A stretch of 40,829 nucleotides of DNA from a virus: positions 1 through 40,829 of the IMG/VR virus record IMGVR_UViG_3300032334_000755. One strand, given 5' to 3'. Position 1 is the first letter of the stretch; every line of letters starts with the position of its first letter. The position numbers and the translations under genes are program-made. Positions 1-40,829 of this stretch are shown here, in pieces. The notes under the pieces were generated by a model. It was not told where the DNA came from and did not search any database. It saw only the letters and a program-made list of their open reading frames with translations.

Positions 1-1
1 G

Positions 2-151
2 GAAATTACAATCAGAAAAGTCGCCAATGGTTAAATTGTGCGCACCGAAGGCGAAGATCCCGTTGAGGGTTTCGTGACGAAGGAATATATCTTCACGAGA
101 AAATCGCAAGTCATCAAATTCTTCAGAGACACCTTCTCGGCAGGAGAGTAA
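2..151 (+). pseudogene. 3' end of an unrecognised gene, with an in-frame stop
   Basis: The reading frame that ends at the TAA of 149-151 looks coding: it reads VRTEGEDPVEGF followed by KEYIFTRKSQVIKFF and ends FSAGE. In the same frame the first ten codons (EITIRKVANG) also look coding, but a TAA at 32-34 separates the two parts. A tyrosine or glutamine codon there would give one continuous small protein of about 49 residues. Alternatives are a separate 37-residue product starting at GTG 38, or a sequencing error. The gene start may lie just outside the window. Function unknown. The next gene follows after 2 nt. Confidence 0.4.
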
Positions 152-153
152 TC

Positions 154-486
154 ATGGGTATGATATTTGTTCATGAGCGAGCAAGTAAAAAGCGCAAGCC
201 CAACAAGCAACAACGTGAGTTGGCTGAACAGTGGGAAGCATTACTCAAGAAGTATGAAACCAAACCTGTCAAGGCAAAGGCTGTTCCGCTACCACAGACA
301 AAGACTTATGTGCGTGAGACAGTACGTCACCCAAGTCTGAATAGTGGTCATCATGACACCAGTGCCAAGCCAGCAAAGGTTTACACAGGGACTAAGATGC
401 TTGGTATCGGCACCATGCATAAGTCAAACTCTGTGCCGATTTTTAGTAGTGAAGAAGCAGTATCAATTGCAACAATGCGGAGATAA
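154..486 (+). CDS. hypothetical basic protein, 110 aa
   Basis: I do not recognise the family. The protein is rich in Lys and Arg in its first 45 residues (ASKKRKPNKQQRE), with a short predicted helix (ELAEQWEALLKKYE) and a probably flexible second half. It has no signal peptide or membrane segment. The start is supported by an AGGAG ribosome site at about 142-146. A second Met three codons later is possible. The gene sits in a tight plus-strand run of small ORFs leading to gp33, with 2 nt to the next gene, so it is probably co-transcribed with replication and transcription genes. Confidence 0.7.
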   Translation: MGMIFVHERASKKRKPNKQQRELAEQWEALLKKYETKPVKAKAVPLPQTKTYVRETVRHPSLNSGHHDTSAKPAKVYTGTKMLGIGTMHKSNSVPIFSSEEAVSIATMRR

Positions 487-488
487 TT

Positions 489-770
489 ATGGATCTTTCA
501 ATTAACGAAATGCGTGATAAAGTGTCGCTGTGTCTTATCGATCGTGACTATGACGCACTGACCAAAATCCACTTGTTCTTGGTTCATCAATCCAAGGTTA
601 TGGACAAGTGGTTCGACAAATACCTGGACATGTTCGAAAAGAAAATGAAGCCAGAGCATCCAGACACAAATATCTGGAAGATGTACCACAGCAAGTCGAA
701 TGAATACTCAGAACTAAAACAACTAATAAGGACTACTGATGCTTACCTCAGAAAATACAAATCAATTTAA
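489..770 (+). CDS. hypothetical protein, 93 aa
   Basis: Family not recognised. The sequence is strongly helical and charged, with aromatic residues spaced through it (VMDKWFDKYLDMFEKKM), and no membrane segment. The start at 489 has a GGAGA ribosome site 5 nt upstream (479-483) and lies 2 nt after the preceding stop. The 3' end overlaps the start of the gp33 gene by 32 nt, which suggests translational coupling to the late co-activator. Context suggests a small regulatory or accessory protein, but no function can be assigned. Confidence 0.75.
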   Translation: MDLSINEMRDKVSLCLIDRDYDALTKIHLFLVHQSKVMDKWFDKYLDMFEKKMKPEHPDTNIWKMYHSKSNEYSELKQLIRTTDAYLRKYKSI

Positions 771-978
771 CACTGCATCATCTTTCTCTCTCTTCATCGA
801 GAAGAAGGCTAGAGAGAAGCGCATGCCTTACATGGATGCAGTACTCGAGTATTGTGCTGAGAACTATATTGATCCACAGGACATTGCTTCGATGATTAAC
901 AAATCGTTGAGAGACAAGATTCAGATGGAAATGATTGAAGCCAATATGTTACCGAAACAGGCAAAGTTGGATGTATGA
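739..978 (+). CDS. 33: gp33-like late promoter transcription co-activator
   Basis: The 79-aa product matches the core of T4 gp33, which bridges host RNA polymerase (beta flap) and the sliding clamp to activate late promoters with gp55. The stretch IEKKAREKRMPYMDAVLEYC followed by AENYIDP aligns with T4 IEKMVEEFGMSYLEATTAFL and then EENSIPE. Further on, LRDKIQMEMIEANMLPK aligns with T4 IIEKIQSEAIDENLL. T4 gp33 is 112 aa; here the N-terminal extension is shorter, and the C-terminus ends in KLDV instead of the hydrophobic clamp-binding DFLL tail. The start is supported by AAGGA at about 729-733. Adjacency to gp59 and gp32 matches the T4 neighbourhood. The stop overlaps the next start (ATGA). Confidence 0.85.
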   Translation: MLTSENTNQFNTASSFSLFIEKKAREKRMPYMDAVLEYCAENYIDPQDIASMINKSLRDKIQMEMIEANMLPKQAKLDV

Positions 979-1145
979 TACTAACCGATGAACACTATGA
1001 TTATCTAATGTGGCTTCGAGATTCTGGAGAGACCAATATGTGGGGTGCTGCTCCATATATCCAGAAAGAGTTTGATGTATCTTATGAAGATGCCAAGGCG
1101 ATTTTGATTGAGTGGATTGAAAGTTTTAATGAGTATAATGAGTAG
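975..1145 (+). CDS. small hypothetical protein, 56 aa
   Basis: This short ORF fills the gap between gp33 and gp59. Its ATG overlaps the gp33 stop (ATGA at 975-978) and its TAG (1143-1145) lies 5 nt before the gp59 start. The product begins MILTDEHYDYLMWLRDSGET and is acidic, with an aromatic, helix-forming C-terminal half (EDAKAILIEWIESF). I believe similar small proteins with a WLRDSG and AAPY pattern occur in other phages, but no function is known to me. Tight spacing on both sides and the coding-like composition support it as a real gene. Confidence 0.7.
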   Translation: MILTDEHYDYLMWLRDSGETNMWGAAPYIQKEFDVSYEDAKAILIEWIESFNEYNE

Positions 1146-1150
1146 GAAAC

Positions 1151-1756
1151 GTGGACGGATTTAATGCATACAAATACTACATGGCTGTTAAATTACACTT
1201 CACCACAGATGGCTATGATGTATTCGAAACTAATGGACATGTAAAAGGATCACGAGATGTATTTTCTAATCGTAACGATAGATTTATATTTGAGAAACTT
1301 GCTCGCAAGTTTGAGAAACCATTTGACATCATACAATATTTTGTTGCTAACTTTGCTTATGGCAATGATGCCGTCATTTATTGTGATGCTGACGGAACTG
1401 CTAACCTAGTCACATGGCAACGTAGAAAACAATCACTGACACAAACATTTAAAAACGACATAGATGCGCTATTGCTTCATGTCGAAAAAAACAAACACAC
1501 ACATGACAGAGTTTTCAAATTCGTGCAAGGTGATCACCCAGAACTACTCAAGTTGTTTCTTGGAAGTCACATCAGCATTGAAACTATGGTTATCCTTGAT
1601 TCGTTCGAGGACTATCTTTCTTCTTGGAAGTCGTTTACAAACTTGCTTTGGGAAGAAGAATACCGTAGAATCATTAAGTGTAAGAGGTTCGTTAAATTTG
1701 ACTCTTACAAATTAAATGGCATTTATCAGGAACTTAACGAAGGATTTATCTTCTGA
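1151..1756 (+). CDS. 59: gp59-like replicative helicase loader
   Basis: The 201-aa product aligns along its length with T4 gp59 (217 aa). That protein loads the gp41 helicase onto gp32-coated forked DNA. Matching blocks are the N-terminal DGFNAYKYY (T4 DGKSVYKLY), RFIFEKLARKFEKPFDIIQY (T4 KYFFQKLSEKYKLKELALIF) and the C-terminal ISIETMVILDSFEDYL (T4 ISFETFILLDSFLNII). A GTG start at 1151 is chosen because the homology begins there and an in-frame TGA lies just upstream. The next in-frame ATG (1181) would lose the conserved N-terminus. AGGAAA at 1144-1149 is close to the GTG. The gene lies two genes before gp32, its known partner. Confidence 0.88.
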   Translation: MDGFNAYKYYMAVKLHFTTDGYDVFETNGHVKGSRDVFSNRNDRFIFEKLARKFEKPFDIIQYFVANFAYGNDAVIYCDADGTANLVTWQRRKQSLTQTFKNDIDALLLHVEKNKHTHDRVFKFVQGDHPELLKLFLGSHISIETMVILDSFEDYLSSWKSFTNLLWEEEYRRIIKCKRFVKFDSYKLNGIYQELNEGFIF

Positions 1757-1760
1757 TATC

Positions 1761-1967
1761 ATGGGTAACACTAAAAAGAATTATCATCAAGACTATGATG
1801 ATGAAGAACGCAGTAAGCGTAAAAAGCATCCGAAACATTCACCAAATGTCAAGGGTAGAGGAATGAAAACACTAAATAGTTATGTCGAGGAAGACGACTT
1901 TGAAGACGAACTCTTTAAGGAAGAAATTCTCGATGATACTAAAATACGTTTTTATACAAAACACTAA
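1761..1967 (+). CDS. hypothetical highly charged protein, 68 aa
   Basis: Not recognised. The N-terminal half is very basic (ERSKRKKHPKHSPNVKGRG) and the second half very acidic (EEDDFEDELFKEEILDD), so the molecule is strongly polarised and probably disordered. The ATG at 1761 follows the gp59 stop by 4 nt. An earlier in-frame Met at 1716 lies inside gp59 and is less likely. The gene sits between gp59 and gp32, so a link to the replication fork is plausible from context only. Confidence 0.6.
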   Translation: MGNTKKNYHQDYDDEERSKRKKHPKHSPNVKGRGMKTLNSYVEEDDFEDELFKEEILDDTKIRFYTKH

Positions 1968-1993
1968 TCATACTTTAAATACAAGGAAATACA

Positions 1994-2914
1994 ATGGACA
2001 TTCAAGCACTCCGCAACATGCGTAAAACAGACTTCAGCAAAATCTCTGCTGAGTTTGACAAGATTGCCAACCCAGAAGCTGGTGGCAAAAAATCTTATCA
2101 AGACGATCGCTTCTGGAAACTAGAAGCCGACAAAGCAGGTAACGCAACTGCTGTACTCCGATTCCTACCAATTATTGAAGGCGATGACCTACCATGGGCA
2201 CGTGTCTTCAATCACTCTTTCCAAGGTCCAACTGGAAAGTGGTATATCGAAAATTCTCTCACTACTCTTGGTGAGAAAGATCCTGTTGGTGAACTTAATA
2301 CTAAACTTTGGAACTCTGGTTCTGAAGCCAACAAGGAAATCGCACGTAAGCAAAAGCGTAAGCTGTCTTATATCGCTAACGTGTTGATCATCTCCGATCC
2401 AAAGCATCCTGAAAACGAAGGACAGGTTCGTCTATTCAAATTCGGTAAGAAGATCTTTGACAAGATCATGGAAAAAGCCAATCCTACCTTTGAGGATGAA
2501 AAGCCAGTTATCGTGTTCGATCTTTGGGAAGGTGCAGACTTCAAACTGCGTCAACGTAAAGTCGATGGTTACGCTAACTATGACCAGTCTACCTTTATGG
2601 AACCAGCACCATTGTTTGGTGGTGATGAAGACAAGTTGTTAAAGGTCGTTAACTCTCAACACAAGCTGTCTGAGTTTCTGGATCGCAAGAACTTCAAGAC
2701 CTTTGAAGAACTCGCTCGCAAGCTGAACGATGTTCTGGATGGTGAAGGTTCTGCCCCTGTTGCTTCAGCTGCTAAGTTATCTGAAGACGAGAACTATACT
2801 CCACCTGTGCGTACACCTGCTCCAGCTGCAAAGCCAGTAAGTGTTGCTAAAGTGGATACTGGAGATGATGAAGACGTAATGTCTTATTTCCAGAAGATTG
2901 CTGACGAAGCATAA
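1994..2914 (+). CDS. 32: gp32-like single-stranded DNA-binding protein
   Basis: The 306-aa product matches T4 gp32 (301 aa), which coats ssDNA in replication, recombination and repair. Matching blocks include FWKLEADKAGNATAVLRFLP, GKWYIEN, LSYIANVLIISDPKHPENEG, FKFGKKIFDKI and FDLWEGADFKLR, ending in a flexible region and an acidic tail (DTGDDEDVMSYF), as expected for protein-protein contacts. The T4 zinc site (His64, Cys77, Cys87, Cys90) is not conserved: the His is present at residue 74, but the segment reads NSLTTLGEKDPVGELN and the protein has no cysteine at all. A strong AAGGAA site at 1983-1988 supports the start. A terminator follows directly. Confidence 0.95.
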   Translation: MDIQALRNMRKTDFSKISAEFDKIANPEAGGKKSYQDDRFWKLEADKAGNATAVLRFLPIIEGDDLPWARVFNHSFQGPTGKWYIENSLTTLGEKDPVGELNTKLWNSGSEANKEIARKQKRKLSYIANVLIISDPKHPENEGQVRLFKFGKKIFDKIMEKANPTFEDEKPVIVFDLWEGADFKLRQRKVDGYANYDQSTFMEPAPLFGGDEDKLLKVVNSQHKLSEFLDRKNFKTFEELARKLNDVLDGEGSAPVASAAKLSEDENYTPPVRTPAPAAKPVSVAKVDTGDDEDVMSYFQKIADEA

Positions 2915-2931
2915 TCGCTTCTAGCATTGAG

Positions 2932-2956
2932 AAAGCCACCTTCGGGTGGCTTTTTT
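2932..2956 (+). terminator. Rho-independent terminator after gp32
   Basis: A 9-bp stem, AAAGCCACC paired with GGTGGCTTT, closes on a TTCG tetraloop and runs into a T run (2951-2956). This is an excellent intrinsic terminator for plus-strand transcription from gp32. It lies 17 nt after the gp32 stop and directly beside the stop of the convergent tape measure gene (2958). On the minus strand the stem is the same but the T tract is short, so it may also slow the opposing transcript. Confidence 0.93.
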
Positions 2957-2957
2957 A

Positions 2958-5402
2958 TTATGCGTATTTCTTTGCTAGATGACCTTGCATACCAGCGTCT
3001 GGGTTTCTCACTGGTGGTTTCATAGCATAGGTATTGGAACTGCTGTTAGTAATAGTTGTTGGAGCAACGACATTAGTATTTGATGCAGCTGGTTTAGCAT
3101 TCTTGGCTAGATCGCTTTCAGCTGATGCAGCGGCAACCTTGTTACCTGTCTGTGGTTCTTCAGGTGACTTCAGCTTAGCAAGATCGGTTGCCTTGGCATA
3201 ACCAACATCAACTTTCATCTTATCAAAGAAACTTAACTTCTGATAAGCATCATCTTCCTTGACGATATCAGCAACTTCTTGTTTATTACCTGATGAAGCG
3301 TTGGATTTAATTTTATTGAATGCACGTTTACTAATTTCACGTGTTTCTCCTGGTCCAGCTGCATCACCTGATAGAGTTGATTTACCAGTAGCTGGATCGA
3401 AGGTTGCTAAATTTTGACTATATGTAGCTTTACCATCAACAACTTTCTCACGAGTGTCCAGAACATTAGTTTTGTCCTTGGACATCTCATCTCTTCTTCG
3501 CTTTTGGGCAGGAGTTTCGTTAGTGCGATCACCCGTATACTCACTACCACCACTACTAACAACACTTTGTTTTAAGTCAGAAGATTCACCCTTTGAACTC
3601 GAAGACTGTTCTAAACTTGATGAACCACCAACACGATTCTCTCCCTTTTCTGGTCTGAACGGATAGAATGGTCCGATAGCAACTTTCTTACCAATGATTG
3701 GAATAGTAAATCCAATTTCTGGTATGCCAAAGTCTTCAAGGAAACCAAACACTTGATCTTTAATCTTCTTAAAGAAGTCTGCAATAGGTGCAAAGAACTT
3801 TTTAACTGGTTCTACAATATACTCTGTAAGCATACCACCGATAAACCCAAATGCTTCCATGATTGGTTGTGCGATATACTTGTCAAAAGAATTTCCAAGA
3901 AATCCAAAGAAGTCTTTAAGTGGTTGTATGATATAATCGTCAATAAAACCATCAAAGAAATTTACCAGCGAACGAATCGTTTCAGCATCGATAAGACCGA
4001 AGGTTAGGAATGAAAGGATGCCACCGAATCCAGCTATCAATGCTTCTGCAATTGATCCAGTTTCCATGAATGCCTTAAATCCATCCATAATACCATTGAT
4101 CAGCGAGCCGATGATCATTGCAGGTAATAAGAATTTTGTAAATGCTTTGAGTAGATTCTTTGGATTGAAGATAAACTTGGCTGCATTAAGAATTCCAGTT
4201 CCAAGCATACCCATGATACCATCTAAGAAGCCACTACCGCCACCTTCTTCTGTCTTAGGTTTCTGTGCGTCATTTGGTTTTCTTGCACCACCTGTATTTT
4301 GTGCTATGGCTCGAAGCAATTCAGTTTGCTCTTGCATCATCTTCTGATTTTCAATATCAGCTTCTGTCATATCAGCTGCACCAAGACCAGAAGATGTTCC
4401 TCCTGAGAACGAATCATCATTGGCTGCTGGCTTGATTATCTTTGCTCTTTTCTTTGTTGAGTTTGGATCATCAATATCAGCTGCTTTAACTGTCTTTGGT
4501 TTGTCTGGATCTGCTTTAATTTTAGAATCTGTTGATTCTACCTTAATTGGTTTAACATCAGCTGATCTTTTCTTTGTAGAATTTTTATCAGTATCATCTG
4601 CAGCTTTAACTACTTTTGCTTTCTTTGGATCCACATCTTTAGTTGGTCCACCGAATGACTCACTGAATCGAGTATCTACCTTTGCCAGTTGTCCTTCTAA
4701 CTCTACACCTTTCTTGAAGAAGCCACCACGTTTGATCTGACCTTCTTTAAAGCCACGATCTTGCAGTCCTTGTATCTTTGCCTGATTCTGTTTCATATCA
4801 GTCTGTATTTTTGCAGACTTTTCAAATGATTCACCGAAAGACTTTTTACTTCCAAAAGTACTGCCCTGTGTGTCTACACGATCTTGAATGTATTGTTGTT
4901 TCTGCTCTCTGCGTTCGAGAGACTTGTCCATCAGACCACCAACGAATGTATCGCTGTGACCTTTCTTGAGAATACCAGTTGTATCTAGAACACCACGAAG
5001 GCTACCGAACTTTTCCTTGAAGGTAGCCTTCGTGGTTTCACCTGCAGTTGCATTAATCTTTCCAGTCTGTGGAGATAGTCCCATAACCTTTTCGGTTATG
5101 CTTCCAGGTTTCTGTTGACCAGAACTTCCACCAGCGCCAGCAGCACTCTTTTGAATTTCCTTGAGGGTTTTAGATAGCTGACCTTTGTCACCGAGAGTAT
5201 CGCCAACAGTCTTATTCAGTTTATCCAACTGAATAAGTTGTTTCTTGGCAAAGTCTACGTATAGTACATTGTTTTCTTTGGTTAGTGTTTCTAGCTTAGA
5301 CGTGGATGCATTTCCACCCATTGTATCTGGGCTTTGCATCTTCTGTTTGTCTAATACTTGTTTCATTTGCTTTGCATCCTTTGCTTTTCTTCTTCTAACC
5401 AT
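2958..5402 (-). CDS. probable tail tape measure protein (gp29 position)
   Basis: 814 aa. The N-terminal half is long, Lys/Gln/Ser-rich and helical or disordered. It includes a repeated basic motif around residues 255-330 (TVKAADIDDPNSTKKRAKI and relatives). A hydrophobic region at about residues 385-475 (LLPAMIIGSLINGIMDGF, FGGILSFLTFGLI) would give membrane-spanning segments. It is followed by three tandem 19-residue repeats (DDYIIQPLKDFFGFLGNSF and two relatives). This architecture, and its position directly downstream of gp26/gp51, fit a tape measure protein that sets tail length. Direct similarity to T4 gp29 (590 aa) is not obvious to me. The start overlaps the end of the gp51 frame by about 40 nt. 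Confidence 0.75.
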   Translation of the reverse strand: MVRRRKAKDAKQMKQVLDKQKMQSPDTMGGNASTSKLETLTKENNVLYVDFAKKQLIQLDKLNKTVGDTLGDKGQLSKTLKEIQKSAAGAGGSSGQQKPGSITEKVMGLSPQTGKINATAGETTKATFKEKFGSLRGVLDTTGILKKGHSDTFVGGLMDKSLERREQKQQYIQDRVDTQGSTFGSKKSFGESFEKSAKIQTDMKQNQAKIQGLQDRGFKEGQIKRGGFFKKGVELEGQLAKVDTRFSESFGGPTKDVDPKKAKVVKAADDTDKNSTKKRSADVKPIKVESTDSKIKADPDKPKTVKAADIDDPNSTKKRAKIIKPAANDDSFSGGTSSGLGAADMTEADIENQKMMQEQTELLRAIAQNTGGARKPNDAQKPKTEEGGGSGFLDGIMGMLGTGILNAAKFIFNPKNLLKAFTKFLLPAMIIGSLINGIMDGFKAFMETGSIAEALIAGFGGILSFLTFGLIDAETIRSLVNFFDGFIDDYIIQPLKDFFGFLGNSFDKYIAQPIMEAFGFIGGMLTEYIVEPVKKFFAPIADFFKKIKDQVFGFLEDFGIPEIGFTIPIIGKKVAIGPFYPFRPEKGENRVGGSSSLEQSSSSKGESSDLKQSVVSSGGSEYTGDRTNETPAQKRRRDEMSKDKTNVLDTREKVVDGKATYSQNLATFDPATGKSTLSGDAAGPGETREISKRAFNKIKSNASSGNKQEVADIVKEDDAYQKLSFFDKMKVDVGYAKATDLAKLKSPEEPQTGNKVAAASAESDLAKNAKPAASNTNVVAPTTITNSSSNTYAMKPPVRNPDAGMQGHLAKKYA
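3771..3941 (-). repeat. three tandem 57-nt (19-residue) repeats in the tape measure gene
   Basis: The encoded units are DDYIIQPLKDFFGFLGNSF, DKYIAQPIMEAFGFIGGML and TEYIVEPVKKFFAPIADFF. All share a Y-I-x-x-P core followed by paired aromatics. The repeats are clear at protein level and weaker at DNA level, so they are probably an old duplication retained for structure. Confidence 0.8.
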
Positions 5403-5542
5403 TGAATCAACATAGTCACATATATCTCTCGTTCAAACGGTAACATATCTTCCAACTCTTGCAAGCTATACTTATGGTATTGCATTAACGCAAAATTTGT
5501 TTTATAAAAGTTATAGAGAGACTCATGACAAAGGTTTATTAA
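5363..5542 (-). CDS. 51: gp51-like tail/hub assembly protein, probably made by -1 frameshift from gp26
   Basis: An open frame in the -1 register after the gp26 stop reads LINLCHESLYNFYKTNFALM, then QYHKYSLQELEDMLPFEREI and YVTMLIQWLEEEKQRMQSK. This resembles the small gp51 proteins of T4-like marine phages, which have an HHKYS..ELE.M.PFER.IY pattern as I recall them. The only ATG (5485) gives 40 residues and discards the coding-like upstream part, and no ribosome site precedes it. The gp26 gene ends in a run of eight T (5548-5541 on this strand), a T-TTT-TTT slippery site. A -1 slip there would give a 298-aa gp26-gp51 fusion. The TGA at 5365-5363 overlaps the tape measure start. Confidence 0.7.
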   Translation of the reverse strand, partial: LINLCHESLYNFYKTNFALMQYHKYSLQELEDMLPFEREIYVTMLIQWLEEEKQRMQSK

Positions 5543-6258
5543 AAAAAACTGTTAAGACCCTCGATCACCTTTTCATGGTGATGCTTACAAACTGGGCAGT
5601 CGTACTGCACTTCCTTGGACAGTTTTGGCATTGTTTCAAAGAACTGTTGTATCTTTTTAAACTGTTCTTGGTTTAAATTCTCCAAGAACTCTTGCAACTC
5701 TTCATGAGTTTGATCCTTGGAGTAGTGTAACTCATCACCATCATAGATCAATTCTATTGAGGTGGTAACAACTTTAAATACTGATTCTGCATCAGCTTGA
5801 TCCATACCTTCAAGATCTTTGATCATAGCGAGCGATGGGTAACGCATTACTACACCGACATCATCGAATAGTGGAATTTTCTTGGTGTGTTCTGTAGGAA
5901 AGTTTACCTGTAACTTAGACAGGTCGAAACTCAACTTAACACGTGCCTTAGTTTCTTCATCTGGACAAACATCACAGGCTACCACGATGTCTACAACCTC
6001 ACCTACCGACTTGGCTCTTAGTTGACAGAATAGATACTCGATGTCAAATAGCGCAAGCGTATCCATATCCAGTTCTGTTTTCACACAGGACTTTATGATC
6101 TGCTTTAGTGTATCCATCATTACAGTCTGGTCATCACTTTGTTGAGCGATGAGAAGTGCTTTCTCTTCCTTTACCAGAAAGGCACGAAACTTAACTTCCT
6201 GTTTTGTAGATGGGATTGTTGCTGTGTATAATGTTGCATTCTGAATAGGTAATGCCAT
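5539..6258 (-). CDS. 26: gp26-like baseplate hub / tail assembly protein
   Basis: 239 aa, compared with 208 for T4 gp26. It has the N-terminal FRAFLVKEEKALLIA and FDIEYLFCQLRAKSVGEVVD signatures that I associate with the gp26 family of T4-like phages. Two CxxC pairs (Cys95/Cys98 and Cys221/Cys224, the latter in DCPVCKHHHE) look like a zinc ribbon. T4 gp26 is needed for hub assembly. Its position before the tape measure, together with gp51, suggests a chaperone for that protein. The start is supported by AAGGAG 8 nt upstream. The end (GLNSFF, codons TTT TTT TAA) is the proposed frameshift site. Confidence 0.8.
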   Translation of the reverse strand: MALPIQNATLYTATIPSTKQEVKFRAFLVKEEKALLIAQQSDDQTVMMDTLKQIIKSCVKTELDMDTLALFDIEYLFCQLRAKSVGEVVDIVVACDVCPDEETKARVKLSFDLSKLQVNFPTEHTKKIPLFDDVGVVMRYPSLAMIKDLEGMDQADAESVFKVVTTSIELIYDGDELHYSKDQTHEELQEFLENLNQEQFKKIQQFFETMPKLSKEVQYDCPVCKHHHEKVIEGLNSFF

Positions 6259-6261
6259 ATG

Positions 6262-6684
6262 TCAAACTCCTTTGTTCATGTTATTAATCAATTTGCTCAA
6301 TTCCGCAGTACTACCCACGAAAATCGCATTATTATTTGTCACTTGTTTCGCTGCCTCGCCCTTGCTTGGTGCGTCAAGATCTTTCTTCTTACCATGCAGA
6401 TCCATTAACTGGTGGTTAATGTCTGCAAGCTGTTTCATCAAATTACCCACGACCTCAAAGGCACGTGGATGCTCTGAAGATTTTGCAACCTCCAGTGCAT
6501 GGTTCAATGCATCTTGTCCCTGCTGTAGCAGGTTGTGTAGATTGCTTCTAGACTTATTATAGTCATAATCCATTCGTTCATCGGGAGGAAGAATCACTTC
6601 TCCACTTTGTGTAATGACTTCGCCTGTTACCTTTTCTGTAGGTTGTAGGTCAAAGATCTCACTCATATTATTGTCAATTTTCAT
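6262..6684 (-). CDS. 16: gp16-like terminase small subunit
   Basis: 140 aa, compared with 164 for T4 gp16. The central segment YDYNKSRSNLHNLLQQGQDA, then LNHALEVAKSSEHPRAFEVV and LMKQLADINHQLMDLHGKKK, matches the helical core of T4-type small terminases (in T4, NEALQLALNIARETEHARAM). The small subunit forms a ring that regulates the gp17 packaging motor and DNA recognition. Here it is not next to gp17, which is not in this window. It lies in the late minus-strand operon between a holin and gp26. No strong ribosome site precedes either Met1 or Met7, so the exact start is uncertain. Confidence 0.8.
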   Translation of the reverse strand: MKIDNNMSEIFDLQPTEKVTGEVITQSGEVILPPDERMDYDYNKSRSNLHNLLQQGQDALNHALEVAKSSEHPRAFEVVGNLMKQLADINHQLMDLHGKKKDLDAPSKGEAAKQVTNNNAIFVGSTAELSKLINNMNKGV

Positions 6685-6689
6685 AGTGT

Positions 6690-7103
6690 TTATAGATTCG
6701 GTCTTGGACGTGGTCTCGGCGTATCGGTTGTTGCAGGTGCAGGGTCTTGGAAAGATTGCTGAAATGTATCTGACGAAGGTGCGCCATATGTTGATTGAGT
6801 GCTAGGTGGTGCAAAGGAATTTGATATTGGCACATTAATTGCTGCGCCAGCTACTTTCTCTTGAGTACGACCCCATGCTGCGATACCCAATACTGCACCC
6901 ATTGCTAAGTGAAACAATCCAGCACCTTGTAGCGTTAGTGGGTTCCACTGAGTAACTGGTTGTTTAGTGAATACTTGTAGCAAACTCCAAAGCACAGGGA
7001 ATATTGCCATATCCAGTGTACAGATAATCATGTACATCCAACCCATTGCTGGACGCCACTTCTTTTGCATCCAGTCTTCGTCTTTTTTAGATTCGTCTCC
7101 CAT
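6690..7103 (-). CDS. holin-like membrane protein
   Basis: 137 aa with two clear hydrophobic segments (about residues 20-45 and 58-77) after a charged N-terminus (GDESKKDEDWMQKKWRPAMG). A Pro/Ser/Thr-rich soluble tail ends in PRPRPRPNL. The K-x-W-R-P-x-x-G-W start and the layout resemble the 'holin of 3TMs' family (PF11351 type), whose members form inner-membrane holes for endolysin release. The start has AAGGAA 7 nt upstream. It is embedded in the structural late operon, with no endolysin gene beside it. A baseplate- or packaging-associated membrane protein is the alternative. Confidence 0.65.
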   Translation of the reverse strand: MGDESKKDEDWMQKKWRPAMGWMYMIICTLDMAIFPVLWSLLQVFTKQPVTQWNPLTLQGAGLFHLAMGAVLGIAAWGRTQEKVAGAAINVPISNSFAPPSTQSTYGAPSSDTFQQSFQDPAPATTDTPRPRPRPNL

Positions 7104-7121
7104 GATAGTTCCTTATAGTTG

Positions 7122-7865
7122 TTATGTGAACATAATGTCTTCTGGACTAAAATTATACGAATCACCCATTCCAGTTTCAATATTTTGAAAATCGCCGAAC
7201 ACTCTATCCTGATATCCATAAAAGTTTTCAATGTAATCGTTTGGAATTTCATTTGACTGTTGTTGCATCTCTTGCAAAACTTCATCATTGGCGCCATCAT
7301 TAACAACGACATTATCTGTAATCAGAGTAGATCTCCAATACTTGTAATTCATCGATACACTTACCTTAACTATATCCTTTGAGGCATAATCAAGACTTAC
7401 TGCTTGTAGTTGTTTCGGATAGCACTCGAATAGCTTTACACCATAGACAGCACTTTGATTATTGTTCATCATGATGATGTCAATGTTTGGCGAAATGTAA
7501 TCGTTATAGTAGTTGAAGTGTCTGGTGTTTGGATCAGAGATAGACATGATCCATCTATCAAAGAAGTCTTTTACAATATAATCAGAGTCTACATAAAAAG
7601 ACATGTTGATATTACCATAAAGGTTCTCATAAGGCATCTCACGAATTTCACCATAGGTTCTGGTCTGAGAGGTGCTTATGTTTAGATCTGGTAGTTGTGC
7701 TTGATCACAAAACATCTGAATCATTCTATGGTTTGCGTTTCTCTCACCATTTCTTAGGTCACGTTCGTCTAAACTAAATTTCTGAGGTAGAGCAATGTTT
7801 ACCTTAAACTTATTTGGACTTGCAAGACCACGAGCCTTAACTTCCGATATGAAATCTTTAAGCAT
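7122..7865 (-). CDS. 54: gp54-like baseplate tail tube initiator
   Basis: 247 aa from the ATG at 7865. An earlier Met (7892) is in frame, but the 7865 start has AGGAAAA upstream and forms a TAATG overlap with the preceding stop. Homologues as I recall them also begin MLKDFI. The fold resembles tail tube proteins: SPNKFKVNI near the start, then FCDQAQLPDLNISTSQTRTYGE, a mid segment MSFYVDSDYIVKDFFDRWI, and VYGVKLFECYPKQLQAVSLDY with VSVSMNYKYW towards the end. These parallel T4 gp19, including its final LALDYWE. gp54 seeds tube polymerisation on the gp48 cap, which is encoded divergently nearby. Confidence 0.65.
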   Translation of the reverse strand: MLKDFISEVKARGLASPNKFKVNIALPQKFSLDERDLRNGERNANHRMIQMFCDQAQLPDLNISTSQTRTYGEIREMPYENLYGNINMSFYVDSDYIVKDFFDRWIMSISDPNTRHFNYYNDYISPNIDIIMMNNNQSAVYGVKLFECYPKQLQAVSLDYASKDIVKVSVSMNYKYWRSTLITDNVVVNDGANDEVLQEMQQQSNEIPNDYIENFYGYQDRVFGDFQNIETGMGDSYNFSPEDIMFT

Positions 7866-8446
7866 TAAATTTTTCCTAGTGAGTCTTGCCAAACCTGATT
7901 TTTGGTGGCACCGACAAATCTTTCAACTGGAAGTAGCATAGCCATTGACCAGTCTTTTGAGTTAATCTTCACAAAGGGTGAACGAACGTGATCCATCAAA
8001 TATTCTTTGACGCATGGCTTTGCTAGATTGAACCTAGCAACTCCATTAAGTGTTGCCCATGACATACGTAACTTGGTGTTACCGTCCATCTTGTCATTAT
8101 TACGAAACTGCTGAAGTCTGTCCAACAGCTTAATGCGAATAGGATATGCCAGATAGTGCATATTTAATCCACGAAAACCATGTGGTGTTTTGGCAAAGGG
8201 GAACACCAGCGGAAACCTATCGTAGTATGGCAACGTATCCTTATGCTTGGGATCATACATATAGAGATAGCAGTTCCCAGGAATAATCTGAGACTTGTTC
8301 TGTGATGCGCTATCCTTTACCAGTTTAGATGGCGAGGAAATTTGTTTAGACAAAAGCAAGACTTGTTGATCGAACCAAGTCTTGGAACGATATTTTACGT
8401 TTGGGTCGTAAACAGCTTTGTCGAATAGTTTTTGGTATGTATCCAT
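7865..8446 (-). CDS. 2: probable gp2-like DNA end protector / head completion protein
   Basis: 193 aa. The pattern YMYDPKHKDTLPYYDRFPLV, then GFRGLNMHYL, with MAMLLPVERFVGATKNQVW and DSLGKI at the end, matches what I recall of the gp2 family in T4-like marine phages. In T4, gp2 caps the packaged DNA ends and protects them from RecBCD. Position next to gp4, another head completion protein, supports this, since genes 2 and 4 are also close in T4. I am less sure of the gp2 label than of membership in a conserved T4-like virion family. It starts 8 nt after the gp4 stop. Confidence 0.55.
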   Translation of the reverse strand: MDTYQKLFDKAVYDPNVKYRSKTWFDQQVLLLSKQISSPSKLVKDSASQNKSQIIPGNCYLYMYDPKHKDTLPYYDRFPLVFPFAKTPHGFRGLNMHYLAYPIRIKLLDRLQQFRNNDKMDGNTKLRMSWATLNGVARFNLAKPCVKEYLMDHVRSPFVKINSKDWSMAMLLPVERFVGATKNQVWQDSLGKI

Positions 8447-8454
8447 ATATCTAT

Positions 8455-8892
8455 TTATTTGATTCCAAGATGATGTTCTGTAAGTATTTTGAATTCCCAG
8501 CCACGATCTTTTGCATACTCAGTTGCAGCTTTCCACTTTGCTTCGTTCTTACCCCATGTCATTACTTCGGTAATATATCGTTGTGTAACTCTCGTTGGGG
8601 GCACAGGTGGACGGGTCTGTGAATCTGGCTTAATTTCGACCAAATACGTGGCTAATTTGCCCTCTTTATTACACACTTGTATCTGAAAGTCCACGAAATA
8701 ACGATGAATTCTATTGTCGGTAGGACATACATAAGGGATGATTGTTTCCTCGGACTTCCACTTTACAACACTTTGATTGCGATCACACCATGATGCAAAC
8801 TTAGTTTCCCATGAGGAGCGCATTATGATGTTAGTTGGATCCCCAGAATACTTTTCTGGTTTCGTTGGAACGAACTTTCTTTTGTGATACAT
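8455..8892 (-). CDS. 4: gp4-like head completion protein (TnsA-type nuclease fold)
   Basis: 145 aa, compared with 150 for T4 gp4 (also called gp50/4), and colinear with it: KFVPTKPEKYSGDPTNI (T4 KWVPKNISKYRGDPKKI), RSSWETKFASWCD, IIPYVCPTDNRIHRYFVDF, VEIKPDSQTRPPVPP and WKAATEYAKDRGWEFKILTE. The residues Glu29, Asp68, Glu86 and Lys88 (E...D...ExK) form a complete restriction-enzyme-like catalytic set. gp4 acts after packaging to prepare heads for tail joining. It is the first gene of the minus-strand late operon. No strong ribosome site sits next to the ATG. Confidence 0.88.
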   Translation of the reverse strand: MYHKRKFVPTKPEKYSGDPTNIIMRSSWETKFASWCDRNQSVVKWKSEETIIPYVCPTDNRIHRYFVDFQIQVCNKEGKLATYLVEIKPDSQTRPPVPPTRVTQRYITEVMTWGKNEAKWKAATEYAKDRGWEFKILTEHHLGIK

Positions 8893-8948
8893 GGTATTTT
8901 TGGCTAATAAATAATAGACTACTCCTCCATTATTTAGAGAAAATCCAC
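8893..8948. promoter_or_regulatory. divergent control region between gp4 and gp48
   Basis: These 56 bp hold the only divergent gene pair in the window. On the plus strand, ATAAATA at 8907-8913 lies 36 nt before the gp48 ATG. On the minus strand, CTAAATA at 8937-8931 lies about 39 nt before the gp4 ATG. Both resemble the T4 late -10 element TATAAATA, and both are at distances that leave a short leader. GAGAAAA just before gp48 can serve as its ribosome site. Assignment as late promoters is inferred from motif and position. Confidence 0.55.
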
Positions 8949-10124
8949 ATGGCAGATAATTTAGAAACTAGAAGCGATGCAGACCAAAGTGAACTAGATC
9001 GCCTTGCTGCTAAAAGACCAATAACAAGTACTAAAGCAGCCAGTAAATATGTTGCTTCCTTGATGAAATATCCCCTTGATGTTACATACAAAACACATCA
9101 AAACTACATCATGTTCTATATCAATGTTCAATCAGATTCAAAAGTTGTTCGTGATCAGTCAGATGAAATTGCAGCTACACAACCAAGTCGTGCTGGTATG
9201 AATAGTTTGGTGGGTAAACCTTTTAGCGAATATACATATGTAGCAGCTAAAGCAGCAGAAGCTGGGATTATGGGAGCAGTTGCAGCAGGTGCATCTGGAG
9301 CAGCAGGTGGTAAAGATCTAGTGGGTAAAACAGGTGGTGCGCTTAAAGGAGTTGCTGGTGGTTTTGGTGCTGGCGCTTTGGCTGGTGGAGCATTAGCTGG
9401 GGCAACTACAACTCTTGTATCAAATGACTTTACTAAAATTAACTTTGGTCAACCAGCTAAACGATTGAAAGAAGCTATAGTTCTCTATACTCCACAGCAA
9501 CTAAGTGTTCGTTATGGTATGCAATGGTCAGAGGAAGAGATGGATATAGCAACAGCAATGGCAACCAATCCAGAACTGGCAAATCAACTTAAAGCAGTAG
9601 ATAATCAAAACAAGTCTGGTGGTGGTCAGTCAACTAGCGCATCAGGTGGAATCGCAAGAGCAGCTGGTAATGTAATTGCAGCAGAAATTCTAAAGAAAAA
9701 TGCAGGGTTGTCAGCTGCATCTAGAACTGCTGGAAACCCAAGAAAGGAACAGATCTTTAAAGGTGTTGATTATCGTAGATTCACCTTTGACTATCAGTTC
9801 TATCCGAAAAGTGCTGAGGAAGCAAAGGCAGCACTTAACATTATCTGGCTATTTAAGTATCATATGCATCCTGAATTTAAAGATGCAAATAACTTCGTCT
9901 ACGTCTACCCATCTGAATTTGACATCGAATACTTTATCAATGGTAGCCCCAACGAAAACCTTAATAAAATATCATCCTGTGTTCTTACAGAGATGAATGT
10001 TAATTACTCACCTAATGGTGTGTTCTCGACGTTTCCAGATGGAACTCCAACCCAGATCAATATGACATTGAACTTTGTTGAACTCGAAACACTGACCAAA
10101 GAACGTATCGAGGCTGGTCTATAA
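8949..10124 (+). CDS. 48: gp48-like baseplate tail tube cap
   Basis: 391 aa from the ATG at 8949, compared with 364 for T4 gp48. The ORF is open upstream to 8835, but that part overlaps gp4 and the promoter region. The C-terminal part, VLTEMNVNYSPNGVFSTFPD, then INMTLNFVELETLTKERI, parallels the T4 gp48 end (IRFDKTPNGNFNG and FTLEITMREIITLNRA). A Gly/Ala-rich segment (about residues 93-155, GAVAAGASGAAGG) is unusually hydrophobic. gp48 sits on the hub and, with gp54, starts the tube. It joins gp53 through a TAATG overlap. Confidence 0.78.
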   Translation: MADNLETRSDADQSELDRLAAKRPITSTKAASKYVASLMKYPLDVTYKTHQNYIMFYINVQSDSKVVRDQSDEIAATQPSRAGMNSLVGKPFSEYTYVAAKAAEAGIMGAVAAGASGAAGGKDLVGKTGGALKGVAGGFGAGALAGGALAGATTTLVSNDFTKINFGQPAKRLKEAIVLYTPQQLSVRYGMQWSEEEMDIATAMATNPELANQLKAVDNQNKSGGGQSTSASGGIARAAGNVIAAEILKKNAGLSAASRTAGNPRKEQIFKGVDYRRFTFDYQFYPKSAEEAKAALNIIWLFKYHMHPEFKDANNFVYVYPSEFDIEYFINGSPNENLNKISSCVLTEMNVNYSPNGVFSTFPDGTPTQINMTLNFVELETLTKERIEAGL

Positions 10125-10621
10125 TGTACTTTGAAAAATTCTCAGACATGTACTATGACTTCGTCAAAGCTGATGGAGAAATTGACTATGTTAAGTTAAA
10201 AGATATAACTGCAAACGTAAGATTCAAGACGCAGGTACTTGAGAGCATTAGTCTCTATGAGTACTACGATATGAACGATCAGGATACGCCAGAGATTATC
10301 TCTGAACATTTCTATGGTTCTCCAAACTATCACTGGATCATAATGATTGCGAATCAGAAGTATGATTATATTGAAGATTTCCCAATTCCTGTTGATAGAC
10401 TGGAAACAAGAATTACCGAGAAGTATGGTGCAGGTAATGAATATGCCACACACCACTATGAGTATAATGGTTGGGTAGTTGATAATATTTCCTATCCAAC
10501 AGCATCGGCAGTTTCAAACTACGACTATGAGTTTCTTCAGAACGAAGCAAAGCGTAGAATAAAGATCATCAGCCCTGGACTAATCGAACAGGTACTTTCT
10601 GAATTTAGAAGATTTATGTAA
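10124..10621 (+). CDS. 53: gp53-like baseplate wedge protein
   Basis: 165 aa, compared with 196 for T4 gp53. The segment LYEYYDMNDQDTPEIISEHF, then YGSPNYHWIIMIANQKYDYI, matches T4 PEELANAIYGNPQLYWVLLM followed by CNDNYDPYYGW. The C-terminal NEAKRRIKIISPGLIEQVL matches T4 NEKLRQIKIIAKSDINSFM. gp53 clamps neighbouring wedges and joins them to the hub. Both gene ends are TAATG overlaps with neighbours, which implies coupled translation with gp48 and gp27. Confidence 0.92.
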   Translation: MYFEKFSDMYYDFVKADGEIDYVKLKDITANVRFKTQVLESISLYEYYDMNDQDTPEIISEHFYGSPNYHWIIMIANQKYDYIEDFPIPVDRLETRITEKYGAGNEYATHHYEYNGWVVDNISYPTASAVSNYDYEFLQNEAKRRIKIISPGLIEQVLSEFRRFM

Positions 10622-11910
10622 TGGCACTTAGACAAGATGGACTAAGGTTCCCTGGTGATGTAGATATTGATCGGATTGAGATCTTCTCAGCCAATGGCGC
10701 AGGTGTAGAAGTCACTGACATGGTTGCGGAGATTCAGATTTTTGAAGATATGTTTGCGCCATGTGTAACAGGAACACTTGCAATAACAGACAATATCGAT
10801 CTGGTAAATAAATTCCCATTCATTGGCGAGGAAAAGGTTCTTATAAAAATAAAAACACCTGCAATGCCTGACCTAAAGGAAACTAGAATTGATCAGGAAT
10901 TTTATATCTACAAAATGACAGACAGAAAGGTTCTTGGAGACAAGCAAATCTTTTATATGTTGCACTTCTGTTCTTTTGAATTGATCGCAGATGCAAACAT
11001 CAAACTCTCTCGTTCCTTTGATGGTAAGATATCTGATATCGTTACTAAAATTATAAAAAGCGAGATCGTTAAAACAAAAATGGATCTGGTTGTTGATGAG
11101 ACTAAGAACTCAGTCAAGTATGTTTCTAATTACTGGTCTCCCTACAAAAATATCAACTACCTGCTAGAAAGAGCGCAAAACAAAGACGGTACACCGAACT
11201 ACGTATTTTTTGAGAATCGTCGTGGACTAAACTTTGTTTCCCTTTCTGGCATATTCAGTTTAGATGATAAAGAGTCATATACCTTTGATGCATTTCAAAG
11301 AACACCGAAAACGCATGGATCTATTCAAAACCCAAATGAACAATTTGCACGTTTTCTTGACTATACAATCGAAACTGGATTTGATTATCTACAAAGAACA
11401 AACAGTGGTATGTTCGGTAGTAAAATGATTGCTCATGATATTCTGACAAAGAAGTATAGCACACAAAACTTCAATATGTTTCAGTTTTTCGATTCTGAAA
11501 AACATCTGAACAAATATCCAGTTTCTTCCACTGATGTTCTTGCAAGAAACAACGCCAACATTTACAACTATCCAAAGTATATGAATAATGTAAATGGGTT
11601 TGGTGATGATGGTGCACAGAACTGGCTGCAGCGCAGAACTTCACTTATGGCGCAGACAAATGCTTACAGAATGACTGCCGAGATTCTTGGTAGAACTGAT
11701 ATAACTATCGGTGAAGTTATCTACATTAAAATATACAAGTCAGCAGCAGTTAATAAATCAGATGATAATGATTCTCTGATTGACAATATGTTCAGTGGTC
11801 GCTATGTAATTAGCGCACTCAATCATAGGATTACTCGTGAGAAGCACGAGATACATATGGAATGTTTGAAAGATTCATTAATCGTTAACCCAGCGACAGG
11901 TAAAAAATGA
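10621..11910 (+). CDS. 27: gp27-like baseplate central hub protein
   Basis: 429 aa, compared with 391 for T4 gp27. The start LRFPGDVDIDRIEIFSANG leads into an ITDNIDLVNKFPFIGEEKVL segment typical of hub proteins, where two tube-like barrels form the trimeric hub that docks gp5. Its place directly before gp5 (ATGA overlap at 11907-11910) and after gp53 supports the call. The two proteins form the (gp27)3-(gp5)3 complex. Direct similarity to T4 gp27 is weak by eye, so the assignment rests on length, position and general pattern. Confidence 0.8.
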   Translation: MALRQDGLRFPGDVDIDRIEIFSANGAGVEVTDMVAEIQIFEDMFAPCVTGTLAITDNIDLVNKFPFIGEEKVLIKIKTPAMPDLKETRIDQEFYIYKMTDRKVLGDKQIFYMLHFCSFELIADANIKLSRSFDGKISDIVTKIIKSEIVKTKMDLVVDETKNSVKYVSNYWSPYKNINYLLERAQNKDGTPNYVFFENRRGLNFVSLSGIFSLDDKESYTFDAFQRTPKTHGSIQNPNEQFARFLDYTIETGFDYLQRTNSGMFGSKMIAHDILTKKYSTQNFNMFQFFDSEKHLNKYPVSSTDVLARNNANIYNYPKYMNNVNGFGDDGAQNWLQRRTSLMAQTNAYRMTAEILGRTDITIGEVIYIKIYKSAAVNKSDDNDSLIDNMFSGRYVISALNHRITREKHEIHMECLKDSLIVNPATGKK

Positions 11911-14648
11911 GATTATATACTGGTTGTGTAGAAAATAGAAAAGATCCACTGAAGTTGGGTCGTTGTCAGGTTCGTATTGTTGGACTTCACACCGAACAGA
12001 AAACTCTTCTGCCAACAACAGACTTACCATGGGCATATCCAATGCAGCCAGTTACCTCTGCTGCCATGAATGGTATCGGACATGCACCAGTTGGACCAGT
12101 AGAAGGAACATGGGTTGTTATTTTCTTCAGAGATGAAGATCAACAACAACCAGTAATGATGGGTACCATCGGCGGTATCCCTCAACCAGACTCAAAGAAG
12201 CTGGATGAATTCACTGACTTCCCAGAACTATTTCCAAGTGCCATCGCAGAGACAGGTACAAAGAAAGATGATGTTGCTCAAAACGTAGTGACCGATGGAT
12301 CTGGAAATCCAATTACTACAGGTTCTGGTGGTGTGCTCACCACTGGTAATGCTAATACACCTGCTGCTGCAGCAACGACTGCAAATCAAAATGCTGCAGC
12401 AGCAAAGACAGATCCAGTAATTCCTGGGTCGCCTCCCTACGGAAAGAAAACTGGTTCCTCTGTTGTAATTCCTCAGACTTCATACAAAGGTATTCAGTCA
12501 ATCGGTAATGCGATGACCACGGCAGGAATTACTTCCAAGTATGCACGTGCAGCTATTCTTGGTATCGCAATGGGTGAATCAAAGTGTGTACCTCAGAATG
12601 AGGGATATAGTTATAATGCATCTAGGCTGAAACAGGTTTTTAGTTGGATCGATGACGAGAATGCAGCAAAGTACGCTAATTGGAAAGGCACTCGTGATGA
12701 CTTCTTCCGCTACATATATGGACCGACAACTCGTTCTGGTAAATCTCTGGGACATACAGGTGCCGATGATGGCGCAAAGTATTGGGGTCGTGGTTACATT
12801 CAGTTAACAGGTAAGGGTAATTATACCAAGTATGCAAAGTTATCTGGTGTAGACATTATCAACTCTCCAGAACTCACCAATGACTATGATCAGGGTGCGC
12901 TAGTTGCAGTTGCTTACTTTAAGGATCGTGTCAAGGTTCAACAAAACGATCCATCCTACTTCGAAGCAGCATGTCGTGCAGTTGGTTACAACGTGCCAGA
13001 TATTAAAGCAGCGAAAAAGGCATACTATGAATACTTTCTTGGAGAAGTTGCAGCTGACGATAAGTCTGCAGTTCCAGGAGAGACACCTGCCAACGTGGTA
13101 GTAAACGATCAGGGCATTCCGCTAGATCGTATTCAGAATATGGATACAGGATTTTCAGACCCTGATATGAAGTATCCGCTACGCAGCCATATCGGCGAGC
13201 CAGATACTAACAGACTTGCAAGAAGTAAGGTATCAGGTACAGCAGTGGAGAAGAAAGATTCTACACGATCAACAGGCTTGCCAGTTGCCGATGGAACTAC
13301 CTTCAGTCAACCAGCTGTTCCTTATAATGCCAAGTATCCATACAACCATGTGTTTGAATCTGAGTCTGGTCATATTCAAGAATTTGATGATACTCCAGAC
13401 AACGAGCGCATTCACCTCTATCACAAGACAGGAACATTCCTAGAAGTTGATGTGAATGGCACACAGGTAAACAGAATCAGCGGTGATGGATACACAATCA
13501 TCGATAAGAATGGTTACATCTACATCAAAGGTGCTTGTACCATTACAGCTGAGGGTGCAACAAACATTTTCGTTAATGCCGATGCCAATATCAAAGTGGC
13601 TGGTCTAACTCAGATCGATCTGCTCAACGATGCAGCTATCAACGTAGCTGGTAATCTGGATCTGAATGTTGGTGGTGACTTTCAAGTTAAAGCAAGTACC
13701 TTTACGGTAGAAACAACTGGCGGTGATGTAAATGTAAACTCATCTGCCAAGATAAATCTGCAAGGTGCAGGAGATATCAACGTCAAGGCAGGTGGTAACC
13801 TTAATGAAGATGGTGCTACTATCGATATGAATAATGGTGCTTCAGCAGCTGCATCTAAAACATCTCTTGGTGCGCCACCAGATGTTGGCTCGCCAGAAAA
13901 TAACACATTTAAAACTCTTGAGGTACCAACAAGAAATATGGAAGACGAAGCAGGATTTGAAACACCAGAGGATAACGCTACACCAGAAGGCAAAGCGGCA
14001 AATAACTCCAGAGAAATTATTGGCGATAAAAGCACTCCAGAAAATACAACTGCCTCTGAAAGTGCAACAGCGCCAGCAAACAATGTTGCACCTAAGGGAG
14101 CAAACTGTGATTTAATCTACACAATGAATACCTTCCCAACATCGTTTAGACTGTCCACTAATGTAAACGTAGGTACTCTGATTGCAGGTAGCCATGTGTT
14201 ACAAGGACAAGAAGTTGGTGGCAAGAAGTTAAGCATACAAGAGATTGTATGTAATATGAAGGGTCTTGCAGAGAATTGCGTTGAGCCAATCATGGCTCTT
14301 GCTGGTGGTAAGGGTGCACTAATTATTACATCTGGATACAGACAGAATGGTGTTGTTTCCTACGCATCTAAAACTTCACAGCATCCTGCAGGGCAAGCGT
14401 TTGACTTTCAACTTGCAGGCAAGATAAACGACTATCAAGCTATGTACGACTTTGTTCAGAAGGTAGCAGGTGCTGTGCCATTTGATCAATTGATTCTAGA
14501 GTATAGAGATCCAGGTGTTGCAGGCAATAATAGAAATGTTCGCATCTGCTGGATTCACTGCTCGTTTACTTATACGGCAAATCGAAAGATGGCGTTTACT
14601 ATGCTGAACGACAAGACGTATAAGGCTAATGGATTTGCTTTACTTTAA
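11907..14648 (+). CDS. 5: gp5-like tail spike hub with GH19 and M15 peptidoglycan hydrolase domains
   Basis: 913 aa, compared with 575 for T4 gp5. Residues 1-95 are the gp5 OB-fold: RKDPLKLGRCQVRIVGLH, PITSAA-like PVTSAAMNGIG, PVGPVEGTWV. Residues about 185-375 form a GH19 chitinase/endolysin-type domain with Glu224 (GESK) and the hallmark GRGYIQLTGKGNY from residue 294. T4 has a GH24 lysozyme in this place. ESGHIQEFDDTP (about 480) starts the needle, a triple beta-helix to about 650. A Pro/Ala/Thr/Ser/Glu-rich linker follows, then an M15 carboxypeptidase-like domain (about 735-913) with SGYRQ (809), His826-x6-Asp833 and WIHCSF (His884) as zinc ligands. The protein pierces the outer membrane and cuts the wall during injection. 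Confidence 0.93.
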   Translation: MRLYTGCVENRKDPLKLGRCQVRIVGLHTEQKTLLPTTDLPWAYPMQPVTSAAMNGIGHAPVGPVEGTWVVIFFRDEDQQQPVMMGTIGGIPQPDSKKLDEFTDFPELFPSAIAETGTKKDDVAQNVVTDGSGNPITTGSGGVLTTGNANTPAAAATTANQNAAAAKTDPVIPGSPPYGKKTGSSVVIPQTSYKGIQSIGNAMTTAGITSKYARAAILGIAMGESKCVPQNEGYSYNASRLKQVFSWIDDENAAKYANWKGTRDDFFRYIYGPTTRSGKSLGHTGADDGAKYWGRGYIQLTGKGNYTKYAKLSGVDIINSPELTNDYDQGALVAVAYFKDRVKVQQNDPSYFEAACRAVGYNVPDIKAAKKAYYEYFLGEVAADDKSAVPGETPANVVVNDQGIPLDRIQNMDTGFSDPDMKYPLRSHIGEPDTNRLARSKVSGTAVEKKDSTRSTGLPVADGTTFSQPAVPYNAKYPYNHVFESESGHIQEFDDTPDNERIHLYHKTGTFLEVDVNGTQVNRISGDGYTIIDKNGYIYIKGACTITAEGATNIFVNADANIKVAGLTQIDLLNDAAINVAGNLDLNVGGDFQVKASTFTVETTGGDVNVNSSAKINLQGAGDINVKAGGNLNEDGATIDMNNGASAAASKTSLGAPPDVGSPENNTFKTLEVPTRNMEDEAGFETPEDNATPEGKAANNSREIIGDKSTPENTTASESATAPANNVAPKGANCDLIYTMNTFPTSFRLSTNVNVGTLIAGSHVLQGQEVGGKKLSIQEIVCNMKGLAENCVEPIMALAGGKGALIITSGYRQNGVVSYASKTSQHPAGQAFDFQLAGKINDYQAMYDFVQKVAGAVPFDQLILEYRDPGVAGNNRNVRICWIHCSFTYTANRKMAFTMLNDKTYKANGFALL

Positions 14649-14699
14649 TCATCCTCTACACTGTCGATTATACCCTAAGTCAAGGTTGGAAGCAAATAA

Positions 14700-15269
14700 A
14701 TGTTAAGGATAACGCAATCAAACCTTTCTGGAAGTTTTATTGGACAAAGTTACTTCAATGACGCAACCGAATTGCAACTACCTTACTATATTCCAACAGT
14801 ATACGAAGGTGGAGCATTTTCTGTAGATATAATCTTTGAGGGTAAGTATGCAACAGGATCTGGGCAAAGCACTACCTATACCTATGCAGCAGCGACAGCG
14901 GTAAGCGTTACAACAAATATATCTGTCTTTGGATTGTCACTTACAAAACCAAGTGCAAACATAGCCAGAATAACTGGTCCATATAGCAACGTGTTTCCAA
15001 ACACTTACTATGAGTTTGTAATGCCAGACCTCTCGCTAAAGGTTCTACCTCCGAATACAACTGAGAAGTTTCTTGCACTTGAACGATATAAGATGCCTTC
15101 ACCCACTTACATAATGAAAGACATAGTATTTTCGGTGACTATTCCTCCAGATCCTGTTGAGGGTGGAAGTCCAACAACAGAGAGCGTAACAATGCATCAA
15201 TATGTTCACTGGGTATATCAAACTGCAGTGAGTAATGTTCAAAACCTAGTCGCAAAGGGAACAGTATAA
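14700..15269 (+). CDS. unknown probable virion protein between spike and tip, 189 aa
   Basis: I do not recognise the family. The protein is beta-rich (alternating T/S/V/Y, GGAFSVDIIFEGKYATGS) with no signal or membrane segment, and has a Pro-rich stretch (SVTIPPDPVEGG). It is preceded by a 51-nt spacer and shares a TAATG overlap with the PAAR gene, so the two are probably translated together. Position between the spike (gp5) and its tip (PAAR) suggests a part of the central spike or an adaptor for it. No ribosome site stands out. The start sits in AAATAAATG. Confidence 0.7.
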   Translation: MLRITQSNLSGSFIGQSYFNDATELQLPYYIPTVYEGGAFSVDIIFEGKYATGSGQSTTYTYAAATAVSVTTNISVFGLSLTKPSANIARITGPYSNVFPNTYYEFVMPDLSLKVLPPNTTEKFLALERYKMPSPTYIMKDIVFSVTIPPDPVEGGSPTTESVTMHQYVHWVYQTAVSNVQNLVAKGTV

Positions 15270-15589
15270 TGCCAGCCATAGCAAGAAAGGGTGATTCAGT
15301 TCTATCGGTAGATGGTTCTGGGTTTCGTTGCGGTTCACCGATGGAGACTTCAGTTGATGAGGTCAATGGTAATAACGTAAAAGCCAACGGTATTTTGATC
15401 GTGGTTGATGGTAATAAAATAGCTGTACATCCTCTCGGTGGTTGCAGTGTAGATGGTTCAACCCTAACTTCGTTCTCCTCTACGGTTAAAATCGGTGGAA
15501 AGGGAGTTGGAAGGATCGGCGATCAGTTCGCCAGCATGAGTTCCAATATAATTACACAAGGTTCTCAAAATGTGTTCGCTGGAGGATAA
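15269..15589 (+). CDS. 5.4: PAAR-type spike tip protein (gp5.4 homologue)
   Basis: 106 aa. It begins MPAIARKGD and shows the PAAR pattern of repeated short beta hairpins with conserved Gly and metal-ligand candidates: HPLGGCSVDG, VKIGGKGVGRIGDQF and a final GSQNVFAGG. PAAR proteins form a sharpened cone that caps the gp5 beta-helix in phage tails and VgrG in type VI secretion. His and Cys residues (Cys22, His54, Cys59) may bind the tip metal. It starts at a TAATG overlap with the previous gene. Confidence 0.9.
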   Translation: MPAIARKGDSVLSVDGSGFRCGSPMETSVDEVNGNNVKANGILIVVDGNKIAVHPLGGCSVDGSTLTSFSSTVKIGGKGVGRIGDQFASMSSNIITQGSQNVFAGG

Positions 15590-15600
15590 TAAATAAGAAG

Positions 15601-16002
15601 ATGGCTACAGCAACTAAAACCCAACGAACTTTTTCAGACTTAGATCTGAATTTTACAGCGCATCCAGTGACTGGGGATGTGGCACGTCTCTATGATGAAA
15701 ACTCAATTAAGCGTTCAGTTCGAAACTTAATTCAAACGAATAATTTTGAAAGACCATTTCACAGCGAAATCGGTTGTCAGATTCGTTCCCTTTTATTTGA
15801 GCCAGCATCACCTTTGCTCAATACCATGCTTAAACGTGTTATCACTGACACTATCACAACTTTTGAACCAAGAGTTGTATTAAACAGTGTTATAGTTACC
15901 ACAAACCTAGACAACAATTCCGTAAATGTTACCATCACGTTTACCATCGTAAACACAGTTAACCCAATTACAATGAATGTTGTTTTACAGAGAACTCGAT
16001 AA
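15601..16002 (+). CDS. 25: gp25-like baseplate wedge / sheath initiator
   Basis: 133 aa, compared with 132 for T4 gp25. Hallmarks are DLNFTAHPVTGDVARLYDEN, SVRNLIQTNNFERPFHSEIG and LLFEPASPLLNTMLKRVI, the last containing the EPR-like core motif, with FEPRVVLNSV further on. gp25 sits at the wedge core with gp6 and starts sheath polymerisation. The gene is coupled to gp6 by a TAATG overlap. An ATAAATA motif (15589-15595) lies too close to the ATG to be its own promoter. Confidence 0.95.
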   Translation: MATATKTQRTFSDLDLNFTAHPVTGDVARLYDENSIKRSVRNLIQTNNFERPFHSEIGCQIRSLLFEPASPLLNTMLKRVITDTITTFEPRVVLNSVIVTTNLDNNSVNVTITFTIVNTVNPITMNVVLQRTR

Positions 16003-17825
16003 TGGATAATAAAAGAATAAGAGTTACAGAACTGGACTTCGACCAGATCAAAAGCAACTTTAAAAATTTCTTAAAGGGGCAGACCCAGTTTCAGGATTAT
16101 GACTTTGAAGGTTCAGGTGTTTCAGTCTTGCTGGATATTTTGGCTTACAATACACACTACAATGCGATGTATGCTAACCTAGCAATGAACGAAGCGTTCC
16201 TTGATTCGGCATCAAAACGAAACAACGTAGTTTCCCATGCAAAGTCTCTTGGTTATACACCTATCTCGGCAAAGTCTGCGCTGGCAACTGTAAATATTAC
16301 TGTCATAAATCCAGTAGATACACCAGATACTCTTACTCTGGCTGCTCAGTCTCAGTTTACAACTTCAATCAATAAGGTTGACTACAACTTCTACAACAGA
16401 AACGCTATTACTATTGCTCCTGTAAATGGAACTTATACCTTTACCGATGTTGTACTGACTGAGGGAACTCCCCTTCGCTTTCAATATATTGCAAATGTAG
16501 GAAGCACTTACATTATTCCAAATGCTGGGGTTGATCTATCAACACTTACTGTTCGTGTTCAGGATACCACTAGCACAGCTGGGTATGTTGTTTTTACACG
16601 TGCCGATGACCTAACACTAGTCGGGCAAGACGATACTGCTTTCTTCGTTAAAGAGATCGATAATGAACTCTATGAAGTTTACTTTGGTGATGGTATTACT
16701 GGTCGTGCAGTACTTCCTGGTAACGTAGTCACACTGGACTATTTTGTTTCTAACAAAGAAGCACCTAATAATGCCAAAGCATTTTCCTTTAATGGAAACA
16801 TTGGTGGTGGAACTGTGGTGGTTACTACTACCTCAATGGCGCAAGGTGGATCTTATATTGAATCGATTGATAGCATAAAATTCAATGCACCACGTAATTA
16901 TGCTGCTCAGAATCGTGCCGTAACTGCAGAAGACTATAAAGTTATTCTACCAACCCTTTATCCCAACATCGAGTCGGTAAACGTATGGGGCGGTGAAGAA
17001 GCAGATCCTCCGCAGTATGGTAAAGTGTTTATCTCTATTAAACCAAAGTCTGGCGAAACTCTTACTGCTTCAACCAAAGAGATTATCAAGAACAGTATTC
17101 TCCGTAAGAAGAACATCGTTTCTATCAGTCCAGAACTGATCGATCCCGACTTTCTCTACATTAATGTTACAACTTCAGTATACTACAATCCACTTCAGAC
17201 TGAAAAGAACACTGATACGTTGAAGACGTTGATCAGCAATGTCATTAACAAATATGATAATGATGAACTTCGCAAGTTTGGTGGTATGTTTAGATTCTCT
17301 AAGATGTCTCGTTTGATTGATGCCAGTGATATCTCAATCACCAGTAACATTACAAATATAAGAATGTCGAAGGTAATTTCTCCAAACTTCAACAGTAAGG
17401 CTAAATATAATATACTCTTTAATAATCCGATCTTTAGCTCTGGTACGGCTGAGGAATCTATCAAGAGTAGTGCTTTCTACGTGACTTCCACTGATCAACC
17501 AGTTTATATTGATGATGATGGTCTTGGTAATCTAAGATTGTTCTACTACACTGGTACAAATACTAAAGTGTTTATCAATAAAACTCTTGGAACTGTGAAT
17601 TATGCAACTGGAAAATTGGTTATCAACGACTTTATTATCCTTTCCGCAACCGATAATATCATTACCTTTAACTGTGTCCCAGATTCAAATGACGTTGTCT
17701 CAGTAAGAAATCAAATCGTGGCTATTAATCAAAACAACACCAAGATTAGTGTAATCGTTGATACGGTTGCTTCTGGTCAATTCACTGGTGGAACAAACTA
17801 CATATTCTCATCTAGCCACAATTAA
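16002..17825 (+). CDS. 6: gp6-like baseplate wedge protein
   Basis: 607 aa, compared with 660 for T4 gp6. The N-terminus, FKNFLKGQTQFQDYDFEGSG, then LLDILAYNTHYNAMYANLAM and ASKRNNVVSHAKSLGYTP, is diagnostic of the gp6 / baseplate J family. A later block, RAVTAEDYKVILPTLYPNIE followed by VFISIKPKSG, is the J-like domain. gp6 dimers form the inner ring that links wedges and triggers sheath contraction. The C-terminal 150 residues are Asn/Thr-rich. It follows gp25 by TAATG. Confidence 0.95.
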   Translation: MDNKRIRVTELDFDQIKSNFKNFLKGQTQFQDYDFEGSGVSVLLDILAYNTHYNAMYANLAMNEAFLDSASKRNNVVSHAKSLGYTPISAKSALATVNITVINPVDTPDTLTLAAQSQFTTSINKVDYNFYNRNAITIAPVNGTYTFTDVVLTEGTPLRFQYIANVGSTYIIPNAGVDLSTLTVRVQDTTSTAGYVVFTRADDLTLVGQDDTAFFVKEIDNELYEVYFGDGITGRAVLPGNVVTLDYFVSNKEAPNNAKAFSFNGNIGGGTVVVTTTSMAQGGSYIESIDSIKFNAPRNYAAQNRAVTAEDYKVILPTLYPNIESVNVWGGEEADPPQYGKVFISIKPKSGETLTASTKEIIKNSILRKKNIVSISPELIDPDFLYINVTTSVYYNPLQTEKNTDTLKTLISNVINKYDNDELRKFGGMFRFSKMSRLIDASDISITSNITNIRMSKVISPNFNSKAKYNILFNNPIFSSGTAEESIKSSAFYVTSTDQPVYIDDDGLGNLRLFYYTGTNTKVFINKTLGTVNYATGKLVINDFIILSATDNIITFNCVPDSNDVVSVRNQIVAINQNNTKISVIVDTVASGQFTGGTNYIFSSSHN

Positions 17826-17827
17826 AC

Positions 17828-20800
17828 ATGACAAGTCTAGTCAAAGCCAAAGTTTCCACGATAGTTCCCAGACAGGCTCCTGAGTTTGTCAGGGAGGAAC
17901 ATGCACAATTCATTAAGTTTTTGGAAGCTTACTATGAGTGGATGGAACAAGCTGGGAATGCTGGCTTTGTCATGCGTAACATTGAAAGCGCAAAGGACAT
18001 TGATAAAACTGTAGACGAATTTGTCCAGTATTTTCAAAGAGAATTAATGGTTGCTATTCCTGAGTATGTACTTACGGATAAGCGTTTGTTGGCTCAACGT
18101 ATTCATGATCTGTATCGTGCCAAGGGTACTCAGCAATCTTACGAATTACTTTTCCGTATTTTGTATAACGAACCAGCAGAGATTTACTATCCAAAGGAAG
18201 ACTTGCTACGTTCTTCTGATGGTAAATACGATAAACGCACTGTTATTAAAGTTATTGAGAACAGTGGTGATGCTTTCTACTTGGTTGGTCAAACAATTAC
18301 ACAAACAGTTGACGAAACAATCGGTGCAGGCTTAGCAACTGCACGTGTTGAATCAGTTATTAAATCTTCTGCAGGTGCCAGCATCATTGCAGAGATTAAC
18401 ATAAACTCCACAACAATCGTTGGTACCTTTGTCTCTGGATCAACTATCACTGGTTTGAACAATGAAGATGACACCGTAATAACGATGTCTACTCAGACCA
18501 TGATTACCAATGTAAGGTTAGATACACAGGGAGCATACTATAATATTGGTCAGAAGTTTACAACGACTGCAGGATCTGGACTAGATTTTCTCTGTGAAGT
18601 TGCCACTGTTAAACGTGGTAAAGTATCTGGTATATTCATTGAGCAGCCAGGTGCAAACTATCGTGTTGGACAAGCAATTTCATTTAATGACATTGATACA
18701 GGTGGCTATGGTGCCAAAGCTGTTATTGAAGAAGTTGATCAAACAGCTATCCTTCTTGAAACAACAACTGGAGCGTTATTCTCTACCAATGCACTAACCT
18801 TTGACATTGGCGATGCGTCGGCAGGATACGTACCACTTCCATCCTATAGCAATCTAGCAGGAACTAGATTAACTGGATCTGGCACGGGCGCAGCATTTAA
18901 TATTGGATTCACAGAAGCTACTCCAGATGTTTACACAGTTGACATCTATTCTTCTGGCGATAATTATACTGTTGGTGATACGATTAAAATTCTTGGAACA
19001 TCAGTTGGTGGAGCAACTACTGCAAATGATATTACCATTACGGTCGCAACACTCAGCGACATTGTTACTCCCGCAGGGGACTTTACTGTTGGAAAAACCT
19101 GGCAGATAGTAAGTTCAAATGTAATAAATGGAACTGTAGCAGTTTCTGGAACTGCAGGAGAATTTACCGTCACCACGGGATCTTCAAACGTAACCGCAAA
19201 TACCTTTGTTACCGTTACTGGAACAAATGGTGGGACATCTACCATAACTGGTTATGCAAGCAATACTGTTTATAAGATTGGTTCTATTACAACTTCTGCC
19301 AACACAAATTCGTTTATTTCTGGTGGAGTATATACAGTATCTGTTGTTGGTAGTACAACTCTGGCTCAATGGCAGACTCGATTTAGCACTTTAACTTCTA
19401 TACCTGTTATTGGCCAAGTTATTACTGCTACAAGCACTGGTACAATATCTGGTACAGGAAGATGTAATTATACAAATGGCTTCACTCTTAAAAATGCTGA
19501 TGGTACTGCAATAGTTACTAGCATAGGAACAGTCACTGGATTAACTTTTTCTTTGTTTGGAAGCACTACTCCAGCCCAATGGAATGAAATTGCAGGAACT
19601 ACTGGTCAACCATATAAAGTTGGGACAAGATTTGTTGCAGCATTGGTTGGTACTGGTAGGGGTTCAGGAAAGGCGATTCAGACATCTATCGATACAGTTA
19701 CCTTTACAGGAACTGCTCCATCAGTAGCAGTCACCCCTGATGCCGATAGACAAACTGGACGTATATCTGATACCAGTATCTTAAGCAATACAGATTCTTA
19801 TATGTTGCTTGAGAATGGCTCAAAGATTATCCCTGAAGATGCAACTATCGGTGGTATCAAAAGCGTACGAGTTGTCAATGGTGGTATGTTTTATAACAAA
19901 GTACCTATCCCAACCGCAGTTACTACCACTGGTTCTGGTGCCAAGTTGGTTGCCTATGGTGAAGATATTGGAGCAATCACTGGTATCAATATTACCAATC
20001 TTGGTGTTTACTATGAAGCAAAACCAACTGTTGCTTCTCCTGTTAATGCGATCATCAAGAGTTTAAATGCCACAAGTTTCCTTGCTGGAGAACCAATCTA
20101 CAGCGAACCAGAAGTTCTTCTTCTGGAAGGTGGTGGAGAGTTACTTCTTGAAAGTAGCTACACAGATAGAGTTTTAGTTGAAGAGCAGAATAACGGCTAT
20201 GGACAATTTGACTCTTTTAATTCTGCACGAAACTTATTGACCATTAGTCCTGCGAACATTAAAAATCGCATGGTATCTGAGAGTGGATTAAGTTATATTA
20301 CTACTGAGGATGACCGTAAAATGGTCACTGAAGACTCTGGTAGTTTTACATCTAATCAAATCATTCATGGTCTAACCTCTGGTGCACGTGCACGAATTAT
20401 GAGTGTTGGTCATGCAGAAGTAACTCCGCAGCGTGGCGCTGTTGGTAAATATGTAGGTGTGTTTATCGGTGCAGATGGTAAAATATCTGAGTCATCGAAG
20501 CATATGCCAGACAACCGATACTATCAGGAATTCAGCTACGTTATTAAAGTCGGTCTTTCAATCGATAAGTATCGTGATGCAGTAAAACGCATTCTACACC
20601 CTGTCGGTCTTGCAATGTTCGGGCAAGTTAACATTCAGTCCACTGGCAGTGCTATGATGCCTGGAACAGAAAATCGTAGTTACGACCCAAGTAATATTCG
20701 TCTTGCGCTTCGAATGATAATCGATGCAAAGATGAAATCAGAACACAGAGATACAGTTCTGGTATTCCCACTGTTCGTTGAAGCCAATATGCGCATGCAT

Positions 20801-21406
20801 ATTCTTGCATCGGACTTTTTACCAACACTGTATTTCCCTCGCTCACAACCACTCAGCGTTTATGTTCTCGATCTAAGAGCAACAGAAATAACCAGATGGA
20901 CAACTCACCTCTGGTTAGATCCACAAAATCTTCGTTCAACATTTATGCGTGGAGTGGTTCGTATCGAATCCAAAGTACTCAAGGCAGACACTCAGTTGGT
21001 TGGTGGACCACGACTTGGGCACTTGGAAAAATTAAAATTCTTCATACCACCATATGAAGCTGGAACTAAAGACTCTTTAAATCTAAATCGTGACGCATGG
21101 TCACAATCATATCCCTCGCCGAGCAATACGTACTGGGATAGTTACGGAACGACGCAGATCAAAGACTTCGGAAATATCGTACTATCAGATGTAATAAATA
21201 GTCCTAATAAGAAATTTAATTTTTGTTTGATTGATGCTAATATTGACATTATAGCTACTCCACCTGGAACAGTTACTTTTGACAATACACAAAACTATCT
21301 TACAATGGATACTAATACCTTCTTTATGGACTATGACACAGAAAAAGTTGACGCAGACGACATCTACATGGACGATAATCAAACAACAATGGACTCTATA
21401 AAATAA
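17828..21406 (+). CDS. 7: gp7-like baseplate wedge protein with repeat insertions
   Basis: 1192 aa, compared with 1032 for T4 gp7. The N-terminus PEFVREEHAQFIKFLEAYYE, then YRAKGTQQSYELLFRILYNE and YYPKEDLLRSSDGKYD, is typical of gp7 in cyanophage-like T4 phages. The middle (about residues 225-740) is full of beta repeats, including several G-x-x-Y modules (FIEQPGANYRVGQAI, NITNLGVYYEAKP) and two TTxAQW modules (about 505-620). Conserved-looking sequence resumes after residue 780 (HGLTSGARARIMSV, YYQEFSYVIKVGLSIDKYRD). gp7 is the outer scaffold of the wedge and contacts gp8 and gp10. Only 2 nt separate it from gp6. Confidence 0.88.
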   Translation: MTSLVKAKVSTIVPRQAPEFVREEHAQFIKFLEAYYEWMEQAGNAGFVMRNIESAKDIDKTVDEFVQYFQRELMVAIPEYVLTDKRLLAQRIHDLYRAKGTQQSYELLFRILYNEPAEIYYPKEDLLRSSDGKYDKRTVIKVIENSGDAFYLVGQTITQTVDETIGAGLATARVESVIKSSAGASIIAEININSTTIVGTFVSGSTITGLNNEDDTVITMSTQTMITNVRLDTQGAYYNIGQKFTTTAGSGLDFLCEVATVKRGKVSGIFIEQPGANYRVGQAISFNDIDTGGYGAKAVIEEVDQTAILLETTTGALFSTNALTFDIGDASAGYVPLPSYSNLAGTRLTGSGTGAAFNIGFTEATPDVYTVDIYSSGDNYTVGDTIKILGTSVGGATTANDITITVATLSDIVTPAGDFTVGKTWQIVSSNVINGTVAVSGTAGEFTVTTGSSNVTANTFVTVTGTNGGTSTITGYASNTVYKIGSITTSANTNSFISGGVYTVSVVGSTTLAQWQTRFSTLTSIPVIGQVITATSTGTISGTGRCNYTNGFTLKNADGTAIVTSIGTVTGLTFSLFGSTTPAQWNEIAGTTGQPYKVGTRFVAALVGTGRGSGKAIQTSIDTVTFTGTAPSVAVTPDADRQTGRISDTSILSNTDSYMLLENGSKIIPEDATIGGIKSVRVVNGGMFYNKVPIPTAVTTTGSGAKLVAYGEDIGAITGINITNLGVYYEAKPTVASPVNAIIKSLNATSFLAGEPIYSEPEVLLLEGGGELLLESSYTDRVLVEEQNNGYGQFDSFNSARNLLTISPANIKNRMVSESGLSYITTEDDRKMVTEDSGSFTSNQIIHGLTSGARARIMSVGHAEVTPQRGAVGKYVGVFIGADGKISESSKHMPDNRYYQEFSYVIKVGLSIDKYRDAVKRILHPVGLAMFGQVNIQSTGSAMMPGTENRSYDPSNIRLALRMIIDAKMKSEHRDTVLVFPLFVEANMRMHILASDFLPTLYFPRSQPLSVYVLDLRATEITRWTTHLWLDPQNLRSTFMRGVVRIESKVLKADTQLVGGPRLGHLEKLKFFIPPYEAGTKDSLNLNRDAWSQSYPSPSNTYWDSYGTTQIKDFGNIVLSDVINSPNKKFNFCLIDANIDIIATPPGTVTFDNTQNYLTMDTNTFFMDYDTEKVDADDIYMDDNQTTMDSIK

Positions 21407-21421
21407 GAGTTAGGAGAAAAA

Positions 21422-22822
21422 ATGGCTGCTATTATTACAAACAAATTCCGCATTCACAATGCATCACAATTCAAAGAAGGCTTCAGCGAAGCTTCTGCAA
21501 CACAGATGTATCTTTTCATCGGTCGTCCACAACCATGGACAACTGATGCATCCCCAGATACGCCAGTAGACACAGTTGAAGCTGAATACTTTAACTATGA
21601 CGACATGATCGCCATGAAGCGTATTCAGTCTTCAGACGTTTCAAATGCTATCCTACGTCGTGACTGGACTAGCGGTAAATACTATGACATTTATCGTCAT
21701 AACTATGATGGTTCCGCTGCACAAGGTGTTGACATCGATGCTGGAACATCTACAACTCGTGCGTCGTTATTCGATGCAAACTTTTTCGTTATTACCGATG
21801 AGTATAACGTATACAAGTGTATCGATAATCGTAATGCATCAAACGTAGTTGCTGCTTCGACTGTTAAGCCAACTGGCACTAGTACCACTGCCTTTACAAC
21901 AGCTGATGGATACACATGGAAGTATATGTACTCGATCTCTGCTGCGGACGTATTGAAGTTTGTTTCCACAGACTTTATCCCAGTTAAGACTCTGGATACA
22001 AATCCAGGATCTACGGATTCTTACTACAATCAGTGGCTCGTTCAAGCAGCTGCTGTTAATGGTGGTATCAGTAACATTATTGTTACTGCTGGGGGAACTG
22101 GTTATACTTCTGCCCCAACTGTTGCTATTACTGGCGATGGGACTGGCGCAACTGCGACTGCAACTTTCTCTGGTGGTGCAGTGACAGCAATAAATATTAC
22201 TGCAGCGGGAACTGGTTACAGTTATGCTGTGGTTACTCTCACTGGTGGTGCAGGATCTTCTGCAGCTGCTTCGGCAATCATCTCTCCACGTGGTGGTCAT
22301 GGTGCTGATGCTATCGAAGAACTAGGTGGCTTCTATGTTATTATGAACGTACGTCTTGAGTACGCTGATGGTTCTGGCGACTTCCCAGTTGACAATGACT
22401 ATCGTCGTATCGGTATCGTTAAAGATCCACTGTTGTATGGTACAACCACTCTTGCAACAACTTCAACATTGAAGGCAACTCCTGCTCTTACCTTTAACGC
22501 TGGTGTGACAGGAACTTTCTCTGTTGACGAAGTAATTACCCAAGCAACAACTGGTGCAACTGGTCGTGTAGTTTCATGGGATTCTGTAAATCGTGTCCTT
22601 CGCTACATCAAGCAACAAGGTGTTCAAAACAATATCGCTTTCCAAACTGGTTACAACGTAACTGGTGGTGGATCTAGTGCTGTTGGAACTGTTGCAACTG
22701 GCGGTCTTGTAACTCCAGAAGTTGCTATCGACTCTGGTGACATTATTTACTACGAAAATCGTCGTCCAATTAATCGTGCATCTGATCAGTTAGAAGATAT
22801 TAAGATCGTTGTAGAGATGTAA
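21422..22822 (+). CDS. 8: gp8-like baseplate wedge protein with a repeat insertion
   Basis: 466 aa, compared with 334 for T4 gp8. The N-terminal ITNKFRIHNASQFKEGFSEA, LFIGRPQPW, and later YNVYKCIDNRN and GYTWKYMYSISAADVLKFVS are gp8 signatures. Residues about 214-293 hold two G-T-G-Y beta modules (VTAGGTGYTSAPTVAIT, ITAAGTGYSYAVVTLT) that T4 lacks, followed by GGHGADAIEELGGFYVIMNV, which resumes the conserved part. A TTGATGRVVSWD module comes near residue 378. A strong AGGAGA site lies 7 nt before the start. The protein dimerises at the wedge periphery. Confidence 0.9.
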   Translation: MAAIITNKFRIHNASQFKEGFSEASATQMYLFIGRPQPWTTDASPDTPVDTVEAEYFNYDDMIAMKRIQSSDVSNAILRRDWTSGKYYDIYRHNYDGSAAQGVDIDAGTSTTRASLFDANFFVITDEYNVYKCIDNRNASNVVAASTVKPTGTSTTAFTTADGYTWKYMYSISAADVLKFVSTDFIPVKTLDTNPGSTDSYYNQWLVQAAAVNGGISNIIVTAGGTGYTSAPTVAITGDGTGATATATFSGGAVTAINITAAGTGYSYAVVTLTGGAGSSAAASAIISPRGGHGADAIEELGGFYVIMNVRLEYADGSGDFPVDNDYRRIGIVKDPLLYGTTTLATTSTLKATPALTFNAGVTGTFSVDEVITQATTGATGRVVSWDSVNRVLRYIKQQGVQNNIAFQTGYNVTGGGSSAVGTVATGGLVTPEVAIDSGDIIYYENRRPINRASDQLEDIKIVVEM

Positions 22823-22828
22823 TAAATA
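22822..22828 (+). promoter_or_regulatory. candidate late promoter -10 motif upstream of the DUF4815 gene
   Basis: ATAAATA overlaps the gp8 stop and lies 35 nt before the ATG at 22864, in a 41-nt gap. Distance and sequence fit a T4-type late promoter (TATAAATA) driving the fibre operon. This is a motif match only. Confidence 0.45.
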
Positions 22829-22863
22829 GTAATTGAATAGCACGAATAACATAGGCTCAGAGA

Positions 22864-25800
22864 ATGACTATAAACTTTAACGTAGATCCGTATTTTGACG
22901 ATTACAACGAAGATGACAAATATCTTCGTGTTCTGTTTCGTCCAGGATACCCAGTACAAGCACGTGAGTTAACCCAAGCGCAGACCATCCTGCAAAATCA
23001 GGTAACTCGCTTTGGTAACCATGTGTTTAAGCAGGGGTCTATGGTCACTCCTGGGCAAGTTTCCTATGATGGGGAATATGCCTATGTGAAACTTCAGACC
23101 ATTTACAATAATACTGAAGTCACTTCTTATGTTACTCAATTTATTGATCAGGAAATCGTTGGTACAATCAGCGGTGTTCGTGCTTTAGTTCTCTATGCAA
23201 CTGAGGCAACTGAAACTGATCCTCCTACTCTTTATGTTAAGTATAAGAACTCTGGTACTGACACATCTACCAAAGTTTTCAACAATAACGAACAGATTAT
23301 CTCTCAAGATAATACTAATCAGCGTTATGCCTTTACCTATACACAGGATGCAACTGGTATGGGTTCTTCTGCTTCTATTCAGAAGGGTATCTACTTCGTT
23401 AATGGTTACTTTACTCAGGTTGACCAACAGATTGTTATTCTTGACAAGTACACAAACTCACCTTCCTACCGTATCGGTCTAGATGTCTCTGAAGACATCG
23501 TTACTCCAGAGGAAGACGAGAATTTATTTGATAACGCACAAGGTTCAACGAACTATGCTGCTCCAGGAGCACATCGTTATAAACTCACTCTTACGTTAGA
23601 AAAACGTGCCACCGAAGATGATGGTGACATTGACTTCATTGAATTGCTTCGTGTCTCTGCTGGCGAAGTGCAGTATCAGGTTAAGAATGCTGCTTATGCA
23701 GATATTATGGAAACTATGGCTCGTCGTACTTTCGATGAGTCTGGTAACTACAGCGTAAGACCTTTTGGTATTGATGTTCGTGAACACCGCAACAATGATC
23801 GTGGGACATGGGATGCTGGTGTTGCTTATAAAATTGGCGACATTGTATCCAATGGTCTTGGTCAATCTTATGTTGCAAGAACATCTGGTATCTCAACAAC
23901 AAATAAGCCAGTACACACGCTAGGAGTTTCCTATGATGGAACTTCTCTCTACTGGGAATACACAGCGTCACCACCTTACAATCGTGGTGTTTACTCAGTC
24001 GCCGATGGTGGTGATGAGGCATATCTTGCCATGGGTATCGAGAAAGGTAAGGCATACGTACAAGGTTTCGAGATCGAAAAACTCGCAACTACCTATGTTA
24101 AAGTTCCAAAATCAAGAAACTATAAACAGATTCTAGATGGAAAAATCTCAACACCTGTCGGTAACTTTGTTGAGATAACAAACCTTTATGGTCCACCAAA
24201 TCTCCCAACCTTTCCAATCGTTGAATTACGTGATGCCAAAACAGTTACACGTGGTACCGCAGCTGGAAACTTAGTTGGTAATGCACGTATTCGTGGTATT
24301 GAGTTGGAATCAGGAACCAATGGTTCTGTGGCTGCTTACTACAAAGCGATGTTATTTGACATCGACATGCACACAGGTATCACTACTGTTGAAATTACTT
24401 CTGCAGGTTCTGGATATGGTTCGGCTCCAGCAATTACAATCGCTGACCCATTCATTAATGGTGTCGGTGGTAATACTGTTTCTACCTGGACTTCTGGCGG
24501 TACTGTTGCAGTTGGCCAATATGTAGCATACACAAACTCTGGTGTAAAGAATTTCTATAAAGTTATAAGCGGAACTACTCTTGGTTCAAGCGCACCGACT
24601 CATACTTCTGGACCAGCAACTGGAACAGTTAATGGTTCTGCATATCTGTTTTACTCTGGCACAACAGCTACTGCAACTGCAGTAATTGCTTCTGGTGCAG
24701 TAGTTGCGGTTCAAGTTACTCGTCCAGGTAATGGATATATTTCTTCGCCTACCTTTACTTTTGCCAGTGGTACTGCTGCTGTTTCATCTGCTGTTGGTAA
24801 ATTAGACTTCTCTCGTTTGGTTAAACAGCTGGCATATGCATCTGATGCTGCTGGTAATGCGTTCACTGCTGATGCGTATCCAGTTTATACAACTGGTGTT
24901 GGAACAATTACTGCCACTGGTGCAGGAACAAGTGCACTATGTACTGGTAATGGTACGTTGTTCCTACGTCAAGTTAAAGTTGGTGACATTCTAAGAACAA
25001 CTGATGGACGTGAGTTTAAAGTTGGATTCATTATTGATAACTTAACTCTTTATGCTTCCACAAACATTACAACTGGTTTCTCAGATCGTGCATTCAGTGT
25101 TCTAAATAATCCAATATTCGAACCAACCAATCTTGCTCTTCTTTACAGATTGCCATACGAAACTATTCGTCGTATTCGTTCTGTTGATGATGCAACAATC
25201 GGAACTACAACTCGTGTACGTGAGTACTTTGCTGAGCAAACTGTTAACTCATCATATCAGTTAAACTACTCAACTGACACAGCTGATCAAACATTCCTTA
25301 CACCAAACTCTCCATACTCTACAGATGTTAACTATCTGTTGGTGAAGACCTCTGGTGGTAACCTGACTACTTACCCAGCTGGTACAATTATTGCTCCAAC
25401 AAATATTCAGTTTACTGATACTACTCAGCGCAATATTCAAATTACAGTTCCAAGCGGATTGTACGATGTTACTGGATCAAAGGTTCGACTAATTGCAACT
25501 GTTAATAAATCTCAAGCAGCTGCAGGAGAAAAAACAAAGACATTACAATATGATGGTATTGTAAACGTAACAGTGCAAGCAAGTGTACAAGCAAACTTAA
25601 TAAGTCTTGGTAAGCCAGACGTTTACAGAATTCAAAAGATTCTACAATCTCGTGTTACCTTTGGAACTGCATACGACCCTTCAAGCGTAATCGACATTAC
25701 GGATAATTACGTACTGGACAATGGACAACGTGATACTCACTATGATATCGCATCTATTACCAGAAAGCCAGGAGTTTCTGCTCCAAATGGTCCAATCCGT

Positions 25801-28800
25801 ATCTATTTCGAGTACTTTACTCACTCAGGTACAGGTGATTACTTCTCGGTAGATTCTTACTCTGGTTTAAATTACAAAGACATTCCTTCATACAAGGGAA
25901 TTTCACTGTCAAATTATATTGACTTTAGAGCACGTATCAATGATGATGGTAAATCATTTAGCTCTGCCCCAATGCTTCCAAAGCGTTCAGAAGATTTGCT
26001 TGCAGACTATACTTACTATCTGGGACGTCGTGGTTCACTAGTTTTAAATGGTGATGGTTCTATTGCGAATAAAGAAGGTGTTCCATCAGATAATCCAGAG
26101 TATCCAGAGGCACCAGGCACTGGCATGGTTCTGTACAATGTTACATACATGCCTTATACCTATGATACTACCAATAAACAAGTAATTATTACTTCTATTG
26201 ATAATCGTCGCTTTACGATGCGTGACATTGGTAAGTTGGAAAATCGTATTGAAAGATTGGAAGAGTTTACTAAACTTTCCATGCTGGAACGTGCCACTGC
26301 ATCTACTCAGGTAATTGACTCAGCATCACTGAATGATCGTTTGAAAGCTGGTTTCATTGTTGACACTTTTGATGGACACACTATTGGTGGTGTGACAGAA
26401 CTTGACTATCGTGTTTCTATTGACACGATTAATCGTGAAGCACGTCCACTCTATAACATCGAGAACGTAAACCTGATTGAAAAGAACTTCACTGACAATC
26501 AACGTGCAACAAACAACTACATTGTAAATGGTGACGTTTTCACCCTTCCTTTTAGTCATCAGGTAATGATTAGTCAGTTGAAAGCATCAAGAACTGAAAA
26601 CATTAACCCATTCGCCATCTTTACCTTTATTGGTAACCTAACTCTTAATCCAGCATCTGATGAGTGGATTGATGTTGAGAATGTTGATATAACCGTATTT
26701 GATGATAAAGAGAAACAATCTCTCGAGTCTCTGGCAGCACTGACCTTTAATCCAGTAACTGGTAAACAAGGTATCCTTGGTAATTACTATGGCGCTTGGC
26801 AAGAAGTTGCTACAGGACGCAGCAAAACTGTTACTAGCAATTACAGAGAAGTATACGATACATCAGTATTCTTTCATGCTGATGGTAGCACTGGTTATCG
26901 TCAAAGACGTCATGATGAGGTTAATGCTAAAGAAATAGGTTACCAAAGAACTCAGTATACCACTGAAGTTAAGATGATCGGTAGTTCTACTCCGATTCTA
27001 ACTGAAGACAAGGTTACCAGTTCTACTATTATTCCTTACATTCGTTCACGACCATTGTTGTTTGTAGGCAAGGGTATCAAGCCAAGCACAACGGTAAACG
27101 CATTCTTCGATGGCACATCTGTAAATGAATATGTTGTACCTGCCAAGAAAATGGTTATCACAAACCGCACTGGTACTTTCGATGACAAGTCAAACGTAGG
27201 TGCAAATAATTCAGAGACAACTCGTCTGAGCAATGTTGATGGTAAGACAGTTCTTGCTTACAATAAAGGTGATGTAGTTTACGTTGCAACTCGTGATGGA
27301 ACTTCATATACTGCTGATAATGCACCCGCAACAGCGATTGTTGCACTAGTTGAGGACAGCACAACTGCTATCCGTCTTGTAAATGTAATTGGAACTTTCA
27401 CTGTTAATGATATTATCGTTGGAACAGTATCTGGGGCACGTGCAACAGTTTCCTCTATCGAAACACCTACAACGCTAATCACCAACGAGAATGGTGAAGT
27501 AGCTGGTGTGTTCACTATTCCAAATATGGATAAGTTGCGCTTCCGCTGCGGATCTCGAATCTTCAGATTGTCAGATACAGCAACTGATCTGAATTCAACG
27601 ACACGTGCTCAAACTGATTATCTGGCTTCTGGTGTTAAAGAAAAACACAATAGAACTTTTAGTTCTATTCGCCACTATGAAATCGCTACACGTGAACTCC
27701 CAGGTCAAACTGATGGTGCTCCAGCGAACACATGGGTAAACGATCCATCGACTGCTCGTACTGTTAATGATACTACATGGTATGATCCACTGGCTCAAAC
27801 TTTCTTGGTTCAGAATCCAGGTGGTATGATGTTGAGTAAGATCAATATCTATTTCCAGAGCAAAGACACTAGTGTTCCTGTTCGCATGGAGATTCGTGAA
27901 ACTGTCAATGGTTATCCAGGTAAAGTTATTCTACCGTTCTCCCAAGTAACTTTGAACCCTTCACAGGTTAATATATCTGATACGGCAACTGTAGCCACAA
28001 CCTTTACCTTCCCAGTACCTATTCCACTTCGTGACAAGACTGAGTATGCAGTGGTGATGGTATCTGACTCCAATAATTACAAAGTTTGGATTGCTCAAAT
28101 GGGTGAGAATGATGTTATTACAGGTAGACCAATTTCTGAGCAACCTTACATGGGTGTTATGTTCAAGTCACAGAATGGATCAACATGGACTGCAGAGCAG
28201 TATCAAGATCTGAAGTTTGAATTGTATCGTGCTAAATTTGACACTGGCGTGGTGGCAACGATTGACTTCGTGAATGACGTTATGCCAACTGATACACTGA
28301 AGAGTAACCCATTCGAGACTACAACTGGCTCAGGCGAAATTCTTGTTACTCACTATAACCACGGTATGCCTACTGGATCCAAGGTTAAGTTTACTGTTCC
28401 ATCTGGAACTTACCATGGCATTTCTTCTACACTGTTTAATACGGCTAATACCGTTACACGTATCAGTCACAATAAGTACAAGATTACACTTGCAGGTAGT
28501 GCCAATGCAACTGGTTTGACTGGTGGTGATAATGTTATTGCAACAAGAAATGTTCAGTTTAATCTGTTGCATCCACAGGTGGAAGAGTTTATCCTTCCAG
28601 ATACAAACATTCAGTACTACGTTCAGGCAGCGACTGGTAAGTCGCTAGATGGAACTGAAGTGCCATATGTTCTTGAGGATGTGTTCGTTGAAATTACACC
28701 GAACCAGTCTAACTACTTCTCGAACCCAAGAATGCTGGCATCTTCTCTAAATGAGTTGACACAAATGAATGGTAGCAAGTCCTTTACGCTTCGTGCCAAG

Positions 28801-29283
28801 ATGTATACTACTAACGATGCAGTAACTCCAATGTTGGATATTCATCGTACCTCTGCTTTGGTCGTTGAAAACATGATCAATAATCAGGATACAACAAACA
28901 TCACTTATGTTGATGAAACAACACCGAAGATTGGTTCTTCACTATCTAAATATATTACTAAGAAGGTTAAGTTGACAACACCTGGAACTGGACTTTATGT
29001 TTCGTTCGATCTGAATTGCCCTCCAGAAGCTAGCGTGAATGTTTACTACAAGATTGCCAAGTCTGCAGATGCTATTTTGTTTGAGTTGCAAAGCTGGAAA
29101 CTTTCTGTTCCTGATGCGCTGACCATTCCAAAACAACAAGACCCAACTTCTTATCAACAGGTTGTCTTTACCGAGGACAAGGTAGATGAGTATGACACTG
29201 TTCAGGTTAAGGTTGTGTTTACCTCGTCCAACTCTTCTGCTGTTCCAAAGATTCAAAACTTTAAAGTGATTGCGTTGGCATAA
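22864..29283 (+). CDS. giant DUF4815 baseplate / tail fibre connector protein (gp9/gp10 position)
   Basis: 2139 aa. The N-terminus, PYFDDYNEDDKYLRVLFRPG, then QARELTQAQTILQNQVTRFG and HVFKQGSMVTPGQVSYDGEY, is the DUF4815 signature found in structural proteins of cyanophage-like phages. Insertions are a CBM-like module at residues 314-366, a G-x-G-Y module near 505-520, a second CBM-like module at about 540-597, and a GTF-VND-SGARATV module near 1510. A coiled-coil stretch (GKLENRIERLEEFTKLSMLE) occurs near residue 1130. The late block DPLAQTFLVQNPGGMMLSKI is a conserved region in such proteins. By position it replaces T4 gp9/gp10/gp11 and should connect fibres to the wedge. It ends in TAATG. 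Confidence 0.82.
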   Translation: MTINFNVDPYFDDYNEDDKYLRVLFRPGYPVQARELTQAQTILQNQVTRFGNHVFKQGSMVTPGQVSYDGEYAYVKLQTIYNNTEVTSYVTQFIDQEIVGTISGVRALVLYATEATETDPPTLYVKYKNSGTDTSTKVFNNNEQIISQDNTNQRYAFTYTQDATGMGSSASIQKGIYFVNGYFTQVDQQIVILDKYTNSPSYRIGLDVSEDIVTPEEDENLFDNAQGSTNYAAPGAHRYKLTLTLEKRATEDDGDIDFIELLRVSAGEVQYQVKNAAYADIMETMARRTFDESGNYSVRPFGIDVREHRNNDRGTWDAGVAYKIGDIVSNGLGQSYVARTSGISTTNKPVHTLGVSYDGTSLYWEYTASPPYNRGVYSVADGGDEAYLAMGIEKGKAYVQGFEIEKLATTYVKVPKSRNYKQILDGKISTPVGNFVEITNLYGPPNLPTFPIVELRDAKTVTRGTAAGNLVGNARIRGIELESGTNGSVAAYYKAMLFDIDMHTGITTVEITSAGSGYGSAPAITIADPFINGVGGNTVSTWTSGGTVAVGQYVAYTNSGVKNFYKVISGTTLGSSAPTHTSGPATGTVNGSAYLFYSGTTATATAVIASGAVVAVQVTRPGNGYISSPTFTFASGTAAVSSAVGKLDFSRLVKQLAYASDAAGNAFTADAYPVYTTGVGTITATGAGTSALCTGNGTLFLRQVKVGDILRTTDGREFKVGFIIDNLTLYASTNITTGFSDRAFSVLNNPIFEPTNLALLYRLPYETIRRIRSVDDATIGTTTRVREYFAEQTVNSSYQLNYSTDTADQTFLTPNSPYSTDVNYLLVKTSGGNLTTYPAGTIIAPTNIQFTDTTQRNIQITVPSGLYDVTGSKVRLIATVNKSQAAAGEKTKTLQYDGIVNVTVQASVQANLISLGKPDVYRIQKILQSRVTFGTAYDPSSVIDITDNYVLDNGQRDTHYDIASITRKPGVSAPNGPIRIYFEYFTHSGTGDYFSVDSYSGLNYKDIPSYKGISLSNYIDFRARINDDGKSFSSAPMLPKRSEDLLADYTYYLGRRGSLVLNGDGSIANKEGVPSDNPEYPEAPGTGMVLYNVTYMPYTYDTTNKQVIITSIDNRRFTMRDIGKLENRIERLEEFTKLSMLERATASTQVIDSASLNDRLKAGFIVDTFDGHTIGGVTELDYRVSIDTINREARPLYNIENVNLIEKNFTDNQRATNNYIVNGDVFTLPFSHQVMISQLKASRTENINPFAIFTFIGNLTLNPASDEWIDVENVDITVFDDKEKQSLESLAALTFNPVTGKQGILGNYYGAWQEVATGRSKTVTSNYREVYDTSVFFHADGSTGYRQRRHDEVNAKEIGYQRTQYTTEVKMIGSSTPILTEDKVTSSTIIPYIRSRPLLFVGKGIKPSTTVNAFFDGTSVNEYVVPAKKMVITNRTGTFDDKSNVGANNSETTRLSNVDGKTVLAYNKGDVVYVATRDGTSYTADNAPATAIVALVEDSTTAIRLVNVIGTFTVNDIIVGTVSGARATVSSIETPTTLITNENGEVAGVFTIPNMDKLRFRCGSRIFRLSDTATDLNSTTRAQTDYLASGVKEKHNRTFSSIRHYEIATRELPGQTDGAPANTWVNDPSTARTVNDTTWYDPLAQTFLVQNPGGMMLSKINIYFQSKDTSVPVRMEIRETVNGYPGKVILPFSQVTLNPSQVNISDTATVATTFTFPVPIPLRDKTEYAVVMVSDSNNYKVWIAQMGENDVITGRPISEQPYMGVMFKSQNGSTWTAEQYQDLKFELYRAKFDTGVVATIDFVNDVMPTDTLKSNPFETTTGSGEILVTHYNHGMPTGSKVKFTVPSGTYHGISSTLFNTANTVTRISHNKYKITLAGSANATGLTGGDNVIATRNVQFNLLHPQVEEFILPDTNIQYYVQAATGKSLDGTEVPYVLEDVFVEITPNQSNYFSNPRMLASSLNELTQMNGSKSFTLRAKMYTTNDAVTPMLDIHRTSALVVENMINNQDTTNITYVDETTPKIGSSLSKYITKKVKLTTPGTGLYVSFDLNCPPEASVNVYYKIAKSADAILFELQSWKLSVPDALTIPKQQDPTSYQQVVFTEDKVDEYDTVQVKVVFTSSNSSAVPKIQNFKVIALA

Positions 29284-29510
29284 TGAAAGTCATAAAAGTA
29301 GAAGACGATTTGAATCTGGTTCGTGATGTTGATACTGGGGCAATTTTGTTTAACAATCCAGTCCAACATCAGAACTATGTCGAGCAGCGTAAAAGGTTGC
29401 TTGCCAGAAATGAACAGATCGACCAGCAGAAAGAAGAAATAAATAGTATGAAGAATGATATTTCTGAAATTAAGGGCATGCTAACTGCTCTACTTAATAG
29501 GAACCAATAA
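29283..29510 (+). CDS. small coiled-coil protein, 75 aa
   Basis: Family not recognised. The N-terminal 30 residues are compact (VIKVEDDLNLVRDVDTGAIL). The rest is a long charged helix with heptad-like pattern (QRKRLLARNEQIDQQKEEIN, then MKNDISEIKGMLTALL), so an oligomeric coiled coil is likely. It is flanked by TAATG overlaps on both sides, within the baseplate/fibre operon. It may be a structural connector or assembly chaperone; I recall similar small ORFs after the DUF4815 gene in related phages. Confidence 0.72.
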   Translation: MKVIKVEDDLNLVRDVDTGAILFNNPVQHQNYVEQRKRLLARNEQIDQQKEEINSMKNDISEIKGMLTALLNRNQ

Positions 29511-29761
29511 TGGCAGTCACTAACGTATCTCAGTCAGAAACCTTTGATCAATGGAGGGTTAAGACTAATACCATCGCCACTAATCTGGGTGACAGTGCCA
29601 CATTGACCACTACTGCAACCACTGCTATCGGTGGAGTCAACGAATTAAAGGGTAATGTTGGAACCCTAAATAATCTTACAACAACAGATAAAACTAATCT
29701 GGTTGCGGCAGTAAACGAAACAAAGAACTTCTCTCTCGCAATCTCCATTGCTCTAGGATAA
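29510..29761 (+). CDS. small fibre-associated protein, 83 aa
   Basis: The sequence begins VTNVSQSETFDQWRVKTNTI and contains IGGVNELKGNVGTLNN and TTTDKTNLVAAVNETKNF, a repeated A-I/V-NE pattern common in helical shafts of phage fibres and neck whiskers. No membrane segment. Probable minor virion protein. It is joined to the previous gene by TAATG and lies 3 nt before the next. Confidence 0.7.
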   Translation: MAVTNVSQSETFDQWRVKTNTIATNLGDSATLTTTATTAIGGVNELKGNVGTLNNLTTTDKTNLVAAVNETKNFSLAISIALG

Positions 29762-29764
29762 AAT

Positions 29765-30088
29765 ATGGCGAACACCTTTAAAAACGCACTCTCAAAAAAC
29801 GTAGGCACTTCTGCGGCAACACTATATACTGCCCCTTCCTCAACCAGTTCTATCTGTATCGAACTTGACGTTTGCAATACGTCAGCTGCAGGTGTTACTG
29901 TTGACGTTTATGTTACTTCCTCAGCTGTTAACTATTACCTAGTTAAGTCTGCCCCTGTTCCAGTGGGTGGTTCGCTGCAGGTTGTTGCTGGGCAGAAAAT
30001 TGTTGTTACCAATGGAGATGCGATTAAGGTAGTATCAAGCGCAGCGTCAAGTATTGACGTTGTAGCTGCAATCCTAGAGGGCGTATAA
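29765..30088 (+). CDS. small beta-sandwich virion protein, 107 aa
   Basis: A beta-rich protein (LYTAPSSTSSICIELDVCN, VTVDVYVTSSAVNYYLVKSA, VPVGGSLQVVAGQKIVVTNG) with the alternating pattern of an Ig-like or jelly-roll fold and two cysteines (residues 33 and 39). Similar small proteins occur among structural genes of T4-like marine phages, as I recall, without known function. It may decorate the fibre base. Ends in a TAATG overlap with the large repeat fibre. Confidence 0.7.
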   Translation: MANTFKNALSKNVGTSAATLYTAPSSTSSICIELDVCNTSAAGVTVDVYVTSSAVNYYLVKSAPVPVGGSLQVVAGQKIVVTNGDAIKVVSSAASSIDVVAAILEGV

Positions 30089-32667
30089 TGGCAATCGTAG
30101 GCGTAAAAATAGGTAAGGGTGCTGGTGCTGTAGTCAGTAACACCGCTGTCGGTGCAAGTGCATTAAATGGTAATACTTCTGGCACATCTAATGTGGCAGT
30201 TGGATTTTCAGCCCTTCAAGCCAACACCACAGCATCAAACAACACTGCTGTTGGTTATCAGGCAGGGTTTAGCAATACGACTGGTGCAGTTGATGCCTTT
30301 GGTTATTTTGCACTTAAAGCCAATACAACAGGCAACTACTCTGTTGCCTTTGGTAGTCAAGCACTTGCTGCAAATATTACTGGTAACGAAAATTCCGCAT
30401 TAGGGTTTGGTGCTTTATATTCAAACACTACGGGTTCAAATAATACTGCTATTGGTCGTGCCGCACTTTTATCAAACACTACATCATCAAATAACACCGC
30501 AGTAGGTAAAGAAGCAGCTTACACCAATACTACTGGTTCAGGTGTAACTGCTCTTGGCTGGAGAACACTTTATTCAAATACAACTGGTAGTGAAAACGTA
30601 GCGATCGGTGGTAGCTTTTCTAGCTATGGTGCACTGTACTTTAATACAACTGGCACATACAACACTGCAGTAGGCGCAGGGGCACTTAGTTCTAACACTA
30701 CTGCCTCAAACAACACTGCCTTAGGATTTCAGGCTGGATACGGTAATACTACAGGAACGCAAAACGTAGCCATAGGCTCAGGAGCACTTGCTAGCAATAC
30801 CACCACCAGCAACAATACTGTCGTGGGATATCAGTCTCTCTTCTACACCACTGCCTCAAACAATACTGCCTTAGGATTTCAGGCTGGGTACAGTAATAGT
30901 ACGGGTGCTAATATAACTGCTATTGGTTATCAAGCACTTTATGGCAATACTACTGCTGCTAACAATATTGGCATAGGCTACCAAGCGGGTAAAGCAATTA
31001 CCACTGGAGCCGATAATGTGGCGCTTGGTGTAAATGCATTGCTAACAAATATTACTGGCGCTAATAACGTAGCAATAGGAAATGGTGCATTAAACGCTAA
31101 CACAGGCGCTAATTCTGTTGCCATAGGCTACCAAGCTGGCGTTACTAATACCACAGGAACAATCACAGCAGTCGGCTTATATGCTGCTAGATTTAATACT
31201 GTTGGAACAGACTTCACTGCAATTGGTTTAAATGCTGCTCAAGCTAATATATCTGGGTCATACAACACTGCAGTAGGTAAAGATGCATTGTATACCAATA
31301 CAACAGCTAGTGCTATCACAGCAATTGGGACACAATCACTATACTACAACACAGCTGCCAACAATACTGCTGTGGGGTATCAGGCAGCTTTTGGAAATAC
31401 CACAGGTAGCAACCAGACCGCAGTAGGGTATCAGGCACTATACGCCAATACTACTGGTACACAACTAACTGCAATTGGACAAGGTGCTCTGCAAGCCAAC
31501 ACCACTGGAAACTACAGTTGTGCAGTTGGTGCTGGCGCATTAGCTTCGAACACTACTGGTAATGATAATCATGCTTTGGGTTTAACTGCTCTTAATGCCA
31601 ATACCACAGGTACCAACAATATCGGTATTGGTAGAGATGCTTTGAGAGCAAATACTACAGCAAATTCTAATGTCGGTGTTGGACATACATCTTTAAGATT
31701 TAATACAACAGGTGCAGAGAATACTGCTGTTGGCACTCAAGCATTGTTCACTAATACAACTGGAGGTGTTAATTCTGGTTTTGGCACAAATGCTCTTTAT
31801 TCTAATACTACTGGCACAAATAATACTGCTATTGGACATTCCGCACTATATACTAACACCACCATCAGTTCTTTGGTGGCGATGGGTTATCAGGCATTGT
31901 ATTCAAACAGCACTGGTGTTGAAAATACAGCGTTAGGTTATCAATCATTACTTGCCAATACATCAGGCAGTAACGACACCGCTGTTGGTTTGTTTGCATT
32001 AAAAGCCAACACAACTGGCACAAACTGCAGCGCTGTTGGTCGTAACGCACTATTGGCAAACACCACTGCTAGTAACAATACAGCTGTTGGAATGCAAGCA
32101 GGAAATGCTGTAACAACTGGTGGTAACAACACCTTTCTCGGCACATCTGCTGGTGCAGATGGAACTGCACTTACCACTGGTAGCAACAATATTTACCTTG
32201 GATACGCTGCTCAAGCATCCAATGCTGCCGAAACTGGCGCAATCGTGCTTGGCGTAAACGTGGCCAGCAAAGGTACCAACACAGCATTCATTAACTGTGC
32301 TGGTGGTGGCGGTACTTATAATGCTGCAAATACTACAACATGGGCAACTACCTCTGACCGCAGACTTAAAAAGAACATTATTGACAACAACACTGGTTTG
32401 TCAATCATCAGCCAAATTCAAGTGCGAAACTTTGAGTATCGCTTACCAGAAGAAGTTACTGACTTACCTCAAAAACAAGCAATTGCAAAAACTGGTGTTC
32501 AACTTGGCGTAATTGCTCAAGAACTTCAAGCAGTTTTACCTGATTGTGTCAAGACCGAATCAACAGGCGTAATGACAGTTGATTCAGATAACCTAACATG
32601 GTATATGATAAATGCCATTAAAGAACTCAAAGCAGAGTTCGATGAATATAAACGTACCCACCCTTAA
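30088..32667 (+). CDS. beta-roll repeat tail fibre with S74 self-cleaving chaperone, 859 aa
   Basis: After about 17 residues, the protein is made of about 41 units of 17 residues with consensus NTTGSNNTAVGYQALYS (residues 18-711). This resembles the left-handed beta-roll heads of trimeric adhesins such as YadA. A short spacer leads to TTSDRRLKKNI, the start of an endosialidase-type intramolecular chaperone (Peptidase S74). Ser756 and Lys761 keep the S+5 Lys spacing of the catalytic dyad (Ser911/Lys916 in endosialidase NF). GVIAQELQAVLPD and the coiled-coil end (AIKELKAEFDEYKR) complete the domain. The chaperone trimerises the fibre and cuts itself off. Likely a receptor-binding fibre. Confidence 0.9.
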   Translation: MAIVGVKIGKGAGAVVSNTAVGASALNGNTSGTSNVAVGFSALQANTTASNNTAVGYQAGFSNTTGAVDAFGYFALKANTTGNYSVAFGSQALAANITGNENSALGFGALYSNTTGSNNTAIGRAALLSNTTSSNNTAVGKEAAYTNTTGSGVTALGWRTLYSNTTGSENVAIGGSFSSYGALYFNTTGTYNTAVGAGALSSNTTASNNTALGFQAGYGNTTGTQNVAIGSGALASNTTTSNNTVVGYQSLFYTTASNNTALGFQAGYSNSTGANITAIGYQALYGNTTAANNIGIGYQAGKAITTGADNVALGVNALLTNITGANNVAIGNGALNANTGANSVAIGYQAGVTNTTGTITAVGLYAARFNTVGTDFTAIGLNAAQANISGSYNTAVGKDALYTNTTASAITAIGTQSLYYNTAANNTAVGYQAAFGNTTGSNQTAVGYQALYANTTGTQLTAIGQGALQANTTGNYSCAVGAGALASNTTGNDNHALGLTALNANTTGTNNIGIGRDALRANTTANSNVGVGHTSLRFNTTGAENTAVGTQALFTNTTGGVNSGFGTNALYSNTTGTNNTAIGHSALYTNTTISSLVAMGYQALYSNSTGVENTALGYQSLLANTSGSNDTAVGLFALKANTTGTNCSAVGRNALLANTTASNNTAVGMQAGNAVTTGGNNTFLGTSAGADGTALTTGSNNIYLGYAAQASNAAETGAIVLGVNVASKGTNTAFINCAGGGGTYNAANTTTWATTSDRRLKKNIIDNNTGLSIISQIQVRNFEYRLPEEVTDLPQKQAIAKTGVQLGVIAQELQAVLPDCVKTESTGVMTVDSDNLTWYMINAIKELKAEFDEYKRTHP
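30139..32220 (+). repeat. about 41 tandem 51-nt repeats
   Basis: The unit encodes NTTG-x-NNTAVG-xx-AL-xx. Most copies are exactly 17 codons; one is 22 codons (containing GGSFSSYGALYF) and a few are 16. DNA identity between copies is partial, with recurring aatactactgg and aacaatactgc blocks. Such arrays can change copy number by slippage or recombination. Confidence 0.92.
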
Positions 32668-32679
32668 AAGGAAATTGAA

Positions 32680-32913
32680 ATGACTGAACAAGTACAAGAA
32701 GTAACCACAGAAGAAATCGCTCGCCACTACGCTGCAGCAATGGACTCAGTAAATCTTATCAATGGCGACCAGCCAGAAGGTATGTCCGATACAGATTGGG
32801 CAGATACTCTTGAGCGCAATGCTGCTCACCTAGAGATCATGGTAGCAAAAGATTACTGGACAACAGAAAATCTAACACCATTTACTGCTGCCATCGCTAA
32901 AGCAAGAGCATAA
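32680..32913 (+). CDS. small acidic protein after fibre 1, 77 aa
   Basis: The sequence contains TTEEIARHYAAAMDSVNLIN, then MSDTDWADTLERNAAHLEIM and AKDYWTTENLTPF, and is mostly helical and acidic. I recall similar small ORFs beside fibre genes in T4-like marine phages, without a function. AAGGAA lies about 6 nt before the ATG. Its location between two fibres suggests a fibre assembly chaperone or adaptor, analogous in position to T4 gp38 or gp57, but sequence does not prove this. Confidence 0.7.
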   Translation: MTEQVQEVTTEEIARHYAAAMDSVNLINGDQPEGMSDTDWADTLERNAAHLEIMVAKDYWTTENLTPFTAAIAKARA

Positions 32914-32916
32914 ATA
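32910..32916 (+). promoter_or_regulatory. candidate late promoter -10 motif upstream of fibre 2
   Basis: ATAAATA overlaps the stop of the 77-aa ORF and lies 25 nt before the fibre ATG at 32942, in the longest gap of this part of the operon. Spacing fits a late promoter with a short leader carrying AAAGAGA as ribosome site. Motif-based only. Confidence 0.4.
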
Positions 32917-32941
32917 ATAGAGAACATTAAAGAGACTATCA

Positions 32942-35236
32942 ATGGCATACATCGGATATCAACCTTCTTATCTGGCAACTGCGCCATTTGCTGTTAATAC
33001 ATTTACAGGCGATGGTAGCACAACAACATTTACGTTGTCGCAAGCAGTTCCTGGTGCCAATGATGCAATGGTGGAAGTTGTCGTTGAAAACGTGCAACAG
33101 AATCCTACTGATGCTTATACCATTGGTGGTGCTTCAAATACGTCTCTTATCTTTTCTGAAGCACCAATATCTGGTGCTGCAATTTATGTTATTCACAAGG
33201 GAGAGGGAACTTACAATCTACAACCATCAACTGGTTCTGTAACTTCTACTTCTCTTGATCCAGTTCTACGTAACTTTACTGTAGATACCTTTACTGGTAA
33301 TGGATCAACTACTTCCTTTACGCTGACAGATACACCATACTCTGCAAACTCTATCATTGTTACGGTAGATGGTATTCTGCAAACAGCAACAACAAACTAT
33401 TCAGTATCTGGAACTACACTGAGTTTTGGAACTGATGCACCTGCAAGTGGTGCTGCAATCACTGTGTTACACCTTGGCTTTAGTACTGGCAATAAGTCAG
33501 TTGCCGATGGAACAATTACACCTACCAAGATAAGTAGCGGTGGACCATACTGGACAAGTGGTGGTAATGTTGGTGTTGGAACAACCTCACCTACACAAAG
33601 ATTACATGTTCTTAACTCTACAAATACAGCAACGTCTTCAGATAATTGCGCAGTTTTTGTATCCTCAACTAATAGAACTGGCTATATACAGCTTGATAGT
33701 ATTGGTGATGTTAATGGAAATTCAAGTGTAGTGTTTAGTACTGCTGGTACAGAAGTGGGTAGAGTATTATATAATAATTTAAATAATTATATGGTATTCA
33801 GAACCAATGGCAGCAACGAACGCATGCGTATCGACTCCAGTGGTAACGTGGGTGTTGGTACTACCACTACAACTACTGCCAGACTTAATGTTACTGCTAC
33901 TGGTGAAAATGTTGCACTTTTTCAAAACTCAAACAATTCTCCTGCTTTAATTCGCTTTAGAGAACCAGCTACTACAACTGATCCTTATATTGCTGCCTAT
34001 GGTAATGCTATGGCGTTTGGTAGATATGGTAGTAGTGAAACTATTCGTATTGATGCCAGCGGTAATGTGGGTATCGCTACTAACTCACCATCTACCTACG
34101 GCAAACTTGCTGTGGTCGGTGATGGTTACTTTTCTGGTAATCTTGGTATTGGTGTTACACCAACAAATAAACTTCATATATCTGCAACTGTTAATACCGT
34201 ATATTCTACTACCAGTACACTTGCTGGTGGGGTTCTTGCTTATCTTAAAAATGCTTCTACTACAGATTCGACAGATGCAACAATTCGTTTAGAAGCAACA
34301 GGATCTTCTGGGCAAGCAGCACCAATTTCTATTAGTGCAGTTAATACAGGATCTGGTGCAGCTGCTCTTACCTTTGCAACTAGAGCAAGTACTGCAACAG
34401 ACCCTTTAGAACGCATGCGTATTGACGCCAGCGGTAACGTGGGTATCGGACAAACTACACCAACAACAAAATTACATGTGATCGGTTCATCGAACGTAGG
34501 TGCAGCATATATTCTACCGCAGGGTGCTCTGCCAGACAATAACGATAATGCTGGACTTTATGTCCTCCATCAAGGAACTACTGGCGCAGCATTTCGTGCT
34601 CGTACTGATAATGCTATCACTGGAACTGTTTTTGCACATGTTCTTGTTAACAATGCAAGTGCAAACGTAAATAGCGCATTCCAAGTATCTCACTATGGTA
34701 CTGGTGCTATAGCAACATTCGATAAAAGCGGAACAGTTGCGTTAAAGGTTAATGCGAATGGTATTGGTATCGGTGCTACTACTCCATCGTCTGGTATAGG
34801 TATCGCATTCCCAGCTACTCAATCTGCTTCATCTGATGCCAATACACTAGATGATTATGAAGAAGGTACATGGACTCCTGCTATAACACCATCTACCAGT
34901 GGTACTATAACTCTTAAGAATATTACTGCTCGTTATACTAAGGTTGGTAGACTTATTAATGTTTGGTTCACTGCACAGGTAAACACTATAAGTTCTCCAT
35001 TGGGTAGAATGGGTCTTAGTGGATTGCCATTTAGTACAACTGGAACCCCTCTTGGTGCAGTTGCTTTAATAAATGGATTTAACACTTTTACAGGTTCAAC
35101 TGGAGCATTGATTGAATCTTCAACAACTGCTAATATTGATAGATATAATTCAGGTAGTATTGCTTCAGATTTAGCTAGTTTTGCGGCTGTAAATGGTTAC
35201 ATATTTTTTAGCGCAACATATGATACAAGTAGCTAA
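32942..35236 (+). CDS. tail fibre 2 with DYEEG-type C-terminal domain, 764 aa
   Basis: Two N-terminal modules of about 65 residues (FTGDGSTTTFTLSQ ... AAIYVIHKG and FTGNGSTTSFTLTD ... AAITVLHLG) look like an attachment domain and recur in fibre 4. The shaft repeats NVGVGTTSPTQRLHV and NERMRIDSSGNVGVG patterns several times. The C-terminus begins ANTLDDYEEGTWTPAITPST and continues RYTKVGRLINVWF, a module shared with fibre 3 and probably the distal, surface-exposed tip. No S74 chaperone. Probable receptor-binding fibre or spike; the host ligand is unknown. Confidence 0.85.
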   Translation: MAYIGYQPSYLATAPFAVNTFTGDGSTTTFTLSQAVPGANDAMVEVVVENVQQNPTDAYTIGGASNTSLIFSEAPISGAAIYVIHKGEGTYNLQPSTGSVTSTSLDPVLRNFTVDTFTGNGSTTSFTLTDTPYSANSIIVTVDGILQTATTNYSVSGTTLSFGTDAPASGAAITVLHLGFSTGNKSVADGTITPTKISSGGPYWTSGGNVGVGTTSPTQRLHVLNSTNTATSSDNCAVFVSSTNRTGYIQLDSIGDVNGNSSVVFSTAGTEVGRVLYNNLNNYMVFRTNGSNERMRIDSSGNVGVGTTTTTTARLNVTATGENVALFQNSNNSPALIRFREPATTTDPYIAAYGNAMAFGRYGSSETIRIDASGNVGIATNSPSTYGKLAVVGDGYFSGNLGIGVTPTNKLHISATVNTVYSTTSTLAGGVLAYLKNASTTDSTDATIRLEATGSSGQAAPISISAVNTGSGAAALTFATRASTATDPLERMRIDASGNVGIGQTTPTTKLHVIGSSNVGAAYILPQGALPDNNDNAGLYVLHQGTTGAAFRARTDNAITGTVFAHVLVNNASANVNSAFQVSHYGTGAIATFDKSGTVALKVNANGIGIGATTPSSGIGIAFPATQSASSDANTLDDYEEGTWTPAITPSTSGTITLKNITARYTKVGRLINVWFTAQVNTISSPLGRMGLSGLPFSTTGTPLGAVALINGFNTFTGSTGALIESSTTANIDRYNSGSIASDLASFAAVNGYIFFSATYDTSS
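34430..34448 (+). repeat. dispersed fibre repeat A (copy in fibre 2)
   Basis: The 19-mer AGCGGTAACGTGGGTATCG is present here in fibre 2 and again exactly at 39440-39458 in fibre 4. Near copies lie at about 33840 and 34058. It encodes the SGNVGI shaft motif. Confidence 0.85.
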
Positions 35237-35327
35237 AGAGAAATAAAATAATGCAGGGACTTTATTAAATTTAATTTTAAATATCCTCAGTGGATTCTGA
35301 GGACGGACATTAATCAAAGGAGAAAAT
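35237..35327 (+). promoter_or_regulatory. intergenic leader with hairpin before the 89-aa ORF
   Basis: This gap of 91 nt holds an AT-rich stretch with TTTAAATA (about 35276-35283), then a 7-bp hairpin TCCTCAG-TGGATT-CTGAGGA (35284-35303), then a strong AAGGAG site and the ATG at 35328. The hairpin has no T tract on the plus strand, so it is not a standard terminator. It could be a promoter plus a stable 5' leader hairpin, or an mRNA processing or stability element. Confidence 0.4.
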
Positions 35328-35597
35328 ATGTCACTAAGTAAAGAGCAAGTAATCGATAAAATCGAAGTAGTAGAGAATGGTACTCTACAGGTTCGTCAAG
35401 TAACAAGAATCATGGAAGATGGTAAAGAACTATCTTCTAGCTATCATCGCTGGTCATTCGCTCCTGGTAGCGATGTATCAGAAATGCCAGCAAACGTGCA
35501 AGCAATTGCAACAGCTGCATGGACAGAAGAAGTAGTTTCTGCCTTTGAAGCAAAGGTAGCAGCAAGTCTTGCAGCGAATACACCAAGCGCAGAATAA
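35328..35597 (+). CDS. small fibre-associated protein, 89 aa
   Basis: It begins SLSKEQVIDKIEVVENGTLQ and contains SSYHRWSFAPGSDVSEMPAN and AWTEEVVSAFEAKVAASLAA. I recall proteins of this kind (HR-x-APG-D motif with a C-terminal AWT helix) next to tail fibre genes in many phages, but function is not established to my knowledge. A strong AAGGAG ribosome site precedes it. It lies between fibres 2 and 3 and may be an assembly factor or a small virion component. Confidence 0.75.
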   Translation: MSLSKEQVIDKIEVVENGTLQVRQVTRIMEDGKELSSSYHRWSFAPGSDVSEMPANVQAIATAAWTEEVVSAFEAKVAASLAANTPSAE

Positions 35598-35618
35598 AAA
35601 CAAACAAGAGATTAGAAG

Positions 35619-38006
35619 ATGCCAATTTCCAAGATTAAAACCAGTTCTATCCTTGCAGATGCTGCGAGTACCAATTTAAATATTGATGCTGGTACACTGT
35701 TCTTGGATACTACCAACAACTTTGTTGGTATTGGCACTACTTCTCCTGCGAATAGACTAACTGTTCTAGCACCAGTAAACACTAATTCATATGCACAAAT
35801 TACTACCAGCGGAACTGGTAATAGCTATCTTGGTCTTACAGCTTTGGGTAGCACAACAAATGAGTTGTCAACAAATAATTCTGGTGACTTTGTAATCACC
35901 TCTGCAGGTATTGCCTCTGATGTATTTAAGATGGTTCATACTGGTGCCGTAACAAGCACGTTGGTATTGAAAACTGGTAACGTAGGTATTGGTACTCTTA
36001 CACCATTAGTAAAGTTACATGTAACAACAGCAGGTGTTGCAGCAGTACCCGCAACCAGTGGTACTACGCTGTCAACTGGAACTTTAATTAGGTTGGGCAC
36101 ATCATCTGATAGTGCAGGTGGCATTGGAACAATTGGTCTAAGCACCAATCAAATGTGGATACAAGCCACTGATTCAACTAACCTAGCAACAACTTATCCA
36201 CTGCTGTTAAACCCAAATGGTGGTAACGTAGGTATTGGTACCACTTCGCCATCTGCAAAATTCGTTGTATCAAATTCTGGCGCAAATGGAATTGAATTTA
36301 ATCCTACTGGTGCAAGTATAGTAGCATATAACAGGACTACTCAGGTTTACACCGATATGAATACGTCTTCGTTGTCTATGGCATTTAACACAGGTGATTC
36401 ACCAAGTGCAAGAGTATACATAGATTCTAGCGGCAATGTAATGATTGGCAATGGAACTACTGCATCGACTTCTAGGTTATCCATAAGTGGTGGATCAAAT
36501 GCATCTCAAATTAGGTGGGAAGTGGCCAGCGCTGCCTTTACACAAGAAATATCGACCAATGCTGCCCAAAGTGCTTATGCGGGTAAGCAATATGATGCTT
36601 CATACCACATGTGGAGACTGAGCAGCACAGAGACAATGACTCTTGATGCAGCTGCAAACTTGTGTATTGGTTCTACTGGAGCGAATAACGTATATGATCA
36701 GGTTGCTGGTGCTAGACCACTAGTTATACAAAAATCAAGTACAAGCACTACGCTAAACGCTAGTACTGCTGCCATAACAATTGTTAATGGCGCTACAACA
36801 ACAAGTAATAGTGCACAGTTAAACTTTGCTGCTATCACAGGCGCAAGCACGAACCAGTATTCTTCTGCCATTATTTCTACAATTTTCGGCGCAAGAACAA
36901 ATGGTCAGTACCCAACTGGTCAATTGGTATTTTCTACATCTACTACATTAAATACTGCTCCAACCGAGAAGATGCGTATCACCTCTGCTGGTAATTTATT
37001 AATCGGTTCTACTACCGCCGATCCTACTAATAAAATAGATGTCCTTGCAGATAATAGTGATAAACGTATTGCAATTAGAAATCAAAACACAACTAGTGAT
37101 GTATCGATTGAGGCACAAGCTAATGATTATTGGAGTGGAACATCATATACAGGAACAGCAATTCAGCAATTTGGTTCAGCTGCAACTGGTACCACACAAG
37201 GAATATCAAATGCAAATTTGGGAGTTTTAAGATTTCAAAATGGGGGTAGTAGTTTAATATACACTAATACTGGAAATCCTATTATTATTGCAACTGGTGG
37301 CACAGAACGTATGCGCTTTCAAGGCGACTCTGTTACAATTGGGTATAACCAAACGTCAACTACACAAGTTATAAAGAGTTTCGCAACAGCGCATGCAGTT
37401 GGAAACAGAGGTGCATCAATTCGATTTGGTATGAACGATGGCAGCTTTGCTGGTATGATAATAACAGATCAAGCAAGTTCAAATGCTTCCTATAATGGCC
37501 AAGACATACGATTCGAAACACATCAAGGTGCGGTCAGTGCTGGCGAGCGTATGCGTATCACTGCTGATGGTGTTGTTGAATTAACTCTTGGTCAGATCAA
37601 ATTCCCTGCTACTCAGGTTGCGTCATCTAATGTTAACACACTGGATGACTATGAAGAAGGTAATTGGACACCAAACATCAATGGATCTGCAACTGGAACA
37701 TTTTCGGTTAAGGTTGGTACTTATGTAAAAATTGGAAAACAAGTAACTATTTGGTTTCGTGTTGATGGTGGAACCAGTGGCACTGGTGGAGCCACTCAGT
37801 ATCTTGATGGATTACCCTTTAATGTAGGTACTTACAGTGACTCATCCATGGTTGGCAGTATGGGAACAAATGGTCCAACACTTAGAATTCAAAGTTTATT
37901 GACGCTTAGTGCAAATCGTGCTGTATTGTACATATACAATGGCGGTAATCAAGAAGCAACACCTATAACATACGCATCAGGAACAGCTACTTACTGGGTA
38001 GATTAA
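35619..38006 (+). CDS. tail fibre 3, 795 aa, with DYEEG-type C-terminal domain
   Basis: The N-terminus PISKIKTSSILADAASTNLN leads directly into FVGIGTTSPANRLTV shaft repeats. The attachment modules of fibres 2 and 4 are absent. NVGIGTTSPSAKF-type and EKMRITSAGNLLIG-type repeats recur along the shaft, some of them DNA copies of repeats in fibre 4. The C-terminus (VNTLDDYEEGNWTPNINGSA, YVKIGKQVTIWFRV, LDGLPFNVG) is homologous to that of fibre 2 but diverged at the tip. No S74 domain. Probable receptor-binding or side fibre. Confidence 0.83.
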   Translation: MPISKIKTSSILADAASTNLNIDAGTLFLDTTNNFVGIGTTSPANRLTVLAPVNTNSYAQITTSGTGNSYLGLTALGSTTNELSTNNSGDFVITSAGIASDVFKMVHTGAVTSTLVLKTGNVGIGTLTPLVKLHVTTAGVAAVPATSGTTLSTGTLIRLGTSSDSAGGIGTIGLSTNQMWIQATDSTNLATTYPLLLNPNGGNVGIGTTSPSAKFVVSNSGANGIEFNPTGASIVAYNRTTQVYTDMNTSSLSMAFNTGDSPSARVYIDSSGNVMIGNGTTASTSRLSISGGSNASQIRWEVASAAFTQEISTNAAQSAYAGKQYDASYHMWRLSSTETMTLDAAANLCIGSTGANNVYDQVAGARPLVIQKSSTSTTLNASTAAITIVNGATTTSNSAQLNFAAITGASTNQYSSAIISTIFGARTNGQYPTGQLVFSTSTTLNTAPTEKMRITSAGNLLIGSTTADPTNKIDVLADNSDKRIAIRNQNTTSDVSIEAQANDYWSGTSYTGTAIQQFGSAATGTTQGISNANLGVLRFQNGGSSLIYTNTGNPIIIATGGTERMRFQGDSVTIGYNQTSTTQVIKSFATAHAVGNRGASIRFGMNDGSFAGMIITDQASSNASYNGQDIRFETHQGAVSAGERMRITADGVVELTLGQIKFPATQVASSNVNTLDDYEEGNWTPNINGSATGTFSVKVGTYVKIGKQVTIWFRVDGGTSGTGGATQYLDGLPFNVGTYSDSSMVGSMGTNGPTLRIQSLLTLSANRAVLYIYNGGNQEATPITYASGTATYWVD
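35976..35995 (+). repeat. dispersed fibre repeat B (first copy, fibre 3)
   Basis: The 20-mer GGTAACGTAGGTATTGGTAC occurs here, at 36222-36241 in the same gene, and at 39746-39765 in fibre 4. All three encode GNVGIGT in the same register. Confidence 0.85.
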
Positions 38007-38035
38007 CCAATCTATATCGGAGAATAAATAAGATT

Positions 38036-38314
38036 ATGATCAAATATTCCTGGGAAATTAACAAGGTCGACAAGACCTCCACTGACAATATGGACGATGT
38101 TATCGAGACAGTACACTGGTATGCGGAAGCAACCAATGGTGTTCATGTGACTCATGAAGTCGGCGAGTTAACACTAACAGCACCAAATCCAGATCGCTTT
38201 ATCGAATTTACAAATTTAACCAAGCAAGACATTGTTGACTGGTTGCATGCAAACCTAGATACAGGTGCAATTCAAAGCAGTCTAGGTATTAAACTTCAAG
38301 AACTTCAAGGCTAA
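38036..38314 (+). CDS. small fibre-associated protein, 92 aa
   Basis: The sequence IKYSWEINKVDKTSTDNMDD, then VIETVHWYAEATNGVH and DIVDWLHANLDTGAIQSSLG, looks like a family of small conserved proteins near tail fibre genes in T4-like marine phages as I recall, function unknown. GGAGA at about 38019-38023 may be its ribosome site. It lies 3 nt before fibre 4, matching the pattern of one small ORF before each of the last three fibres. Confidence 0.75.
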   Translation: MIKYSWEINKVDKTSTDNMDDVIETVHWYAEATNGVHVTHEVGELTLTAPNPDRFIEFTNLTKQDIVDWLHANLDTGAIQSSLGIKLQELQG

Positions 38315-38317
38315 CAC

Positions 38318-40829
38318 ATGGCTTATATCGGTAGATCAGTTGACATTGGAATGTTTGAAAAGCAGGTGCTAACACCTGATTCAAGCACGACCACCTTTAC
38401 TCTTACATATGCAGTTGGTTCTGCCAATAGTCTGTTGGTTGTTTATGGTGGTGTTGTTCAGGAACCACAGGTTGCTTACTCAGTATCTGGCGGTGGACAA
38501 TCTATCGCTTTCTCTGAAGCACCTGCAATTGGCACTACAACTTATATTATCTACCTTGGTAAGCAACTAACCACTCCACGTGCAGCTGGTCAGGAAACAA
38601 CCAAACAAACATTTACTGGTAATGGTAGTACCGTTACTTACACCTTAACAGATCCACCTGTAGTTCCTGCAGGTATCATGGTATTCGTTGACGGTATTCT
38701 ACAGCGTGAAGGTTCTGGTAACAACTACGTATCTAGTGGATCTACAATTACCTTTAGTACAGCACCTGACACCAGTGCTGAGATTGACGTTTACACGCTG
38801 GTCAAGGAAAAGGTTAGCATTGATACTGTTGCCGATGGTTCGATTACAGTTGCTAAACTAGCTGCAAGTCATCCAACATGGGATGCTGGCGGCAACTTTG
38901 TTGTTGGTGGTTATTTAACATCTACAAGTAAAGATAATACACTTTCAATAGCCAATGCCACTGATACAACAAAAATAGCACAATTTTCAGCGGCATCAGT
39001 TACAACTGGAACAACGGCAGTATTTACGCTACCCGCTGCCAGTACGACTTTAGCAGGATTGGGAACTACACAGACATTTTCTGGTACTACTAATACATTT
39101 TCTGGAACTCTGACAGTTTCAGGAGCACTGTCGGTAACCAGCGCATCATTCACTCGTACCGCTACAACTCAAGCATGGCTTGATGGCTCAATGACCACTG
39201 CAACATGGACAGTTGGCGGTACTGCACAGACTGGTGCAATCACACTGGGCAGGTCTACTGCAGCACAGACGGTAAACATTGCTACTGGCGCAACCACTGC
39301 TTCTACAACCAAAGCCATCAATATTGGAACCGCAGGTGTAAGCACTTCCGTTACAAACATAACGTCAGGCTCATCGGTATCGGGCGCATTGGTTACACAT
39401 ACATGGAATGCTGGCGCTAACAACATGACGCTGGACTCTAGCGGTAACGTGGGTATCGCTACCACGTTACCAAAGGGAAAATTGCATGTTGCAGCAGGTG
39501 CAACTTCTGTTGTTGCTGGTCTTTTTGCATCCTCAACATTTATAGCAGAAGCACCACTTTCTACACCAGGTCAGGCATTCATAACCTTTGGTAATACTGT
39601 AGGTGGAACATATACTTATGGTGCCGCTGCCATTAATTATGGCACACAAAGTGCAACAGGTGGCGGATACGGCGATTTAATCTTTTCTACTCGTTCAGTC
39701 ACCACAGATACAGCACCGACTGAACGTATGCGTATTGGCAATGACGGTAACGTAGGTATTGGTACTGGCGGTGCTGCTACTTCAAAACTACAGGTTGTAG
39801 GAACAACAAACTCTGGATACGCAACTAGCAACGCCATTACAAGTGGTGGCTCTGCTATATCTAACTCTAGTGCTCTTACTAGTGGTAGTTCGTTAAGATT
39901 AACTGCCAATTTTGGTGGTGCGGTTGCTTTCACTGGTCGAGCATCTGAATTGGTATTTGGTGCAGATAACGGTAACTTTGGTAGCGGTGGTGGATTCTCA
40001 CAGGCAAACTTAGGTGCAATTACAGCTATTTCTGAAACTGGTAATGCAGTAACTTTGGCTTCTAGTATGTTGTTTTATACAACTGCTGGTAACAATATTA
40101 ACGAGCGCATGCGTATCACCTCTGCGGGTAATGTGGGAATTGGTACTAATGCCCCAGCAAATGTCTTAACTTTGAACAGTGGTTTTGTGCAAGTTGGTAA
40201 TGGAGTCGGTGGCGGTGGCGGTGTTTGGTTCCCTTACTCAAGTGATGCTGCTGGTAGAACATGGAGAGTAAGAACAGATCTTGTTGGATATGGTGATTTT
40301 GGGTTTGAACAATCAACCACTCAAACAGGTACTACATGGGCTACCAAATTTTTGATAGATCAAAGTGGTGATGTGATTATTGGCGGCACCACTTCCACAG
40401 CAACTGCAAAATTAAATGTATATCAAGCAGACTCAAGCCAGCGAGTTGTTCATTTTGAAAACACAAGAAATGTAAGCGGTGATGAAAATTTACGCTTGCA
40501 ATTGGGGTCTAACTGTAATAATACATCTTCTTATAGTCTTATTTCAACAACAGGTGGTGCAGATAAATTCTACTTGTATGGCAATGGAACATACGGTACT
40601 GTATCAGATAGAACACTTAAAAAGAATATTGAAACAGCCAGATCTGGTTATGTTGAAGACTTATGCAAACTTCGTGTAGTTAAATACAACTGGGCAGCTG
40701 ATGCTGAAGAAACACCAAAGGAACTTGGATGGATCGCTCAAGAAGTTGCTGAAGTATTCCCTGGAATGGTTCAGGATAGTAAACCAAATGATGATGGCGA
40801 TGTACATAAACAGGTAAAAACATCAGTAC
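38318..40829 (+). CDS. tail fibre 4 with S74 chaperone, 3' end outside the window
   Basis: At least 837 residues, open to the window end. It starts AYIGRSVDIGMFEKQVLTPD and has two N-terminal attachment modules like those of fibre 2 (TTTFTLTYAVGSANSLLVV ... and FTGNGSTVTYTLTDPP ... VFVDGILQREG). The shaft carries SGNVGIATTLPKGKLHV and TERMRIGNDGNVGIGTG repeats. Near residue 763, TVSDRTLKKNIE begins a Peptidase S74 intramolecular chaperone, with Ser763 and Lys768 in dyad spacing, then YNWAADAEETPKELGWIAQE and VFPGM. The chaperone end is cut off by the window. The first Met is 3 nt after the previous stop. Confidence 0.88.
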   Translation, partial: MAYIGRSVDIGMFEKQVLTPDSSTTTFTLTYAVGSANSLLVVYGGVVQEPQVAYSVSGGGQSIAFSEAPAIGTTTYIIYLGKQLTTPRAAGQETTKQTFTGNGSTVTYTLTDPPVVPAGIMVFVDGILQREGSGNNYVSSGSTITFSTAPDTSAEIDVYTLVKEKVSIDTVADGSITVAKLAASHPTWDAGGNFVVGGYLTSTSKDNTLSIANATDTTKIAQFSAASVTTGTTAVFTLPAASTTLAGLGTTQTFSGTTNTFSGTLTVSGALSVTSASFTRTATTQAWLDGSMTTATWTVGGTAQTGAITLGRSTAAQTVNIATGATTASTTKAINIGTAGVSTSVTNITSGSSVSGALVTHTWNAGANNMTLDSSGNVGIATTLPKGKLHVAAGATSVVAGLFASSTFIAEAPLSTPGQAFITFGNTVGGTYTYGAAAINYGTQSATGGGYGDLIFSTRSVTTDTAPTERMRIGNDGNVGIGTGGAATSKLQVVGTTNSGYATSNAITSGGSAISNSSALTSGSSLRLTANFGGAVAFTGRASELVFGADNGNFGSGGGFSQANLGAITAISETGNAVTLASSMLFYTTAGNNINERMRITSAGNVGIGTNAPANVLTLNSGFVQVGNGVGGGGGVWFPYSSDAAGRTWRVRTDLVGYGDFGFEQSTTQTGTTWATKFLIDQSGDVIIGGTTSTATAKLNVYQADSSQRVVHFENTRNVSGDENLRLQLGSNCNNTSSYSLISTTGGADKFYLYGNGTYGTVSDRTLKKNIETARSGYVEDLCKLRVVKYNWAADAEETPKELGWIAQEVAEVFPGMVQDSKPNDDGDVHKQVKTSV
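39440..39458 (+). repeat. dispersed fibre repeat A (copy in fibre 4)
   Basis: Exact second copy of the 19-mer at 34430-34448, in the same reading register (SGNVGI). Confidence 0.85.
39746..39765 (+). repeat. dispersed fibre repeat B (copy in fibre 4)
   Basis: Exact copy of the 20-mer at 35976-35995 and 36222-36241 in fibre 3, providing a site for recombination between the two genes. Confidence 0.85.

Follow-up and report, generated by a model that had tools for sequence, protein, structure and literature searches.

How does a phage make a tail protein whose reading frame has no start of its own? The question is raised by a 40,829-nucleotide stretch of virus DNA (IMG/VR record IMGVR_UViG_3300032334_000755, positions 1 to 40,829; here, the window), in which a gp26-like gene and a gp51-like frame overlap on the minus strand. 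The best explanation is very probably that gp26 and gp51 are one gene with two proteins, a tail assembly chaperone pair of the lambda G/GT type made by -1 ribosomal frameshifting. Three features define the junction:

5539..6258, minus strand: gp26-like gene for a putative short tail assembly chaperone (TAC-N) of 239 aa, identified as an ORF with PF12322 and phrog_150 matches and a chaperone-like predicted fold over residues 1-87.
5542..5548, minus strand: slip heptamer U_UUU_UUU with the UAA stop (5541-5539) directly 3', read from the sequence and belonging to the site class found in 291/291 evaluable relatives.
5363..5542, minus strand: predicted -1 frame extension (gp51-like, TAC-C) of 59 aa plus the TGA stop at 5365-5363, recognized by phrog_634 and by coding-type substitutions ahead of its first ATG.

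Read on the minus strand, the 3' end of gp26 is AAC AGT TTT TTT TAA, which gives the C-terminus N-S-F-F-stop. Eight consecutive T residues (5548-5541) comprise the last base of AGT, the two TTT codons, and the first base of the TAA stop; the heptamer T_TTT_TTT at 5548-5542 lies in the zero-frame register of gp26. The gp51-like frame is exactly -1 to gp26 and has no stop codon between a point 10 nt ahead of the gp26 stop and the TGA at 5365-5363, so that the predicted slip product runs ...NSFF-LINLCHESLYNFYKTNFALMQ... and has 239 + 59 = 298 aa. These results bear out a sequence-only reading of the window, which had placed the end of gp26 (TTT TTT TAA) within an eight-T run, described the gp51-like frame as exactly -1 and open to 5363, and predicted a fusion of this length. 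Scanning of the -1 frame found no ATG, GTG, or TTG ahead of the ATG at 5485, and the sequence preceding that ATG (ttttataaaacaaattttgcgtta) contains no Shine-Dalgarno motif. The same reading had called this ATG the only one in the frame and had noted that it has no ribosome site; the latter point stands, but the ATG is merely the first, with further methionines at DML, TML, and RMQ. An overlapping ORF pair whose second member is in -1 and lacks its own start is a feature of frameshifted pairs of the G/GT type, and it is present here.

Profile matches assign both parts of the junction to known families. The gp26 product matches PF12322 (E=2e-61) and phrog_150 (E=3.9e-65), and the -1 product matches phrog_634 (E=3.6e-26), which represents the gp51 C-terminus. 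It additionally aligns with the last part of the phrog_150 profile (positions 239-276), from which it follows that fused members of this family exist. The 40.8 kb IMG/VR record, a fragment of the genome of a marine T4-like phage, contains one PF12322 match. Separate genes for a short gp26 and a full-length gp51, the T4-type arrangement, were not found within the 40.8 kb; gp51 occurs there as the -1 extension of gp26. The nearest contigs are metagenomic and 82-88% identical in gp26, and named relatives at about 40% include Pelagibacter phage HTVC008M and myoviruses of Synechococcus and Prochlorococcus.

The junction was compared across a collection of 303 sequences from IMG/VR and named phages, among them the window itself and three control loci taken as reverse complements. 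The evaluable set consists of the 291 gp26 genes that could be scored, T4-type controls left out. In every one (291/291) an in-register T_TTT_TTN is found at the gp26 end, with C as the last base in 174, T in 84, A in 31, and G in 2. The conserved site and -1 register that the sequence-only reading had anticipated from an alignment of junctions across T4-like phages are thus found throughout the evaluable set. The heptamer lies 0 or 1 codon ahead of the stop in 288/291 tails (3 or 8 codons ahead in the other three), and a -1 extension of 35 aa or more is present in 287/291, the remaining four running off the contig. Elsewhere in the gp26 genes the in-register heptamer occupies 25 of 60,249 codon positions, or about 0.006 expected per 15-codon tail. 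Because the relatives fall into 120 clusters at 75% identity, the universal heptamer is not one sequence counted repeatedly. This comparison makes chance or sequencing error untenable as the origin of the slip site. One HTVC008M-like contig (L186) has a gp26 frame that breaks at about residue 163, probably through an assembly error.

The region between the slip site and the first ATG also carries the substitution pattern of a coding sequence in the -1 frame. Among seven close relatives, differences in this stretch fall at codon positions 1, 2, and 3 of the -1 frame in the proportions 40/39/131, and of the corresponding codon differences 116 are synonymous and 33 non-synonymous. The other two frames of the same stretch give synonymous to non-synonymous ratios of 14:147 and 27:138. 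The earlier impression that the frame looks coding before ATG 5485 is upheld by these mostly synonymous, third-position differences.

Phages of the T4 type serve as natural controls, and gp26 is encoded on the opposite strand in T4, Aeromonas phage 31, and Shewanella phage Thanatos-2. All three have a separate gp51 gene of 248-249 aa in which a PF12322 domain and the phrog_634 C-terminus share one reading frame, and the fused product therefore exists where it is plainly encoded. T4 gp26 and T4 gp51 are homologous (BLASTP E=2e-6 for the pair). A search for the slip heptamer in gp26 of T4 and Thanatos-2, the two scorable controls, found none. Among the phages examined, the slip site is absent where the short and long forms have separate genes and present where the genes overlap. 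As judged from sequence comparison, conservation of the heptamer and of the -1 register, the coding pattern upstream of the first ATG, and the lack of a slip site where the long form is a gene of its own all argue for -1 frameshifting.

In the proposed mechanism, most ribosomes would read AGT TTT TTT and terminate at the TAA, releasing the 239-aa TAC-N. A minority would slip one base back on U_UUU_UUU and continue through UUA AUA AAC, giving a 298-aa TAC-NC with the additional C-terminal domain. In the -1 frame both Phe tRNAs would again meet UUU codons and pair with them perfectly. An upstream GAGGG, able to pair with the anti-Shine-Dalgarno sequence of 16S rRNA, and the stop codon directly 3' of the slip site probably aid the slip, and both would favour pausing. 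By analogy with lambda, many copies of TAC-N and few of TAC-NC would coat the tape measure protein (PMC5009743); the TAC-NC extension would recruit tail tube subunits, and both forms would depart before the tail is completed. Two points count against slippage at this site: U_UUU_UUU is reported to be less shift-prone in E. coli than A_AAA_AAG (PMC5009743), and the window lacks a downstream hairpin of the kind seen in many relatives.

Three other explanations of the long form were weighed. The first places the slip in transcription, with RNA polymerase losing one base or gaining two on the T run of the mRNA. Eight consecutive T residues in the window are the kind of run on which this might occur, but bacterial slippage is described on runs of 9 A or T (Atkins review, PMC5009743), and both the heptamer register and the Shine-Dalgarno-like element are consistent with a signal to the ribosome. 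In most relatives the T run is only six long (TTTTTTC or TTTTTTA) and the architecture is the same, which makes polymerase slippage improbable as the conserved cause. Slightly more improbable still is an independent short gp51 protein, with translation beginning at ATG 5485 through re-initiation or translational coupling and no frameshifting. Public annotations often start gp51 at an internal ATG (as in HTVC008M and Syn1), and a methionine at this place is common in relatives. Yet the ATG has no ribosome site, about 18 codons ahead of it show protein-level conservation in the -1 frame, the methionine is missing in five relatives, the slip site is universal in the evaluable set, and in T4 and Thanatos-2 the long form is encoded in a single frame. 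The view of gp51 as a gene of its own beginning at ATG 5485 was rejected on the coding signal ahead of it and on the relatives with no methionine there. The third explanation, that the true gene has nine T residues and one plain fused frame, appeals to the error-prone nature of homopolymers and is refuted for practical purposes, because an identical eight-T run is found in seven other, independent metagenome contigs (L001-L007) and in hundreds of relatives the run is interrupted, in the same register, by C, A, or G.

The putative chaperone role draws support from a comparison of folds. An AlphaFold2 model of gp26 (pLDDT 85) was compared with solved structures. In this predicted model, residues 1-87 match the HK97 tail assembly chaperone 2OB9 (Z 7.7 over 84 residues) and YqbN 3KLU (Z 7.4 over 85 residues), and the next row has a Z of 2.3; values below 8 can reflect a common arrangement and are not conclusive alone, and the two matches are moderate evidence. 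YqbN is a prophage tail-chaperone homologue. Both of the chains that stand apart belong to the phage tail-chaperone family, which speaks against a chance match. Foldseek alone also places 2OB9 at the top for gp26, without significance, and a search by sequence for solved structures of gp26 and T4 gp51 returned no credible match. Sequence identity is only 8%, and the remaining 150 residues of gp26 have no close counterpart among solved structures.

These fold matches lend moderate support to the analogy with lambda gpG/gpGT. The slip site of the lambda pair is G_GGA_AAG, in contrast to U_UUU_UUU in this phage, and gp26 is about 100 aa longer than lambda gpG. The likeness consists of a short protein and a rarer, -1 extended protein, with a tape measure gene, putative in this phage, adjacent to the pair (PMC5009743). 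Annotations carry the product names "baseplate hub" and "hub assembly catalyst" over from T4 genetics.

Frameshift sites are often accompanied by stimulatory elements, and one candidate is found upstream of the slip site:

5558..5562, minus strand: Shine-Dalgarno-like GAGGG, 9 nt upstream of the slip site, a putative frameshift stimulator recognized from the sequence and from family-wide selection.

Across 119 clusters, this element pairs with the anti-Shine-Dalgarno sequence more strongly than synonymous shuffles do (mean z -1.19; random windows of the same genes, 0.06), although P-values for the stimulators overstate independence because the clusters are related. Codon choice points the same way: in matched Glu-Gly dipeptides GAG is used in 59/89 cases at the element versus 30/87 elsewhere, and the glycine codon GGG in 23/120 versus 50/823. 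From these comparisons of sequence, the element is selected beyond protein need across the family; the window's own signal, tested alone, is not significant (z about -1.3).

Many relatives also have a hairpin that begins 5-7 nt beyond the heptamer, and folding downstream of the site is, on average, stronger than that of synonymous shuffles (z -1.74; -0.39 in control windows). In cyanophages whose extension starts [RI/RV]ALFH, a 9-bp stem is 93% paired, versus 64% or less when the stem is slid; the substitutions affect one side of a pair only (for example G-C to G-U), and the pairing is therefore support rather than proof. No downstream hairpin is found in the window (z +0.5 to +0.7). For the window's own clade, several folding frames were tried in a search for a hairpin or other simple downstream structure, and none was convincing. 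The idea that T7 sites compensate for a missing hairpin is unsupported in general, hairpin strength showing no overall difference between the T7 and T6C groups (P=0.93).

The E. coli dnaX gene offers a close parallel for this arrangement of parts, with a Shine-Dalgarno-like element about 10 nt upstream of its slip site and a downstream hairpin, which in many of the relatives lies 5-7 nt from the site. The systems differ in that dnaX is an unrelated gene with a lysine site, A_AAA_AAG, and in that the window has no hairpin. There is roughly an even chance that the Shine-Dalgarno-like GAGG, the U_UUU_UUN slip site, and the downstream hairpin form a dnaX-like tripartite cassette whose parts have been traded between lineages. 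The window's clade, without a hairpin, would then rely on the T7 site, the adjacent stop, and the Shine-Dalgarno-like element, and T4 would have swapped the cassette for two genes.

Frameshifting in these genes has been described before. The abstract of Vladimirov, Gautam and Davidson 2022 (Virology 566:9-15) is said to name T4 genes 26 and 51 and to report that frameshifting is conserved in several T4-like groups. In the passages that cite this work, PRFect (PMC10885494) states that some T4-like phages carry a short chaperone gene and a long fused gene, and the phage Adele paper (PMC12846349) states that poly-T slippery sequences are known in the TAC-N genes of T4-like phages. The idea of a gp26/gp51 frameshift is not new, having been published for phages of the T4-like group (Vladimirov et al. 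2022). The gene families are the same as those named there, and the window's own lineage (the contigs of 82-88% identity) is probably not listed. The statistics for the Shine-Dalgarno-like element and the hairpin may add to what is published on T4-like chaperones.

Public annotation follows a different picture: none of the 10 public records of the overlapping type that were examined (0/10) annotates a joined gp26-gp51 frameshift product. In ACG-2014i (L017), S-CAM7 (L018), HTVC008M (L011), and Syn1 (L012), gp51 is annotated from an internal ATG or omitted. The comparisons indicate that in hundreds of marine phage genomes the gp51 listed as a tiny gene or an ATG-trimmed fragment, or not listed, is the C-terminal part of a frameshift product, a change that would correct the annotation of a very abundant group of ocean phages. 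Cyanophage gp51 was noted to be only about 20% of the usual gp51 length (Sullivan et al. 2010, PMC3037559), and this shortness is explained if gp51 is a frameshift extension. The natural variants of the site, with and without a hairpin, would provide a ready panel for gauging how bacterial frameshift signals are tuned.

The gene order around the junction includes a tail tube gp19-like gene upstream of gp26 (7892-7122) and a long ORF after gp51:

2958..5402, minus strand: putative tape measure gene, assigned by position and length, with its start probably at ATG 5366 (an ATGA overlap with the gp51 stop) and not at ATG 5402.

This ORF has no Pfam match above the cut-off and no PHROG match, and BLASTP found no similarity to the putative tape measures of HTVC008M and P-SSM2 when cut fragments were compared. 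A terminase small subunit and a holin-like gene (6262-7103) separate the tail tube gene from gp26 within a single minus-strand block. Farther along, the ORF at 22864-29283 (2139 aa) has three DUF4815 matches and is likely a large tail or fibre protein. The ORF at 11907-14648 encodes a gp5-like baseplate hub/lysozyme protein with a Gp5_OB domain; residues 286-353 of its product have a weak match, just under the Pfam cut-off, to glycoside hydrolase family 19 (chitinase/endolysin-like).
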